A stretch of 64,000 nt of DNA from Methanolobus profundi (GTDB taxonomy: Archaea; Halobacteriota; Methanosarcinia; Methanosarcinales; Methanosarcinaceae), in assembly GCF_900114835.1 (NCBI RefSeq), contig NZ_FOUJ01000004.1:62001-126000 (forward strand). Reading direction: 5' to 3'. How positions within the stretch are numbered: the stretch's first letter is position 1; the number at the start of each line of letters is the position of its first letter. The notes below the pieces were generated by a model that did not search any database, was not told the origin of the DNA, and saw only the letters and a program-made list of their open reading frames with translations. This document shows, in pieces, positions 1-64,000 of the stretch. The position numbers and the translations under genes are program-made.

Positions 1-3000
1 ATTGCTACTGCCTGCTATATAACTTGCCTTTGCAACAGATGATGAGGTCACATAGTTGTAAGGTACATGGATATCCAGCACAGGCCCACCTGCAGAGAAG
101 TTCGTTATCTGGGAGGCGATCCCCCTGAAGATATCCTTTAGAACACTGGAATTAGGTGCAAAGTAGTATTCACCACCGGTTATGTTTGCAATTTCCTCAA
201 GTACAGGGTCAACCTCGGATTCATTGTTACCGAACCCCACCGTATAGATCACAGTATTGTTATCCCGTGCCCTGTATGCTTCCTCAAGCAGAGAGTGATA
301 ACCTGCATTGTCCATACCATCGGTCATTATGACTATGGTAGAGTTCCCATCTGCTGAAGATAGCTCAGTGTTAGCAACAAAAAGACCTTCGTCGATAGCT
401 GTCAGCCCATCGGCAGTTATTGTATCAATTGCATTCTCCAGATGTGACAGAGAGTCATTCTCAAGGGTCGATGTCACACTGGCTGTCCACTGGTTCCAGG
501 ATACCGGAGTACTTTCTGAGACAGGGTCGACGTCATTGAACACTATATCGAAACATTCATAGTACCTTGTAGAGGATGTCTCAACCTCAGAGACAATGCT
601 CCAGGAACTACCGTCCCACCTCTGTACGTTCAGATCATTGTTACCGTCAGAGGTCATCAGGAACATTGCATCAGAATCCGGGTCAGGGGTTAGCTGTACC
701 CATCGTGTATAGCCACTGCCACCAAGCCCTGATGCCAGCGATTCCGGACCCCAGGAACTACCATTCCATATACGGTATCTTGGGATAAGGTCACTTGTAC
801 CCCATACCACCATACCTGTTCCACTGGACTGTTCAAAAGCAACATCCATGGACCTTCTGCTATATTCGTACACATCGGTCTCTATCTCCAGTGGTGATGA
901 CCAGGATGAACCATTCCATGATGTGACATGAATATCATATTTGTTATCCAGTGCTGCAAGGAGGATATTATCGGAATTGGGATCAGAACCCATCTTTATC
1001 CAGTAGACACGTTCATCAGGTTCATACAGGTTGTTTGCAGAACTCCAGGAACTGCCATCCCATATACGATACATCACATAACCCGTGCTCAGATCGGACC
1101 ATGTGACAATTGCCCTGCCTGTCCCATGTTCATAGGCAAGGTCAAAGCATTGATAACCTGTTGCTCTGGCATTGTTCGTGATAATTACCGGATCAGCCCA
1201 GGAAGAGCCATCCCAGACCTGTGCCCTTATATCCCTCTGGTCATCAAGTGTCACAAGTACCATCTCATCGGATGAAGGATCAGTTTCCAGTCTTACCCAT
1301 CCAACATCTCCCGCTCCAGGACTGCTACCATCTACTGCTGAACCTGAGCTCCAGGAACTGCCATCCCATATACGATACATTGGGATCCTGCCATCTATAT
1401 CCGTATCCACATATACAACAACAGCATCACCTGATGTCTGTTCATACTTAAGGTCAAAGCCTCTTCTACTGTAGGAATCGAGATGAGATGTGAACTGGTC
1501 AACGCTGCCCCATGAGGAGCCATCCCATATCTGTACATTAAGATCGTAATTGTTATCCGAAGTGGCCATTATCACTTCTGAACTAAGAGGATCGGACTCG
1601 AGCAGTACATAATAAGGACTTCCACCAACATAATTTGCAGATCCCTCGGAAGACCATTCTATTCCATCCCAGGTCCTGTACCTTGGAGTTCCACCTCCTC
1701 CACTGCTATCATAGTATGCGGTCATGATGGTATCGATATCAGATGTTGATACATTTACAGTGAACTTTGTATCTGAACCATTGCCTGACCCCTTGAGAAC
1801 TTCCAGATAATAAGGATCACCAGCTGAAAGCATATATGATACATCACAACTGCCAGTGCCATTAGAAGATGAAACTACATCTATACCTTCATAGAGATGG
1901 ACATCCATGAATGATGTGTCATCCCATGTTACATTGAATGTGTAGAAACCAGTCATATCAGGGATGAAATAACCCACCCACGAACTATTATCAAGAACAT
2001 AACTGGTCTGGTTGTCACTCGATACTATACCTTCAAAACTATAAAGTGCAAGACCCGCAGTGTCGCCTCTGCTCTCATCGAAGCTTGATATGAACGAATG
2101 AGATGATATCTTTGCTGCGCTCTTCTTATCGATATATGTTGATATTGTGAACGGCTCGGTACCTGATCCGGTACCTGTCACATTGACGGTCCAGTTCCCT
2201 GTTTCTACAGTATCATCGTCATTATCCGGATACAGATATGACAATGGCTCTATCCATATGAATTCCGATGTGTCGCCATTAGGGTAGTAACCCGTAGTAT
2301 CATCGTAAAGTCCATAGATCACACCTGATGGACTTGTAAGTTGAAGATGGAGCTCATCTGAACTATCCGACCAGTCAAGCTGCACTTTAAGATCGTTCAA
2401 TGTCTCATTTATCAGGAATGTGGCACCATAGGAATCGGGTAATGCCAGAGAATCCTGGAACCGGTGATCATACGGAGTGAATCCCTCTGTACCATATTCC
2501 ACCTCAGATATATCATAGTCACTTATTTCCTGAGCTATACTATTATATATCTCATCAAGATCGGAACTGTCAGGAGCATTATAGTATGCACCTCCTGTCT
2601 CTGAAGCAATATGCCTTAAAAGAGCTTCATCAAGACTTGAGCCCAGACCAATGGTATAGATAGTGATCTTATTATCATTGGCAAATTCAATGGCCTCTTC
2701 CCCATCCTGATCATCACCTGTATTGGTCTCACCATCTGTAAGGACAACCATTACTTTTGTGGTATCGGAACGACCATCGTTTATCAACATATCATTGGCA
2801 TCGCCCATTCCTTCACCCATTGCAGTATAACCACCTGCCACCAGTGAATCGATCGCATTATGGACCGGTGTCCTGTTAGCGTAAGCATTCATCAGTGTCA
2901 TCCCAAGGTCCACACTACTTGTTGTAGAGAAAGATACCACACCAACTTCCGAATTGGATACAAGGTTATCAGCAAATCCTTTGGCAGCCTCCTTTGCATC

Positions 3001-4905
3001 TGAAAGGGCAGTCCCGCTCATACTCCCCGAACGGTCAAGGACAAGAACAACATCAAGAGGTGTACCAGCATAGTAATCAGGGTCCATACTTCCCGAGCGG
3101 TCAAGGACAAGCATTGCACTGGCAGCTGGCCTTGTTATTGGTAGTTCACCTTCTACAGAGATGACAGTTGTGACATTCACAAGCGAGCCCGAGCTCACAG
3201 ATGAAGGTGATACACCCAGATACACGCTCATAAAAGGTTCGGACTTGACACTGATATTAGTTGAAAGAGTTATATTGCCACTTGTAGCGATAATTGAAGT
3301 GTTCCCTGAGATATTGCCTGTGAATTTCCCATATATCCTGCCTTCCAGATCTGTCGTTGCATTGAATATATCAGAAGCATTTATCCCATCAACAGTAAAC
3401 GTTCCCACCGTTGTATTGGTATTATTGAAAGTGACATTGATATCAGCCAGTGAATGCCCCCATTCATCCAGTGCAACAAGAGTTACTTCTGACTCATGGT
3501 TACCGTTAAGGCCCTGTGCAAGAACCGCATTTGGAACTGAATAAAGGTCCATCATGTCCAGGGACCCGGCTATAAAATCAAGTGTAGTGCTATTGGAAAA
3601 ATTAGTATATCCGGTCTCGTTCCTATAAGTGGCTGTCACTGACAGGGACTCTATATATGGTGTTGGGCCGACTAGAGTGTTCGCCTGTCCCTGAGTGTTC
3701 AAAGGCACCAGGACAATAGCCCCACTATCTGTAGTGAATCTGACCTGCTCCTTAATAGGAGATGTCAAAGGTAATATTGGATTGGAGAACTGGTCTACCG
3801 GTCTGGCCGATAATACATATGACCCCTGATTGTCAGCTATAACATGTTCAGGACTATAGCTCATGAACAGATTGTCGATAACATCTGCAAGACCTGTTAT
3901 TGTGACGTTAAGGTCCAGAGAGGTGTTCACTGCGCTGATGCCTACGGTATTATCACCTGCCTTTTTGTCAGTGGTGAATACATTTGATACCTTACCGGTG
4001 CTATCAGTGGTTCCTTCATCAATATAGATAAAAGCGGAGTTGTAGTCGATCGGACTGTTATAATTGGTATTTTCAGGAGAGCTTACTGTGAAAGTGACAT
4101 TAACACCCTCAACCGGATTCTCATATCTGTCAAGAACTGTCACATAGATACTTGAGCTCGTATTCACAGTGTAATCATCATTGTACACAACCCTCATCAG
4201 ACCGGGAGAACGGGATGAGATGTCCAGATACGTGAGGTTCGATACAGTACCAACTGTGGAGTTTATAGAGATGTTCCCTGCAATAGTAGAGTTAAAGTTC
4301 AATATCGCACTGCCTGAAGGATTGACAGCATAGGTCTGAACTGAATTGGTCCTGTTCACATCCAGAGCTGTAACATTGTATGGAGCAACTGACAGGTCGA
4401 TATCAGGTAATGTATTTCCCAGGAGATCTGTGATGACAATATCCAGATCCACGGTAACGCTTGAATTGATATTACCAAATACGTCAACCGGCGAGAATGT
4501 TATGTTAGTGACCTCTCCAGCCATATTGGAAAGAGGGTCAACATCTATGATGATAGAAGAGACCTCAGTAGGAAGGAACGTTACATTTGTCAGGTTGTAT
4601 ACACTTCCATAACTTGCATTGATATGGGCTACCCCTGCAACTGTTGAATCAAGAATGACCTCAGCAAAGCCGGAAGAATTTGTCAAAGCAGAAGAAGAAC
4701 TAAGAGAACCAAGGTCTGTGGTGAAGTTCACCATTGTATTGTTCACAGGGGTCCCATTATTGGATAACAGCACACTTATAGTGGCCGATCGTCCTGCATT
4801 GCACAGGATATCTGTTTCCTGATGGTCTAAATTATAAGCTAAAGATGGGTCTGCAATAAAGATCAGAACAAGAACAGCATAGAACAGTTTTTTCAAATAC
4901 CCCAT
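1..4905 (-). CDS. giant secreted nested-VWA surface protein, copy 1 (3' end beyond window)
   Basis: The frame stays open from the ATG at 4905-4903 to base 1, giving 1635 codons; by comparison with its two paralogues about 230 C-terminal residues are missing. A signal peptide (residues 1-23, ending SLA) is followed by several invasin-type (Big_1-like) Ig domains to about residue 570. The first VWA metal-site motif DRSGSM is at about residue 601 and a second DRSGSM at about 623. The second starts a complete inner VWA domain; the first belongs to an outer VWA domain that resumes near residues 926-960 (DKKSAAK...GLALYSFEG) and again near 1470 (LTAIDEGLF...TDGMDN). Between these lie P-domain-like and PPC-like modules and repeated WDGSSW propeller-like units. 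It lacks about 125 residues present after the inner VWA in the other two copies. N-x-S/T sites are abundant. An SD-like AGAGGT lies 5-10 bases upstream. Function is inferred: cell-surface adhesion or binding. Confidence 0.85.
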   Translation of the reverse strand, partial: MGYLKKLFYAVLVLIFIADPSLAYNLDHQETDILCNAGRSATISVLLSNNGTPVNNTMVNFTTDLGSLSSSSALTNSSGFAEVILDSTVAGVAHINASYGSVYNLTNVTFLPTEVSSIIIDVDPLSNMAGEVTNITFSPVDVFGNINSSVTVDLDIVITDLLGNTLPDIDLSVAPYNVTALDVNRTNSVQTYAVNPSGSAILNFNSTIAGNISINSTVGTVSNLTYLDISSRSPGLMRVVYNDDYTVNTSSSIYVTVLDRYENPVEGVNVTFTVSSPENTNYNSPIDYNSAFIYIDEGTTDSTGKVSNVFTTDKKAGDNTVGISAVNTSLDLNVTITGLADVIDNLFMSYSPEHVIADNQGSYVLSARPVDQFSNPILPLTSPIKEQVRFTTDSGAIVLVPLNTQGQANTLVGPTPYIESLSVTATYRNETGYTNFSNSTTLDFIAGSLDMMDLYSVPNAVLAQGLNGNHESEVTLVALDEWGHSLADINVTFNNTNTTVGTFTVDGINASDIFNATTDLEGRIYGKFTGNISGNTSIIATSGNITLSTNISVKSEPFMSVYLGVSPSSVSSGSLVNVTTVISVEGELPITRPAASAMLVLDRSGSMDPDYYAGTPLDVVLVLDRSGSMSGTALSDAKEAAKGFADNLVSNSEVGVVSFSTTSSVDLGMTLMNAYANRTPVHNAIDSLVAGGYTAMGEGMGDANDMLINDGRSDTTKVMVVLTDGETNTGDDQDGEEAIEFANDNKITIYTIGLGSSLDEALLRHIASETGGAYYNAPDSSDLDEIYNSIAQEISDYDISEVEYGTEGFTPYDHRFQDSLALPDSYGATFLINETLNDLKVQLDWSDSSDELHLQLTSPSGVIYGLYDDTTGYYPNGDTSEFIWIEPLSYLYPDNDDDTVETGNWTVNVTGTGSGTEPFTISTYIDKKSAAKISSHSFISSFDESRGDTAGLALYSFEGIVSSDNQTSYVLDNSSWVGYFIPDMTGFYTFNVTWDDTSFMDVHLYEGIDVVSSSNGTGSCDVSYMLSAGDPYYLEVLKGSGNGSDTKFTVNVSTSDIDTIMTAYYDSSGGGGTPRYRTWDGIEWSSEGSANYVGGSPYYVLLESDPLSSEVIMATSDNNYDLNVQIWDGSSWGSVDQFTSHLDSYSRRGFDLKYEQTSGDAVVVYVDTDIDGRIPMYRIWDGSSWSSGSAVDGSSPGAGDVGWVRLETDPSSDEMVLVTLDDQRDIRAQVWDGSSWADPVIITNNARATGYQCFDLAYEHGTGRAIVTWSDLSTGYVMYRIWDGSSWSSANNLYEPDERVYWIKMGSDPNSDNILLAALDNKYDIHVTSWNGSSWSSPLEIETDVYEYSRRSMDVAFEQSSGTGMVVWGTSDLIPRYRIWNGSSWGPESLASGLGGSGYTRWVQLTPDPDSDAMFLMTSDGNNDLNVQRWDGSSWSIVSEVETSSTRYYECFDIVFNDVDPVSESTPVSWNQWTASVTSTLENDSLSHLENAIDTITADGLTAIDEGLFVANTELSSADGNSTIVIMTDGMDNAGYHSLLEEAYRARDNNTVIYTVGFGNNESEVDPVLEEIANITGGEYYFAPNSSVLKDIFRGIASQITNFSAGGPVLDIHVPYNYVTSSSVAKASYIAGSSN

Positions 4906-5161
4906 AGAAATACCTCTGGATCACTTTTTATACCACCCCATTATCATTCCCAAATATCTTCGGCCATATTTTATAATATATTTAATAGTATTATATTATT
5001 AATGATATAAGATGCTTATTATATCATTGAGCTTTTTCGGACCGTTTTATGATCAGAAACTGGCTCTTACTGAAAAATCAGAAAATTGATCGATTTTGCG
5101 CAACATATAAACGGATATATTTACAAATATTTTTATATTACATTGCATATATATTCAGAGA
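4906..5161. promoter_or_regulatory. divergent promoter region, giant copy 1 / pilin-like operon A
   Basis: This AT-rich 256-base region separates the minus-strand giant gene from the plus-strand pilin-like operon. On the minus strand there are TATA-like stretches near 4925-4934 and 4967-4985. On the plus strand TTTATATA sits at 5132-5139. No convincing shared operator was found by eye between this region and the equivalent one at 20771-21084. Confidence 0.5.
5132..5139 (+). promoter_or_regulatory. TATA box, probably for a leaderless pilin-operon mRNA
   Basis: TTTATATA is centred about 26 bases before the ATG at 5162, which is the usual archaeal TATA-to-start-site distance. No good Shine-Dalgarno sequence precedes that ATG, so the transcript probably begins at or next to the start codon. 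Confidence 0.5.
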
Positions 5162-6139
5162 ATGGCGGATGATAGAGGACAGATCGCAGTAGATTTCCTT
5201 CTGGGGATATCCTTATTCCTTATTGCTCTGATCTTCACAGTGCAGTTCATTCCAGGCATGTTCATGGCGGGGTCTGCCAGAGAGAGCAGTCTGGACTACA
5301 CAGCATATCGAACTGCTACTATCCTTGTAGAAGACACTGGATGGTGGGGAAACAGTACAAGTAGTGGAACTGATTGGGAAGAACATCCAGCTAATGCAAT
5401 GAGGGTCGGGCTTGCAGTAGATGATGATACAAGTTCAAGGCTCACAAATACCCCCAATGTGCTGTCAATGAACAAAACTGTCCAACTGATGCAGATGAAC
5501 GATGAGGATCTCATTGAGATACTGGGTCTGTACAACAATATAGATGGAACACGTTTCTCTTATGGATACAATATCTCAATAACAAAGAACAATGGTCCGA
5601 TGGTCCTTGATGGAAGACCCGTAATGCTTGGGGAAACGGCACCATCTGACAGGGAAACATCCAAGATCACAAGGATAGTTCTGGTGGAAGCCGGGACAGT
5701 AGCCAATTTTGATGCAGATGACCTTCCTATAGACCCATATACAGCAAGTGTTGAAGACACTATACTGAACATAACAGGACCTCTTGAAAATACTATAGCG
5801 ATACAGATCAACGGATTGAACATAACAGGTATCGATCCCAGTTTCAAGAAACTGACCCTGGATGGGGTCAACCTCAATGAAGGAATAGACTACACATCAT
5901 ATAAGGTGGATATAAACGGGACAATATCAACGCTTACAAGCACAGGTAAGATAATAGACACAGATATCATTCGTTTTTACCTTGAACCTGGACTTTTGAA
6001 CCATTCACAGACCTATCAGCTTGAGATTAATCTCAAAGACATAACATTCACAAAAATAGCACCTCCATTTGTAGATTACAGGGATGGGATCGAAGTGTAC
6101 TACGAACCTGCATATCTTACTGTAGAGGTATGGCAATGA
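5162..6139 (+). CDS. pilin-like protein, operon A gene 1 (DUF7287-like)
   Basis: Predicted 325-residue protein with a very short charged N-terminus (MADDRGQ) followed at once by a hydrophobic helix (about residues 9-34) and a long, Thr/Asn-rich outer domain. This is the layout of archaeal type IV pilin-like subunits. The RGQ-x3-DFLLGISLF start resembles the haloarchaeal family I recall as DUF7287. Its counterpart in operon B is the 155-residue protein at 21085. It is the first gene of a five-gene operon with overlapping starts and stops. I infer it is a membrane-anchored minor pilin or pseudopilin whose outer domain faces the surface. No catalytic motif is visible. The ATG at 5162 has no clear ribosome site and is probably read from a leaderless mRNA. 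Confidence 0.8.
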   Translation: MADDRGQIAVDFLLGISLFLIALIFTVQFIPGMFMAGSARESSLDYTAYRTATILVEDTGWWGNSTSSGTDWEEHPANAMRVGLAVDDDTSSRLTNTPNVLSMNKTVQLMQMNDEDLIEILGLYNNIDGTRFSYGYNISITKNNGPMVLDGRPVMLGETAPSDRETSKITRIVLVEAGTVANFDADDLPIDPYTASVEDTILNITGPLENTIAIQINGLNITGIDPSFKKLTLDGVNLNEGIDYTSYKVDINGTISTLTSTGKIIDTDIIRFYLEPGLLNHSQTYQLEINLKDITFTKIAPPFVDYRDGIEVYYEPAYLTVEVWQ

Positions 6140-6648
6140 ACGACAGGGCACAGCTACATACCCTTGAAGGACTGTTGGCTGCCATTTTGATGACCCTTAC
6201 AGTACTCATGATCACCCAGAGCACTACTATAGTCTCTCCCCAGAACGAACTGGCTATAGACGTCCAGCTTGAGCAGATGGGGGCAGATACACTTACTGTA
6301 CTTGATAGAGCCTCGAATACCTCTATTCGTTACAACCTGACACAATGTGTTGCCAGCTGGGACATGACAGAAGCCACCTATCCTGCAAATAATCTGATCA
6401 TCCTTGATAGCAGCATTGGGAACCTCATACCCGGAATACTATACAATGTGGACCTGGCATATGTTGACAATGGGGATCTTGAGGTAAGCAAGGTGATAAT
6501 CAAAGGACAGCCAAAAGAGAATGCTGTCGTTGTAAGGCATTTTGTAACCCTCACAAATCAGACCGTACAGAGTATGAACGGGAGCTGGGGACTTGCAGAT
6601 GATGAGATAAAGGTGGTTGAAGTGAGGATGACAACATGGACAGTCTGA
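6136..6648 (+). CDS. pilin-like protein, operon A gene 2 (DUF7288-like)
   Basis: Predicted 170-residue protein: MNDRAQLHTLEG followed by a hydrophobic segment (about residues 12-30) and a soluble domain. The AQ-x-(H/Y)TLE motif is shared with the operon B counterpart at 21552 (AQIYTLEALVAI) and resembles haloarchaeal DUF7288 as I remember it. I prefer the ATG at 6136, which overlaps the upstream stop as ATGA and lies 6 bases after GAGGT; the ATG at 6130 directly abuts that ribosome site. Translational coupling with gene 1 is likely. The role is inferred: a small membrane-anchored pilin-like subunit. Confidence 0.78.
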   Translation: MNDRAQLHTLEGLLAAILMTLTVLMITQSTTIVSPQNELAIDVQLEQMGADTLTVLDRASNTSIRYNLTQCVASWDMTEATYPANNLIILDSSIGNLIPGILYNVDLAYVDNGDLEVSKVIIKGQPKENAVVVRHFVTLTNQTVQSMNGSWGLADDEIKVVEVRMTTWTV

Positions 6649-7100
6649 GAAAGGATACAAAAGGACAATGGATAGCATTATCCGGTCTGGTCATATCACT
6701 TATAGTGATCGGTCTTGCAGCACTTGCCAACCAGTCAATGGTCGCAGGATACTATTCATCGAATGCAGTACTGGAATTCCCTAAAGAGAATATCCGGGAA
6801 CTCAATTCACATACAAGGGACAATGCAATGATCATAAGATGTCTGTCGCTTGAGCTCAACAGTACAAGTAATAATTCTGTGCCGGTCATCTATGAACAAC
6901 TTTTTGCTGATTATAGTAGTCAGATAGAGACACTATATGCAATGCATGGAGAAACCGTAGATGTATCGCTTGTATCTTTGAACACAAGCTCAGGAACATA
7001 CAATAGTAGCGATATTGATATTGTTTTTGTGAATATAACATACAACGATGGAGACACATATTATGTGTCCCAACCTGAGATCATTGAGGTGAGAAAATGA
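6636..7100 (+). CDS. pilin-like protein, operon A gene 3 (DUF7261-like)
   Basis: Predicted 154-residue protein: a basic N-terminus (MDSLRKDTKGQW), one hydrophobic segment (about residues 14-33) and an outer domain rich in Asn, Ser and Thr. It aligns in position and N-terminal design with the 289-residue protein at 22165 of operon B, which is much longer. Its start overlaps gene 2 by 13 bases, with GAGGAT as a possible ribosome site. It resembles the haloarchaeal family I recall as DUF7261. It has one membrane segment and no visible catalytic residues. Confidence 0.75.
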   Translation: MDSLRKDTKGQWIALSGLVISLIVIGLAALANQSMVAGYYSSNAVLEFPKENIRELNSHTRDNAMIIRCLSLELNSTSNNSVPVIYEQLFADYSSQIETLYAMHGETVDVSLVSLNTSSGTYNSSDIDIVFVNITYNDGDTYYVSQPEIIEVRK

Positions 7101-7540
7101 GGGGGATAAGGGAAAATGAAGAGGGAGTATCCCTTGTTCTGGAATACGTACTTTTCTCCCTGATATGTGTGGGATTCTTTATGATCATAGCTATGAACTC
7201 AGATGCAGTGTTCATCCAGAATCCGAATAATGTAGTGATGGAACGGGAAATGAGCGATGTGGGGAACATGATGAGCACAATGATAACAGACATGTATCTG
7301 ATCCTTCCTGACAATGGATATATCGATACTGAATACAGGATCCCTCAAAGAGCAGGAAGGGAAGAATATGTGATAGATGCGGATATTGCATACTCCGACC
7401 AGATAATTGAGGTCATTTCACCATCATCCGGAAAGAAAGTAAGAGTAACGATCGGTGGTATTGCAACGACAATGCCGATCAACGGTACTGCATTCAGCAG
7501 TTCCACAGACCATAAGATCAGCTATGACTCAAGAAAATAG
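7097..7540 (+). CDS. pilin-like protein, operon A gene 4 (DUF7266-like)
   Basis: Predicted 147-residue protein whose N-terminus (NEEGVSLVLEYVLFS) leads straight into a hydrophobic helix (about residues 12-34). The (D/E)-x-(A/G)-VS motif is typical of archaeal pilins that are processed just before the hydrophobic stretch. The ATG overlaps the stop of gene 3 (ATGA) and is preceded by GAGGTGA. The operon B counterpart is at 23031. It resembles the haloarchaeal family I recall as DUF7266. Cleavage by a prepilin peptidase is possible but not proven by the sequence. Confidence 0.76.
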   Translation: MRGIRENEEGVSLVLEYVLFSLICVGFFMIIAMNSDAVFIQNPNNVVMEREMSDVGNMMSTMITDMYLILPDNGYIDTEYRIPQRAGREEYVIDADIAYSDQIIEVISPSSGKKVRVTIGGIATTMPINGTAFSSSTDHKISYDSRK

Positions 7541-8258
7541 AAGAGATGCAGCAGTATCTGAAACCATTGGATACATCCTGTTGTTCGCAATAGTGACACT
7601 TTCAATGGGAGTGATATATGCCATAGGATATCCTGCACTGCAATCAAATATCGACGCTAACATATTCGAAAGTGCCGAGCAGAGCTTTATCGTACTTCAA
7701 AGCAATATGAACAGGGTGGCCTTTGACCAGACCCCTGTGAAGATCCTTAAGATCAACCTTCAAAGCTCTTCTGTTGCTGTGAGCCAGGGATCGTCGATGA
7801 CCATAACATATGATGGAAATCCGCCACTTTACATATCTACCGGAGAGGTCGTCTTTGAAAAAGATGATAAGACCATAACATATGAGATGGGAAGTGTATT
7901 AAAATCATACCCGGCTTCGGGAAGTGTAATGGTCTCAGAACCACCTATCTACGTCAGCACGATCGACAACACTACTGTGACCACCATAGGACTTATCTCT
8001 GTCAATGGTAACGACCAGGCATCTGGAAAAGGTATAACAGTACTGACCCTCAAGCATAATTCAAGTATTATGGATACAACATCCGCACCAACGACCGTGG
8101 ATATTCAGATAAATAGTACTCATGCTCAAAAATGGGAGCAATATCTTGAAGATATCGGATTCTCTATAACCGGAACCACCGATTCATCGGTCACTGCAAC
8201 CAGGAACAACACAATGCTTATCCTCAGCAGACATGTTGTTGATGTAGATATATCATAA
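7524..8258 (+). CDS. pilin-like protein, operon A gene 5 (DUF7289-like)
   Basis: Predicted 244-residue protein. The internal ATG at 7524 is preferred because it places the pilin-like motif DAAVSETIGYILLF at residues 8-21, as in the homologues; an upstream in-frame start would add 23 unrelated residues inside gene 4. One N-terminal hydrophobic helix is followed by a long beta-rich outer domain. It is paralogous to the proteins at 23506 and 24305 in operon B, sharing the AVS motif, an IEQ/AEQ-SF segment and the tyrosine-glycine (YE-x-G) region. It is last in the operon and followed by a strong terminator. Confidence 0.78.
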   Translation: MTQENRRDAAVSETIGYILLFAIVTLSMGVIYAIGYPALQSNIDANIFESAEQSFIVLQSNMNRVAFDQTPVKILKINLQSSSVAVSQGSSMTITYDGNPPLYISTGEVVFEKDDKTITYEMGSVLKSYPASGSVMVSEPPIYVSTIDNTTVTTIGLISVNGNDQASGKGITVLTLKHNSSIMDTTSAPTTVDIQINSTHAQKWEQYLEDIGFSITGTTDSSVTATRNNTMLILSRHVVDVDIS

Positions 8259-8263
8259 TACGC

Positions 8264-8299
8264 TCCATTGATAGATCATCAATGGATGTTCCTTTTTTT
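8264..8299 (+). terminator. terminator of pilin-like operon A
   Basis: A perfect 9-base stem (TCCATTGAT / ATCAATGGA, 8264-8286) with a 5-base loop is followed by a run of seven T at 8293-8299, just after the last gene of the operon. Confidence 0.7.
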
Positions 8300-8483
8300 A
8301 GCAGAGTTTTTTAGCTGGTACTTAAAGCTCGGCCAGCATCAATATTACATAGATACAGGCATGACACTTGTTTTTCAGGACCTTAGTAACCCAGAAATAA
8401 GATATTATTGAAAAATAGGCAGTGCCTGCATAAAAAGAACTGTACGCAAGGAAAAGTGATCGTTCAGGCATAGTGTCTGAAAT

Positions 8484-8512
8484 AAAAAAAGGCCAGTACA
8501 CAGATACTGACC
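8484..8512 (-). terminator. terminator of giant copy 2
   Basis: Read on the minus strand, GGTCAGTA and TACTGGCC (8491-8512) pair over 8 bases with one G-U pair and are followed by seven T (8484-8490). It lies just after the stop of the giant gene at 8548. Confidence 0.6.
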
Positions 8513-8547
8513 CCGGATCGATACTACGGATAATGAAGCATCTTTTC

Positions 8548-11500
8548 TTAACTTATGGTTATCATTCCCTTTGGTCTGACAATTATGATCTCGGTTGCTG
8601 ATATGATATCACTTGCATTGTTGACATTATAGGCATATGCAGTAATATGGGCATTACTTGCTACTGCACTGCTGAAATCCACACTATCTGAACCTACAAC
8701 GGTCACATTTATTGGGTTCTCGCAATTCCCGAAATACCCTACATCAGAATAGAGATAGACATAAGCAGCACTGTGGTTCCCGGTTATGTCCCTGACCGTC
8801 AGATCAATGACCGTGGTATCATCGACCAATATCAATGGCCTTTCAGGTTCCACATCAAGAGATCCAAGTATGTAGGAACTCACATTTGCAAAACCACCGC
8901 CTACACTTGTACCACCCGAAGAAGGTATATTAACATCTATGATCTCCGAACTGATATCTGTGTATGTCACCGAAGATGTGGACATGATGACCGGTATATA
9001 GCCTATACCGTCTACTTTCAGTTGGTACCATACACCCCATTTGTCACCAGACTCCATGTTCGGCAGGTACCACTTAAGCCGGGTCCTGTCGCTTAGTGAG
9101 GTCGGGTCAGGTTCTGCATTGCCCGTAGACGGACCTTTAGGTGTTTCAAAGAATGACTCATTGCCTATGGTAGAATTACTGCTCCCTGATACATAGGTGG
9201 TCTTTGCAACGGATAAGGGAGTAATGTAGTTATAAGGAATATCTATGTTCATTGCTGTTCCGCTTGCTGAGAAATTAGTGATATCCGCAGCAATACCTGT
9301 GAAGATCGCCTTCAGTACACTTGAGTTCGGTGCAAAATAATAGGTACCTCCTGTCATATTTGCAATTTCTTCAAGCATTGGATCGACATCTGAGACATCA
9401 TTACCAAATCCTACAGTGTAGATCACTGAATTGTTATCCCTTGCCCTGTAAGCCTCTTCAAGCAAGGAATGATAACCTGCATTGTCCAGTCCATCTGACA
9501 TGATAACGATCGTAGAATTACCTTCTACTGATGAAAGCTCGTTGTTAGCAATGAACAGACCCTCATCTATCGCTGTCAGGCCATCTGCAGTTATAGTATC
9601 GATCACATTTCCAAGATGGGTAAGAGTGTCATTCTCAAAAGTAGATGCTGCATTGGCAGTCCACTGGTTCCAGAGCACAGGTGTATCCTCTACAATATTA
9701 TCTTTATCATCAAGGGCCATATCAAAACACTCGAATATTCTGGTCGATGATGTCTCTACTTCATAGATATATACCCAGGAAGAACCATTCCATTTCTGAA
9801 TATTGATATCGTGTCCACCATCCGATGTCATGAGGAAGACCTCATCTGTTTCCGGAACTGGTGTTAGCTGGACCCAGCGTGTATAACCGCTTCCAAGGCT
9901 TAATGCAGAGGACTGAGCACTCCACGCCGAACCATCCCATGTGCGATATTTAGGCAGATATGAACCATCGCCCCATACTACCATACCTTCACCACTGGAG
10001 TCCTCAAAGACCACATTGATCGACCTTCTGTTACTCTCATATACGTTCACCCCGACCTCCAGAGGAGTTTCCCACGAGAAACCATCCCAGACGGTCACAT
10101 GAACATCTTTATGCTCATCCTGTGTGACAAGGAGCACCTCATCAGAATTCGGGTTTCCTCCCATCTTGACCCAATACACATCTTCAGCAGAAGTGTAAAC
10201 AGTGTCCTCAGGCAACCACTTGTTATTCCCATTCCATATACTGTACTTGACATAACCGGACCTGTCATACCATGAGACCATGGCCCTTCCTGAATCCTGT
10301 TCATAGACCACATCAAAGCACTGGTATCCGGCCTGAGATGCATTGTTTGAAAGCTCCGTGAACTCTGCCCAGGATGAACCATCCCAGACAGTGCCGTAAA
10401 GATAACCTGAATCATCAAGCACTGCAAGGACCAGTTCATCGGAATCCGGATCAGATGCAAGCTGGACCCATGATATACTGCCATTACCGGAAGGATTAAA
10501 ATCATCAACAAGAGATGCAAAGCTCCAGGAAGAACCATCCCATACACGATACATTGGGATGGAACTGTTCATACTAGCATCCATGTAAACAAGGATAGCG
10601 TCACCGGATGTCTGCTCATACTTCAGATCAAAGTCCCTTGTATAATAATCGATGTTAGCATCAAGATAAGGAGCAGAACCCAGTGAATGTGATAGTTCTT
10701 CCACATCACCCCAGGAGGAACCGTCCCAGACCTGTGCATTAAGGTCAAGGAAATCATCTGCTGTGCACATGATCATCTCTGAATTCAGAGGGTTTGATTC
10801 AAGTTCCAGATAATATGGCCATCCTCCAACATAATTGGCATACTTTTCAGCAGACCATGAAGAACCTTCCTCAAGTGTACGGTACTTGGGAGTGGAACCA
10901 TCCCCACTGGCATCATAGTAACCTACCATGATATTGTCCAGAACAGATGTTTCTACATCTATTGTGAACCTGGTATCTGTAAAGGAACCTTCACCCTTGG
11001 CCACATCCAGATGATATGTATTTCCTCCTGTGAGGGTTTTGGATAGCTCACATGCAGATGTTCCGCTTGAAGATGCAATTATGTCCGCTCCACTATAGAG
11101 ATCAACGTCCATGAGAGAGCCATCATCCCAGCTTACATCAAAAGTGTAGAAGCCATCTTCCTGAGCAGTGAAATAGCCCACCCATGTGCTGTTATCAGGA
11201 ATATAACTTGTTTGGGTATCGCTTAGTTCCATGCCTTCGAAACTGTAGAGCACAAGTCCTGCACGGTCGCCCCTTGTTTCATCGAAACTGGAAATAAAAG
11301 CATGGGAAGACAGTTGTGTTGCACTCTTCTTATCGATATATGTAGTAATTGTGAAGTCCTCTGTGCCCGACCCAAAACCAATTACCTCAACGGTCCAGTT
11401 CCCCATTTCAACGGAGTCCATATCATCATCAGGATAGGTAGTGAATACCGGCCTGATCCAGATATACTCTGAAGTATTGCTCTCTGCATAGTATCCATGA

Positions 11501-14493
11501 CTGTCATCTACAATACTGTAGACCTCTCCTGACGGACTCGTCAGTTGAAGGTGAAGTTCGTTATCACTGTTCTCCCAGTCAAGTTGAACTTTGAGATCAT
11601 TAATTGTCTCGTCGATCTGGAAAGTGTTGTTATAGGTAGCCATATTTGGCATATCCCAGGACAGATCATAAGGGTTGGCGTCCAGAGGGAATGTTTCCAT
11701 GAGAGAAGCTACAGAGTAATTGTTCCAGGTTATCTCTATGTTCCGTCCCTGATTGTCATAAGCTGACATACCGAGATATGCACGATATTCGTAGAATGTA
11801 ATTGTATTAGAAACGGGGTCAAGATGACCGGTCAGATCGTATTCATAATCCACCCATTTTCCGTTGTAAGCTGGCATATTAGCAGAAGGTATCAATGTGA
11901 AATTATCCCCGTTGATCTGTATAAGACATTCTCCTGCAGCTGCCCCTCCATACTCGGTACCGGCATTGAAGACCGTATCAAGGTCATATCCCTCAAAGCT
12001 GAGCAGAACATCCTGATCCAATGGAGTATCCATTTCCAGTGAATCACTGAATACGTGATCATAAGGAGTGAAACCATCAACACCGAACTCAACATCTGTC
12101 ATATCATAATCACTGAGATCCTGAGCTATGCTGGCATATATGGCCTTCAGGTCCGAACTGGTAGGTGCGTTGTAATATTTCCCACCGGTCTCAGATGCTA
12201 TATGCATCAGCAATGATTCATCAAGGTTGTTTCCAAGACCTATCGTATAGATCACAATGCCGTTGTCCAGAGCGGTTTCGATCGCATTGTCACCCTGCTG
12301 GTCCTCACCTGCATTAGTATTACCATCAGTAAGGACCACCATTGCCTTTTTGGAATCATCACGACCATGATAGATCAGCTGGTCGTTCGCATCTCCCATA
12401 CCTTCACCCATTGCAGTTGAACCTCCATCCTGGATCGAATCTACTGCATTCTTTGCAAGAGAAAGGTTGGTGTATGAATCAAGGGGGATCAGACCAAGAT
12501 CAGTAGAACTTGAACTTGCAAATGACACAAGACTTGCCTCTGAATTTGAAGCAAGATTATCCATGAACTCCTTTGCAGCTGTTTTTGCATCAGCTATGGG
12601 AGTACCGGACATACTGCCTGAGCGATCCATGACAAGAACAACATCAAGAGGGTCACCTGCATAGTAATCAGGGTCCATACTTCCGGAACGGTCAAGAACA
12701 AGCATTGCACTTGCTGTGGGTCTTACTATAGGGAGCTCACCCTCTACGGAGATAACTGTTGTAACATTCACAAGTGAGCCGCTTGTCACGGAAGGAGGAC
12801 TAACGGATATTGATATGCTCAGGAATGGTTCGTCCTTTATGCTCACGTTGGTTGTCAGTACAAGATCCTCGCTCTCAGCTACAATACTGGTATTGCCTGA
12901 TATATTACCGGTAAATGTTGCATATAGTCTGCCATCAGAATTAGTGAACGCACTTATATTATTGGTAGTAGCACCGCCTTCCATCCATAGTGTCCCTGTT
13001 GTGACATTTGTATTGCTAATGTTAATTGGTACATATGGCAGAGAATGACCCCATTGGTCCAGTGCAACAACGGTTATAGTGGCATTGTGATTACCATTCT
13101 GCGTATTGTCCAGGACAGCATTTGGAACGGCATACAGGTCAAGGGAATCCAGTACATCTGCTGTGAAGTTCAATACAGTGCTATTAGTAAATTCCGTATA
13201 GCCGGATGCATCCTTGTAAGTGGCATTTATGGAAATAGAGCTCACATACGGAGTAGGCCCAACTTCAATATTGGCACTTCCCTGGCTATTAAGGGGAAGC
13301 AACAGTGTACTTTCATTTGTCTCGAATCGGACCTGTTCAGTAATGGCACTTGAAAGAGGTATTATAGGATTCAGGAATCTATCCACCGGCCTTCCGGATA
13401 ATGTGTAATGGTCTATGTTATTGGCTATAGCATGTTCCGGAGCATAGGTCAGAAATAACTGGTCGATCCCATCAGCAATCCCGGTTATTGTAATATTGTG
13501 CTGCAGTGAACTGTTCACTACAGATATATTCACTATATTATCGCCTGATCTTCTGTCTGCTGTGAACACATTGGATACCTGTCCATAGGCATCGGTCAAT
13601 ACATATTCATGATCGACAAAAGCTGAATTATAGGTGACAGGACTGTTGAAGACCGTATCCTCAGGAGATGTTACATTGAAAGTGACATTGGCATCGCTTA
13701 TAGGATTGGAGTAATGATCATAGAGGATAACATTGATAAGAGAACTGGTATCCACGGTGTGATCATCATCATACGATACCCTCATCGACCCTGGTGAGCC
13801 TGGAACGACCTTAATGGAACTACTGTTCGAAGCGGGTCCTGCTTCTGAGTGAATGAATATGTCACCTGCAACTGTCGAGTTCAGGAGAAGAACTGCGCGG
13901 TCAGAAGGACCACTGGAGTATGAAATAACGGTGTTTGTCCAATTTGCATCCAATAGTGCGATCTGACCGACTGCCACAGACAGGTCAACATCGTGTACCT
14001 GTGTCCCGAACTGGTCATCTATGGTCACACTAAGACTAACAGGCAGACTGGAATTCACATTGCTGAAGTCATCCTGTGGTATGAAAGATAGGTTGGCTGC
14101 ATTTCCTGCAGAAGTGACCGTATCATTCGTTACAGTAAGAAGAGTAGATATTGATAATGGGGAGAATGTGATATTTGAAACATTGTATGAACTTCCTGAA
14201 CTCGCATTAACATGCGCTGTCCCTGCAACCGTCGAGTTGAGCGATACCGACACCATCCCTGATATATTAGTATAGGCTGAAGAAGGTATCAGAACTCCAT
14301 GGTCCGTTGTGAAATACACCAGTGTATTGTTCACCGGTAAACCCATATCCTGGACCATAACATCTATACTGACAGGGCCTCCCGCTTGTCCCTGCTGATC
14401 AGTATCCAGGAATTGAATATCTAGTGCAAGAGCAGAGACCGACAACATATAAAATATCACAAATGATAATAGAACTGTTTTGAAGTGTACCAT
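8548..14493 (-). CDS. giant secreted nested-VWA surface protein, copy 2
   Basis: Complete 1981-residue protein. Signal peptide at 1-23 (SALA-LD). Invasin-type Ig repeats run to about 570; the first has the family pattern of paired Pro-Val-Asn, FTTD-x-G and STVAGTA. An outer VWA domain starts at DRSGSM (about 601), is interrupted at once by a complete inner VWA (about 615-815) and a P-domain-like module (about 955-1045), continues at DKKSATQ...GLVLYSFEG (about 1053-1085), is interrupted again by a PPC-like module and eight WDGSSW-type units (about 1090-1600), and finishes at TAIDEGLF...SDGLDN (about 1640-1735). An Ig-like C-terminus follows. No C-terminal membrane anchor or sorting tail is visible, so attachment to the cell is unexplained. 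It is downstream of copy 3 on the same strand. Surface binding is inferred; a calcium- or magnesium-dependent VWA site is expected from the intact DxSxS motifs. Confidence 0.9.
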   Translation of the reverse strand: MVHFKTVLLSFVIFYMLSVSALALDIQFLDTDQQGQAGGPVSIDVMVQDMGLPVNNTLVYFTTDHGVLIPSSAYTNISGMVSVSLNSTVAGTAHVNASSGSSYNVSNITFSPLSISTLLTVTNDTVTSAGNAANLSFIPQDDFSNVNSSLPVSLSVTIDDQFGTQVHDVDLSVAVGQIALLDANWTNTVISYSSGPSDRAVLLLNSTVAGDIFIHSEAGPASNSSSIKVVPGSPGSMRVSYDDDHTVDTSSLINVILYDHYSNPISDANVTFNVTSPEDTVFNSPVTYNSAFVDHEYVLTDAYGQVSNVFTADRRSGDNIVNISVVNSSLQHNITITGIADGIDQLFLTYAPEHAIANNIDHYTLSGRPVDRFLNPIIPLSSAITEQVRFETNESTLLLPLNSQGSANIEVGPTPYVSSISINATYKDASGYTEFTNSTVLNFTADVLDSLDLYAVPNAVLDNTQNGNHNATITVVALDQWGHSLPYVPINISNTNVTTGTLWMEGGATTNNISAFTNSDGRLYATFTGNISGNTSIVAESEDLVLTTNVSIKDEPFLSISISVSPPSVTSGSLVNVTTVISVEGELPIVRPTASAMLVLDRSGSMDPDYYAGDPLDVVLVMDRSGSMSGTPIADAKTAAKEFMDNLASNSEASLVSFASSSSTDLGLIPLDSYTNLSLAKNAVDSIQDGGSTAMGEGMGDANDQLIYHGRDDSKKAMVVLTDGNTNAGEDQQGDNAIETALDNGIVIYTIGLGNNLDESLLMHIASETGGKYYNAPTSSDLKAIYASIAQDLSDYDMTDVEFGVDGFTPYDHVFSDSLEMDTPLDQDVLLSFEGYDLDTVFNAGTEYGGAAAGECLIQINGDNFTLIPSANMPAYNGKWVDYEYDLTGHLDPVSNTITFYEYRAYLGMSAYDNQGRNIEITWNNYSVASLMETFPLDANPYDLSWDMPNMATYNNTFQIDETINDLKVQLDWENSDNELHLQLTSPSGEVYSIVDDSHGYYAESNTSEYIWIRPVFTTYPDDDMDSVEMGNWTVEVIGFGSGTEDFTITTYIDKKSATQLSSHAFISSFDETRGDRAGLVLYSFEGMELSDTQTSYIPDNSTWVGYFTAQEDGFYTFDVSWDDGSLMDVDLYSGADIIASSSGTSACELSKTLTGGNTYHLDVAKGEGSFTDTRFTIDVETSVLDNIMVGYYDASGDGSTPKYRTLEEGSSWSAEKYANYVGGWPYYLELESNPLNSEMIMCTADDFLDLNAQVWDGSSWGDVEELSHSLGSAPYLDANIDYYTRDFDLKYEQTSGDAILVYMDASMNSSIPMYRVWDGSSWSFASLVDDFNPSGNGSISWVQLASDPDSDELVLAVLDDSGYLYGTVWDGSSWAEFTELSNNASQAGYQCFDVVYEQDSGRAMVSWYDRSGYVKYSIWNGNNKWLPEDTVYTSAEDVYWVKMGGNPNSDEVLLVTQDEHKDVHVTVWDGFSWETPLEVGVNVYESNRRSINVVFEDSSGEGMVVWGDGSYLPKYRTWDGSAWSAQSSALSLGSGYTRWVQLTPVPETDEVFLMTSDGGHDINIQKWNGSSWVYIYEVETSSTRIFECFDMALDDKDNIVEDTPVLWNQWTANAASTFENDTLTHLGNVIDTITADGLTAIDEGLFIANNELSSVEGNSTIVIMSDGLDNAGYHSLLEEAYRARDNNSVIYTVGFGNDVSDVDPMLEEIANMTGGTYYFAPNSSVLKAIFTGIAADITNFSASGTAMNIDIPYNYITPLSVAKTTYVSGSSNSTIGNESFFETPKGPSTGNAEPDPTSLSDRTRLKWYLPNMESGDKWGVWYQLKVDGIGYIPVIMSTSSVTYTDISSEIIDVNIPSSGGTSVGGGFANVSSYILGSLDVEPERPLILVDDTTVIDLTVRDITGNHSAAYVYLYSDVGYFGNCENPINVTVVGSDSVDFSSAVASNAHITAYAYNVNNASDIISATEIIIVRPKGMITIS

Positions 14494-14704
14494 AAAAACT
14501 CAATTCTCCCATTGACCTACCAATCTAATATATAATAAAGATGATATTTTTATAGGAGTATGAGGCAAGATATATAAAAATATTATTATATTCTTTTTTT
14601 TGGCTGGCTCATGCATTATGAGCATACATTCAAAACGTTCCGTAAGAACAGGATAAATTAAAAAGAAATACTAAAGGATGCTCCGTTAGATACAAAGTAT
14701 CCTT
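14494..14704 (-). promoter_or_regulatory. spacer between giant copies 3 and 2: terminator-like hairpin and promoter
   Basis: Inverted AAAGGAT/ATCCTTT arms at about 14671-14704 with a T-rich tail on the minus strand look like a terminator for copy 3. TATA-like sequences (TTTTATATA near 14572-14582 on the minus strand) and GGAG 13 bases before the ATG suggest that copy 2 has its own promoter. Confidence 0.45.
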
Positions 14705-17700
14705 TTAACTTATAGTGATCATTCCTGCCGGACGTACAACTATCATATCCTTTGCAGTAAGGATATCGCTTGCATTGTTCACATTATATGCATAAGCGGT
14801 AATATGCGCCCTTGCAGCAGTAGCACTGTGGAAATCAATAGTGTTCACACCATTTACGGTCAGGTTTATTGGATTCTGATAATTATCGAAGTAACCCATA
14901 TCCGCATACAGATAAACATATGCAAGGGATAGATTACCTGTCTCATCCCTTACTGTTATCTCAATTTCTGTAGAATCATCCACCAGTATGATCGGTTCAT
15001 CCGGTACAATATCAAAAGAACCTAACTGAGGTACACTCGTACTGGCAAAACCACCACTTACACTTGTAGTACCCGATTCCGGCAGAACGATAGTGATATT
15101 ATCGCTACCCAGATCCATATATGTTATCGAGGATGTTGGCAGAATGACCGGTACATACCCTGAACCGTAAACCTGCATCTGATACCATACACCCCATTTA
15201 TCACCAGAGCTCATTGTTGGTAACTGCCAGGTAAGTATCTTCTCACCTGTGGATGAATTGATGACAGGTTCAGCATTGCCTGTTGCAGATGCTATCGGGA
15301 TCACAAAGGTTGTATCATTACCGGATGTTGAATTGCTGCTTCCGTTGACATACAACGCCGTTGTAGCGGACAGAGAACCGGCATAATTATCAGGGATATG
15401 CATTTCCAGTACAGGACCGGCTGCTGAGAAGTTGGTCAGTTGCAAAGCTATCCCTGCAAAGATATCCTTCAATACACTGGAGTTCGGTGCAAAATAATAT
15501 GTACCTCCGGTCATATTTGCAATTTCTTCAAGTATAGGGTCCACCTCTGCTTCATTGCTGGCAAATCCGATCGTGTGGATCACTGTATTATTAGCTGCAG
15601 CCTTCTGTGCCTCTTCAAGTAGTGAATGATGACCTGCATTGTCAATTCCATCTGTCATTAGAACGATAGTGGAATTGCCTTCTACCGATGAGAGTTCATT
15701 GTTCGCTGAGAACAGACCTTCATCTATAGCGGTCAGACCATCTGCTGTCATTGCGTCAACCATACTTTCAAGATGGGAAAGTGAATCATTGCTGAAAGAA
15801 GATACTACATCTGCAGTCCACTCACTCCATAGGAGCGGTGCTCCTTCTGAGGCCGAATCCATATAGTAGGCCAGGTCAAAGCTTCCATGATCGCCCAGAG
15901 CATCTTCCAGCTCTGTGGCACTGCCCCATGTTGTCCCATCCCATATCTGATAATTGAGATCATTGTCATTATCTGAGGTCAGCAGGAACAGCGTATCAGA
16001 TGCAGGGTCAGATTCCAGTTGAATATCCTTTGTGGCAGCGCCGATATCTGATGCAGATGACTGCATACCCCATGTGATACCATCAGATGTGGTCCTATAT
16101 TGAGGATAGCTGGTGCCATCACCCCACATAAGGATCCCAGTACCTGAGTTTGAAGTATAAGCAACATCGATCGACCTGTGATCTGAATTCAGACTGTGGC
16201 TCGTAACAATATAAGCAGACCATGATGAACCGGTCCATGCACCTACAATTACCTTATGATCATCTTCAAGGGCCATCAGTATATCATTTGAATTAGGATC
16301 AGCTTCTGCTACTACCCAGCAATCATAGGTGGTGCTTGATGAACGCTGGTAAGGATAATAGTACCCAATTGACCTTTTGGTCATTGTGCTCCCATCCCAT
16401 ACATATGATTGAATTGTGACCTTACATGTATATCCATCAGATACTTCGTGAGGATAAGGGAACATGTCAATGTGCGTCTCTTCGTAGATGTTCCATTCTG
16501 CGAGAACTACAGTTGCTCTGCCCTTATTATCATATACTACATCAAAGGACTGATAATCACCGTCTGCATCAGATGTGAAATAATTAGAACTTCCCCAGTC
16601 GGAACCGTCCCATTCATATCCACGTACTGTTCCTTCATCATCCTTTGTTACAAGGAACATCTTGTCAGAATTGGGATCTGCTGCGAGTTCTATCCATTCC
16701 ACTGGTCTTGAACCGGTGCTTGTCACAGGTGAAGCCGAACTCCATGATGAGCCGTCCCATATACGGTACTGAGGATATGATGAGCTTTGACCAGAATCGA
16801 TATAGACAGCCACCGCATCTCCGGACAAATGCTCATATTTTACATCAAACCCTCTCTTTGTATTCGAGTTCAATACACCACTGTTCAACGTGGTGACAAA
16901 ACCCCATGTATAATCCTTTACCTGAGCCTCTACATTACCAAGACTGTCACTAGTTAACATTATTATCTCAGAGCCTACTGGATTTCCTTCAATGACAATA
17001 TTGTAAGGTTCTTCAGACAATTGTTTTGCAGATAGTTCACTTATCCACTGAGATGTATGTTCATTCCATGTCCTGTAGCGTGGCCTATCTACCCCGGACT
17101 CGGAATATGCAGTGATGATATTATTTATCTCCATAAGTGAAACATCGATGGTAAACTGCGTATCTTCCAGGTAGGTCCCACCCTTTTCAACTTCAATGTA
17201 ATATGTATCGCCTGTGCTGAGGACTGCTGAGACAGTACACTGACCGGTACCGTCAGATGATGAAAGAAGTTCTATCCCATCATAGAGAGCAATGGTCATT
17301 CCAGAGGGATCTTCCCATGTTACATTGAAATAATAAAGGCCATCTGTTTCCGGAGAGAAATAACCCATCCATGAACTGCTACCTGACACATAACTAGTCT
17401 GGGAATCGGTCAGTACACCCCCATCATAACTGTAAAGCGCAAGGCCTGCCCTGTCACCATCGCTTTCATTCAGACCTGATACGAATGCATGAGATGAAAG
17501 TTGTGCAGCACTTTTCTTATCAATATAGGTAGAAACTGTGAAGTCCTCATCCCAGGTGCCTGTACCCTCAGCAGCCATGCCTGTCACACGAACTGTCCAT
17601 GTTCCCTCTTCTACAGGATCATCATCACTGTCCGGATAGACATCAGGAAGCGGATCGATCCATATATATTCTGATGTACCGTCATTCCCCGGATAATAAC

Positions 17701-20700
17701 CTGTTTCATCATATCCGATACCATATATCCTGCCGGAAGGACTTATCAGTTGCAGGTCCAGATCCGTATGATCGTTCTGCCACTGAAGCTCTACTTTCAG
17801 ATCGTTCAGGGATTCATTGATCACAAACGTATCTTCGAAATAGTCACTGGAAAGGGATGTGTCGAAAGTAAGATCATATCCTGACCCAGAGAGCGATGTC
17901 TCGGGACTTAACGACTTGATCGCAACTCCATTCTTCCTTATCACAACATTCCTTATCTTGTTGTTACCAACACCAGAAGGATTTGGATCTTCGAAGCCTG
18001 CAAAATGGAGTTCCCTGTCATAGTAGTCATAATAGGGGCCCAGAAGATAATCATAATAGTCATAGAAAGTTATGGTATTCTCACCGGAATGGATGGAATT
18101 GGTAATATCATAACTAAAGCCAGTCCAGATAGCAGAATTTGCAGGGGTGCTCGAAGATGGAACGGTTACAAAGTTCTCCGTATTGATCTGTATAAGGTTC
18201 TCACCTGCACCATCGCCACCAAAATAAGGAGCTGCATAAATGACATCATCGAAGTCATAACCCTCGATCTCCAGAGTGTATGTATCCTGTATTGTTATTG
18301 TGTCACTAAATGTATAAGGATAAGGTGTAAAACCTTCTTCACCATATACGATCTCTGTTACATCATAGTCAGAGATATCCTGAGCGATCGTATTGTATAT
18401 CTCGACGAGATCGGAACTGTCAGGTGCAGAATAATACTTTCCTCCCGTTTCCTGAGCGATCGATCTTAGAAGGGATTCATCGATCTGGTCACCAAGTCCT
18501 ATTGTATAGATCGGGATATCATTTGCTTTTGCAAGAGATACAGTGTTCGTCCCCTGTTGGTCATTACCCTGATTCGTCAGACCATCAGTAAGAACGATCA
18601 TAGCCTTGCTGGAACCAGTTCTCCCATCATTGATAAGGAGGTCGATACCATCTGACATACCCTCTCCCATTGCAGTACCGCCTATCGCATCGATCTTATC
18701 TATGGAACTATTGAATATAAGGAAGGATTCAGATGTGTTTAGCAATGTGAGGTCCATATCCGTTCTACTGATATCAGCAGGTGTCCATGCAAAGGAAACA
18801 ACACCGATCCTGGAATTTGAAACAAGGTTCTTTGCAAATGTCTTGGATGCACTCTTAGAGTCGTACATTGCCTGCCCGTGCATACTTCCTGAACGGTCAA
18901 GGACAAGTACTACATCAATAGGATCTCCCGCATAGGAGTCCGGATCCATACTTCCTGAACGGTCAAGGACAAGCATGGCACTTGCTGCCGGTCTAGTGAG
19001 AGGGAGATCACCTTCTATTGAGATAACAGTTGTTACATTTACAATGGCACCGGTCTCAATGGATGGCGGATCAACTTCAAGGGATATGCTCATAAAAGGT
19101 TCATCCCTGACCGAGACATTGATAGAAGTGTTCATATCACTGCTTGTAGCTGTTATATGAGCATTACCCGAAACATTGCCTGTGAACGTGGCATATACAC
19201 GTCCAATAGAATTGGTAGTAAGAGTGATATGGTCAACTGAGGAATTAGCATCAGCCAACAGTGTTCCAACAGTGGTATTGGTGTTGTTAAGAGTAATATC
19301 TACATCTGGCAACGGGTGACCCCATTGATCCAGTGCTACCACCGTGATGGTAGAATTATGGTTTCCGCTTATTGTCTGGTCCAGAACGGCTGTGGGAACT
19401 GCATAAACATCCATGGAATCCAGTATATCAGCGGTGAAATTGACTACAGTGCTGTTGACCAGACTTGTGTAACCTGATGCATTTCTGTAAGTAGCAGATA
19501 TTGGAACAGATTCTACATAGGGGGTCGGACCCACTTCGATATTTGCGCGGCCCCTGCTATCAAGGGGGACAAGGTATGTTTCACTGTCAGTTATAAAACG
19601 TACCATTTCATTGACAGTTGTCGTGAGCGGAACTATAGGGTTTATGAACTGGTCTACCGGACAGGCTGAAACTGTATAGATATCAAGATAGTTTGCCAGG
19701 GCATTTTCCGGGGAATGTATCATGAAGAACTGCTCAGCCTCACCAGCTATACCGGTAATTGTAAGATCATATTCCAATGAAGAGTTCACAACACTTATCG
19801 TAATAGTGTTCACACCAGCCCGCTTGTCGGTCCTGAACACATTGTAGAAATAACCACTGGCATTGGTCGATCCGCTACTTGCAGAAACATAAGCGGAGTT
19901 ATAGGTAATTGGACTGTTCTGGTCATTGTTCTCAGGAGGAGTTACACTGAAATTGATATCTGCATTCTCTACAGGATTGGAATACTTATCATATACATAG
20001 AGATAGAAAGCTGCACTTGTGTCTACAGAGTATTCGTCATTAGAATAAATGCTCATTCTTTTCGGTGCACCAGGAACTATCTGAACAGAGCTACTGTTCG
20101 AAACAGAAGAAACTGCCGAACTAACAAGGATATCACCTGCAACAGTGGAATTGATACTAAGGATGGCACGATTGGATGGTCCCGAGGTGGATGAGACTGA
20201 AAGGGTTGATATATTTACATCAAGCAGGGAAATGCTGCCAACAGGGACAGATAAAGATGTGCTGTTAACAATTGCTCCAAAAGTATCATTGATGAGGACT
20301 GTCAGGAGCACATCCTCGCTTGAATTGATATTCCCAAAAATATCGACAGGATAGAAGGAGATATTGGTAATATTACCCGCCTCATTGACGCTATTGTCTG
20401 TTTCAGCAAGAAGGGAAGCAATTTCCAGAGGAATGAAGGTTATATTTGTAAGATCATAGCCACCATCAACACTGATATTAATTTCTGATGTCCCCGCTTG
20501 TGTAGAGTTTAGTGAGAACTCGGCAATACCAGAGAGGTCAGAAAAGGCCGAATAAGGACCAGAGAGCTCCATATCAGTTGTAAGATCCACCAGTGCATTA
20601 TTGACGGGCGTGCCATTACCAGCATACGTGACCTGAACGCTCAGGTTCACAGGGGTGCCTGCGTTGCTTTGTTGATCCTTCGTGAGGATCTCCACATCCA

Positions 20701-20770
20701 GTGCAAAGGCAGTTGAAGATAGTAAGCAAAGAACTGCGATAGCATATAGTATCGTTTTTAAGATAGACAT
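14705..20770 (-). CDS. giant secreted nested-VWA surface protein, copy 3
   Basis: Complete 2021-residue paralogue of the proteins at 1-4905 and 8548-14493. Signal peptide at 1-23 (STAFA-LD). Invasin-type Ig domains occupy the first 570 residues. DRSGSM motifs are at about 602 and 624: outer VWA start, then the complete inner VWA. The P-domain-like module follows; the outer VWA continues near 1085-1110 (DKKSAAQ...GLALYSYDG) and ends near 1644-1770 (LTAIDEGLF...TDGIDN). Between these are a PPC-like domain and WDGSSW-type propeller units, with one unit longer than in copy 2 (extra Tyr-rich loop encoded around 16320-16480). The C-terminal Ig-like region ends VRPAGMITIS, nearly the same as copy 2, with no anchor. 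A G-rich AGGGGG precedes the ATG. It is divergent from pilin-like operon B. Confidence 0.9.
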   Translation of the reverse strand: MSILKTILYAIAVLCLLSSTAFALDVEILTKDQQSNAGTPVNLSVQVTYAGNGTPVNNALVDLTTDMELSGPYSAFSDLSGIAEFSLNSTQAGTSEINISVDGGYDLTNITFIPLEIASLLAETDNSVNEAGNITNISFYPVDIFGNINSSEDVLLTVLINDTFGAIVNSTSLSVPVGSISLLDVNISTLSVSSTSGPSNRAILSINSTVAGDILVSSAVSSVSNSSSVQIVPGAPKRMSIYSNDEYSVDTSAAFYLYVYDKYSNPVENADINFSVTPPENNDQNSPITYNSAYVSASSGSTNASGYFYNVFRTDKRAGVNTITISVVNSSLEYDLTITGIAGEAEQFFMIHSPENALANYLDIYTVSACPVDQFINPIVPLTTTVNEMVRFITDSETYLVPLDSRGRANIEVGPTPYVESVPISATYRNASGYTSLVNSTVVNFTADILDSMDVYAVPTAVLDQTISGNHNSTITVVALDQWGHPLPDVDITLNNTNTTVGTLLADANSSVDHITLTTNSIGRVYATFTGNVSGNAHITATSSDMNTSINVSVRDEPFMSISLEVDPPSIETGAIVNVTTVISIEGDLPLTRPAASAMLVLDRSGSMDPDSYAGDPIDVVLVLDRSGSMHGQAMYDSKSASKTFAKNLVSNSRIGVVSFAWTPADISRTDMDLTLLNTSESFLIFNSSIDKIDAIGGTAMGEGMSDGIDLLINDGRTGSSKAMIVLTDGLTNQGNDQQGTNTVSLAKANDIPIYTIGLGDQIDESLLRSIAQETGGKYYSAPDSSDLVEIYNTIAQDISDYDVTEIVYGEEGFTPYPYTFSDTITIQDTYTLEIEGYDFDDVIYAAPYFGGDGAGENLIQINTENFVTVPSSSTPANSAIWTGFSYDITNSIHSGENTITFYDYYDYLLGPYYDYYDRELHFAGFEDPNPSGVGNNKIRNVVIRKNGVAIKSLSPETSLSGSGYDLTFDTSLSSDYFEDTFVINESLNDLKVELQWQNDHTDLDLQLISPSGRIYGIGYDETGYYPGNDGTSEYIWIDPLPDVYPDSDDDPVEEGTWTVRVTGMAAEGTGTWDEDFTVSTYIDKKSAAQLSSHAFVSGLNESDGDRAGLALYSYDGGVLTDSQTSYVSGSSSWMGYFSPETDGLYYFNVTWEDPSGMTIALYDGIELLSSSDGTGQCTVSAVLSTGDTYYIEVEKGGTYLEDTQFTIDVSLMEINNIITAYSESGVDRPRYRTWNEHTSQWISELSAKQLSEEPYNIVIEGNPVGSEIIMLTSDSLGNVEAQVKDYTWGFVTTLNSGVLNSNTKRGFDVKYEHLSGDAVAVYIDSGQSSSYPQYRIWDGSSWSSASPVTSTGSRPVEWIELAADPNSDKMFLVTKDDEGTVRGYEWDGSDWGSSNYFTSDADGDYQSFDVVYDNKGRATVVLAEWNIYEETHIDMFPYPHEVSDGYTCKVTIQSYVWDGSTMTKRSIGYYYPYQRSSSTTYDCWVVAEADPNSNDILMALEDDHKVIVGAWTGSSWSAYIVTSHSLNSDHRSIDVAYTSNSGTGILMWGDGTSYPQYRTTSDGITWGMQSSASDIGAATKDIQLESDPASDTLFLLTSDNDNDLNYQIWDGTTWGSATELEDALGDHGSFDLAYYMDSASEGAPLLWSEWTADVVSSFSNDSLSHLESMVDAMTADGLTAIDEGLFSANNELSSVEGNSTIVLMTDGIDNAGHHSLLEEAQKAAANNTVIHTIGFASNEAEVDPILEEIANMTGGTYYFAPNSSVLKDIFAGIALQLTNFSAAGPVLEMHIPDNYAGSLSATTALYVNGSSNSTSGNDTTFVIPIASATGNAEPVINSSTGEKILTWQLPTMSSGDKWGVWYQMQVYGSGYVPVILPTSSITYMDLGSDNITIVLPESGTTSVSGGFASTSVPQLGSFDIVPDEPIILVDDSTEIEITVRDETGNLSLAYVYLYADMGYFDNYQNPINLTVNGVNTIDFHSATAARAHITAYAYNVNNASDILTAKDMIVVRPAGMITIS

Positions 20771-21084
20771 AGAGAATCCAAACCCCCTCTCTGTTATCGA
20801 CCAGAGACTAGTATATGATTTATAATATAATATCCGCCCATATACGTTCGTGTAGTATAAAACGATTTCTGTTTAGAGTATCGCTGCATGCCATATTTCA
20901 CAAAATTGATGAGTGAAACACAAGGTCCAATTATATAGATATCTCTGCTCTTCACCGCTTCTTCAGCATGTAAAGCCCATACTCATCAAATAGACAGGAC
21001 AGACGAAGCATATTAAATTAATCGGATTATTACAAAAATAAATATATATAATGCACCTTAATATATACAGACAGAGGATTGCCT
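20771..21084. promoter_or_regulatory. divergent promoter region, giant copy 3 / pilin-like operon B
   Basis: This 314-base gap holds no gene. Minus-strand TATA-like ATTATAAAT is near 20820-20828, about 55 bases before the giant gene's ATG. On the plus strand AATATATATA at 21041-21050 would start transcription near 21070, leaving room for the GAGG ribosome site at 21074-21077 before the ATG at 21085. No strong palindrome was seen. Confidence 0.5.
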
Positions 21085-21552
21085 ATGGATGACCAGGGAC
21101 AAATGAATATTGACTATATAATAGGAATATCAATATTCCTGATGGGAATAATCTTTGTATTCTCATATACTTCAGGAATGTTTGTCCCGTTCCAATCGAA
21201 CTCAGATGAGATCACGCTTATCGCGGACAGGATCTCAACTAACATGGTCGAACAAACATTAAGTGCGGAAGAAACAGGAACAACAAACCTCCTTGATGGT
21301 GTAAAGGTAAGTGATTTCTTTGCACAGTTCACTTTAAACTATGAAGATACTATCGATCATTTCGGGCTTAATGGAACGTATCTGCGCTATGACCTTAATA
21401 TGACCATTGAGAATGAGACAGATACCATGTATGCGGCAGGGAGAACGCTGCCACAGAACATGAATATAGGTCAGACAAAAAGAATAGTACTGATAAGGGA
21501 TGATAGTACAGGAAATGTGTCAACAGCTACTCTTTCTGTGAGGGTGTGGTAA
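21085..21552 (+). CDS. pilin-like protein, operon B gene 1 (DUF7287-like)
   Basis: Predicted 155-residue protein: MDDQGQMNIDYIIGISIF then a hydrophobic helix (about residues 10-32) and a short outer domain. It matches the N-terminus of operon A gene 1 but is less than half its length. The ATG at 21085 has GAGG 7 bases upstream; an in-frame TTG at 21079 is less likely. Its stop TAA shares a base with the next ATG, so the operon is probably translationally coupled. I infer a minor pilin-like subunit. Confidence 0.78.
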   Translation: MDDQGQMNIDYIIGISIFLMGIIFVFSYTSGMFVPFQSNSDEITLIADRISTNMVEQTLSAEETGTTNLLDGVKVSDFFAQFTLNYEDTIDHFGLNGTYLRYDLNMTIENETDTMYAAGRTLPQNMNIGQTKRIVLIRDDSTGNVSTATLSVRVW

Positions 21553-22163
21553 TGGGTATAAGAGAAATGATATCTGGCAATGACACAAAAGATACAGCAC
21601 AGATATACACACTTGAAGCTTTGGTCGCGATCTCCATAATACTCGGCATTATCGTATTCTCAGTACAGGCTACATCCCTGACACCACTTACGTCCTCAAC
21701 CGCCAATGCACACGTGGAAACCCAGCTTTTTATCCTTGGGCAGGATATACTGAACTCACTTGACTATTCCCAGTACGAAGGAAGATCAGATCTGATGAAT
21801 GACATCCTTAGCTGGGATGGTGACAGCTATAACTGGAACAGTGTGACATATTCCACATCTAACAAGACCCTGAACAATAGTAATACAGCTGATATGCTTG
21901 GAAAGATGATCGTTACAAAGGGAATAGCCCATAACGTCGAGTTCACGTGGATAGACAACAAAGGCAACACTGTCACTCTTCCATACATATATAATGGGCA
22001 GGCTTCGAACAATGCCGTGATCGTTTCTAAAAAAGTACTTCTTTCTAATTCGGATATTACAGATCCTTCACAATTCGTATCAGACACCGGGATCGAGGAT
22101 ATCGATACAAATACTGACTTCTATAGCATTATAGATGTGAAGCTTACTTTGTGGAGGATGTAA
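21552..22163 (+). CDS. pilin-like protein, operon B gene 2 (DUF7288-like)
   Basis: Predicted 203-residue protein with the N-terminal motif TAQIYTLEALVAI leading into a hydrophobic helix (about residues 20-40). It is the counterpart of operon A gene 2 at 6136. The ATG overlaps the stop of gene 1. The remaining 160 residues form a soluble outer domain without recognised catalytic motifs. Confidence 0.77.
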   Translation: MGIREMISGNDTKDTAQIYTLEALVAISIILGIIVFSVQATSLTPLTSSTANAHVETQLFILGQDILNSLDYSQYEGRSDLMNDILSWDGDSYNWNSVTYSTSNKTLNNSNTADMLGKMIVTKGIAHNVEFTWIDNKGNTVTLPYIYNGQASNNAVIVSKKVLLSNSDITDPSQFVSDTGIEDIDTNTDFYSIIDVKLTLWRM

Positions 22164-22164
22164 T

Positions 22165-23034
22165 ATGTGGCAATTGCATATGAAAAAGGATGATGATTCT
22201 GCACAAATGATATTGATAGCCAGTTTTGCCATCGGTCTGAGTATTGTTGTCCTGACACTTATGCTCAACAATATCATCTATGCCAGTAACACTGCATCGG
22301 AATCGAACATAGAGACTAATGTCTTCGAGTTCTCTAATGCTATCCATCTGACCAGCCATGCCTATGAAAAAGCATATGAAGATGCAGATAACGGGTCTTT
22401 CGACCAGGCAAGGTTCAATGACTATATGAATTCATTCTCGACCAAGATGGCAGAATCTTCAGCATTCTCTGGCACTATTTACATCCTTGAGACTGGGACT
22501 TTCATGGAACCATACTTCACTAAGAACGGATTGGTCGACGGGAGAGATGATTGGACAGTGATAGAAAGAGTGAACCACACTGACACTTTTCTGATGGCCA
22601 TCAATACATCTCTTACAGCTAACCAGTCCGACAGGTTTGTGATCGAGGCTGTGGATACCTCAGGAACAATATGGTCTGCAAGCTTCTTCAGGTCAGGAAG
22701 CAACGTGAACGTGACCGTAACAGATGGAGTGACCGTCCTTAATACACAGAACAGTTCCAGTGGTGAACTGAACATTACATCAGACCTCATGGATGGGAGT
22801 ACACCATTCCAATACTATTTCAATAACAGAACAACAGGAAAGACATATAGTCTCCTGATAAAGAACGGTGATCTTGCCACAGGTACAACCCTTATATCAG
22901 GAGATAAGATCAATGGAAAGGGTTTTAAGATCGAAAGGATCGATGTGATCGAGGCCAGTATAAGAATGAACAAGGACGGAAAGCTCAAAGCTAACGTAGT
23001 TATACCCGTCCTATTACCAAAAGGGACTGCATGA
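22165..23034 (+). CDS. pilin-like protein, operon B gene 3 (DUF7261-like)
   Basis: Predicted 289-residue protein: a charged start (MKKDDDSAQM preceded by five residues), a hydrophobic helix at about 16-38, and an outer domain nearly twice the length of its operon A counterpart at 6636. GGAGG lies about 7 bases before the ATG. The segment from about residue 120 to 230 contains a short Asn/Thr-rich, strand-like region that may be an inserted binding domain; this is inference only. Confidence 0.75.
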   Translation: MWQLHMKKDDDSAQMILIASFAIGLSIVVLTLMLNNIIYASNTASESNIETNVFEFSNAIHLTSHAYEKAYEDADNGSFDQARFNDYMNSFSTKMAESSAFSGTIYILETGTFMEPYFTKNGLVDGRDDWTVIERVNHTDTFLMAINTSLTANQSDRFVIEAVDTSGTIWSASFFRSGSNVNVTVTDGVTVLNTQNSSSGELNITSDLMDGSTPFQYYFNNRTTGKTYSLLIKNGDLATGTTLISGDKINGKGFKIERIDVIEASIRMNKDGKLKANVVIPVLLPKGTA

Positions 23035-23513
23035 CTAAAAGACTGATCAATGACGAGAGAGCGGTATCCATATCGGTAGGTACAATGCTGATATTCGCAA
23101 TCACAGTGACAACCATGATCATTGTCATTAGCTCGTTCTATACAATGATAGACAGGGAAGGAGATATGGTCATGAGGAACCAGTTCGAGATCCATGGTAA
23201 TGACCTCGCACTACAGATATCGAATATTGATACCACTGTCCAGATAGTTAACAATAGCGGAGGTAAGGTCGAGAATGTCAGCTTCCGTTTCTCACTGCCT
23301 CAAACGATAGTGGATGAGCAGTACTCGATAGAGTTCAAGAACGATACGAACGAGATAATATTCGAATCAAAAAGAGGATACAACAATCAGGTAAAGGTAT
23401 CATATGTGACCTCGGAGGTAGATGTAGCATCTACTACCCTGTTCAGCGGACCCGATAACTTTGAATTCTACTATAATCCTGATTCGAACCTCATAGAGGT
23501 ACGCAATGTCTGA
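23031..23513 (+). CDS. pilin-like protein, operon B gene 4 (DUF7266-like)
   Basis: Predicted 160-residue protein with the pilin-type motif DERAVSISVGTMLIF followed by a hydrophobic helix (about residues 12-36). The Arg-Ala-Val step fits a prepilin-peptidase site seen in archaeal pilins. It overlaps gene 3 by 4 bases (ATGA). It is the counterpart of operon A gene 4 at 7097. Confidence 0.77.
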   Translation: MTKRLINDERAVSISVGTMLIFAITVTTMIIVISSFYTMIDREGDMVMRNQFEIHGNDLALQISNIDTTVQIVNNSGGKVENVSFRFSLPQTIVDEQYSIEFKNDTNEIIFESKRGYNNQVKVSYVTSEVDVASTTLFSGPDNFEFYYNPDSNLIEVRNV

Positions 23514-24297
23514 AAGAAGGAGAGGTATGCGGATCAAAGACCCGATGACGGATGATGCTGTATCAGAACTTGTGGATTTTAGCATCATACTGAGTATAAT
23601 CCTTCTTGCCACCGCGGTCATCGTAGTTGCAGGCATCCCTATTATTAAACATACACAAGAGAGTCAGTATTCCCAGAACATCGTGCAGAGTTTCCAGGTA
23701 CTGGCCCCGAACATCAATAAAGTGGTCAAAGGAACATCACCATCGCAGTCCATTGAACTGAAAATGTACGGAGGGATATTATCGGTCACAAGTGACAGCT
23801 ACATGGAAGTGAGCATGAAAGTATGGAACAGTTCCAATGGTTCCTATGATACCGAAACCTACGGAAAACATATGGGAATGATAGAGAACGACTACTATGG
23901 GACTTCCGTAGCATACGAGAATACCGGCATATGGGCAATATATGACAGAGGTAATTCGGTAATGAAACTTGAACCACTTTTTACCTACTCCAATAATGTA
24001 CTTTTTATTCCATATTCATCCCTGTCCGGAATATCAAGTCTCTCCGGTTCCGGTCTTGTAAGGGTCACTACAGATGGAGGAAGGAGAACCATAGAAAGCT
24101 ATCATAACGTGTCACAGGTGGATATATCGATAACCAGTGAGTACCATGAGGCATGGGGAGAACACCTGAGCGAAAAGATAGATATGCCGATTGTATCAAG
24201 GGACGCTGCGAACAATACGGTCCATTTGGGCAGAACCTATACCCAGGACATAGATGTGTACATCATCGAATCCCCGATGCACATCACTCTCAATTAA
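23506..24297 (+). CDS. pilin-like protein, operon B gene 5 (DUF7289-like)
   Basis: Predicted 263-residue protein with DDAVSELVDFSIILS leading into a hydrophobic helix (about residues 17-44). It is related to operon A gene 5 (7524) and to the next gene. GAGGT lies before its ATG and it overlaps gene 4 by 8 bases. The outer domain has the YE-x-(T/G)-G-x-W pattern shared with the protein at 24305. Confidence 0.77.
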   Translation: MSERRRGMRIKDPMTDDAVSELVDFSIILSIILLATAVIVVAGIPIIKHTQESQYSQNIVQSFQVLAPNINKVVKGTSPSQSIELKMYGGILSVTSDSYMEVSMKVWNSSNGSYDTETYGKHMGMIENDYYGTSVAYENTGIWAIYDRGNSVMKLEPLFTYSNNVLFIPYSSLSGISSLSGSGLVRVTTDGGRRTIESYHNVSQVDISITSEYHEAWGEHLSEKIDMPIVSRDAANNTVHLGRTYTQDIDVYIIESPMHITLN

Positions 24298-24304
24298 AAG
24301 GAAT

Positions 24305-25783
24305 ATGATGAATATGAAGAAATGGAAGAGATACGAGAACGATCGTGCAGTTTCATCCGTAGTAGGCATCATTATCCTCCTGTTGATCACATTGCTATCC
24401 ATATCCATAATCATCCTTTATACGATACCAACAATAGATGACATGCAGGACCTTGCCAAAGCACAGAAGATAGAGCAGGCTTTTACAGTAGCTGACTCAA
24501 GGGCAAGTAAAGCATCCTTAGGCGAATCACCTCTTCAAACCACCAGAGTATCCCTTATGGGAGGTACACTGGAAGTGAGGGGCGATGCTGAAGCCTATAA
24601 TGAGAGCCAGATAATGATACTTGCAGTCTCCAGTTCATCATCATGGTATGACGATTTTCTTAACAAGAGCGACCAGTGGAACTCATGGAAAGATTACGAG
24701 AACGAATCAGACTTCTCAGGGTATAGTTCGACGATACCCATGGGAAAGATCATCTATACCACCGGGGACAGGACGATCGCTTACGAAGGAGGAGGGGTCT
24801 GGTCCAGATATGGAGATGGCGGTTCTGTGATGATATCACCACCTGAATTCCACTTCAATACCCAGACGCTTACACTGCCTATTATGAAGATCACAGGAAA
24901 TACGTCCATATCCGGAACAACTGAAACAGATATTATGGTCCGTTCCACCAACACACCACAGGTACTGTTCCCTAACACTACTATCGACATAAACTTTACA
25001 AATCCGATAAGAGCAGATGATCTATTTATCTATATCAACAGTGAGTTCTACGATGGGTGGGCAAAATATGCAGAAACACTAACTGCATCTGAGGTCACAC
25101 TTGACCATCAGAACCAGACCACCATAATACAACTGGGAACAGTCCCTCCTATGGGCACATTCCCTCTTTCCAGTTCTTTTAAGATAATAAAATTGAATGA
25201 ATCTAATCCGGACCCGATGTATAACTTCTCATTCTACTTTGAAGATACGGAAGGAGATGCTTCGAACTTCAATCCTGTAAGAACATATATCACGGCAACA
25301 GCAGGCACCAAGACCCTTTATTATGAGATCAAGAAGAATGAGATCACTACAATAGAATATACAGATTCATCTTATGGAACGAATAAGGAAAAATGGGCCA
25401 CATCGGGAGGAAGTGAATTCCCAATATATGAAGATCCCTTGCATGTTAAGATGGCGAACAGCACCTTCGACCTTCTAAGTACGACCTACATGCTAGAATA
25501 TGATAATCAAGCTGATGCTGAGTTCTCATGGGATGAAGTGAGCAGCACTACAATGTTACCTAATGTTTCTATTACAACCGGAGATGTTTACCCCCTTTAC
25601 AACGTGACTAATCACTATATGAAACTCCTGGCATCGGATGGACTTATCGTTTGCTCGTGGTCACAAAATAATAATGAAAAGATCAAGGAAGAAGATTCAG
25701 AATACACCCTTGTATATGATTCAAGTGGTAATATCGCATACCTGCATATAACTAGCAGCGACCTGGAAGCAAGTGTCGTATAA
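24305..25783 (+). CDS. large pilin-like protein, operon B gene 6
   Basis: Predicted 492-residue protein with NDRAVSSVVGIIILL then a hydrophobic helix (about residues 13-38). Its first 270 residues resemble operon B gene 5 and operon A gene 5; the last 200 are an extra outer domain not found elsewhere in the window. Three ATGs (24305, 24308, 24314) follow AAAGGA at 24297-24302; the second or third has the better spacing, so the true start may be 3-9 bases downstream. It has no partner in operon A. It may be a duplicated subunit that gained a tip or binding domain, which is inference. Confidence 0.75.
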   Translation: MMNMKKWKRYENDRAVSSVVGIIILLLITLLSISIIILYTIPTIDDMQDLAKAQKIEQAFTVADSRASKASLGESPLQTTRVSLMGGTLEVRGDAEAYNESQIMILAVSSSSSWYDDFLNKSDQWNSWKDYENESDFSGYSSTIPMGKIIYTTGDRTIAYEGGGVWSRYGDGGSVMISPPEFHFNTQTLTLPIMKITGNTSISGTTETDIMVRSTNTPQVLFPNTTIDINFTNPIRADDLFIYINSEFYDGWAKYAETLTASEVTLDHQNQTTIIQLGTVPPMGTFPLSSSFKIIKLNESNPDPMYNFSFYFEDTEGDASNFNPVRTYITATAGTKTLYYEIKKNEITTIEYTDSSYGTNKEKWATSGGSEFPIYEDPLHVKMANSTFDLLSTTYMLEYDNQADAEFSWDEVSSTTMLPNVSITTGDVYPLYNVTNHYMKLLASDGLIVCSWSQNNNEKIKEEDSEYTLVYDSSGNIAYLHITSSDLEASVV

Positions 25784-25870
25784 TTTTTGAAGAGAATTAA
25801 CACGAGCTGCAGACCCACAGAAACACTTAAATCCGGCACATCCATTAATCAATCTCATAAGGTGAAATTC

Positions 25871-26302
25871 ATGAAGAAAGCAATCATCGAAACCGGTAAA
25901 GGAACTATTACTATTGAACTGTTCGATAAGGATGCACCAAAGACAGTGGCAAACTTTGAGAAACTCATCAAGGAAGGATTCTATGACGGACTTACTTTCC
26001 ACAGGGTCATTCCAAACTTCGTGATCCAGGGCGGATGTCCAAGAGGAGACGGAACAGGTGGACCAGGATACTCCATCAAATGTGAAACAAAGGGCAACCC
26101 ACGCAAACACGGAACAGGTGCACTTTCAATGGCACATGCAGGAAAGGACACAGGTGGAAGCCAGTTCTTCATCACACACTCACCACAGCCACATCTTGAT
26201 GGCGTACACACCGTCTTCGGTCAGGTTATCGAGGGTCAGGATGTAGTCAACAAGATCAAGCCAAAAGACAAGATGACAAAGGTCACTGTTGTCGAAGAGT
26301 AA
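25871..26302 (+). CDS. cyclophilin-type peptidyl-prolyl cis-trans isomerase
   Basis: Predicted 143-residue cytoplasmic PPIase that would speed cis-trans isomerisation of Xaa-Pro bonds during protein folding. Classical cyclophilin residues are visible: [13 protein letters not shown] (catalytic Arg and Phe region), [18 protein letters not shown] and the LDG-x-HTVFGQV block. The length fits single-domain prokaryotic cyclophilins. The ATG at 25871 follows AAGGTGA; longer in-frame starts lack a ribosome site. It is a monocistronic gene followed by a hairpin terminator. Confidence 0.95.
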
Positions 26303-26315
26303 TTATTTTGTTTTG

Positions 26316-26346
26316 GCAGCTTTTGTGCTGCTACGTTCTATTTTTT
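26316..26346 (+). terminator. terminator of the cyclophilin gene
   Basis: GCAGC (26316-26320) and GCTGC (26327-26331) form a stem with loop TTTTGT, followed by a T-rich run at 26339-26346. Confidence 0.55.
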
Positions 26347-26645
26347 AGATGCTCTTATATTTAATCTGCATGACTACGTCATAGAAGAGTTTGACATTTG
26401 ATGAATAGCACCACTTTTTAAGTTCATGGGAGAAAATGGACTATAGGAGTCTGGAGAATGTGAGGATAAATACAATTTTCCAAAATGCTAACTGAAGTTA
26501 AATGTATACAGATTTGAAAATGTTTTTATTTGGCAACTTATACAATATATTGAGCCCATATGTATTATTTGTGAATAAAATCACAAACTTATTATAAGGC
26601 ATCATCATAATATTACTGCCTAATTTAAAGAGTGGTGTGGTTAAA
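26347..26645 (+). promoter_or_regulatory. upstream region of the beta-helix gene
   Basis: This AT-rich stretch has no gene. TTATTATAAG near 26587-26596 could be a TATA box, placing the transcript start near 26620 and leaving a short leader with the GAGTGGTG-like sequence before the ATG at 26646. Confidence 0.4.
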
Positions 26646-28661
26646 ATGATAAAATTAATGTTGATAGTAGCGGTGGCTATATTGTTTACAGGAACTGCTT
26701 CAGCAGCAGTTACATATACAGTAGATGACGATGGCGGACAGGATTTTACAACGATAGGAGAAGCAGTTACATCTGCTGACTGGGGAGATAGGATCATTGT
26801 GTACCCTGGAATTTATTCAGAAAATGATTTTGATATATACAAAATCTATTCAATTGTATCATACTCTGGTGACCCTAGCGATACAATAATAGAATACAAT
26901 GGTTCATATGGAAGATTTTCAGTCGATGGCAGTTTACTAGGCGGAGAAAGCATACTCCTATCAGGATTCACTATCAACAACTATAAAATAATACCAAATA
27001 TGTGTGAGATTAAAAATAATATTCTAATATCTTCTGAGATAAATGGAGGATTTGAGAACTACGCTAGTAGTGTAAAAATCTATGATAATGTGTTTGAGGG
27101 AAAGGGTGTTTCTCTATATAGAGCATCACCCTCTGCAACTGAAATTGTTGGTAACCATTTCTACAATTGTTCAATTGCTCTGAATTCCAAAGATTGTAGT
27201 CAAATGAACGTTGAAAATAATGAATTCTCACACAACAACGTAGCCATACGAATTAATTACGCTGGAATTAATTTAGTTAGCAACAAAATATATGATAATG
27301 ATATCGGGATAGCTGGAGGAAATTCTGTAGAGAACGTCATTTATAATAATTATTTCAACAATACAATTAATACTGAAGGTTTGGCGATATTGACACCACA
27401 TACTTTTTCAGTTCCTGTTTCTTCTGGACCTAACATCATTGGTGGTCCCTCTATTGGTGGCAATTATTGGGCCAAGCCTGATGGAACAGGATTCAGTCAG
27501 ACACATTCTGACACTAACAGTGATGGATTCTGTGATGAACAGTTTGAGATATACGGACTCGGAATATATAGTGAGATATTAGTAGGGATTGATTATTATC
27601 CACTGGCAGACTGGATACCTGCTAATTCATCACAAAAAGCAATATATACAGTAGATGATGACGGCGGTAAAGATTTTTTAACAATAAAAGAGGCAGTGGA
27701 TGCAATCCCGATTGATTCATTGGGAGTCAATGAGATCATAGTTTATCCAGGAACCTACACAGAAAACATTGAGGTGTATCATGACAAAGTTACTATAAGA
27801 TCATATTCAGGAAATCCAGAGGACACTGTTATCAATGGGGACGGCGGAACTGTTTTCGATGTTTATACTCGGCCAGGGTATAAGAGGACGGTTTTTGTAT
27901 TGGACGGTTTTACAGTCACTGGTGCCGGATGCGGGGTGTCTGCTGAAAAAGAACAAGCATACTACAGTATCTATAATAACGTGTTCGATGACAACGAGCA
28001 CGGTATTTTAATGAGAGAGCAGATAGAAGTTGATATTCATGATAATGTTTTTCAGAACAATGATATTGGGATGAAAATCAAAAGATGTACTATCTATGAT
28101 TATGAAATCAGAAACAACACACTGACTGAAAATGATATAGGTATTGAATCCAATGATAATTCAGTTACAATATCTAATAATCGGTTATACACTAACAACC
28201 AAGCTATCGTTTTGATGACAAGTGGATCAAAACTAATAAACAACAAGATTTACGATAATAATCTAGGGATTTATGTAGCCGTTACTGGACGAGTACCGAT
28301 TATTAACAATTATCTGAACAATACTATTAATACTGAAGGGATATATTATAATACAATCTTAAATGGAACTATATCCACGGGACCTAACATAGTAGGTGGT
28401 CCTTCGATCGGTGGCAATTACTGGGCTAAACCGGATGGAACCGGGTTCAGCCAGACACACCCAGATAATGATGGTGACGGATTCTGTGATGAAGAATATG
28501 AAATATACAATGAGTATGGATCCTCCATAATAGGCGTTGATCACTACCCATTGGCCAAAGAACAGTCATGTCTATCGAATGCAGAGGTTCCTGAATTCCC
28601 AACAATCGCTCTACCCCTGATAGCAATTGTAGGATTGGCATTGTTCTTTAAGAGAAGGTAA
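26646..28661 (+). CDS. two-module right-handed beta-helix surface protein with PEF-CTERM tail
   Basis: Predicted 671-residue exported protein. A signal peptide (about 1-20, ending SASA-type) precedes two homologous halves, each starting YTVDDDGG-(Q/K)-DF and ending with a glycine-rich GGPSIGGNYWAKPDGTGFSQ block followed by an Asp-rich calcium-binding-like stretch. Each half contains NosD/pectin-lyase-like repeats (many N-x-I-x-N-N-x-(F/L) turns), expected to fold as a right-handed beta-helix. The C-terminus has PEFPTIALPLIAIVGLALFF plus basic residues, a PEF-CTERM sorting signal processed by an archaeosortase-type enzyme in this group. The ATG at 26646 is preferred over GTG 26637. Likely role: an anchored surface protein binding polysaccharide; enzyme activity is not shown. 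Confidence 0.85.
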   Translation: MIKLMLIVAVAILFTGTASAAVTYTVDDDGGQDFTTIGEAVTSADWGDRIIVYPGIYSENDFDIYKIYSIVSYSGDPSDTIIEYNGSYGRFSVDGSLLGGESILLSGFTINNYKIIPNMCEIKNNILISSEINGGFENYASSVKIYDNVFEGKGVSLYRASPSATEIVGNHFYNCSIALNSKDCSQMNVENNEFSHNNVAIRINYAGINLVSNKIYDNDIGIAGGNSVENVIYNNYFNNTINTEGLAILTPHTFSVPVSSGPNIIGGPSIGGNYWAKPDGTGFSQTHSDTNSDGFCDEQFEIYGLGIYSEILVGIDYYPLADWIPANSSQKAIYTVDDDGGKDFLTIKEAVDAIPIDSLGVNEIIVYPGTYTENIEVYHDKVTIRSYSGNPEDTVINGDGGTVFDVYTRPGYKRTVFVLDGFTVTGAGCGVSAEKEQAYYSIYNNVFDDNEHGILMREQIEVDIHDNVFQNNDIGMKIKRCTIYDYEIRNNTLTENDIGIESNDNSVTISNNRLYTNNQAIVLMTSGSKLINNKIYDNNLGIYVAVTGRVPIINNYLNNTINTEGIYYNTILNGTISTGPNIVGGPSIGGNYWAKPDGTGFSQTHPDNDGDGFCDEEYEIYNEYGSSIIGVDHYPLAKEQSCLSNAEVPEFPTIALPLIAIVGLALFFKRR

Positions 28662-29019
28662 TTACTTCTCTTTATTTATACTATTGAATGTGTTTGGTTC
28701 TGGTATAAATAATGTAAATATGAGCAACACAAAATCTGCTCATTTTTGTTTAGAAAAACAACTTGTAAACTAAATACAAAGTAACCATCCACCAAAAGCA
28801 GCGTATTCCTATGCTGCTTTCCAGAATAGTAGAGAACTGCAGCTATACTGATAATTCTACAGATGACCAGATATGAATTTAGAATATATTTGCAGTTTTT
28901 TTATTTTAGATTTAAGGAAAACGAGGCTTATCCAGGACCTTCTGAATTATTAAAGTTATTCTTAATCTCTGAGAAATGATGATAGTAGGAAGTCTACAGG
29001 GTCTCAAATTCACTATTTT
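28662..29019. other. gene-free stretch upstream of the transposase remnant
   Basis: No open frame of note. Broken frames around 28900-28970 may be the eroded 5' part of the transposase, but no terminal inverted repeat could be identified. Confidence 0.4.
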
Positions 29020-29626
29020 CTAAGCAAATCATTTTATCAATTCAAAATACTCCAATCTTGTTTATGATTATACAAGTAGCCTTAAAGTTGAATGTGGTCA
29101 CAATTGGCATATTGATGAAACAGCAATTAAAATTAAGGGAAAACAACATTTTTTAGGGAAATGATAGATGAAGATACTCGTTTCATGGTTGCCAAACATC
29201 TATCCAAGACAAGAACTCAGAGAGATTGTACTATTTTGTTTAAAGATGCTGCAGACAGAGCCATAAGCAAACCTAAGTTCATATTTGCTGATGATTGTTT
29301 TGCATACAGGAAACCATTCAATAAGGTATTTTGGGAATACGGAGAACCTACAAAACTGATACAGAACGTAGGTATCAACAGCAGAAAGACAAACAATATT
29401 GTTGAAAGGCTACATGGAACTCTCAAAGATATGCTCAGAGCAAGACGTGGACTTGATTCAATGGAAAAGACAGAGTTGCTTCTGAAAGGTTGGTTTATTC
29501 ATTACAATTTCTTTAGACCACATCATTGAAAGGTAAAACTCCTGTACAGGCGGCAGGAATAGACATTGATGTATCTAACAAATGGAAATCACTTATAGAC
29601 CAAGCAACAAAATGGAGTATGACAAC
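29020..29626 (+). pseudogene. frameshifted IS6/IS240-type DDE transposase remnant
   Basis: Three pieces in different frames together give the core of a DDE transposase: WHIDETAIKIKGKQHFL (about 29102-29154), then MIDEDTRF...VERLHGTLKDMLRARRG...NFFRPHH (29161-29528), then LKGKTPVQAAGIDI (about 29528-29625). The first junction at about 29155 lacks one base (a T) relative to the expected frame, and the second at about 29527 is another small indel. The N-terminal DNA-binding part is decayed. The catalytic Asp in HIDE and a candidate Glu in VERLHG remain, but no complete protein can be made. Boundaries and terminal repeats are not resolved. Confidence 0.8.
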
Positions 29627-29770
29627 ATGAGCAAAGGGTTAAAAACGACAGTTCAAGAATCAAGTGGGAAATATACTGCTCCTATACCCACTGATTTAGT
29701 TAATCTCCTTGACCTCAATAAAGGCGATAAGTTCATGTGGAAAATGGAAGATAAGAAAATTACAATTTAG
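29627..29770 (+). CDS. AbrB/MazE-like small DNA-binding protein
   Basis: Predicted 47-residue protein from the ATG at 29627 (GGAG 9 bases upstream). The sequence (QESSGKYTAPIPTDLVNLLDLNKGDKFMW) has the swapped-hairpin AbrB pattern of a Pro-x-x-(L/I) turn and KGD before the last strand. Such proteins are usually antitoxins or transcription regulators. It is followed 11 bases later by a small gene that may form a pair with it. It lies directly against the transposase remnant, so it may use part of the old element's sequence upstream. Confidence 0.65.
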   Translation: MSKGLKTTVQESSGKYTAPIPTDLVNLLDLNKGDKFMWKMEDKKITI

Positions 29771-29781
29771 GTTGTAAAGCA

Positions 29782-29952
29782 ATGACAAAAGATATAGAAG
29801 GTGAAATTTATCACTTGGATAAGATGATTACTTCCTTAGTTGAATTGTTGGAAGAAAAGGGTGTACTGGAATACGAAGAATGGGAGAACAAGTTGCGTGA
29901 GAAGTTAGATGTTGTTAAAGGGCTAACCAAGTTTGATGATTTGGAAGATTAA
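29782..29952 (+). CDS. small acidic helical protein paired with the AbrB-like gene
   Basis: A 56-residue frame from the ATG at 29782 to the TAA at 29950-29952. It is rich in Glu, Lys and Leu (DKMITSLVELLEEKGVLEYE) and predicted to be nearly all helix. It sits 11 bases after the AbrB-like gene on the same strand. It does not look like a known toxin. The regular codon pattern and the neighbour suggest a real gene; function unknown. Confidence 0.6.
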   Translation: MTKDIEGEIYHLDKMITSLVELLEEKGVLEYEEWENKLREKLDVVKGLTKFDDLED

Positions 29953-29955
29953 ATG

Positions 29956-30981
29956 TTAACTTTTCAATAATTTTATTCCTTTCACCCATATAACAAATGC
30001 AACTAGTGATAAAATCAACGAACGTATTGTCATAATATCACCCATGTAAGCTAAAAATTTTTCAAATTGGGTTTTTTCATTAATTGACTGCGAAAGCTCC
30101 AATGCAACCGATCCTTGTGAAATTCCGTATTCATCTGCCTTGTTAAATATTTTATTCCTATCTTCCCATTTATCATTAACATGTACCTTATAAAACCCAC
30201 TGATTTCATTTTCTCTATATTCAGTTATTAGTTCTTCCAATTCATAGTAACCTATACCAGTTAATTTGCTTTTGTAATAAATATCATCAATCGCTTCTTT
30301 GTATATCAAATCAATAGAATCGTCTACTGCTTTTTCGTTAGTCCATTCTGTTTTCAGATTGCTGCTTTTCAAAATTACAGTTTTGTCCAATACCAATTTA
30401 CCGTTAAGTGTAATGTTTCCTTCTCTCCATATTGTTTTTGCATCAATGTAAGATACTCCATTGAAATGAATTCCATCAGCTAATAAAATGGGTGAATTAT
30501 CATCAATGTTACAATACACACTGTCAGTAGAATTTTCTATATAAATCCATGAACCGTGGAGGTTTATGTTATTAAATGTTGAATTTGTTCCCTCTCCGGC
30601 AAGTCCGATTACCATATTTTCTTTTTCGTCGTCAGTAATTTCAGGGATATAATTTTCTATTGGATAAGTTAGTTCAACCACTGTGTTTTCATCGGTACTG
30701 TTCGGAACAAAAACAACTGCTGTCCCACGTGAATTAGAAATGGCTATGTTTACAGAATATGGATATCCTTGGTAAAATGAATATGTTTCAGTGTCGTCGG
30801 AAGTTAAAACTGACTCACCAACTATTTCTTTATATTGTTTTAAAAATATATCTGCATATTCAAACATATCATCTTCGTCGACATATATGTTGGTGTAACC
30901 GCTGAATAAAAACACTGACAATAATAGTATTAAAAAAAATAGTGACATACTAAACGTGTCATGTTTTTTTCTAAACCCCAT
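29956..30981 (-). CDS. hypothetical protein anchored by membrane segments at both ends
   Basis: Predicted 341-residue protein with a basic start, a hydrophobic segment at about 12-28, an outer domain of about 260 residues rich in Asn, Asp and Thr, and a C-terminal segment (about 316-335) ending KLLKS. I do not recognise the family. The gene is much more AT-rich than the surface-protein island, like its neighbour at 31074, which suggests later acquisition. It converges with the small gene at 29782 with a 3-base gap. Confidence 0.6.
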   Translation of the reverse strand: MGFRKKHDTFSMSLFFLILLLSVFLFSGYTNIYVDEDDMFEYADIFLKQYKEIVGESVLTSDDTETYSFYQGYPYSVNIAISNSRGTAVVFVPNSTDENTVVELTYPIENYIPEITDDEKENMVIGLAGEGTNSTFNNINLHGSWIYIENSTDSVYCNIDDNSPILLADGIHFNGVSYIDAKTIWREGNITLNGKLVLDKTVILKSSNLKTEWTNEKAVDDSIDLIYKEAIDDIYYKSKLTGIGYYELEELITEYRENEISGFYKVHVNDKWEDRNKIFNKADEYGISQGSVALELSQSINEKTQFEKFLAYMGDIMTIRSLILSLVAFVIWVKGIKLLKS

Positions 30982-31073
30982 AACTCATCTTAAAAAAGGC
31001 ATAGTATAAAAGGAATATCTTTTGTTCTGTTTTTTACGTTTTTCAAAAAAAATCACAAAAAATTATTCCATGT

Positions 31074-31286
31074 TCATTTATTGTAATTATCTGAGTCGTT
31101 TGATTCTCTAATCCATCGTTTCAATACTGGAATAGAGTATAATGTGCTTAGTATACCAAAAAACAATGTGGCTGCTAAATCAAAAAGACCCCTTCCAGTA
31201 TACGGAGGAATTGCCATACTTGTTGATATACCAATTAAAACCAATGCCATGAATGTGTCTTCTTTCATATTCTTATCCATCCACAA
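31074..31286 (-). CDS. hypothetical small membrane protein
   Basis: Predicted 70 residues with two hydrophobic segments (about 12-30 and 34-53) and a charged tail (RWIRESNDSDNYNK). The start could also be Met3 or Met7. No family recognised. AT-rich like 29956-30981. Confidence 0.45.
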   Translation of the reverse strand: MWMDKNMKEDTFMALVLIGISTSMAIPPYTGRGLFDLAATLFFGILSTLYSIPVLKRWIRESNDSDNYNK

Positions 31287-31370
31287 CTACGCCATTTCCT
31301 AAAATAAGAGCAAATCCTTTTATCCATTCAAACTACTCCTGAACTTAACAGTACCACTATCAGGAAAAAT

Positions 31371-31378
31371 ATTTATAC
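31371..31378 (+). promoter_or_regulatory. TATA box of modABC
   Basis: ATTTATAC lies about 26 bases before the left half of the ModE-type palindrome, so the transcript start is predicted at about 31400. Confidence 0.5.
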
Positions 31379-31396
31379 AAGAAAGTGGGAGGTTAG

Positions 31397-31420
31397 CGTT
31401 ATGTGCCACCGGACATAACG
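31397..31420 (+). promoter_or_regulatory. ModE-type operator upstream of modA
   Basis: A perfect inverted repeat, CGTTATGT-N8-ACATAACG, lies 51 bases before the modA ATG and over the predicted transcription start. Length, spacing and sequence are close to the molybdate-responsive ModE site of bacterial mod operons as I remember it. A repressor bound here would block initiation when molybdate is plentiful. No modE gene is in the window. Confidence 0.7.
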
Positions 31421-31471
31421 GATTGATAGTTACTGTTGGGTCCGAGTGACAGTAGTAAGAAGGTAGTAATT

Positions 31472-32287
31472 ATGAGACTGAACAAAAAACTGATTCTGGC
31501 TATTGCAGCCATACTGGCACTTGTGGTCTTTGTAAGCGGTTGTACCGATACTAACACAGAAGATGTTGCAACTGATATGGATACCGACACAGGTGAAGTT
31601 ACAACAATAACAGTATCCGCAGCAGCAAGCCTTACAGAAGCATTCACTGAGATCGAAACTGCTTTTGAGACCGAGAACCCGGACATTGATATCAATTACA
31701 ACTTTGCAGGATCAGGAACTCTCAGAATGCAGATAGAAGGTGGTGCTCCGATCGACGTGTTCGCATCAGCATCACAGAGCCATATGGATTTATTAAGTAA
31801 CCAGTCATTGATAGTGGAAGATTCAAGAAAGGACTTTGCAGCAAATACTGTTGTCCTGATAACACCTGTTGATAGTGAACTGGACATCACAGGACCTGAG
31901 GACCTGATATCAGACGACGTTGGAACAATAAGCATAGGAAACCCTGAGACAGCACCAGTAGGAAAGTACACTGTCGAAGCCCTTGAAGAAGCAGGCCTCT
32001 GGGATGAGCTTGCATCAAAGACATTGCTTGCAGAAAATGTAAAACAGGTCCTTGTCTATGTTGAGAGAGGAGAAGTTGATGCAGGGTTTGTATACAGTAC
32101 AGACGCAGCAACTGCAGATGACGGTACTATAGATATAAAAGCAACCATACCAACAGTAACACCTATCAGCTACCCAATAGCAATTGTTTCATCATCAGAA
32201 CACCAGAACGAAGCACAGGTATTTGTTGATTTTATAACTTCTGAAGAAGGAACAACAATACTGGACTCCTACGGATTCACAGCTTAA
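31472..32287 (+). CDS. modA: molybdate ABC transporter substrate-binding lipoprotein
   Basis: Predicted 271-residue lipoprotein: hydrophobic signal with lipobox VSGC (Cys24), then a ModA-type two-lobed binding domain. Landmarks: VSAAASLTEAF near the N-terminus (oxyanion-binding Ser), GSGTLRMQIEGGAPIDVFASAS, IGNPETAPVGKYT and the Tyr/Asp-containing GEVDAGFVYSTDA. It would capture molybdate (or tungstate) outside the cell and deliver it to the ModB permease. The ATG at 31472 follows GAAGGT. First gene of modABC. Confidence 0.93.
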   Translation: MRLNKKLILAIAAILALVVFVSGCTDTNTEDVATDMDTDTGEVTTITVSAAASLTEAFTEIETAFETENPDIDINYNFAGSGTLRMQIEGGAPIDVFASASQSHMDLLSNQSLIVEDSRKDFAANTVVLITPVDSELDITGPEDLISDDVGTISIGNPETAPVGKYTVEALEEAGLWDELASKTLLAENVKQVLVYVERGEVDAGFVYSTDAATADDGTIDIKATIPTVTPISYPIAIVSSSEHQNEAQVFVDFITSEEGTTILDSYGFTA

Positions 32288-32298
32288 AAGGAAAAATA

Positions 32299-32967
32299 AT
32301 GCTCGACCAGATAGGATTTCCCCTGATAATCACTTTGAAGATCGCCGGCCTGTCCACCCTGATAGTGGCGATCACAGGTATGATCATATCATACATACTT
32401 GCAAGACGTGATTTCAAGGGGAAATGGCTGGCCGACGTACTTGTCACTTTACCCCTTGTACTCCCGCCAACAGTAACAGGATACCTTCTGGTAGTGTTGC
32501 TTGGAAAGAATGGAGTGCTTGGAAGCATTCTTTACAGCCTCACTGGCTGGAGTATAGTTTTCACATGGCAGGCAGCGGTCATTGCAGCCTTTGTTGTTTC
32601 ACTGCCACTTATGGTCAAGACCACCACAGCAGCGATCGAGGCCGTGGACAGGGAATACGAATATGCGGCCTTCACACTTGGAAGAAAGGAACTGGATACC
32701 GCACTTTTCATCACTCTTCCCCTGGCTAAAAAAGGAATACTCGCAGGTATTGTCCTCAGTTTTGCAAGAGCTGTAGGAGAATTCGGTGCAACACTGATGT
32801 TCGCAGGGAACATTCCTGGAAGAACGAACACAATGTCAATTTCAATTTACAGCGCATTCCAGGCAGGGAACAATGACCTTGCCAATATGCTGGTCGTGAT
32901 ACTCATAGTAATGTCCCTCCTTTCCATGGCCATAACTGCAAAGATCATAAATGACTGGAAGATATGA
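32299..32967 (+). CDS. modB: molybdate ABC transporter permease
   Basis: Predicted 222-residue inner-membrane protein with about five hydrophobic segments. It has the permease EAA-type loop (EAVDREYEYAAFTLG) that docks to the ATPase and LPLVLPPTVTGY typical of ModB. It starts 11 bases after modA with AAGGA as ribosome site. It forms the transmembrane channel for molybdate with ModA and ModC. Confidence 0.93.
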   Translation: MLDQIGFPLIITLKIAGLSTLIVAITGMIISYILARRDFKGKWLADVLVTLPLVLPPTVTGYLLVVLLGKNGVLGSILYSLTGWSIVFTWQAAVIAAFVVSLPLMVKTTTAAIEAVDREYEYAAFTLGRKELDTALFITLPLAKKGILAGIVLSFARAVGEFGATLMFAGNIPGRTNTMSISIYSAFQAGNNDLANMLVVILIVMSLLSMAITAKIINDWKI

Positions 32968-32976
32968 GGTGCGATC

Positions 32977-34095
32977 ATGGGCATTAAAGCAGATTTCAGA
33001 AAACGGTACTATAGAGATAAGAACGACAAGAAGAAGGGAGTGGAAGCTGCTTTCACACTTGATGCTCAGTTCGAGGTCGGCGATGAACTTGTCGTGTTCT
33101 TCGGTCGCTCCGGATCGGGAAAGACAACTGCCCTCCAGTGCATCTCAGGCTTGTTGGAACCAAATGGCGGAAAGATCGTTGTCAATGGAGATGTCTATTT
33201 CGATTGCCACAAGAGGATCAACCTGCCGGTACAAAAACGCAGCCTTGGATACGTATTCCAGAGCTATGCCCTTTTTCCGCACATGGATGTCAAGAAGAAC
33301 ATCGCATACGGACTTAAAGGCTGGAATGAGAAGGACAAGGAGGAAAGAGTAGATGAGATGCTCCAGATGCTTGAGATAAAGGGACTGGAGAACAACTTCC
33401 CCTCACAATTATCAGGCGGTCAGAAGCAGAGAGTTGCACTGGCACGTGCACTGGCACCTAAACCCAGTATACTTTTACTTGACGAACCATTCTCCGCACT
33501 TGACAGGGTCGTTCGTATGAAGCTCAGGGAGAAAATCAAGGAGATCCAGAGAGAACTGAAGATACCTGTGCTCTTTATCACTCACAACCATGTGGAAGCT
33601 TTCACGATAGCTGACAAGATAGTTATATTCCATGACGGTCGTGTTCAGCAGATAGGAACATCGGAAGATGTGTTCTACCATCCTAAGAATGAGCATGTTG
33701 CAGAACTTGTAGGATTGACCAATATCTTTGAGGATTCGATGTTGGTGGACGAGGACGAGATGGCAGGGACCATTACGATCGGATGTGAACATATGAAAGT
33801 CACTGCAAACCGACCTGACTGTGATATCAAAGAGAAGATATCCTGGGGCATCAGGCCGGAGAATATGCGTATACTCCCGCTGACAGATAAGAACAGCTCC
33901 GAGGAGAACACATTCCCGGCTCTGGTTAAGAGCATAGTTAACAAGGGATCTAGCAAGGTCCTTGCTCTTAGTGTAAAGGAGCACAGCAAGCTCCTGATAG
34001 CCGAGATAGGTAATCAGTCCTTTGAAAATATGGATATTAAGACCGAAGATGAGTGCCTGATACGCATCGAAAGGGACAGGATAGTTCTTTTCTAA
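32977..34095 (+). CDS. modC: molybdate ABC transporter ATP-binding protein
   Basis: Predicted 372-residue ATPase. Walker A GRSGSGKTT at about residues 43-51, Q-loop FQSYALFPH, signature LSGGQKQR, Walker B ILLLDEPFSALD and switch His (ITHNH) are all present. The C-terminal part (about 240-372) is a TOBE/MOP-like oxyanion-sensing domain. The ATG is preceded by GAGGTG overlapping the end of modB. It energises the modB channel. It converges with the gene at 34102, only 6 bases away. Confidence 0.94.
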   Translation: MGIKADFRKRYYRDKNDKKKGVEAAFTLDAQFEVGDELVVFFGRSGSGKTTALQCISGLLEPNGGKIVVNGDVYFDCHKRINLPVQKRSLGYVFQSYALFPHMDVKKNIAYGLKGWNEKDKEERVDEMLQMLEIKGLENNFPSQLSGGQKQRVALARALAPKPSILLLDEPFSALDRVVRMKLREKIKEIQRELKIPVLFITHNHVEAFTIADKIVIFHDGRVQQIGTSEDVFYHPKNEHVAELVGLTNIFEDSMLVDEDEMAGTITIGCEHMKVTANRPDCDIKEKISWGIRPENMRILPLTDKNSSEENTFPALVKSIVNKGSSKVLALSVKEHSKLLIAEIGNQSFENMDIKTEDECLIRIERDRIVLF

Positions 34096-34101
34096 AAATG
34101 A

Positions 34102-35301
34102 TCACTGATTGTTATTCTTGAACCTGCTGTCAATGTATTCTATAAGTTTACTTCCTGATATCTCAAGACTTGCTGCTGAGGAACGAATATAGAATTCCTC
34201 TTTCTCACCTTCCTTCAGGAACACTGGTTTATCGCTGGGGTCGCATTCTACTTTCATAACATGCTTGCCATGGACATCGACGAGCTCAGAGCTTATGTAT
34301 GGAAGGAATTCATTGCCAATATTATGACCCACTATGTTGGAAAAGTGCTGATTGAACTTATCATTGCTCTGAAAAGCATCGGCTTCAATTCCCAGAATGC
34401 TTCCATCGTCTGAAACACCTACCAGCAGACATCCTCCATCTGAGTTCAAATAGGCTACAATGGTCTTTGCAACTGCATGTTCAATGCGTTTATCGGCTTT
34501 AGAGGTGTGCAGGTTGGTCCTGAGTGTTGATTTGAACTCTAATGTATTCCCTTCTCCATTGGAGATCAATTTTAGCAGTTCATCCGAGGGAGACATTGGT
34601 TCGCTGTCCTGTTTGAAAAAATAAGGGTTCTTTTGAACAAAGCCTGTAACCATTTTGTCAAGCATATTTCCCCTTTGATGATGGATGTATACAAATCCGG
34701 CAACAGATATCAAAAATGAGATCAAGAGATCAATGAACAGGTTTGATGCCATGTTCGGTGCGGTGATCCCCATATCGTACCTTGATGCATCATATCCAAA
34801 GATATTGACCAGTGCAACGATCGATATTTCCATAATTGTAGCAGTGGTGAACGAAAGACAAAAAGAGAAAACTGCAATGATAGCCGGGGTCATAACTGTG
34901 TGTGTCCTCTTCTCCCAGAAAAGTAGATACACGAGTGAGAAAGCTATAGCTCCTACTACCACAGTTGAAAGAGCATTCAATATGAAGTCACCCCACCATA
35001 GTTCTTTGATCACCGGAGCCATTATTTCGGGGAATACTGACAGGTAGATGAAGATCAGTATCAAGATCTCGAACAATGAAGGGAACTGGAATTCCCATTT
35101 TTTTCTGATAATGGTCGGTAAAAAGGTCAATACCAGAGCGAACAGGCATAAAGAGAAGTTGAGCAGGTCATCACGGAGCAAGGCACTGGCACCTGCAACT
35201 ATCAGTAACGTTCTGAATATTACAAAAAAATAGAACCTGATCCGCTGTATATTGATATGGCGACCACGCTGTTCATCAGTCATTTCTCTTTTTTTAGCCA
35301 T
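34102..35301 (-). CDS. membrane protein with C-terminal Schlafen/AlbA_2 domain
   Basis: Predicted 399 residues from Met at 35301 (an in-frame ATG at 35310 also exists, but GATGGT is better spaced for the internal one). Five or so hydrophobic segments occupy about residues 20-215. From about 255 to 390 lies a Schlafen AlbA_2-type domain: EFKSTLRTN, VAKTIVAYLNSDGGCLLVGVSDDGSILGI, and a final strand FYIRSSAAS. Such domains bind nucleic acid or occur in ATPases and defence proteins; attachment to a membrane is unusual. Divergent from the coiled-coil gene at 35467. Function unknown. Confidence 0.75.
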   Translation of the reverse strand: MAKKREMTDEQRGRHINIQRIRFYFFVIFRTLLIVAGASALLRDDLLNFSLCLFALVLTFLPTIIRKKWEFQFPSLFEILILIFIYLSVFPEIMAPVIKELWWGDFILNALSTVVVGAIAFSLVYLLFWEKRTHTVMTPAIIAVFSFCLSFTTATIMEISIVALVNIFGYDASRYDMGITAPNMASNLFIDLLISFLISVAGFVYIHHQRGNMLDKMVTGFVQKNPYFFKQDSEPMSPSDELLKLISNGEGNTLEFKSTLRTNLHTSKADKRIEHAVAKTIVAYLNSDGGCLLVGVSDDGSILGIEADAFQSNDKFNQHFSNIVGHNIGNEFLPYISSELVDVHGKHVMKVECDPSDKPVFLKEGEKEEFYIRSSAASLEISGSKLIEYIDSRFKNNNQ

Positions 35302-35466
35302 TGTGACCATCAGATATACTTTTGATATAAGTTAGACCTGTGAGCTTATATTGCTAGAATACTACATGATTACTATATACATATTGCTGACAGAACAGAT
35401 CATTTCATACCAAACTGAAATATCCAATAAACTTTTAAAGTTGCATGGCGTTTTGTATTCGAAGAG

Positions 35467-36759
35467 ATGAAGTTCATTGAAAGGCTTTTTGGAAAAAAGC
35501 AGGAAAAAGAAGAATCTCATTCAGCTGTTTTTGAGTTCAGGGAACTTGCCGTTGTAGTGAAAGATAAGTCCAGAGAAGAGGAAGAGGATCTCAAACCCGT
35601 TGTTAAAGATGGATATGAGACAATAAAGCTGGCTTTGAAAGAACTTGACACCTTAAAGAAAGAGCTGCTTGCAGCAGAGCCTATTGAGGGTGCAAGTAAA
35701 AGAGGAGAGAAGCTGGGCGATTCCAACAGGGATAATGTTGCAAACAACCTGAAGCTCATACGTGATAAGGTCAAAACTCCAGGGAACACATCACCGACAG
35801 CTGCATCCGAATTCTACATGGAAGCGAAATCCACTCTTAGAACGGTCATGGAGAACACGAACCGAAGCCTGATGTACATCAAAGCACTTTACCCGCAGGA
35901 ACATCAGAAGATCAACCATGGTCTTGCAGAGCTTGAGGATTCACTTGACGAACTCTATTCCTCGATAATGCAGGGGATCAAAAGACTTGATGACCTGCAG
36001 AAGATAGCATCCGGAACAGATGATGTCAGAAGGATCGATGAGGAGATGGAGAAAAGCACAAAGAAGATGCGTGAACTGGATTCCAGATACGAGTCCGCAA
36101 AAGAGAAACTTTCCAGGGACGATTCAAAACTTACAGAACTTGAGAACAGCAAGGAGTTCGAAAGGGCAAAGCAACTGGAAACTGAGATCAAAAAACTTGA
36201 TACAAAAATAGCAGATACTGCTTCTGAAGCAAGGAGATTGTTCACACCACTCTCAAAAGCGATATCCAGAATGGAGAAACAGGACGAGAATGATAGATGT
36301 GTACTCTCACCTGAGAACAGGAACGTACTCAGATCGATCAGGGAAGAGCCTGCTAATGCGATAGAACAGGACCTTGGACCATTCCTCTCAGAGCTTACGA
36401 ACAGAATAGAGAGCGGAGAGCTTGGGCTGAAGGATCAGATGTGCGACAAGGCTCTTAAGCAGATACAGGTCCTCAATGACAAGAAAATAATATCATCGCT
36501 TGTTGAACAAAGGAAAGAATATCTTGCAGAAAAAGAAGAGCTTACAGATGAACTGAACGGCCTTAGTATCTACAGGGAGAAAGAGGAACTTGAGAAGGAG
36601 ATGGGTAAACATCGAAGCCTTGTGAGTTCTGCCAATAACGACATAGATTCAGAGAGCAGGCACCTGTACAGCCTTAAAGATGAGATGGAGATGGCAAGGT
36701 CAGCCCTTCTCTCGAATGTAAGATCGGTCTTTGGCAAGGACAGTGAGATAGAATACTAA
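35467..36759 (+). CDS. long coiled-coil protein of unknown function
   Basis: Predicted 430 residues, rich in Glu, Lys, Leu and Arg, with heptad-like helices from about 45 to 75, 150-265 and 335-420, and almost no aromatic residues. The basic amphipathic start (MKFIERLFGKKQ) could bind a membrane surface. No Walker motif is present, so it is not an SMC or SbcC ATPase although it might be labelled so by similarity. A 41-residue basic protein follows and is probably co-transcribed. Confidence 0.75.
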   Translation: MKFIERLFGKKQEKEESHSAVFEFRELAVVVKDKSREEEEDLKPVVKDGYETIKLALKELDTLKKELLAAEPIEGASKRGEKLGDSNRDNVANNLKLIRDKVKTPGNTSPTAASEFYMEAKSTLRTVMENTNRSLMYIKALYPQEHQKINHGLAELEDSLDELYSSIMQGIKRLDDLQKIASGTDDVRRIDEEMEKSTKKMRELDSRYESAKEKLSRDDSKLTELENSKEFERAKQLETEIKKLDTKIADTASEARRLFTPLSKAISRMEKQDENDRCVLSPENRNVLRSIREEPANAIEQDLGPFLSELTNRIESGELGLKDQMCDKALKQIQVLNDKKIISSLVEQRKEYLAEKEELTDELNGLSIYREKEELEKEMGKHRSLVSSANNDIDSESRHLYSLKDEMEMARSALLSNVRSVFGKDSEIEY

Positions 36760-36785
36760 AATGATCCTATCAGGAGATGAAAAAC

Positions 36786-36911
36786 ATGGGACACGATGAA
36801 ACCAATATTCACAGACTCAAGGAAGTCGATGAATTCGTAAAGACAAAAAAGAGTGAAAAGAAGGAAGAGAAGAAGAAGGACAAGCGGAATATCCTTGGCC
36901 TTAATGACTAA
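36786..36911 (+). CDS. very small lysine/glutamate-rich protein
   Basis: A 41-residue frame (ATG 36786, TAA at 36909-36911) with GGAG 9 bases upstream. It is highly charged (KKSEKKEEKKKDKR) and ends NILGLND. It follows the coiled-coil gene by 26 bases and may be its partner. Function unknown. Confidence 0.6.
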   Translation: MGHDETNIHRLKEVDEFVKTKKSEKKEEKKKDKRNILGLND

Positions 36912-37102
36912 TTCTCATTTTTTATTTCCACTACTTGAAGGTCACTGTATGATCATGACCGTATTTTCCTATCTTCCCAATACCCACGGGTACACCCTCT
37001 TCATCAGAAACATATTTTGTACCTTAGTTCTCTAGAAGAAAAAGTAGTTCAGAGCTCTCATTTTTGGAATGAAGTACCAACATCCCATTGACATTGAAAA
37101 AG

Positions 37103-37285
37103 ATGGAAAACGATACATCTGCAGCATACAAAGTGCACAAGGATATCCACTTTGAGAACTATGAGGATCCAATTAGAGCCCTTGGTGGGGCTGTGACTTC
37201 AATATGGTTCGGTGTTGGTGCTCCTCTTGGGTGGTGGTATTTAAGAAAAATACAGAGAACACTCGATTTAAAAACTGTTTTTTAG
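37103..37285 (+). CDS. hypothetical small protein
   Basis: Predicted 60 residues from the ATG at 37103; a TTG upstream would add five. A hydrophobic stretch (GGAVTSIWFGVGAPLGWWYL) suggests one membrane segment. There is no convincing ribosome site and no family recognised. Confidence 0.35.
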   Translation: MENDTSAAYKVHKDIHFENYEDPIRALGGAVTSIWFGVGAPLGWWYLRKIQRTLDLKTVF

Positions 37286-37369
37286 AATAAAACGTGACCA
37301 TTATCTATGTGGATATCCAGTGATTACATAAAACACTAGTTAAATGTAACATAAACCACAGGTTTACTT

Positions 37370-37729
37370 CTACACCATAATTAAGGCAAAGCTGACAAAA
37401 TACACTATAATTGACCCCTCATCAAAGTAATTCCAATTGTCTACAAGAGTATTCACTGTTGCTCTACTGATTAGTAATGTTACACCAAACATATTGGCTA
37501 CTGACATTGTACTAATTAAATCTCGCACCGTATTTTCTATTTCTATTGAAATGGATGATACAACTATAAAGGAAAATATCAGAACAAGCGTTGCCATGTC
37601 TTTGCTTACGAATCTTCCACCGAAAACAAACGAGTAATCATTTGTATTATATAAAGCAATTCCACCTAGCAGAGCCATTATACAGCCAGTTACTGCAATG
37701 GTGGCTCCATCCATTAAATATTCAAACAT
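37370..37729 (-). CDS. hypothetical small membrane protein
   Basis: Predicted 119 residues with about four hydrophobic segments and a short acidic loop. AT-rich. It is 51 bases downstream of the membrane protein at 37781 on the same strand, so they may be co-transcribed. No family recognised. Confidence 0.5.
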   Translation of the reverse strand: MFEYLMDGATIAVTGCIMALLGGIALYNTNDYSFVFGGRFVSKDMATLVLIFSFIVVSSISIEIENTVRDLISTMSVANMFGVTLLISRATVNTLVDNWNYFDEGSIIVYFVSFALIMV

Positions 37730-37780
37730 ATCCCTACACCGTGTATTCGATTCACTTTTGATCCTTTATAAATATCAAAT

Positions 37781-38413
37781 CTATTTTTTCATAATCCGAT
37801 GGTATACCCTTGAGAGAGATTTTTGAAACAACGAATCAGCAATTGTGCTTTCTATAGATGTTATATCTTCTTTTTTTAATGCTTCCCATTCAGCCAGATT
37901 CTGGTGTTTTTGAAGATATATCAAATCACTTGATTCAAAAACAATGCGTTTATACAACCTTTTTTCTCCCTTCAATGTCAGGCAAACTGCGCTTTTATTA
38001 ACTACTTCCCACACGAAACCAATAGAAAATATGGCTATAAATGATATTAAGTACAGAATAGATATGAATGAGAGGGAAATAGATCCCTGAATCACAGCTT
38101 TGTTCATAGATCCCACTTCCTCTGTTGTTAGTGCACCAGAATAAGTTAAATTCTGGACTAAACCATCTACTGAACTAGCAAATATATTGAACGGTTCTGG
38201 ATTCGTAGCTATGGAATTCATAAAAGAGTACCACAAAACACATACTATTAAGACAACTACTGCAACGTTTGAAAACACTTTTTCCGTACTGTCTTTAATA
38301 TCATATAATTCATGAAAAAACAATCTTCGTGGTAAATAGAAAGCATCTTTTACAAGAAATCCGATTAATGCCAATACAAGAATAAAGCTGCTGAAGTCAG
38401 CTGGAAGTAACAT
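37781..38413 (-). CDS. hypothetical membrane protein
   Basis: Predicted 210 residues with hydrophobic segments at about 8-24, 48-66 and 112-135 and a C-terminal cytoplasmic-type tail of about 70 residues (charged, helical). No family recognised. Part of an AT-rich block of membrane-protein genes running from 37370 to 39997. Confidence 0.55.
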   Translation of the reverse strand: MLLPADFSSFILVLALIGFLVKDAFYLPRRLFFHELYDIKDSTEKVFSNVAVVVLIVCVLWYSFMNSIATNPEPFNIFASSVDGLVQNLTYSGALTTEEVGSMNKAVIQGSISLSFISILYLISFIAIFSIGFVWEVVNKSAVCLTLKGEKRLYKRIVFESSDLIYLQKHQNLAEWEALKKEDITSIESTIADSLFQKSLSRVYHRIMKK

Positions 38414-38447
38414 GAATATAAGACGAAGTATATGGATATAAATTTAT

Positions 38448-39527
38448 TTACAATATATCATGTTTCTTTTTGTCACTCTTTTTATTAGAGAATATTTTAT
38501 TCAGGGAATAAATCAAACAAATAATACTTATCAGCAAAAGCAAAAATAAAAGAGTAGTAGTTGCTTTGAGGTCATTGACTTCCACTTCAATTTCTTTGGT
38601 GCTATTGTTCAATGTTATGTCCTCTTCCCCTACATACTGATAAAATGTTTTTTCATCACGTATGTTTATGGTATAAGACACATGTTCATAAGCACCTAAT
38701 GTAACTGGGCAGATTCCAGATTCGTTGGTATTTAATTTGATATTGTAACCAACTACTTTTAGCGCGGTTCCGTTATAATTCAACGAAATATCAATACTAC
38801 AATTTGGAATTGTTTCTCCATTACGTGTTGATTTGATAACTATTTCTTCTGTATTTAGGATATAATCTATTGTTCTGTCCTCGTTTTGGCTTTCATTTTC
38901 AAATGCATATACTGGACCAAATAACCAGATATTACTATACGCTGCGAAATTGTTTTGTGGTGGAGCAAGTCTAAATCCCGAATCTGCAACCACCCAACCT
39001 ATGTCTTCGATAAATACTTCAGACCACGCGTGGTTATCAATGTCGCCACTTGAATCAATATGTCCGTCAATACTTACTCTTCTGTATGTCAGACCTGTTC
39101 TGTTTGCCATCTCTTCAAAAATTGTAGCACGTTCCCCACAATTTGCTCGTTGAATGTACATGTACCATCCAGCATCGTCGGTTATCCTAAGATTTGTTTC
39201 GTTTGAATTGAACCGTTGTAAACCTAAACCGTTTTCCCATTCGATTATATTTTGTACAATTTCTGTGTCATTTGATGACTCAAGTAAAATGCTCTCACTT
39301 GTTTTGTTTAGATATGCATCGATAGATGGCTTTTCATTCTGCACATAATTATGATATTCAATGCGAGGTTTTACCTTATCTTGATAATATTGATAACATT
39401 GGTTGGATTCATAACACAGAACAAATAGAGAAAACACTAACACTAGAAAAAGAAGGACTAATTGCTTTTTGTTTCTTATGCACGACTGCATAATTGGCAT
39501 TCTTTTTTTAAATTGCACATATACCAA
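38448..39527 (-). CDS. membrane-anchored transglutaminase-like protein
   Basis: Predicted 359 residues. One membrane segment near the N-terminus (about 24-41) and one near the C-terminus (about 321-340) flank an outer domain. A transglutaminase-like Cys-His-Asp set is visible: Cys at about 130 (ANCGERA), His at about 168 (DNHAWSEVF) and Asp at about 183 (VVADSGF). This fold usually makes or breaks amide bonds in proteins or cell envelopes. After it comes an Ig-like region (about 230-315). A surface proteolytic or crosslinking role is inferred. First gene of the AT-rich minus-strand block. Confidence 0.75.
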   Translation of the reverse strand: MVYVQFKKRMPIMQSCIRNKKQLVLLFLVLVFSLFVLCYESNQCYQYYQDKVKPRIEYHNYVQNEKPSIDAYLNKTSESILLESSNDTEIVQNIIEWENGLGLQRFNSNETNLRITDDAGWYMYIQRANCGERATIFEEMANRTGLTYRRVSIDGHIDSSGDIDNHAWSEVFIEDIGWVVADSGFRLAPPQNNFAAYSNIWLFGPVYAFENESQNEDRTIDYILNTEEIVIKSTRNGETIPNCSIDISLNYNGTALKVVGYNIKLNTNESGICPVTLGAYEHVSYTINIRDEKTFYQYVGEEDITLNNSTKEIEVEVNDLKATTTLLFLLLLISIICLIYSLNKIFSNKKSDKKKHDIL

Positions 39528-39651
39528 CTGGCCGATGATAATAAATATTTTATTGCGATACGTAAAGATTGCATTGTTGTTAATGCTGTCAGTGGTATCC
39601 GCATCATAAACAATTCAACATTTTTTAATAACATTGTATGAATCTTGTCAT

Positions 39652-39997
39652 ATGCGTTATTTCTACGATGTTAAAGGTCTGCTAATACTAACCATTATCA
39701 TCTACTATGCTTTTTTTGTACTTTTACCAGAAATAACTTCTCTGACAAGTGCTGACTTTTCAACATCGAGGGCAATTGGTGTTTCGTTTATAGTTGCTGC
39801 ATGGGTTTCAATGCGTGGATGGAGATGGTAATGTAGGATTTGATTGGGAGAAAACTGACGTTACTAATTTTGCAGCTGGTGTAGTTGTCATTGTAGCAAT
39901 AGCAAGTGGTTTTTTTGGAATTCACTCTCTGAGTGTAAATGAGTTTACTAAGAAACTTTATTATGGAGCTGCCGTTTTTGTTTTGTACGCACTCTGA
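39652..39997 (+). pseudogene. small membrane-protein gene, apparently frameshifted
   Basis: The first part (ATG 39652 to a stop at 39829-39831) gives two hydrophobic segments; the second (to 39997) continues in another frame with two more (FAAGVVVIVAIASGFFGI and YYGAAVFVLYAL) and has no good start codon. The simplest reading is one four-segment membrane protein broken by a one- or two-base indel near 39815-39835, around GGATGGAGATGG. A sequencing error would look the same. Confidence 0.5.
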
Positions 39998-40307
39998 GTA
40001 GAAGTTAGGATTCAGAAATTAAAGTACTCACTTGAGAAAAGAGATGAGTAATATTTTAACTTTCTATTATACACTTTTCTTTGTTCTCTTTTTCATAATT
40101 GGATAGAAAAGTATTTGAAAAAAGGAATACAACATATAATTATAGCTTAAGATCATGTGGGGGTCAAAGCGATACAATAATATATTACGGATAATTATAT
40201 TAATTGTAGTCTTACTCACGAGTATTGCGAATTTCAAATCGCCAAATTTAAATATATTCGTTTAATATGAACTAAAAAGTCTGATAACTAATTGTAGGTG
40301 CAATAAA
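39998..40307 (+). promoter_or_regulatory. gene-free stretch with promoter for the small gene / GNAT pair
   Basis: No gene found. TTTAAATATA at 40248-40257 is a good TATA box, giving a transcript start near 40280. AGGTG at 40296-40300 is the ribosome site for the ATG at 40308. Confidence 0.5.
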
Positions 40308-40454
40308 ATGTCTGAGGTAGTAGAACACATTCCTGAGCTAAAAGGGGTCGATTTTGATATATTTATCGAGCGGCTAAATCAGGATATTACTGCAGAAGAA
40401 GCTAGTGAGGTCCGCAAATGGGCACTCTGCACGACATATCAATTCAAAGACTAA
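40308..40454 (+). CDS. 48-residue protein upstream of a toxin-like acetyltransferase
   Basis: A short frame with a clear ribosome site (AGGTG, 7 bases before the ATG). The protein is acidic (MSEVVEHIPELKGVDFDIFIERLNQD) and helical, with EEASEVRKWAL near the end. It does not show the ribbon-helix-helix pattern of the usual antitoxins of GNAT toxins. It ends 9 bases before the GNAT gene. An antitoxin role is inferred from position only. Confidence 0.6.
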   Translation: MSEVVEHIPELKGVDFDIFIERLNQDITAEEASEVRKWALCTTYQFKD

Positions 40455-40463
40455 TTTTTTTCA

Positions 40464-41330
40464 ATGCCTCTTAAAAGATTTACAAAATCGGTGCTTACTG
40501 CTGATTGTCTCCCCCTTATTGGTGATTTTGATTGTGGTAGCTCACAGCACTCTGATTTTGATAAATTAAACGCGTTTCTGAAGGAACGGGCGTTGGAGTA
40601 CAACCAAGATCATTTTTCTAGAACCAACATATACCATGAAGATGGTAAATGTGCTGCATATTATAGTTTATCTATGAATGCTATTAATGGAAAAAAAATC
40701 GATGTTGATGATCAATACCGTTCCTTAAAAAGCTACCCTGCACTATTTTTAACTCGCTTTGCAGTAGATAAAAAATATCAGCGAAGTGGAATTGGAAGGG
40801 GAGTAATTAACGACATCATAATGAATGCATATCGAGACGGTGAAGTGGCAGCAAGGTTTCTTTATGTTGATGCAAGCCCAATGTCGGTATCTTGGTATCT
40901 TGGTAATCCATTGTTCACAGTGTTGTATTCTGAATTGACAGAAAGAATAGAGCAATGTATAGAATCACATATTATCGAGAAATTGAATAAGCGCTTGGTA
41001 GAGGGCCATCCAATTGAGTTTGTGTTGAGTGTGGAAGGGGAATTAGAATCATTAAAAAAGAACAGTGAGAAAATACTAATAGCACATGTTAAAGACATTT
41101 TTAATGATTTATGCGAAACAATAACCATATTCACCGACTGCAATTCAAAGATTAAACTGACTTTTGAAAACAACAAACCAAAAATTACTCTTGATAACTT
41201 CAACACACGACAAAACCATGAGGGCATTCGTGATTGGTTGAAGCAAGCAGATAATGTTCTAAATCTTGATATTACCGTTCCGCTATACCTGGACATGAAA
41301 AAATATTATATGGCCCTCTATGGCTGTTAA
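40464..41330 (+). CDS. GNAT acetyltransferase resembling TacT-type toxins, with C-terminal extension
   Basis: Predicted 288 residues. The first 150 match the GNAT pattern of toxin acetyltransferases that modify aminoacyl-tRNA: FDCGSSQHSDFDKLNAFL near the start, an AAYYSLSMNAI strand, then FAVDKKYQRSGIGRGVINDI, in which Q/R-x-x-G-x-G binds acetyl-CoA. The remaining 140 residues are a mostly helical, Lys/Glu-rich extension not usual in these toxins. No ribosome site of its own is visible; translation may be coupled to the small gene 9 bases upstream. Toxicity is not shown by sequence; an ordinary acetyltransferase is the alternative. Confidence 0.75.
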   Translation: MPLKRFTKSVLTADCLPLIGDFDCGSSQHSDFDKLNAFLKERALEYNQDHFSRTNIYHEDGKCAAYYSLSMNAINGKKIDVDDQYRSLKSYPALFLTRFAVDKKYQRSGIGRGVINDIIMNAYRDGEVAARFLYVDASPMSVSWYLGNPLFTVLYSELTERIEQCIESHIIEKLNKRLVEGHPIEFVLSVEGELESLKKNSEKILIAHVKDIFNDLCETITIFTDCNSKIKLTFENNKPKITLDNFNTRQNHEGIRDWLKQADNVLNLDITVPLYLDMKKYYMALYGC

Positions 41331-41483
41331 TCTGGTTGATGATTTGCTAATAACTCTTTTTTAGTAGCGTGCATCCACACCCAAATAACACGATGATTGC
41401 GTAAAGAAGGACAGTAATCTCGTTAGTTCTGTTTTTACTTGGACAAAAAATTACACAATAATAGGATTATGGAAAATAAAAAG

Positions 41484-41558
41484 CGATCCCGAAGGGATTT
41501 GAACCCCTGACCCTCGGGTTAGAAGCCCGATGCTATATCCTGGCTAAGCCACGGGACC
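41484..41558 (-). tRNA. tRNA-Arg (TCT)
   Basis: 75 bases on the minus strand fold as a cloverleaf. The acceptor stem GGTCCCG/CGGGATC has one G-U pair. The anticodon stem TCGGG/CCCGA carries loop CTTCTAA, giving anticodon TCT. The T-loop is TTCAAAT. No CCA is encoded and no intron is seen. Confidence 0.95.
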
Positions 41559-41719
41559 GCTGTGGATTGGCTGGATTGTGAAATAGGTTTTCTAGCATAA
41601 AAGCCTTTTGTAAGGAATGCACTACTTCTCCTAATTACATAAAGTGTGTATGTGAATACAAATAAATAATAGTTTGACATCAACACTAGCAACTATCTAT
41701 TAATACTGAGGCTTTATAC

Positions 41720-42598
41720 ATGAGTGAACTTTTGATATATTACAATGGTGACTTTGTCCCAAAATCACAGGCCACAACATCTGTCTATGATCATGGATTT
41801 CTGTACGGTGACGGTGTCTTTGAGGGAATAAGAGCTTACAACGGACGTGTCTTCAAATTACGTGAGCACGTTGACAGGCTCTACGACTCTGCAAAGGCTA
41901 TCGCTCTTGAAATACCAATGACAAGAGAAGAGATGGAAGAGGCTATTCTGGAAACGCTCCGAAAGAACAACCTTACGGATGCGTATATCAGACCTATCGT
42001 ATCAAGAGGTGTCGGAGACCTTGGACTGGACCCAAGGAAATGCCCTAAACCGAACATATTCATCATCTCACAGGAATGGGGTGCAATGTACGGTGACCTC
42101 TATGAAGTTGGCCTGACAGGTGTCACAGTCTCAGTAAGGAGAAACTCCTGCGATGCACTTTCACCGAACATCAAGTCACTTAACTACCTGAACAACATCC
42201 TCGCAAAGATCGAGGCTAACGAGAAGGGCGGAGATGAAGCTATATTCTTCGACCAGAACGGTTACCTCTCAGAAGGATCAGGAGATAACATATTCATCAT
42301 CAAGAACGGTAAGGTATACACACCACCTACCATCAACAACCTCAAAGGTATCACAAGAGCAACAGCAATTGAGCTTCTTGCGGACATGGGCATCGAGACC
42401 CACGTTGAGAACCTTGGAATGTTCGACCTCTACACCGCTGACGAGATATTCGTCACAGGAACAGCAGCAGAAGCTGCACCTCTTGTAAAGGTAGATGGTC
42501 GTCCTATAGGTGATGGAAAGCCAGGACCTATCACTGGAAAGATGGTCGAAGCTTTCGAGAAGGCCACAACCACTACAGGTACACCGATCAATCCTTAG
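41720..42598 (+). CDS. ilvE: branched-chain amino acid aminotransferase
   Basis: Predicted 292 residues, a PLP fold-type IV enzyme that transfers the amino group between glutamate and the keto acids of Val, Leu and Ile. Landmarks: [20 protein letters not shown] at 23-42, the probable PLP Lys at about 152 (NIKSLNYL), SEGSGDNIF and GTAAEAAPL. Length and motifs match archaeal and bacterial IlvE. It is monocistronic with a good terminator. D-amino acid or 4-amino-4-deoxychorismate enzymes share the fold, but FEGIRAYNG and the overall match favour IlvE. Confidence 0.93.
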
Positions 42599-42606
42599 AA
42601 CCTTAC

Positions 42607-42650
42607 ATGAAGAGCTGACTCTTCATACCTTTTCTTCTTTTTTATTTCTT
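42607..42650 (+). terminator. terminator of ilvE
   Basis: A perfect 8-base stem, ATGAAGAG (42607-42614) with CTCTTCAT (42619-42626), loop CTGA, followed by a T-rich tract. Confidence 0.65.
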
Positions 42651-42750
42651 CAAAACATTAATTAGTGATAACTTCATTTATATATTGAATAAAAATAATA
42701 TTATCATGAAATACCAGGTGGAGATGGTGTTCCATAAATGAGGTTTTAAA

Positions 42751-42999
42751 ATGGAAACTGAGGGAGAAAAGGATAAAATAATAGTGAAGAACCTGAAGTA
42801 TCTTAATGATTCAGTGCTTGCGATCTTACTTCTGATGCCGGTTACCCTTGTTATCATCTTTGAGGCACTTGATGAGACAGGAAATCTGCAATGGATCTCA
42901 ATCGCAACATGGATTGTATACCTGATGGGATTGTGGTATGTCGCTTCAAGGATATTCAGGCTTAACAAAACGCTTATAGAGTATATTGACGAAAAGTAG
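42751..42999 (+). CDS. small two-segment membrane protein
   Basis: Predicted 82 residues: a charged start (METEGEKDKIIVKN), hydrophobic segments at about 22-40 and 49-66, and a charged tail. It ends 10 bases before the moeA start and is probably co-transcribed. No family recognised. Confidence 0.55.
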   Translation: METEGEKDKIIVKNLKYLNDSVLAILLLMPVTLVIIFEALDETGNLQWISIATWIVYLMGLWYVASRIFRLNKTLIEYIDEK

Positions 43000-43009
43000 A
43001 CCGACCAGA

Positions 43010-44920
43010 ATGGAACGTAAAGAATTCAGAGAACTGACATCCGTTGAGGATGCAAGGACACTGGTTGACAAGATCAGGGTCCAACCGGAAACTACTATTT
43101 TACCAATTGAAGGAACAGCAGGGCAGATACTGGCAGAAGATATACTCTCAGGTGTCAATGTACCTGCTTTCAACCGTTCTATAAAGGACGGATATGCCAT
43201 CCGTGCAAAGGATAGTTATCAGGCAAGTGAACCAGAGCCACAGGAACTTAAGCTCATAGGTGCCATACCTGCCGGCTGTTCAGACAGCTTTTTTGTTGAT
43301 GACGGAGAGGCCATAGAGATATCCACTGGAGCACCGATCCCCGATGGTGCTGATGCGGTTATAATGGTCGAGAACACAAAACAAAAAGAGAATTCCGTGC
43401 TGATCTACCAGCCTGTGCATATCGGTGAGAACATCATGCGCGCAGGGACCGATATCATGAAAGGTGAAAGGATCCTGCGGAAGAACACACGCATGGGATC
43501 CCGTGAGATAGGAGTGCTGGCTTCTATCGGAATGGATAAGGCTCCGGTGAAGAGACTTATCGTGGGAATTATATCAACAGGCAGCGAGTTGATAAAGCCC
43601 GGAGAAGTATTGGGGCTTAGCAAGATATATGATGCGAATTCCTATGCCATCGCAGCAGCGATCGAGGAATGCGGCGGAACTCCGAAGATATATGGTATCG
43701 TTCCTGACGAAGAAGAGGTCATGGAAAGAACACTTGAAACCGCCATCGATGAATGTGATATAGTCCTCACATCAGGAAGCACCTCAGCAGGTGCTGGTGA
43801 CATAATGTATATGATCATTGAGGAAAAGGGAGAGACACTCACACATGGCATTGCCATCAAACCCGGAAAACCTGTTGTTATCGGCATGATAGATGGCACA
43901 CCCACCATAGGACTGCCAGGAAACCCTACATCTGCCCTCAGTATTTTCAACGAGTTCGTGGCACCGATAATTTACAATTCACTTGGCCTTAAGCCATCGT
44001 TTAAGACAAAGGTTACCGCTGTAATGGGAACCGGCATACGTTCCGGAGGCAGAGAAGAGCTATTCCCCGTCGGTGTTGTGAGAGGGAAGGTATACCCTGC
44101 TGACAAAACATCAGGGGCTATAACCACACTATCTGATGCTGACGGAATAATTGAGATCAGGGCACATACCGAGTATATCGAACCGGGATCCGAAGTTGAG
44201 GTCACCATGTTCGGAAACGTAAGGAGTCCTGACCTGATGCTCATAGGAGGGCAGTGTCCTGGAATAGACCTGCTTGAAGAGATGACAGGACTTATGTTCA
44301 GGACATTGAACATGGGGTCGAGTGCAGGATTCACAGCAATGTCCGGCGGGACTGCTGACATAGCATGCGTGAATATGGTGGATGCAGATGGAAATTACAA
44401 TTCATCAGTTCTGGAGAAAATGAACCTTAAGGATGTAGTGCTGGTAAAAGGATACAGACGAGAGCAGGGATTGATATTCAGCCCTGACAACCATGTCTAT
44501 GGACTTGAGGATATTGTAAATCTCCAGATCATCAACAGGAACCGGGGTTCAGGTACAAGGGCACTTTTGGACAGGGAACTCGGACTGCTGGCAGAAGTGA
44601 AAGGAACATCTAAAAGCGAGCTTATCAAAGATCTCAAAGGATATAATTCAGGTTCCAAGACCCACCGGTCGGCCTGTGATGCTGTGAAGAGCGGAAAGGC
44701 GGATGTTGCCTTTGGCATTAGGGCTGCGGCAGAGGAAGCAGGACTTGAATTCATTCCGGTTGCAGAGGATGAGTTTGATTTTGTAATAAGGAAAGACCTT
44801 CTGGAGATAAAAGAAGTACAAATGTTCCTTGAAACACTTAGCTCTGAGGACTTCTCAAAAAGACTTCCACAGGGAATGTATACATACGAACTGACCGGTA
44901 GTATAATATCCTCCTTTTGA
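43010..44920 (+). CDS. moeA: molybdopterin molybdotransferase MoeA fused to a periplasmic-binding-like domain
   Basis: Predicted 636 residues. Residues 1-400 are MoeA: NVPAFNRSIKDGYAI, STGAPIPDGADAVIM, SGSTSAGAGD and PTIGLPGNPTSA, the core of the enzyme that puts molybdate or tungstate into adenylylated molybdopterin. Residues about 405-636 are a PBP-like domain (GQCPGIDLLEE, NRNRGSGTRALLD, GKADVAFGIRAAAE) related to ModA/LysR effector domains, which may bind the oxyanion or a ligand. This fusion is known in archaea. The ATG at 43010 is preferred over a TTG at 42986 inside the upstream gene. Works with the modABC transporter 9 kb away. Confidence 0.9.
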   Translation: MERKEFRELTSVEDARTLVDKIRVQPETTILPIEGTAGQILAEDILSGVNVPAFNRSIKDGYAIRAKDSYQASEPEPQELKLIGAIPAGCSDSFFVDDGEAIEISTGAPIPDGADAVIMVENTKQKENSVLIYQPVHIGENIMRAGTDIMKGERILRKNTRMGSREIGVLASIGMDKAPVKRLIVGIISTGSELIKPGEVLGLSKIYDANSYAIAAAIEECGGTPKIYGIVPDEEEVMERTLETAIDECDIVLTSGSTSAGAGDIMYMIIEEKGETLTHGIAIKPGKPVVIGMIDGTPTIGLPGNPTSALSIFNEFVAPIIYNSLGLKPSFKTKVTAVMGTGIRSGGREELFPVGVVRGKVYPADKTSGAITTLSDADGIIEIRAHTEYIEPGSEVEVTMFGNVRSPDLMLIGGQCPGIDLLEEMTGLMFRTLNMGSSAGFTAMSGGTADIACVNMVDADGNYNSSVLEKMNLKDVVLVKGYRREQGLIFSPDNHVYGLEDIVNLQIINRNRGSGTRALLDRELGLLAEVKGTSKSELIKDLKGYNSGSKTHRSACDAVKSGKADVAFGIRAAAEEAGLEFIPVAEDEFDFVIRKDLLEIKEVQMFLETLSSEDFSKRLPQGMYTYELTGSIISSF

Positions 44921-44989
44921 CGTTAAGTCCTACTGAGACTGAGAAATTCGAGAAGAGCTTTTTTATTTTGACGTTATGGTAGGTTACAA

Positions 44990-46081
44990 ATGGGATTACA
45001 TGAGGATATACAGGAAGTTGAAGAGGAGATCAGAAAGACTCCCTACAACAAAGCGACATCACACCACATAGGTAGATTGAAGGCAAAACTTGCACGTCTG
45101 CGTGATGAGGTTGTCAAGAAAGCCTCAAGTAAAGGAGGTGGAGATGGATACTCTGTTAGAAAATCAGGGGACGCCACAGTAACACTTGTAGGTTTCCCTT
45201 CCGTTGGTAAATCCACCCTGCTAAACAAGCTTACTGGTGCCGAGTCTGAGGTCGGTGCCTATGAATTCACTACTCTTGATGTCATCCCTGGTGTACTTGA
45301 ATATAACAATGCTACCATTCAGATACTTGATGTACCTGGATTGGTCAAGGGAGCTGCCAGTGGCAGAGGCCGTGGAAGAGAGGTTATAGCGGTTGTCAGG
45401 AACTGTGACCTTGTAGTATTCATTCTTGATGTGTTCCAGAATTATCATCATGACGTTCTTACACAGGAACTGTATGATGCAGGTATCCGTCTTAACCAGA
45501 AGGAACCAGATGTAGTAATTAAAAGACAGGACCGTGGCGGAGTCACTATCAGCAGTACCATGGACCTTGAGTTGTCAGAAGATCTTATCAAAGCCGTACT
45601 TAATGACTACAAGATACACAACGCCCACGTACTTATCAGGGATAATATCAATGTGGACCAGCTCATCGATGCCATCATGGGTAACAGGGTCTTCATACCT
45701 GCTGTTATTGTGGTCAACAAGGTGGACATGGCAGATGAGTTCGTACTGCAAAAATGCAGAGAAGAATACCCTGATGCAACATATATTTCAGCTGACAAAG
45801 AGCAGAACCTTGAAGCTGTTAAGGAAGTTATATATGAAGCTCTTGACTTTATCCGTATATATCTCAAACCACAGGGAGGACCTGCGGATCTGGAAGAGCC
45901 ACTTATCGTCCGTAACGGCGTTACTGTAGGCGATATATGTGACCACCTGCACCGTGATTTCAGGAGGAAGTTCAGATATTCACAGGTATGGGGAGCTTCC
46001 GCAAAACACCCCGGTCAGAGAGCAGGACTTGACCATGTGCTCAAGGATAAGGATCTGTTAACACTTATCATTGCAAAATGA
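44990..46081 (+). CDS. DRG-family GTPase
   Basis: Predicted 363 residues. Order: helical N-terminus, G domain with G1 GFPSVGKST (about 66-74), G3 DVPGLVKGAASGRGRGREV, G4 NKVD at about 244, an inserted S5D2L-like segment after G3, and a C-terminal TGS domain (about 290-362: RNGVTVGDICDHLH...). This matches archaeal and eukaryotic DRG (developmentally regulated GTP-binding) proteins, Obg relatives linked to ribosomes. The substrate is GTP; the exact role in archaea is not settled. Confidence 0.92.
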   Translation: MGLHEDIQEVEEEIRKTPYNKATSHHIGRLKAKLARLRDEVVKKASSKGGGDGYSVRKSGDATVTLVGFPSVGKSTLLNKLTGAESEVGAYEFTTLDVIPGVLEYNNATIQILDVPGLVKGAASGRGRGREVIAVVRNCDLVVFILDVFQNYHHDVLTQELYDAGIRLNQKEPDVVIKRQDRGGVTISSTMDLELSEDLIKAVLNDYKIHNAHVLIRDNINVDQLIDAIMGNRVFIPAVIVVNKVDMADEFVLQKCREEYPDATYISADKEQNLEAVKEVIYEALDFIRIYLKPQGGPADLEEPLIVRNGVTVGDICDHLHRDFRRKFRYSQVWGASAKHPGQRAGLDHVLKDKDLLTLIIAK

Positions 46082-46146
46082 TGAGTTAACTGCCTATCCT
46101 GCATAACAAATAAGTATTATTATGCATTTATTCTGCTAATCACAAT

Positions 46147-46219
46147 AGTCCCGTAGGGTAGTGGTCAATCCTTTCGGCCTTTGGAGCCGAAGACGCTGAT
46201 TCGAATTCGGCCGGGACTA
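46147..46219 (+). tRNA. tRNA-Gln (TTG)
   Basis: 73 bases fold as a cloverleaf with perfect acceptor stem AGTCCCG/CGGGACT. The anticodon stem TCGGC/GCCGA has loop CTTTGGA, anticodon TTG. The T-arm is GCTGA-TTCGAAT-TCGGC. No encoded CCA and no intron. Confidence 0.93.
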
Positions 46220-46448
46220 TTATTTTTATTTAACAATATTCATTGGTAGTTTTGGATCATAAACCATACTTAGCAAAGTTATTAAATATTGATCAGTAAA
46301 TACTAACTTACATTGAAGGAATTGGCTTTGTGCATACCTATGATGTATAAGGGCATTAAAAACAACCACAAACAATCCTCATTTATTTAATTATATATGA
46401 ATTGGTTGCAAATTGATCATTGATGAAGCACACAGGTACGAGGCATAT

Positions 46449-46814
46449 ATGAGAGAAGTTACAAAAGTATTACTGCTTCTCAAGGACATGGTCTACGAAA
46501 GTACCAGCCCCATGGAAATCCTTCGGTTTGCGAATTACTATTGCAATAAAGACCTTGATGTAGTGATCATCATATTCGGTCCAATGGGTGTCATCCTTGG
46601 AAAAGCAGATAAATGCGGAGTTCCTGCCTACGATGACAAGATAAGGGAATGTATGGAAATGGGTGTACAATTCAAGTGCTGCAAACTTGGAGCATCCATT
46701 ATAGGAATGAAAGAGGAAGAGCTTATCCCTGGTATTGAGCTCATCGAATCGCAGGAGATAGCAGAAATGCTTCTGGAATACTGTAGTGAAGGACAATTAA
46801 TCGTTACATTATAG
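46449..46814 (+). CDS. DsrE-like small protein
   Basis: Predicted 121 residues from the ATG at 46449, with GAGG 5 bases upstream; a TTG upstream adds 12 unlikely residues. The fold pattern (YYCNKDLDVVIIIFGPMGVILG, then MGVQFKCCKLGASIIGM) is that of DsrE/DsrF-like proteins, which act in sulfur transfer through a conserved Cys; two adjacent Cys are present at this site (KCCKLG). The role here is inferred: cytoplasmic sulfur relay or an uncharacterised relative. Confidence 0.7.
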   Translation: MREVTKVLLLLKDMVYESTSPMEILRFANYYCNKDLDVVIIIFGPMGVILGKADKCGVPAYDDKIRECMEMGVQFKCCKLGASIIGMKEEELIPGIELIESQEIAEMLLEYCSEGQLIVTL

Positions 46815-47095
46815 TATGATCCATGGTGCCCTCAAACCAGAATAGACATGAGGCCTACTTGCTCATAATGTGTGTTAATTCAGTGTACTACCAATTTTCT
46901 GTATCTGCTCAGGTTACCTTATTGATTATTCTTGCCATGAACTGCCCTATATGAATACAGACCCCTATACCAGAGTGAAATTGTTGAGTAGAGTGAATTC
47001 AATGTTCAGTTGAACTATGTCAGATACATCCAAAGTTTAACATTCAAAAACAATAAGATGATCAAAGAGTTGCTAAAAATAGAAATGGTGTGAAG

Positions 47096-49495
47096 TTAAT
47101 CACACCTTGTCCAGCCACATGCTGAACAACTTCTACATCCATCGATACGTCTTATGGCTTCACCACATTCCGGGCAAACACCCTTCAATGAGGTCTGTAC
47201 TTTAATTGTCTTTTGAGCACTTTTTGGTGCTGCAATTGCTTTTCTCACATTGCCTGAAGCAGGATCTTGTGTCAACGACCTGATATAATTGGCCACGATC
47301 GAAGGACATGACTTACCATCGGTATCACGGCCTTTACATGCATCACATTGGATCTTACTCCAGTGATGTGTCAGACTCTTGATATTCGCTCTTCCCTGCA
47401 ATGCAAGTGAGACGGTGATTGCAAGTGCAGCAGAATGAGCCTTACATCCACCGCCTACTGTGGTCATGAACAACTCCCAGAGGATCGCATCGTCACCATC
47501 ATTTATTGGATTCTCGAACGATTTACAATATAGTTCACCACACCCGGTTGTGAACTTTGTCCTTTTACCGTTCACAGTTTCCTTTGGATGCAGGTCAATT
47601 TTGGTATTGTAATCCAGTCTGAAGAGATTCACCCTCTGAAGAAGCTCACACTTCTCTTCAGGAGAGAGATCCACCATTGCAGAAGCAAGAGTATCAGGGT
47701 TCATTATGTCGATCTGGGTAGGAGCGATATCCTCTGCAATATCAGCTTCTTCGGCATCCGTATCTCCACATATTTCAAGGAGTTTTATATCATCCTTGCC
47801 TGATTCCTTTGCAGCAACGATAACCTGGTCATCCCTTGAACCATCACGATAAACTGTGAGACCCTTGCAACCGAGCTTCCAGGCCATCATATACAGTTCC
47901 CCGATCTGCTCAGATGTAGCATCATAAGGTAGATTGATGGTCTTTGAGACAGCATTGTCAACATACTTCTGAACTGTAGCCTGCATCTTCACATGGTCTT
48001 CTGGTGAAATATCGAAAGCTGTGACAAAGTATTCTTTCACATGGTCCGGGACCTCGTCCAGGTCCCTAATCTTCAGAGAGGGAGTTGTTCTGAGCTTTTC
48101 CATCAGTTCTTCAGAATAGAAGTCCTCTTCCTTTGCTACCTGCTCAAAGAGAGGATGGACCTGAATGAACTCGCTATCAACGATCTTTCTCTTATACACA
48201 TAATTGAAGTTAGGTTCAATTCCAAATGACACGCCGGCGAATGTTGCAAGCGTACCTGTAGGTGCAATTGTTGTGATCTGACAATTTCTTGGCGTCTTCT
48301 GTGAAGGAAGAGATCCTTGCTGGAACTCGGGGAATGTGCCGAATTCACGGCCAAGCATGTTTGATGTTTCCCATCCAACCTCATCAATGAACTTCATTAC
48401 CTCTCCGACCATTTCACGACCTGCATCACTGTCATACGGTAATTTCATGTACAACAACATGTCTGCAAGTCCCATGACACCTAATCCAATGGGTCTGGTC
48501 TTGTGTGCCATATCATGGATCTCAGTTAATGGGAAATGGTTCACATCTATGACCTTATCGAGGAATGTGACTGCAATTTCAGTGATCTTCCTGAGACGGT
48601 CAAAGTCAATTTCATAGCTGCCGTCTTCTGTAGCTTTTAGCATATTGACCAGGTTTATTGAACCGAGGTTACATACACCGAATGGAATGAAATAGAACTC
48701 ACCACATGGGTTCGATGATCTTATCGCACCAAGATGAGGAACAGGATTTGTGGAATTCACTGCATCAATGAATATCATTCCGGGTTCGCCGGATTCCCAG
48801 GCGTTCTCGCATATGATATCGAATATCTCACGTGCATCCATAAGGACAGTTTCCTTATTATGAGGATTCACCAGTTCAAAATTATCGCCCTTCTCAACAG
48901 CAGCCATGAAAACATCAGATACAGCAACGGACAAATTGAAGTTTGTCATGGTTTTGTCATTCTTCTTACAAAGGATGAAGTCAAGAATATCCGGATGGTC
49001 CACACGGAGAGTGCCCATGTTAGCACCACGCCTCATGCCACCCTGTTTGACCTCTTCTGTAGTTGCATTGATGATCTTCATCCAGCTTAGAGGACCGGAT
49101 GCAACACCATTTGTTGATGATACAGGGGATCCTTTTGGTCTGGTCGAAGAGAAGTCAAAACCAGTTCCTCCACCGCTTTTATGGACAATTGCAGTGTTCT
49201 TGACGGTTTCCATTATTTCAACGATATCATCTTCAACAGGCAGTATGAAACATGCTGAAAGCTGTTGCCTGTCACCGTCTTTACCTGCGTTTGCCAATGT
49301 AGGGGAATTTGGCAGGAAATCAAGGTTGTACATTATGTTAAAGAAGTCCTCAGCTAATTCCTTGTCACCATTTGCTATTACGAATGAGACCCTTTCACAT
49401 AATCCTCTCCAATCCTCCCCTTCATGGTAATACCTTTTACCAAGAATATCTTCAGCAATGGGGCTAAGTGTTTTGCATTGCGTCGTTATTTCCAT
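47096..49495 (-). CDS. nrdJ: adenosylcobalamin-dependent (class II) ribonucleotide reductase
   Basis: Predicted 799 residues; reduces ribonucleotides to deoxyribonucleotides using adenosylcobalamin to start the radical. Landmarks: FLPNSPTLANAG, SACFILPVEDD, GGGTGFDFSSTRPKGS, GGMRRGANMG, the active-site NPCGE at about 261-265 and ATFAGVSFGIEPNF. After about residue 650 comes a TSCPD-type Cys-rich domain (TTGCGELY, GGGCKAHS, CDACKGR), and the last 30 residues are a zinc ribbon (two C-x2-C pairs). No stand-alone radical subunit gene is nearby, as expected for class II. The ATG is preceded by GAGGTGA at a spacing of about 5. Confidence 0.93.
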   Translation of the reverse strand: MEITTQCKTLSPIAEDILGKRYYHEGEDWRGLCERVSFVIANGDKELAEDFFNIMYNLDFLPNSPTLANAGKDGDRQQLSACFILPVEDDIVEIMETVKNTAIVHKSGGGTGFDFSSTRPKGSPVSSTNGVASGPLSWMKIINATTEEVKQGGMRRGANMGTLRVDHPDILDFILCKKNDKTMTNFNLSVAVSDVFMAAVEKGDNFELVNPHNKETVLMDAREIFDIICENAWESGEPGMIFIDAVNSTNPVPHLGAIRSSNPCGEFYFIPFGVCNLGSINLVNMLKATEDGSYEIDFDRLRKITEIAVTFLDKVIDVNHFPLTEIHDMAHKTRPIGLGVMGLADMLLYMKLPYDSDAGREMVGEVMKFIDEVGWETSNMLGREFGTFPEFQQGSLPSQKTPRNCQITTIAPTGTLATFAGVSFGIEPNFNYVYKRKIVDSEFIQVHPLFEQVAKEEDFYSEELMEKLRTTPSLKIRDLDEVPDHVKEYFVTAFDISPEDHVKMQATVQKYVDNAVSKTINLPYDATSEQIGELYMMAWKLGCKGLTVYRDGSRDDQVIVAAKESGKDDIKLLEICGDTDAEEADIAEDIAPTQIDIMNPDTLASAMVDLSPEEKCELLQRVNLFRLDYNTKIDLHPKETVNGKRTKFTTGCGELYCKSFENPINDGDDAILWELFMTTVGGGCKAHSAALAITVSLALQGRANIKSLTHHWSKIQCDACKGRDTDGKSCPSIVANYIRSLTQDPASGNVRKAIAAPKSAQKTIKVQTSLKGVCPECGEAIRRIDGCRSCSACGWTRCD

Positions 49496-49978
49496 TTTTT
49501 CACCTCATATATTTGAACTAACAAGTTCGTGATCTGTACTCCAGCGACCGATCTTCAGCCGTGTAAAGATACTTAACATTCAGACTCGAGTGGAGCTACG
49601 TAATTATTTTAAAAGTGCGCATGTCGTTGAACAAAGTTGCCAGTTCCAGTTTCCGGATATTTATTTTAACAAGGCTGCTACATAGCCAAAGAACATGATC
49701 CGACATTCAAAGTGGCAGAACTATAATTCTTATTTCTAGCCTTCACTTCCTGCCTCCATGCCGAATTCCATCCACCCACATTGGAAACTATAAACGACAA
49801 CAATTGACAGCTCTGGTGCACATAATGACCCATACAATATGGATATAACGGTTGATCCTACCTAGCCTTGAATATCCATTAACAAAAAGTATAGCATTAA
49901 TGAATTCTGACGAATGTATGACAAATAATAAATAAGAGATGATCAGCCTATTAATAGTATAACAAATGGGGTTAGAAC
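49496..49978. promoter_or_regulatory. gene-free divergent region, nrdJ / monoheme-type protein
   Basis: 483 bases without a credible gene. It must hold the nrdJ promoter on the minus strand and the promoter of the gene at 49979 on the plus strand; AT-rich stretches at 49915-49960 fit the latter, and GGGG at about 49969 its ribosome site. No riboswitch or NrdR-like box could be recognised. Confidence 0.45.
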
Positions 49979-50446
49979 ATGAGGTATAAACTAATTACTA
50001 GTGTATTGCTATTGGTAACGATAACTTTGGCAGGTATAACTGTCACGTCAGCAACACCCGATGCTCTCGGGGCCTTCAACCAAACATATAGCGTAGAGGG
50101 GACAGTACTTGATTCATGTGCTACATGTCACACGGAAGATGCCCTGACACCTTATGGAATGGATGTTCTGGCAAGCGGACTGGATTTTGCAGCAACAGAA
50201 GAGACCGACTCTGATGAAGATGGCTTCACAAATATAGAAGAGATCAATGCCCTGACATTTCCGGGAGATGCCGAAGATTATCCTGAGACCATGATGGATG
50301 AAATGGAAGAAGAAGCAGAGGACATGGAGCCTATGGAAGAGGAGGCTGCAAGCGAAGAAACATCTGGTAATCAATCTCCAGGATTTGAAATGGTCTTTGC
50401 AATTGCAGGAATAGCATCAGCTGCATACCTGAAAAGAAGAAGATGA
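49979..50446 (+). CDS. small exported protein with one heme-c motif and PGF-CTERM tail
   Basis: Predicted 155 residues. Signal peptide (about 1-25), a single CXXCH site (Cys47, Cys50, His51), a calcium-binding-like loop DSDEDGFTNIEEI (77-89), an acidic Glu/Met-rich spacer (about 100-128) and a C-terminal SPGF followed by a hydrophobic segment and Lys-Arg-Arg-Arg, the PGF-CTERM archaeosortase signal. So it is probably exported, may bind one covalent heme c, and is anchored on the cell surface. The combination suggests an extracellular electron-transfer or redox-sensing protein, which is inference. It is monocistronic with a strong terminator. Confidence 0.8.
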   Translation: MRYKLITSVLLLVTITLAGITVTSATPDALGAFNQTYSVEGTVLDSCATCHTEDALTPYGMDVLASGLDFAATEETDSDEDGFTNIEEINALTFPGDAEDYPETMMDEMEEEAEDMEPMEEEAASEETSGNQSPGFEMVFAIAGIASAAYLKRRR

Positions 50447-50462
50447 TCAGAAAGATGTCACA

Positions 50463-50500
50463 TCGTTCCGGTAACATTCCGGAACGACCTTTCTTCTAAT
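50463..50500 (+). terminator. terminator after the monoheme-type gene
   Basis: A perfect 9-base stem TCGTTCCGG (50463-50471) / CCGGAACGA (50479-50487) with a 7-base loop, followed by pyrimidine- and T-rich sequence. Confidence 0.65.
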
Positions 50501-50573
50501 TTTTATTGATCCGATCCTATCTCTCTTTTTTCTGTCCCTTAATTAAAATTGGATCGAACATAGTTCCTAAACA

Positions 50574-50879
50574 TTACCTATCATCAATACCCAGTTTCTT
50601 CTTTGCCTCGTCTGACATCTCATCCGGGGTCCACGGGGAATCGAATACGAACTCTACCTCAACATCCTTTACACCCTCAATACCCAGGACCTTGTCCCTT
50701 ACATCATCACCGATCCTCTGGTGCATGGGACAGCCCGGAGTCGTCAGTGTGAGTTTGATGTGGACACTATCCCCTTCTATATCTATTCCCCTGACAAAAC
50801 CCAGGTCAACTATATTGACAGGTATTTCAGGGTCATAACACTCCCGCAGGACATCTATTACTTCTTTCTCTGTGACCAT
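50574..50879 (-). CDS. MIP18 / SufT-like (DUF59) iron-sulfur assembly protein
   Basis: Predicted 101 residues from the ATG at 50879, which has GGAG 8 bases upstream; an ATG at 50903 would add eight residues. The DUF59 pattern DPEIPVNIVDLG and TTPGCPM with its conserved Cys is clear, and the C-terminal FDSPWTPDEMSDEAKKKLG is the PaaD/SufT-type tail. These proteins help deliver or mature Fe-S clusters in the cytoplasm. Single-gene unit. Confidence 0.88.
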   Translation of the reverse strand: MVTEKEVIDVLRECYDPEIPVNIVDLGFVRGIDIEGDSVHIKLTLTTPGCPMHQRIGDDVRDKVLGIEGVKDVEVEFVFDSPWTPDEMSDEAKKKLGIDDR

Positions 50880-51000
50880 AGTTACCACTCCCTGTTCGGT
50901 CATTTATCGACATATCCCTTATTGGAAATTCTGACTGGCATCTATAAAGATGTTTGTGATACGAAATATCAGCCTGACGAAATAGAAAAAATTTCACAAA

Positions 51001-51010
51001 ATATTTATAC
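51001..51010 (+). promoter_or_regulatory. TATA box of a probable leaderless small gene
   Basis: ATATTTATAC is centred about 25 bases before the ATG at 51030, so transcription should begin at or close to that start codon. Confidence 0.45.
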
Positions 51011-51029
51011 AACGTACTCTTCCATTTAT

Positions 51030-51152
51030 ATGGTACGTATGAATGACAGTGGAAGTTCTTCAAGCACTATGAGAATAATGCTTGTGATTCTCTTATATGT
51101 AGCAATGATATTTGTCATGGGGTTAGCTGCAGGATATATGAATCTCAAATGA
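51030..51152 (+). CDS. 40-residue single-pass membrane protein
   Basis: MVRMNDSGSSSSTMRI followed by a hydrophobic helix (about residues 16-36) and a short end (NLK). There is no ribosome site, but a TATA box at the right distance suggests a leaderless mRNA; Met4 is an alternative start. A longer in-frame reading from 50721 runs through the antisense of the MIP18-family gene and is unlikely. Function unknown. Confidence 0.5.
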   Translation: MVRMNDSGSSSSTMRIMLVILLYVAMIFVMGLAAGYMNLK

Positions 51153-51287
51153 TAGCAGTATTATAGACAGCCATTCTACTAACTGGCTAATTATCAGCAT
51201 ACTGAGTTGCTACTATCGTTCTTATTTTCTATTTGAAAGCAAAAATAAACAAATGGAAGCCACAAAGACTTCCAATATCTAAGTTAA

Positions 51288-53219
51288 CTACTGCCTTTTT
51301 ATTTTGGAACAAAACATAGCAAATCCGAACATTGACAATGCAAGTATCATACCGAATCCAGGGGACTCCTCTTCCGCATAGTCCTCTGAGGGTTCCTCAA
51401 GTGGCATTGATTCATCCATTGCTTCCTCGACTTCATTCACAACCATATCCACTACCATTTCCTCATCAGATCCTAGGGAATCGAAATCTTCCATATCTGA
51501 ATCATCTACCTCTGGTTCTTCTACTTGTGGTATCTCCACAAAGAATGATGTGTATGGAGTCACAAAACCATATACTAATGACAGAGCAGTTACCTCGGAG
51601 ACAAGTTCATCGGTCTCGCCTTCGACCTTCATCATATCGAGTTTATCCCTGATAGTATTGTAAGCCCATAGGCGTGGAATGAAACTGTTATCATCCATGG
51701 TCTGAACAGAGAACTTATGCTCAGAGGTATAATCTCCATCTCCGGTGCTGCCATCTGCCACTGCAGTAATGACCGATGCACCCTCATCATAGTTACCCAG
51801 GATAATTGCCTCAGAACCTGCAAAAAGATGATCCTTACCTGTGATAACCACATTCGTGCCTTCATCATAGGTAAACACCAGGTCTGTCACAAGTGGTGTT
51901 GAGATGGTCTCATAGAAATCACTTATACCTGCCGATGCTTCGGAGTTCTCCTCAAAATAGACCGCTATGCCTTTGTTTTCAAGGCTCAGTGCCTGAAGGA
52001 AATTAAAATCATAACTATATTCATTTCCAAAGGCTATGGAGAATATAGCTGCATCCACATTGTTAGCTTCCAGCACGTTCTGCCTGATCACCGCAGTTGA
52101 TGTGACCCCTTCTGTAGGTTCACCATCTGTCAGGAACACTATGACTGGTACATTGTCACTCTTTGCGTAGAACATTTCAAGTGCTTCCACCAGTGCATCA
52201 TTGATATTCGTACCTCCCCATGAATCTGTACCAAGCACCTCTGATGCTGCTTGAGCCTTGTTGTCCTCGTTTGCCATCAGGATCTCGTCACTATATGGCA
52301 TGTCATCCGAATCAAAGAATACTATATTGAAACGGTCATTTTCAGGCAAATCTGTGATGATACTTGAGAATGCTTCTCGCACCTGCTCTATCTTCATGCC
52401 ATCCATTGAACCGGACTTATCTATCACAAAAATGATATCCTTGTTCAGAGGAGAAGTCCCAAGTTCATCGGCAGTGGGTGAGAATATATGCATGAAATAA
52501 CCTGTTCCATTGATCTCATAGAACAGCATCTCACCGTCAGAATCTGTATTCTCAGTTTTGAACACAATGGTCATATCCGAATCCTGCAGACCTTCTGAAG
52601 AATATTCCACCTTTGCACTGTCTGTGGACGGATAGGAAATATCTGTTTCAAGGCCCGGTGTCTCAACACTCAGAATATCGGTGGATGAACTGATATCCAC
52701 AGTAACGCTCAGGTCTTCCACAACATGGTTGCTCTGAAGATATTGCAGATATTCGTACTCATCCATTGTTCTTGCAAGAGCCTGCTCATAGGTGAGTTTC
52801 ACTATGATGCTCTGGTTAGCCTCGAAGTTCAGTGAGTATGAGAAAAGCTCGGTATCTCTTGTTTCCAGCAGACCTGCTGTTCTTCCACTTGATACCGCCT
52901 CTGCGAACTTCTGCTGTGCCTCTTCATTCTCAAGGATGTCAGCCTGATATTCTTCTCCATCTATCGTTATGGAGAATGCCGACATGAAAGCGCCCTCAGG
53001 TATCAGGAACTGGAATTTGTCCGTTACAGATGAATTACCCGTGTTGTCAAGCTTTTCCTCAACGGTGGTAATGGCATAACCATCGTGTATATTGACATCG
53101 ATATTCATATAGTCGGACCCAATGTTCGATTGCGCCAGAGAAGGCACTATCAGCGATACGCATGCTAAAGATATAAGCAACAAAACCATAGCCCTTATAG
53201 AGCTTTTTTTAAGATCCAT
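51288..53219 (-). CDS. VIT and VWA domain surface protein with PGF-CTERM tail
   Basis: Predicted 643 residues from the ATG at 53219; the frame extends six codons upstream with poor starts. Order: signal peptide (about 1-30), VIT domain (about 32-160, with the F-x2-FLIPEGAFMSAFSITIDG core and the EEAQQKFAEAVSSGRTAGL helix), VWA domain (about 260-440) with MIDAS DKSGS (IIFVIDKSGSMDG) and FLTDGEPTEG, a beta-rich region, an acidic Glu/Asp spacer (about 565-615) and SPGF plus hydrophobic segment and basic end, a PGF-CTERM signal. It resembles inter-alpha-trypsin inhibitor heavy-chain-type proteins. A surface binding or matrix role is inferred. Confidence 0.88.
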   Translation of the reverse strand: MDLKKSSIRAMVLLLISLACVSLIVPSLAQSNIGSDYMNIDVNIHDGYAITTVEEKLDNTGNSSVTDKFQFLIPEGAFMSAFSITIDGEEYQADILENEEAQQKFAEAVSSGRTAGLLETRDTELFSYSLNFEANQSIIVKLTYEQALARTMDEYEYLQYLQSNHVVEDLSVTVDISSSTDILSVETPGLETDISYPSTDSAKVEYSSEGLQDSDMTIVFKTENTDSDGEMLFYEINGTGYFMHIFSPTADELGTSPLNKDIIFVIDKSGSMDGMKIEQVREAFSSIITDLPENDRFNIVFFDSDDMPYSDEILMANEDNKAQAASEVLGTDSWGGTNINDALVEALEMFYAKSDNVPVIVFLTDGEPTEGVTSTAVIRQNVLEANNVDAAIFSIAFGNEYSYDFNFLQALSLENKGIAVYFEENSEASAGISDFYETISTPLVTDLVFTYDEGTNVVITGKDHLFAGSEAIILGNYDEGASVITAVADGSTGDGDYTSEHKFSVQTMDDNSFIPRLWAYNTIRDKLDMMKVEGETDELVSEVTALSLVYGFVTPYTSFFVEIPQVEEPEVDDSDMEDFDSLGSDEEMVVDMVVNEVEEAMDESMPLEEPSEDYAEEESPGFGMILALSMFGFAMFCSKIKRQ

Positions 53220-53319
53220 GATAACCACATATCCCAACTAGACTGTCAGTACTTTGTAATGTTATACATAGATCATAAAAAGTGTTTTGGCCAGAGTTCA
53301 AACTGAATGATAAAAATAA

Positions 53320-53838
53320 TTATCTGCAAACTGCATAAAATGCTTTCATAACTACAAAAATCATGAGTATAAAATGGAAAAATAAAAAATACATTGTAAT
53401 AATATAAAATATCAAAAGAACGGTTATGAAAAACGAAAATTTAGTAGAATAAACAATTGTAGGATCAATCCAAGTTCCACCAATTACCACAATAACTAAC
53501 ACTATACCTATTAAAATAGTATAGAATATATTTGCAAATGCTCTTTCTTTCAATGCACTACCCAATGAAGACCTTGTATCCACTGCTTTTAACATAACAG
53601 CAGAATTTATAAGAAAACCAATTATGATTGATGAAAAAGAAATAACGTAGTTAGATTGTTCTAATTTACAGGAAGCTACAAACAAAGGAAACACAGAAAG
53701 CACTACTGCAATTATATAAGGAACAAATATTATCCAAAAGATTATGTGAGAAAGGTGGGCATCTCTTTCTAATTTTGAGTAATTATCCCTTATAATATGT
53801 GAGACATCAAAAATCATTGGACTTTCGTTATTTGTCAT
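53320..53838 (-). CDS. hypothetical membrane protein
   Basis: Predicted 172 residues with four hydrophobic segments (about 30-52, 65-85, 108-128, 138-163). Its ATG overlaps the stop of the gene at 53835 (ATGA), so the two form a coupled pair. Strongly AT-rich. No family recognised. Confidence 0.55.
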   Translation of the reverse strand: MTNNESPMIFDVSHIIRDNYSKLERDAHLSHIIFWIIFVPYIIAVVLSVFPLFVASCKLEQSNYVISFSSIIIGFLINSAVMLKAVDTRSSLGSALKERAFANIFYTILIGIVLVIVVIGGTWIDPTIVYSTKFSFFITVLLIFYIITMYFLFFHFILMIFVVMKAFYAVCR

Positions 53839-54866
53839 AGCGATCTGTATTTCCTTGCAACACTGGCTGCATACTCACGTGCTTCGCTCATAACATAATT
53901 GTGTGCTATTGTTCCATCTTTTTTTATAACATCTTTATCCATAAGAGGGTAAGATTCTCTAAATTTAAGGTCATCTGAATCAATCTTAACTATGAACTCT
54001 CTAAGAGGAGTTGTCACCGTTACTTTTACCCCGTTCATTTCTGAATTCGTTACTTCATAAAATACAGTGTCTTTTGAATTTAAAATCATCTTTTTTAGAA
54101 AGGTGGTTAGTTCTTTTACTTTCGCATATGGAACCAAACTTTCGTTTTTAGAAGAGGTTATAGACAGGTTTACACTATTCAAGTTGTCAATTTCAATCAA
54201 TTCATTGTTATTAAGATTTACACCATCATCTGTTGTTGATAAAATCTTGCTTGCATTATCTTTTGAAACATCGTGAGAAATAAATTCTATTTCTGTTATT
54301 CGGTCACCATGGTTCATAATATCAATAAGTTCTTTGCTAACTAAAGGATTGACAGATATAATGGCATTTATTTCATTTTCGTCGCCCAATTCCTTTTTTA
54401 ACATTTCATTCAATTCTTTTTTTAACATTTCACTTAAAATTGTTTTATATCCATTCCTAGAATAGGTTTGAGCTATTAAATAAGCCTTATTTTCTATCAG
54501 TTTATCTTGAAAATAAGTAAAAGTCAAATCAAACACTGGAGTTTTCTCACGATCAATAGACTTTTCGTCAATTTCACCAGTATTAGTATCCATTATTTTT
54601 CTTATAATCCCATATTCTCCATAGTAAACTAAAGATTGAAGTATATCCATTTCTTTATCTTTGGTAACCTTCGGAGACTTTTCGAATTTTAATGCTTTTT
54701 TGCTTGATTTTTGCAAAAACGGTTTTTTATTATAGGTTGATATCGCATTAGAAATTACATCAATAAGAGATTTATTTGTTCCAAATAGATTATTGATATC
54801 TTGGTCTTCTTTTGACCTTTTCTCTCGAATTGTTATAGAATAAGGATGTAAGTTTACTTTAGACAT
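53835..54866 (-). CDS. hypothetical Lys/Glu-rich protein
   Basis: Predicted 343 residues, cytoplasmic, charged, without a membrane segment or signal. It contains a short tandem repeat, MLKKEL-x-EMLKKELG (encoded at about 54385-54440), and a C-terminal strand-rich part with KVTVTTPLREFIVKIDSDDL. GGTGG upstream of the ATG may be the ribosome site. AT-rich; probably co-transcribed with the membrane protein. It could be a two-gene toxin or defence pair, but nothing in the sequence proves this. Confidence 0.55.
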   Translation of the reverse strand: MSKVNLHPYSITIREKRSKEDQDINNLFGTNKSLIDVISNAISTYNKKPFLQKSSKKALKFEKSPKVTKDKEMDILQSLVYYGEYGIIRKIMDTNTGEIDEKSIDREKTPVFDLTFTYFQDKLIENKAYLIAQTYSRNGYKTILSEMLKKELNEMLKKELGDENEINAIISVNPLVSKELIDIMNHGDRITEIEFISHDVSKDNASKILSTTDDGVNLNNNELIEIDNLNSVNLSITSSKNESLVPYAKVKELTTFLKKMILNSKDTVFYEVTNSEMNGVKVTVTTPLREFIVKIDSDDLKFRESYPLMDKDVIKKDGTIAHNYVMSEAREYAASVARKYRSL

Positions 54867-55045
54867 TAAATCATTCCACCTATATTTTAAAATAGAGGTT
54901 TCCTTTTGCTTAATCTTTAAGAAGTAAAGACTTGATTAAATAAAAAGTAATCCCACTGAAAAAACATGGACAGAAAATATAAATTCCCCCTGCACAGCAC
55001 ATTTAAACCAGAAAAGGATAGAGTACTATCATAAGAGGAGTAGCT

Positions 55046-55876
55046 ATGGCAATGAAATGCGCTTTATCCGAGGAACTTCCAGTCGATGAATACCTGATAA
55101 CCGAAGAGCCTTACTATGTACCAGTTGGCAATGAGGTGGAGATATTCACAGCCGCTTACAAGAACCTGCTTCCGGTGAATCTCAAAGGACCTACCGGCTG
55201 TGGGAAGACACGGTTCATGGAGTACATGGCATGGAAATTACAGCGGCCTCTGATAACAATTGCCTGTCATGAGGACCTCACCGCCACTGACCTTGTGGGA
55301 CGTTTTCTGATAAAAGGAGAGAGTGTCGAGTGGAGTGACGGACCTCTCACAAAAGCTGTCAGGGCAGGAGCTATCTGCTACCTTGATGAAGTTGTTGAGG
55401 CCAGGAAAGATACCATAGTTGTTATTCACCCACTTACTGACGACAGGCGTATAATCCCTATTGACAAGCTTGGAATAGTTGTTAAGGCACCAGATGAGTT
55501 CATGCTTTCTGTCTCATACAACCCCGGATACCAGAGCATTGTCAAGGACATGAAACAGAGCACAAGACAGCGATTCGTTGCTATTGATTTTGATTACCCG
55601 CCTGCTGAACTGGAAAAGCAGATCGTTGCCCATGAGAGCAAGGTCGACGAGAACACAGCCACCCAGCTTGTGGAAATAGGGCAGAGTATCAGGAACTTCA
55701 AACACCATGGTCTTGAAGAAGGGGTCAGTACACGTCTGTTGATATACGCAGGAAAGCTTATCCAGGAAGGTATCGAGTCGAAGGAAGCCTGCAGGATAGC
55801 AATGGCAAAGCCAATAACTGATAATCCTGACCTCCAGAAGAGTATCGATGAGATCATTGCAGCCATAATGGAGTGA
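55046..55876 (+). CDS. MoxR-type AAA+ ATPase of the NorQ/CbbQ/GvpN group
   Basis: Predicted 276 residues. Walker A GPTGCGKT at about 48-55, Walker B ICYLDEV at about 110-116, sensor-1-type SYNPGYQS at about 157-164 and the [17 protein letters not shown] loop are typical of CbbQ/NorQ ATPases, which work with a VWA partner to assemble metal centres or activate enzymes. GAGGAG lies 6 bases before the ATG. The partner VWA gene follows after 8 bases. Confidence 0.9.
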
Positions 55877-55884
55877 ACTGATAC

Positions 55885-58800
55885 GTGGCAGAAGACACAG
55901 GTAAACAAGTACCTGCCACAACCGGGAAGATCGAAGAACTGATAGCAGGCCATTTTCCAAAACTTGACAGTTCCGAAATTACCGAATTAGCAGCAGGCTT
56001 TGAGAACTTAGATGACAAAGAGCTGGAAGCAGTTCTTCACGCTGGTAAAGGAGCACTCAGACGTGGAATGAGAGTGCTTATAGCATACCTTGGTGCTGCC
56101 CCCTATGTTTACAGAACCCTCGGGGAGAATGAATTTGAGAACTGGCTTGCCCTTGCTAGAGATATCTCAAAACTAAGCGTATCCTGCTGTGAAGGTTTCT
56201 TTGATTCCTCACTTGCGATCATAGAGAAAGGTGGTCTGGAACTACTGGAGAATTGGACGAAAACAGGCATAGCCCTGTCCGAACAGAACAAATGGATGGC
56301 AATAGCCTACTTCAAACACACTGGAAAAGTAGTGATATCAACCGAACCTGCAAGGTTCCAGGAACTCGTCGGAAAAGGAGAGATCATAGGCAAGGTCAAT
56401 GTGAAAGTTGCCGAAGCCTATTTTGAACATCTGTGGCTGCTTCACTCACTGCTTACTACTGAGAATTTTGCCTTGTTCTGCCATATAACAGGACACATTA
56501 TCAAGGTCCACTGGCTCACAGCGATCGAACTCATAAACATAGCAGTAAAGACATTGCCTGCTGTCCGACCATCGAGAAGAGAAGAACTCCTCTCATCAAT
56601 GGAAAATATCCTTGAGATGGGGGAAGCCCCCGCAATAGCACTGTTAAGGAATGCAGGACCTATCCTGGAAAAAGCAAATGAGAACGATCTGGAAACACTC
56701 GTCACAATTACAATGGATATTGCAACCACTGACAGTGAAAGTGCAAAGGTATTCCTTGATACGATCCCACAATACCTTGACATATTGGAACTAAAAGAAG
56801 TAGAGGAATGGAAGGATAAAGCCATATCCGCATTCCCTGCTAACAAAACAGCACTCAGAAATGTGATCCCATCGAGCCTTGCACTTGGAGATCACTATGA
56901 TGATACAAATAAGGATGCAAGATCGATACTGATAGACAAAGGCATCCAGCTTGCAGATATCCAGCCGGAATGTATCCTCAGTTATTTTGAAAATGCTTCC
57001 CTTGCATACAATATCCTAAGCTCTGATATGTTCGAGGAATGGATAGGAACAGGAGAAGGGATAGCCATACAGGGACCTGAATTGGGTTCCAGCTATTACA
57101 GGAATTCTGTTCTGACATTAAGTAAAATTGAATCAAAAGAACATGAGGAGATATTCAGTATCGCAAATACTCTTCTTAAAAAAGAAGGAGCCCTTAGCAG
57201 CACTTTCTTTGAATTCCTCGGTCCTTTTGTTGACAGGGCAGGAACAGAGAATACAGCAAAGTGGGCTGAGATCGGACTGAAAGTATACTCTAAGGACAGG
57301 AAGCTTGCATTGGATTATTTCTCTCACTCACCTTCACTGCTTGAGAAACTGGATATTGGAGAATTGGAAGAGTGGACACTGAAAGGACTTGAAGCTGCAG
57401 AGGAAAAGAAAACTGCAGGAAAGGCATATTTCTCACTTGAATCGAAGAGTTCCAGAGAACTGGTAGAAGAGCTCACCGGTGCTGTTGCCCTCAAAAAAGT
57501 GGCAAACGTACTTAGATACTATGCCCTTGGACTTTCTGGTAGTAATTTTGTTATACGTTCTATGGCAGCATTACCTCTCCAGATAGAAGCAGAGGGCATG
57601 AACCCTATCATAGCAGGCAATACCATTTACCTTGCACCGGGGATGGGGATCTATCAGGATACAGAGGATAATTTCAAGATATACAAGCTCAGTGTGATGC
57701 ACGAGGTAGGACATGTACGTTTCACATCACTGGATGTGCCACAGGAGAACGTGAATGCACTTGCAGAGAGGATACGAGGAAAATATCCAGCTCCAACCAA
57801 TGAAGAAGCAACAGAACCTGACCAGAACAACGAAGACATCGACCCTGTTGATCTGCTCTCACTTTTCCCGAACCAGATACTTGCTGCGACCATATTCGGA
57901 GTGCTGGAAGATGCACGTGTCGAATACGTGATAATGGACCACTACAAAGGAGTGCGTTCAGACCTTGAAGATGTAAGACACAGGATGCTTCTCATGAGAC
58001 CTGTACCGGAGGAGGGACTGGAAAGGTTCATGGAGGCACTTTTATGGGTCACTACAGGACATGAACCTGAGTTCGAACTGGAAGAAACTGTCAGATCCAC
58101 CCTTGACAGGGTCAGGGAAGAACTAAATGAAAATATATTCAACCAGGAGTCAAGCACCTTTTCCTCTCTTGAACTTGCCTTTGGTATATATTCCATGATC
58201 GAGGAAGTCTTTGGACCACTTGAACAGATCAAGTACATGATGATCAAAAATATAGGTTATCGTGGAATGGACGTAGGTGCTGCCGGACCTATCGACCCTA
58301 TGATGACAAAACCCTATGAGAATGTCATCAAGAACTTCATCCCTGAAACTGAAACTGACCTCACAGCTGAGGAGGATAGACCTAAAGAGCAGGCCACTGA
58401 CAGACCCACGCAGGCAATGGAAAAGAACTGGAAGCTTCTTGGCAGATACAAATATGATGAGTGGGACAGTACGATCAATGACTACAGGTCAGAGTGGAGC
58501 ACCATAAATGAAATAGAACCTGTGGGAGGGTCCACAGCCTACTATAACAAGGCAATGGAACGTTATTCCAATGAAATATCACTACTAAAGCATACATTTG
58601 GTCTGATGAAACCCGAGGTATTCCACAGGTTGAAACAGCAGAACGATGGTACTGAGATCGACATCGATGCCTTCACGGAGTCACTTATCGCAAAGAAATG
58701 CGGTGTCAATCCTGACGAAGGACTCTACATCAGGTGGGATAAACACGAAAGGGATGTAGCAACCCTATTCCTGATGGATGTGAGCGCTTCCACACGTAAG

Positions 58801-59346
58801 GTACTTGGTGCAGATGGCAGAAGCATACTGGAAGTTGAAAAAGATGCACTGATAATAATGAGCCAGGCACTTGAGAGCATAGGGGATAATTATGCAATAT
58901 ACGCTTTTTCCGGCAAGAGCAGGGAAGCTGTTGAGTATTTTGTTATCAAGGAATTCGATGAAAAACTCTCTGATGATGTAGCACGGAGGATAAGTATTCT
59001 ACAACCTGCGTCCAACACCCGTCTTGGACCAGCCATCCGCCATTCCATAAAGAAACTGGAACACGCAGGTGCAAGTACAAAGATGCTGGTGCTGCTCTCT
59101 GATGGTGAACCCTATGACAGGTCAAAGGGAGAGGACTCATATCAGGGAGATATCGCACAGGAAGATACGAGAGTGGCAATTGCTGAGGGAAAGAACAGGG
59201 GTATGCATTTCTTCTGCATTACAGTTGATAAGAACCCAGGAGATTACCTGGATAATATCTTTTCCGATGTGGGATACACCATAATCGATGATGCTCTTAT
59301 GCTGCCTGAAACACTGCCATTGTTGTATAAGAGACTGACAACGTGA
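55885..59346 (+). CDS. NorD/CbbO-like protein with helical repeats, HExxH and C-terminal VWA
   Basis: Predicted 1153 residues from a GTG start, with GGAG at 55869-55873 upstream. Residues about 20-560 are alpha-helical repeats of 30-35 residues containing W-(T/I)-x-x-G motifs. A NorD/CbbO core follows: HEVGH at about 606-610, EDARVE at about 675-680 and a charged acidic segment (about 805-840). The C-terminal VWA domain (about 955-1150) has DVSAS (Asp at about 965) and LLSDGEPYD. With the ATPase upstream it should form a chaperone-like complex. Both HExxH and an acidic third ligand site are intact, so a metal-binding or even protease role is possible; that is inference. The target enzyme is not obvious in the window. 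Confidence 0.88.
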   Translation: MAEDTGKQVPATTGKIEELIAGHFPKLDSSEITELAAGFENLDDKELEAVLHAGKGALRRGMRVLIAYLGAAPYVYRTLGENEFENWLALARDISKLSVSCCEGFFDSSLAIIEKGGLELLENWTKTGIALSEQNKWMAIAYFKHTGKVVISTEPARFQELVGKGEIIGKVNVKVAEAYFEHLWLLHSLLTTENFALFCHITGHIIKVHWLTAIELINIAVKTLPAVRPSRREELLSSMENILEMGEAPAIALLRNAGPILEKANENDLETLVTITMDIATTDSESAKVFLDTIPQYLDILELKEVEEWKDKAISAFPANKTALRNVIPSSLALGDHYDDTNKDARSILIDKGIQLADIQPECILSYFENASLAYNILSSDMFEEWIGTGEGIAIQGPELGSSYYRNSVLTLSKIESKEHEEIFSIANTLLKKEGALSSTFFEFLGPFVDRAGTENTAKWAEIGLKVYSKDRKLALDYFSHSPSLLEKLDIGELEEWTLKGLEAAEEKKTAGKAYFSLESKSSRELVEELTGAVALKKVANVLRYYALGLSGSNFVIRSMAALPLQIEAEGMNPIIAGNTIYLAPGMGIYQDTEDNFKIYKLSVMHEVGHVRFTSLDVPQENVNALAERIRGKYPAPTNEEATEPDQNNEDIDPVDLLSLFPNQILAATIFGVLEDARVEYVIMDHYKGVRSDLEDVRHRMLLMRPVPEEGLERFMEALLWVTTGHEPEFELEETVRSTLDRVREELNENIFNQESSTFSSLELAFGIYSMIEEVFGPLEQIKYMMIKNIGYRGMDVGAAGPIDPMMTKPYENVIKNFIPETETDLTAEEDRPKEQATDRPTQAMEKNWKLLGRYKYDEWDSTINDYRSEWSTINEIEPVGGSTAYYNKAMERYSNEISLLKHTFGLMKPEVFHRLKQQNDGTEIDIDAFTESLIAKKCGVNPDEGLYIRWDKHERDVATLFLMDVSASTRKVLGADGRSILEVEKDALIIMSQALESIGDNYAIYAFSGKSREAVEYFVIKEFDEKLSDDVARRISILQPASNTRLGPAIRHSIKKLEHAGASTKMLVLLSDGEPYDRSKGEDSYQGDIAQEDTRVAIAEGKNRGMHFFCITVDKNPGDYLDNIFSDVGYTIIDDALMLPETLPLLYKRLTT

Positions 59347-59363
59347 ACTATCTGCCTAAGAAT

Positions 59364-59398
59364 AAATAAAAAGGTAAAACGGAGCTTTAGCTCCGTTT
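59364..59398 (-). terminator. hairpin terminator overlapping the S-layer gene stop
   Basis: AAACGGAGC (59377-59385) and GCTCCGTTT (59390-59398) pair over 9 bases with a 4-base loop that holds the stop codon of the minus-strand gene (59387-59389). T-rich sequence follows on the minus strand. It may also end the plus-strand NorD-like transcript. Confidence 0.6.
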
Positions 59399-62300
59399 AC
59401 TGTACATTACATATGCACCTACTAGCAGGACCGATATTCCTCCCAGTATTGCAAGAATACCCGTAGAACTTCCGGAAGTTTCTGAATCTCCTTCAACTGT
59501 TATATCTTCCGTACTTTCATCACCTACAGACATCTTAGTATCCTCTTCAACGATATCGGTCACCTCGGCCTCTGAACCTATCACGAATGGAGAGAATCCT
59601 GGAGTCTCGCTCTCAAAGTGAACAAATTCATCGTCTTCCTCGGTCACAGAAGTAGGAAGTGCATTCCATGAACCATCTGTATACCTATAGAGATGCACTG
59701 TGCTTGCTACGATATTGTTTTCTTCAAGCCATGATCTTTCAACCTTGAAAGTGATCAACAGGTTCTCAACATTCTCCGGAGTTACAAACCCGGATTTACC
59801 AACCCAGATATTCATCTGCTGGTAGACAGTACCTGGTGCATCAAGGTCTGCAAATGATGACCGACCTTTCAATACTTCAACAATTGTTGATATCTTACCA
59901 GAGTTCTTCAGGGAATCGAACTGAACTGATGAGATAGCATTGCCATCTTTCGTGAACTCGTAATTGACATGTGAGTCCTTATTTACAAAGATGTTCAGCA
60001 CATCCTTTACAAGAATATTCTCATACTTTTCGCCAGTGGTACCCCCGCCACCGCCTCCACCACCAGAGGAGCCACTTCCACTGGATGAAACACTGCTACC
60101 GATATCAATCGGATCATCGGACTCTGGAATATCAAATACAGTAATTCCATATGTAGAGAAGTGAGACACATAAGCTGTCCAGCATTCTTTACCATTGATG
60201 ATATCTATTGAAGTTGAACAATTATCCCATTTGTATGAGGTCTCATTGTAATAACGAATGGAAACATCCTCTTTGGTCATTCCATCAGGTAAAACCACTG
60301 GATCTGTAGGTATTGCGATCAAAGCGCCTGACATGTTCTCCGCAAGAGCTTCATCCAGTTCAACATTAAAGAAATAAAGGCCGATCGATCCATCGTTCAG
60401 ATCTTCCATTGGTTGAGTACTTTCTGTTACTATTATGGAACCAGTGGTATCATTAGTTCCATTAAAAATAATGGACATACCAAATTCACTACTGTTGAAT
60501 ATTCCTGTTCCATTGCCATAGACCATTGTTTCAAAGTACATCACTGAAGTGCTCTCACCAATGTTACCGGCAAGGTCAGTACCTTTTACATTCACGTAGA
60601 ACACAATGTCAGTACCACGCGGGAAATATCCTGTCCATTTACTACCATCCTGATAGACTGTGATGGAATCGGAGTTCACTGCAACCTGAGGAGTTTCAGT
60701 AAGGTTTTCAGAAACACTTACTGTGACATTCCTATGGGTTTCGTTGTACTGAGAAGTTATTGAGGAAAAGGCAGGAGATGTGTGATCAACTACTACCAGC
60801 GTTTCAGAAATTGTGGAATTAGTATTCATTGCAGGATCACTTGCAGTAGCACTCAGGTTATAGTGCCCTTCATCCAGTGATGAAAGGTCGAACTCTGCAC
60901 TCCACTTGTTATTGATAAGTTCTGCATTTATACTAACGCCATTATCAGTGGGGACCAGGTCAAGTGTGTATCCTACAAAGTTCACATCTTCAGACACTGA
61001 TGTGTTCACTACAAGACTGGAACTACTATAAACATAGCTTCCCTGAGTAACATGCCCGATGATCTCATCAATGCTGATCACAGGAACTGTGTTGTCTACA
61101 ACAACAATAACATCTTTTGATGCTGAATTCCCGAGTTCATCATAGCTTATCAAGCTCATAGTGTAAGTTCCGCTTGGCACAGCTTTACCAAGAGAATCAC
61201 TTGTATTCCAGTACAATGTCAAACTGTATTCACCTGAAACTATGTGATTGGTCAGATCCTGGGTGAAAACCACATGTCCTGAACTGTTCACTATCTGAAA
61301 CTCACTTTTCAGAAGATACATATCACTGCTATTGAGTGTTATGTCAACTGGATTGTTCACACTGATATTACTCTCAAAACCAACACTTATGCCGACTAAA
61401 GGATCACCATCATCAACTACAATTGTATCACTTACTTCAGATGACCAGGCGCCATCATTGTCCTGAACCTTGAAATAGATAGTATGCTCTCCTGCAGAAA
61501 GGGACGATGTTGAAAAATCTGAACTGGTATTCAATTGGCCATCTATATCTGATCTCCAGTTATATGCAACAACATAACCATCAATATCAGTACCTGAACC
61601 TGCAAAATCAACGACCTCACTAATATTAGATGGGTCAGGGGAAATAGAATCAATGATCGCAAGAGGTTTTCCATTGAGACCTTCATTTATGGTCAAGATA
61701 GATGATACCTCTTCAGACCACGCATCATCATCATCCTGAACCTTAAAGTAGATGGTGTGAACTCCTGGAGAAAGAGCATTGGTACTAAAACTTGCTGAAT
61801 TATTCAAGTAACCATCGATACTGGACCTCCAATTATAACCAGTAACTATACCATCTACATCATTTCCGAGACCTGTAAATGAAACGTATTCATTTTCACT
61901 GGCTGGATTGGGAGACATAGATGATATTGTTGCCACAGGCATTTCATTGGGTATTGTCCCCTCAATTTTACATTCTACAAAAGGATAGTATCTCAGATAA
62001 GGATCATCCGCGACCTGTAGATACATTCCAGGGGCAAATTCAATTATATCTCCTTCGCTGAGCAAAAGTGTACGGGAATTATACATTTTTATAGTACCAC
62101 CCCAGGTAGTATCAACAAAAAGCTCCCCGAACTCATCGCCTGCATCAACTGAAACTATATCCTGATGATCTATCAGATAGAGACCATCGACTACCACAAA
62201 ACTACCATCTCCATCCTCAGAAACTTCATTGATATGTACTCTGGATACTATAACATCATTCTGGCTTCCAACATTCGGATCATAATCCCAGGTTGCTTCA

Positions 62301-64000
62301 CCGCCTGTTACATCGATAACTTCATCTTCAACGAATACACCATCTTTGGAAAGATCCATCCAGACCTTATCTTCTTCTACATCGATCTGCTTTGCAGTCA
62401 GTTCATATCCATTCGGAAGATCAAGGACGGAACCGGTCCTTAGTGTATAATTATAACTGCTATCGACAAGCAACTTCGCAAGCTCTCCGGGATCTGTATC
62501 CGAAAGGGAGACATATTCCTCACCAAAGAGACCTATTACAGGATATGTGGTATTGTAGAGAACAGTATCCTCAACATTGAACTCTGCAGCATACTCTGCC
62601 TGTACGATCGAGGTTGTATAACTGAGCCCTCCTTCATCAGGAAGAACCGGACCACTGTTTATGATCGTCAGTTCTTCTGAGCGAATATCATTATCGAGAT
62701 CATACATAAATCCTGCAAAGTTGAGAGCCGTCCATGAAGAAGAACCGGTTGCAACAGCCCCCCTTAACTGGTGAACTCCCTGTTCTGTGCATTCCTCCAT
62801 CAGATAGAACCGAAGGTCATCATCATCCGCGACCTTGAATTCCAGACCTTCTGCTATATTCACAGTATCACTCCTGTTCAGTGTTAATGATCTGTGATTG
62901 AGCATTGTGATCGAATCGGAAATACTGTCAACTTCAAGTTCACCGAATTTATCAGATGGGTCCACTTCAAGAATGTTGTCAAAATCCAGGAGCCAAAGAC
63001 CTTCCACGACTACAAGATCATCAACACTTCCCTGAAAGATATCAGTAATGAGCAACCTGAAGACGATGACATCATTCTGATCGCCCACATCTCTTTTATA
63101 ATCCCATGTTGCTTCCCCTACCGTGATATCAATAACATGATCTTCAATGAATTCTCCATCTCTGGAGAGTTCCATCAAGACTTTATCTCCTTCTACATCG
63201 ATCTGCTGTGCAGTCAATTCATATCCATTGGCAAGATCAAGCGTAGAACCGGCCCTAAGTGTGTACTTGTCGTCTGTGTCAACAAGGAGCCGGACAAGTT
63301 CTCCTGCATCATCATCAGCCGTTGCAACATATTTATTCCCAAAAAGACCGAGCACGGGGTAAGTATCATTATGAACAGAGGCATCTTCACTTGCAAAGTC
63401 AGCTTCGTATCCCATCTGCACAATAGACACATTATACCACAATTCTCCCTGAGGTATTGACCTGCCATAAATATTGTAAATTGTGATACACTCTGAACCA
63501 ATGCCGTTATCGACATCATACCAGAATCCTGAAAAATCAGTTGGCCTGATTATTATATCAGATACAGTTGAAATAACAGAGCTTCGGAACTCAAACTCAT
63601 CAACTGTCCTTGGGTCTTTTTTAATGAGCCATTCCCATTCCGTTGTTGCACTGCCATTCTCATTTGAAGCAACCACTTTCACAGCATGTTCTCCGTATGA
63701 AGGTGGCAGGGCGTAGTATGAAGAATTTGTTGAAGAAAGAGTGGACTGTACATTTACATCATCAAGGAACCATGTAATATTTGCAGCCTGATTCAAATTT
63801 ATCCTGAAAAGCTGGGATGTACTCTCTGAGCCTTCAATGGTCTTTGATGGACTGAAAGATACAAACATCAGAGTCTCTTGCTCATTATAGCTTTCAACAA
63901 AAGGATAATACCTCAATGCAGGATCATCTGCTACCTGTAGATTCATACCAGGAGCAAATTCAATAGTGTTTCCTTCATTGAGAATAATTGTATCGGAATT
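59387..64000 (-). CDS. S-layer-type surface protein, 5' part beyond window
   Basis: The frame is open to the window edge; at least 1537 residues are visible. From the visible N-terminus: the tail of one S-layer duplication domain (about 64000-63890), a short Ig-like region, two complete copies of the Methanosarcinales S-layer duplication domain (about 63600-62780 and 62770-61960), two PKD-type domains (about 61940-61680 and 61670-61420), FlgD-like and other Ig-like domains (about 61400-60500), a glycine/serine hinge (about 60030-60090), a PGF-pre-PGF domain (about 60030-59570) and a final hydrophobic segment with basic end. The last helix lacks the PGF sequence itself. Function inferred: cell-envelope lattice or large surface protein. 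N-x-S/T sites are frequent. Confidence 0.9.
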   Translation of the reverse strand, partial: NSDTIILNEGNTIEFAPGMNLQVADDPALRYYPFVESYNEQETLMFVSFSPSKTIEGSESTSQLFRINLNQAANITWFLDDVNVQSTLSSTNSSYYALPPSYGEHAVKVVASNENGSATTEWEWLIKKDPRTVDEFEFRSSVISTVSDIIIRPTDFSGFWYDVDNGIGSECITIYNIYGRSIPQGELWYNVSIVQMGYEADFASEDASVHNDTYPVLGLFGNKYVATADDDAGELVRLLVDTDDKYTLRAGSTLDLANGYELTAQQIDVEGDKVLMELSRDGEFIEDHVIDITVGEATWDYKRDVGDQNDVIVFRLLITDIFQGSVDDLVVVEGLWLLDFDNILEVDPSDKFGELEVDSISDSITMLNHRSLTLNRSDTVNIAEGLEFKVADDDDLRFYLMEECTEQGVHQLRGAVATGSSSWTALNFAGFMYDLDNDIRSEELTIINSGPVLPDEGGLSYTTSIVQAEYAAEFNVEDTVLYNTTYPVIGLFGEEYVSLSDTDPGELAKLLVDSSYNYTLRTGSVLDLPNGYELTAKQIDVEEDKVWMDLSKDGVFVEDEVIDVTGGEATWDYDPNVGSQNDVIVSRVHINEVSEDGDGSFVVVDGLYLIDHQDIVSVDAGDEFGELFVDTTWGGTIKMYNSRTLLLSEGDIIEFAPGMYLQVADDPYLRYYPFVECKIEGTIPNEMPVATISSMSPNPASENEYVSFTGLGNDVDGIVTGYNWRSSIDGYLNNSASFSTNALSPGVHTIYFKVQDDDDAWSEEVSSILTINEGLNGKPLAIIDSISPDPSNISEVVDFAGSGTDIDGYVVAYNWRSDIDGQLNTSSDFSTSSLSAGEHTIYFKVQDNDGAWSSEVSDTIVVDDGDPLVGISVGFESNISVNNPVDITLNSSDMYLLKSEFQIVNSSGHVVFTQDLTNHIVSGEYSLTLYWNTSDSLGKAVPSGTYTMSLISYDELGNSASKDVIVVVDNTVPVISIDEIIGHVTQGSYVYSSSSLVVNTSVSEDVNFVGYTLDLVPTDNGVSINAELINNKWSAEFDLSSLDEGHYNLSATASDPAMNTNSTISETLVVVDHTSPAFSSITSQYNETHRNVTVSVSENLTETPQVAVNSDSITVYQDGSKWTGYFPRGTDIVFYVNVKGTDLAGNIGESTSVMYFETMVYGNGTGIFNSSEFGMSIIFNGTNDTTGSIIVTESTQPMEDLNDGSIGLYFFNVELDEALAENMSGALIAIPTDPVVLPDGMTKEDVSIRYYNETSYKWDNCSTSIDIINGKECWTAYVSHFSTYGITVFDIPESDDPIDIGSSVSSSGSGSSGGGGGGGGTTGEKYENILVKDVLNIFVNKDSHVNYEFTKDGNAISSVQFDSLKNSGKISTIVEVLKGRSSFADLDAPGTVYQQMNIWVGKSGFVTPENVENLLITFKVERSWLEENNIVASTVHLYRYTDGSWNALPTSVTEEDDEFVHFESETPGFSPFVIGSEAEVTDIVEEDTKMSVGDESTEDITVEGDSETSGSSTGILAILGGISVLLVGAYVMYSKRS

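Follow-up and report, generated by a model that had tools for sequence, protein, structure and literature searches.

The modABC Operon and Its Promoter

The window (the whole 64,000-nt stretch that was analysed) belongs to the genome of a Methanolobus species, a genus of the Methanosarcinales, and carries a molybdate transport operon on its plus strand. The first gene, modA (31472–32287), encodes a molybdate substrate-binding protein of 271 aa that scores 200.3 bits against TIGR01256 (cut-off 62.5). It is followed on the same strand by modB (32299–32967), encoding a molybdate permease of 222 aa (TIGR02141, 244.2 bits, cut-off 182.6), and by the gene for an ABC ATPase of 372 aa with ABC_tran and TOBE domains (32977–34095). 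Against TIGR02142, the modC family, the ATPase reaches 254.8 bits, which is under the cut-off of 285.05, and the modC label rests on position. A contig scan with ModA gave four loci, two of them from Methanolobus, with similarities of 86% to M. vulcani and 83% to M. bombayensis. Approximately 9 kb beyond the mod operon, at 42986–44920, the window also encodes a MoeA-type molybdopterin biosynthesis protein of 644 aa (NF011068, 727.3 bits, cut-off 534).

Upstream of modA we find a TTTATA element (31372–31377, plus strand), which we predict to be the TATA box for modABC, and starting 25 bases after the start of this element a 24-bp palindrome, CGTTATGT-N8-ACATAACG (31397–31420, no strand assigned). 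The whole site reads CGTTATGTGCCACCGGACATAACG. Its left half-site, CGTTATGT, occupies 31397–31404 on the plus strand and its right half-site, which reads ACATAACG on the plus strand, occupies 31413–31420 on the minus strand; both 8-base arms are perfect. The modA start lies 51 bases downstream of the site. The initial annotation had described a perfect 8+8 inverted repeat with an 8-base spacer, placed about 26 bases after a TATA box and having the size and half-site pattern of bacterial ModE operators. The repeat was borne out, its distance from TTTATA agrees with that description, and it has the same geometry as the operator of E. coli modA. In E. coli K-12 the sequence upstream of modA, CGTTATATTGTCGCCTACATAACG, is likewise 24 bp long with 8-base arms and an 8-base spacer, and it is located just before modA. 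The two sites share the whole right arm and have a single-base difference in the left arm. The ModE consensus in the excerpt of PMC545781, ATCGNTATATA-[N6]-TATATANCGAT, reduces to CGnTATAT-N8-ATATAnCG, which is the spacing of both the archaeal and the E. coli modA site. Relative to that consensus the archaeal arms have a G in place of an A (TATGT), so that each arm is one base off, as is the right arm in E. coli. The promoter around the archaeal operator is of the archaeal TATA type, unlike that of E. coli.

Palindromicity alone is weak evidence, since perfect repeats of this geometry (8+8, 8-base spacer) occur three times in the window where 1.2 are expected. The exact 16 operator bases are a different matter: the expected number of occurrences is 2e-5 for 64 kb and 0.001 for 3.1 Mb, and none of 100 shuffles of the sequence contained them. 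No strict copy of the operator other than the one at modA is present in the window. A second, short inverted repeat (TACTGT...ACAGTA) was spotted by eye further down the modA leader, at 31429–31458.

Conservation of the Site

A protein search with the ModA of this genome yielded 39 matches in 27 genomes of the genus, and we examined 30 of these 39 loci, including our own modA. The loci are thus a sample chosen without selection on the site. All 30 carry the site within two mismatches, and 27 carry it within one. It is found 36–92 bases before the ModA start, with the arm letters kept and the spacer varying. The reversed pattern was found in none of the 30 loci, nor did a stretch inside the gene yield a match in any of them, even when three mismatches were allowed. 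By eye, a TATA-like element (ACTTATA, TTTATA or similar) can be recognised about 25 bases before the site in the majority of the sequences inspected. Across 149 genomes of the order, a strict search (at most one mismatch) returned 176 sites versus 6 for the reversed controls, and none of the 6 control loci had a neighbour matching our label profiles.

These figures bear on the least favourable reading of the palindrome, namely that it is a chance repeat or an RNA element in the leader. Repeats of this geometry are not rare, as the three in the window illustrate, but the same letters, beyond mere pairing, recur at every modA locus of the genus sample. Taken with the exact-letter expectation and the reversed controls, this led us to reject a chance palindrome. 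As for an RNA leader element, the sole Rfam hit in the interval 30900–32300 at E values up to 0.5 was sub-threshold and lies inside modA, and this candidate was rejected. Together we consider the two explanations extremely improbable.

A ModE Homologue Is Encoded in the Genome

The initial annotation had suggested looking for a ModE-like HTH protein in the genome (3.1 Mb in 18 contigs, 99.96% complete). One was found: a single match to the ModE repressor domain, at C16:290970–291209 of this genome (G000; TIGR00637, E 5.7e-16). The reading frame (L011, 6902–7468) encodes 188 aa, consisting of an HTH/winged helix followed by one C-terminal Mop/TOBE domain. The match to TIGR00637 amounts to 59.8 bits, below the curated cut-off of 98.5, a value reached by no match in the 149 genomes of the order. 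Pfam HTH_1 is also below its cut-off (21.4 against 26.6), and the Mop domain passes in both families (TIGR00638, 63.1 bits, cut-off 55; TOBE, 53.7, cut-off 22.3).

Residues 19–179 match E. coli ModE (1b9m) with E 6.7e-10, and the alignment shows identity at 49 of 181 positions, indicating that both the HTH and the Mop domain are related to those of the E. coli protein. The SYK-AW motif of the HTH is kept, as are S126, A127, R128 and N129 (SARN), T163 and K183 of E. coli ModE; in the alignment, S166 of the E. coli protein is replaced by A. S126, R128, T163 and K183 are presumably the oxyanion-binding residues. In the predicted model of the protein the winged helix is confident and the Mop part weak (mean pLDDT 65.2). 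Chains of E. coli ModE make up eight of the nine best fold matches of the model, and its superposition on the whole of E. coli ModE is poor (TM 0.46, rmsd 14.5).

The excerpt of PMC545781 gives the E. coli layout as two tandem Mop domains, and the archaeal protein has one. Because of this difference we class it as a single-Mop ModE homologue, distinct from the E. coli type. The number of Mop domains has no bearing on the claim that it would work like ModE.

The modE start coincides with the stop codon of a reading frame for an XRE-type HTH protein (L011:6697–6904), and the two genes are therefore probably co-transcribed.

Co-occurrence of Site and Regulator

ModE matches are present in 109 of the 149 genomes and the R/Y site in 97. 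Both occur together in 92 genomes, ModE alone in 17, the site alone in 5 and neither in 35. Expressed differently, the site accompanies ModE in 92 of 109 genomes and is seen in 5 of the 40 without a ModE match, figures that are inflated by shared descent. One genome with the site and no ModE match (G072) is 93% complete. Another genome of 93% completeness, the genus member G138, likewise has no ModE match, yet carries a two-mismatch site before modA. The site is also found near modE itself, before a TupA-like gene, in at least 7 of the 30 ModE loci examined.

Could a DNA-binding protein other than ModE use the palindrome? The five genomes with a site and no ModE match would fit such a protein, and the XRE-type HTH frame abutting modE means that another regulator is at hand. 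Against this, the palindrome matches the operator of E. coli modA in letters and spacing, and the site follows ModE both across genomes and, in the loci mentioned above, to the neighbourhood of modE. We regard a different DNA-binding protein as very unlikely.

A Second Site and the Predicted Regulon

Only two places in the whole genome stand out: the modA site, without mismatches, and a second operator with one mismatch at C7:489695–489718, where TTTATA starts 27 bases before the site. This second site precedes an operon for a ModA-type binding protein (101.6 bits, ModA family cut-off 62.5), a permease and an ATPase. The second modA-type gene also has in its leader a perfect inverted repeat of 11+11 bases around a 4-base loop, TATGTTATGCC-TATT-GGCATAACATA (L012:4743–4768), which approaches but does not share the spacing of the ModE site.

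When up to three mismatches were allowed, the genome gave 9 places compared with 15 for the reversed control, and the weaker matches are thus noise. As operators they were rejected, having fewer members than the reversed controls; one example has two mismatches and lies 11 bases before an ORF for an MFS-type transporter (L003). We also searched the genome with a profile built from 53 of the 105 distinct sites of relatives, scoring 150 of 1554 first-look candidates. At E < 1 this returned only the two known places, and one more appeared at E 4.35. The initial annotation had proposed that further copies of the palindrome might be found, for example at formylmethanofuran dehydrogenase genes. A further copy does exist, before the second molybdate-type operon, but none of the three places with at most two mismatches in this genome is at formylmethanofuran dehydrogenase genes. 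With two strong sites and no third at E < 1 among the candidates scored, the predicted regulon here consists of two importers.

Genes Downstream of the Site in Relatives

To describe what the site precedes in relatives, we collected 151 distinct contexts among the matches listed, counting repeats with the same flanking sequence once. The ORFs came from a simple script, the label profiles were built from neighbours of the same sites, which makes them circular for the labels, and the family names were taken from one member each. In 82 of the 151 contexts listed, the site precedes a gene for a binding protein of the ModA (41 + 14), TupA-like (24) or WtpA (3) type. TTTATA occurs within 80 bases in 31 of these 82 listed transporter contexts, and in 21 of the 31 it starts 25–27 bases before the site. 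PF01497 binding proteins follow the site in 18 of the 151 contexts listed, FmdE genes in 14 and S-layer proteins in 6. The other labels among the listed contexts are NIF3 (4), radical SAM (4), ModD-like (3), NifH (2) and FecCD (2). No label was obtained for 16 of the 151, among which are a WtpB-like permease and an FwdD-like gene, each below cut-off, as well as two contexts with FmdB about 1 kb away. The ModD-like proteins and the examples taken for the TupA-like and PF01497 groups are below the NCBIfam cut-offs; the TupA-like example scores 177.4 bits against a cut-off of 400, while WtpA scores 480.4 against 355.

The TupA-like and WtpA contexts raise the question of the ligand, as these are tungstate-binding proteins, and ModE might bind the site yet have tungstate as its main signal, or respond equally to both oxyanions, in which case the switch would report the two together. 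Also in favour is the best score of the second ATPase encoded in this genome, which is with WtpC (436.8, cut-off 440). On the other hand, the two binding proteins encoded here score 200.3 and 101.6, each above the 62.5 set for the ModA family, and the TupA-like contexts belong to other families of the order. We consider a mainly tungstate-responsive or indiscriminate ModE unlikely, though clearly less so than the involvement of another protein, and retain molybdate as the expected signal for the genome studied here.

Proposed Model for the Control of modABC by ModE

Taken together, the palindrome at 31397–31420 is very probably an operator through which a ModE-type regulator controls the Methanolobus modABC operon, and molybdate-bound ModE would block transcription there. 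The interpretation of the site as a ModE operator, as put forward in the initial annotation, is supported: two CGnTATAT-type arms 8 bases apart are found at molybdate transport promoters in a genome that encodes a ModE-type protein.

In archaea, transcription starts about 25 bases from the TATA box. The modA transcription start would consequently be expected inside or beside the first half-site. When molybdate is sufficient, the 188-aa ModE would bind molybdate as its presumed ligand and, probably as a dimer, sit on the two CGTTATGT half-sites. Since the TATA box precedes the start of the site by 25 bases, ModE on the DNA would lie over the expected start and prevent transcription of modABC. 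When molybdate is scarce, ModE would leave the DNA and the importer would be made. The second molybdate-type operon should be under the same ModE, acting at the one other strong site that this genome contains.

An inverted repeat before molybdate transport genes, together with a ModE-type HTH protein, is likewise described for Desulfovibrio in the excerpt of PMC545781. The consensus given there, CGGTCACG-[N14]-CGTGACCG, differs from the archaeal site in letters and spacing, and the Desulfovibrio ModE is, according to the same excerpt, a single DNA-binding domain. The operator letters of E. coli and those across this archaeal order are nearly alike.

Control by ModE has been proposed for Archaea before. 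The title of a 2003 work by Studholme and Pau (BMC Microbiol 3:24) claims a ModE element in Archaea. In the passage available from PMC9765008 (2022), modABC of the Methanosarcinales is stated to be under the control of ModE, which also affects nitrogenase types, and the Methanococcales are said to be without modE. The statement on ModE control, which in that passage rests on two other works, concerns the same regulator and operon as here; the operator is not given in the passage. The excerpt of PMC6147048 contains no mention of ModE. In the literature searched we recognised no experimental paper on archaeal ModE, which is no claim of absence from print. Our prediction is preceded by the 2003 title and by PMC9765008 and is not the first. 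For the window itself a published expectation is confirmed, and the operator adds a well-supported case to what had been proposed for relatives, this time backed by counts and controls. In a methylotrophic methanogen, a named DNA site is hereby linked to both the gene for a regulator and an operon for transport, which makes molybdenum control directly testable.

Possible Wider Role of ModE in the Order

The contexts in relatives indicate less expected targets as well: FmdE, an S-layer protein and a region flanking nitrogenase genes. A more tentative reading, to which we give somewhat less than even weight, is that the single-Mop ModE could be a broad Mo/W regulator in the order acting through one operator, and that in five genomes of one genus it has lost the oxyanion-binding motif. 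Its importer targets would then comprise ModABC, TupA-like, WtpA and PF01497-type systems. Other targets would be FmdE, ModD-like and NIF3 genes, the gene for an S-layer protein and the stretch separating a radical SAM gene from nifH, the last in two genomes. These are G131 and G141 (L149 and L175), each with one site in that stretch, from where ModE could influence the nitrogenase genes.

The genus concerned is represented by seven genomes. In five of them (G045, G041, G084, G121 and G009; L265–L269) ModE keeps the SYKHAW motif of the HTH, but its Mop domain is without the SARN and K motifs. With the oxyanion-binding motif lost, ModE in these five would, on this tentative reading, work independently of molybdate or respond to a different signal. 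The five genomes still have sites before transporter genes. In the remaining two genomes, G090 and G133, ModE retains the SARN and K motifs. The modE reading frame contains an in-frame TAG in G121 (L268) and both a TAG and a TGA in G133 (L271).
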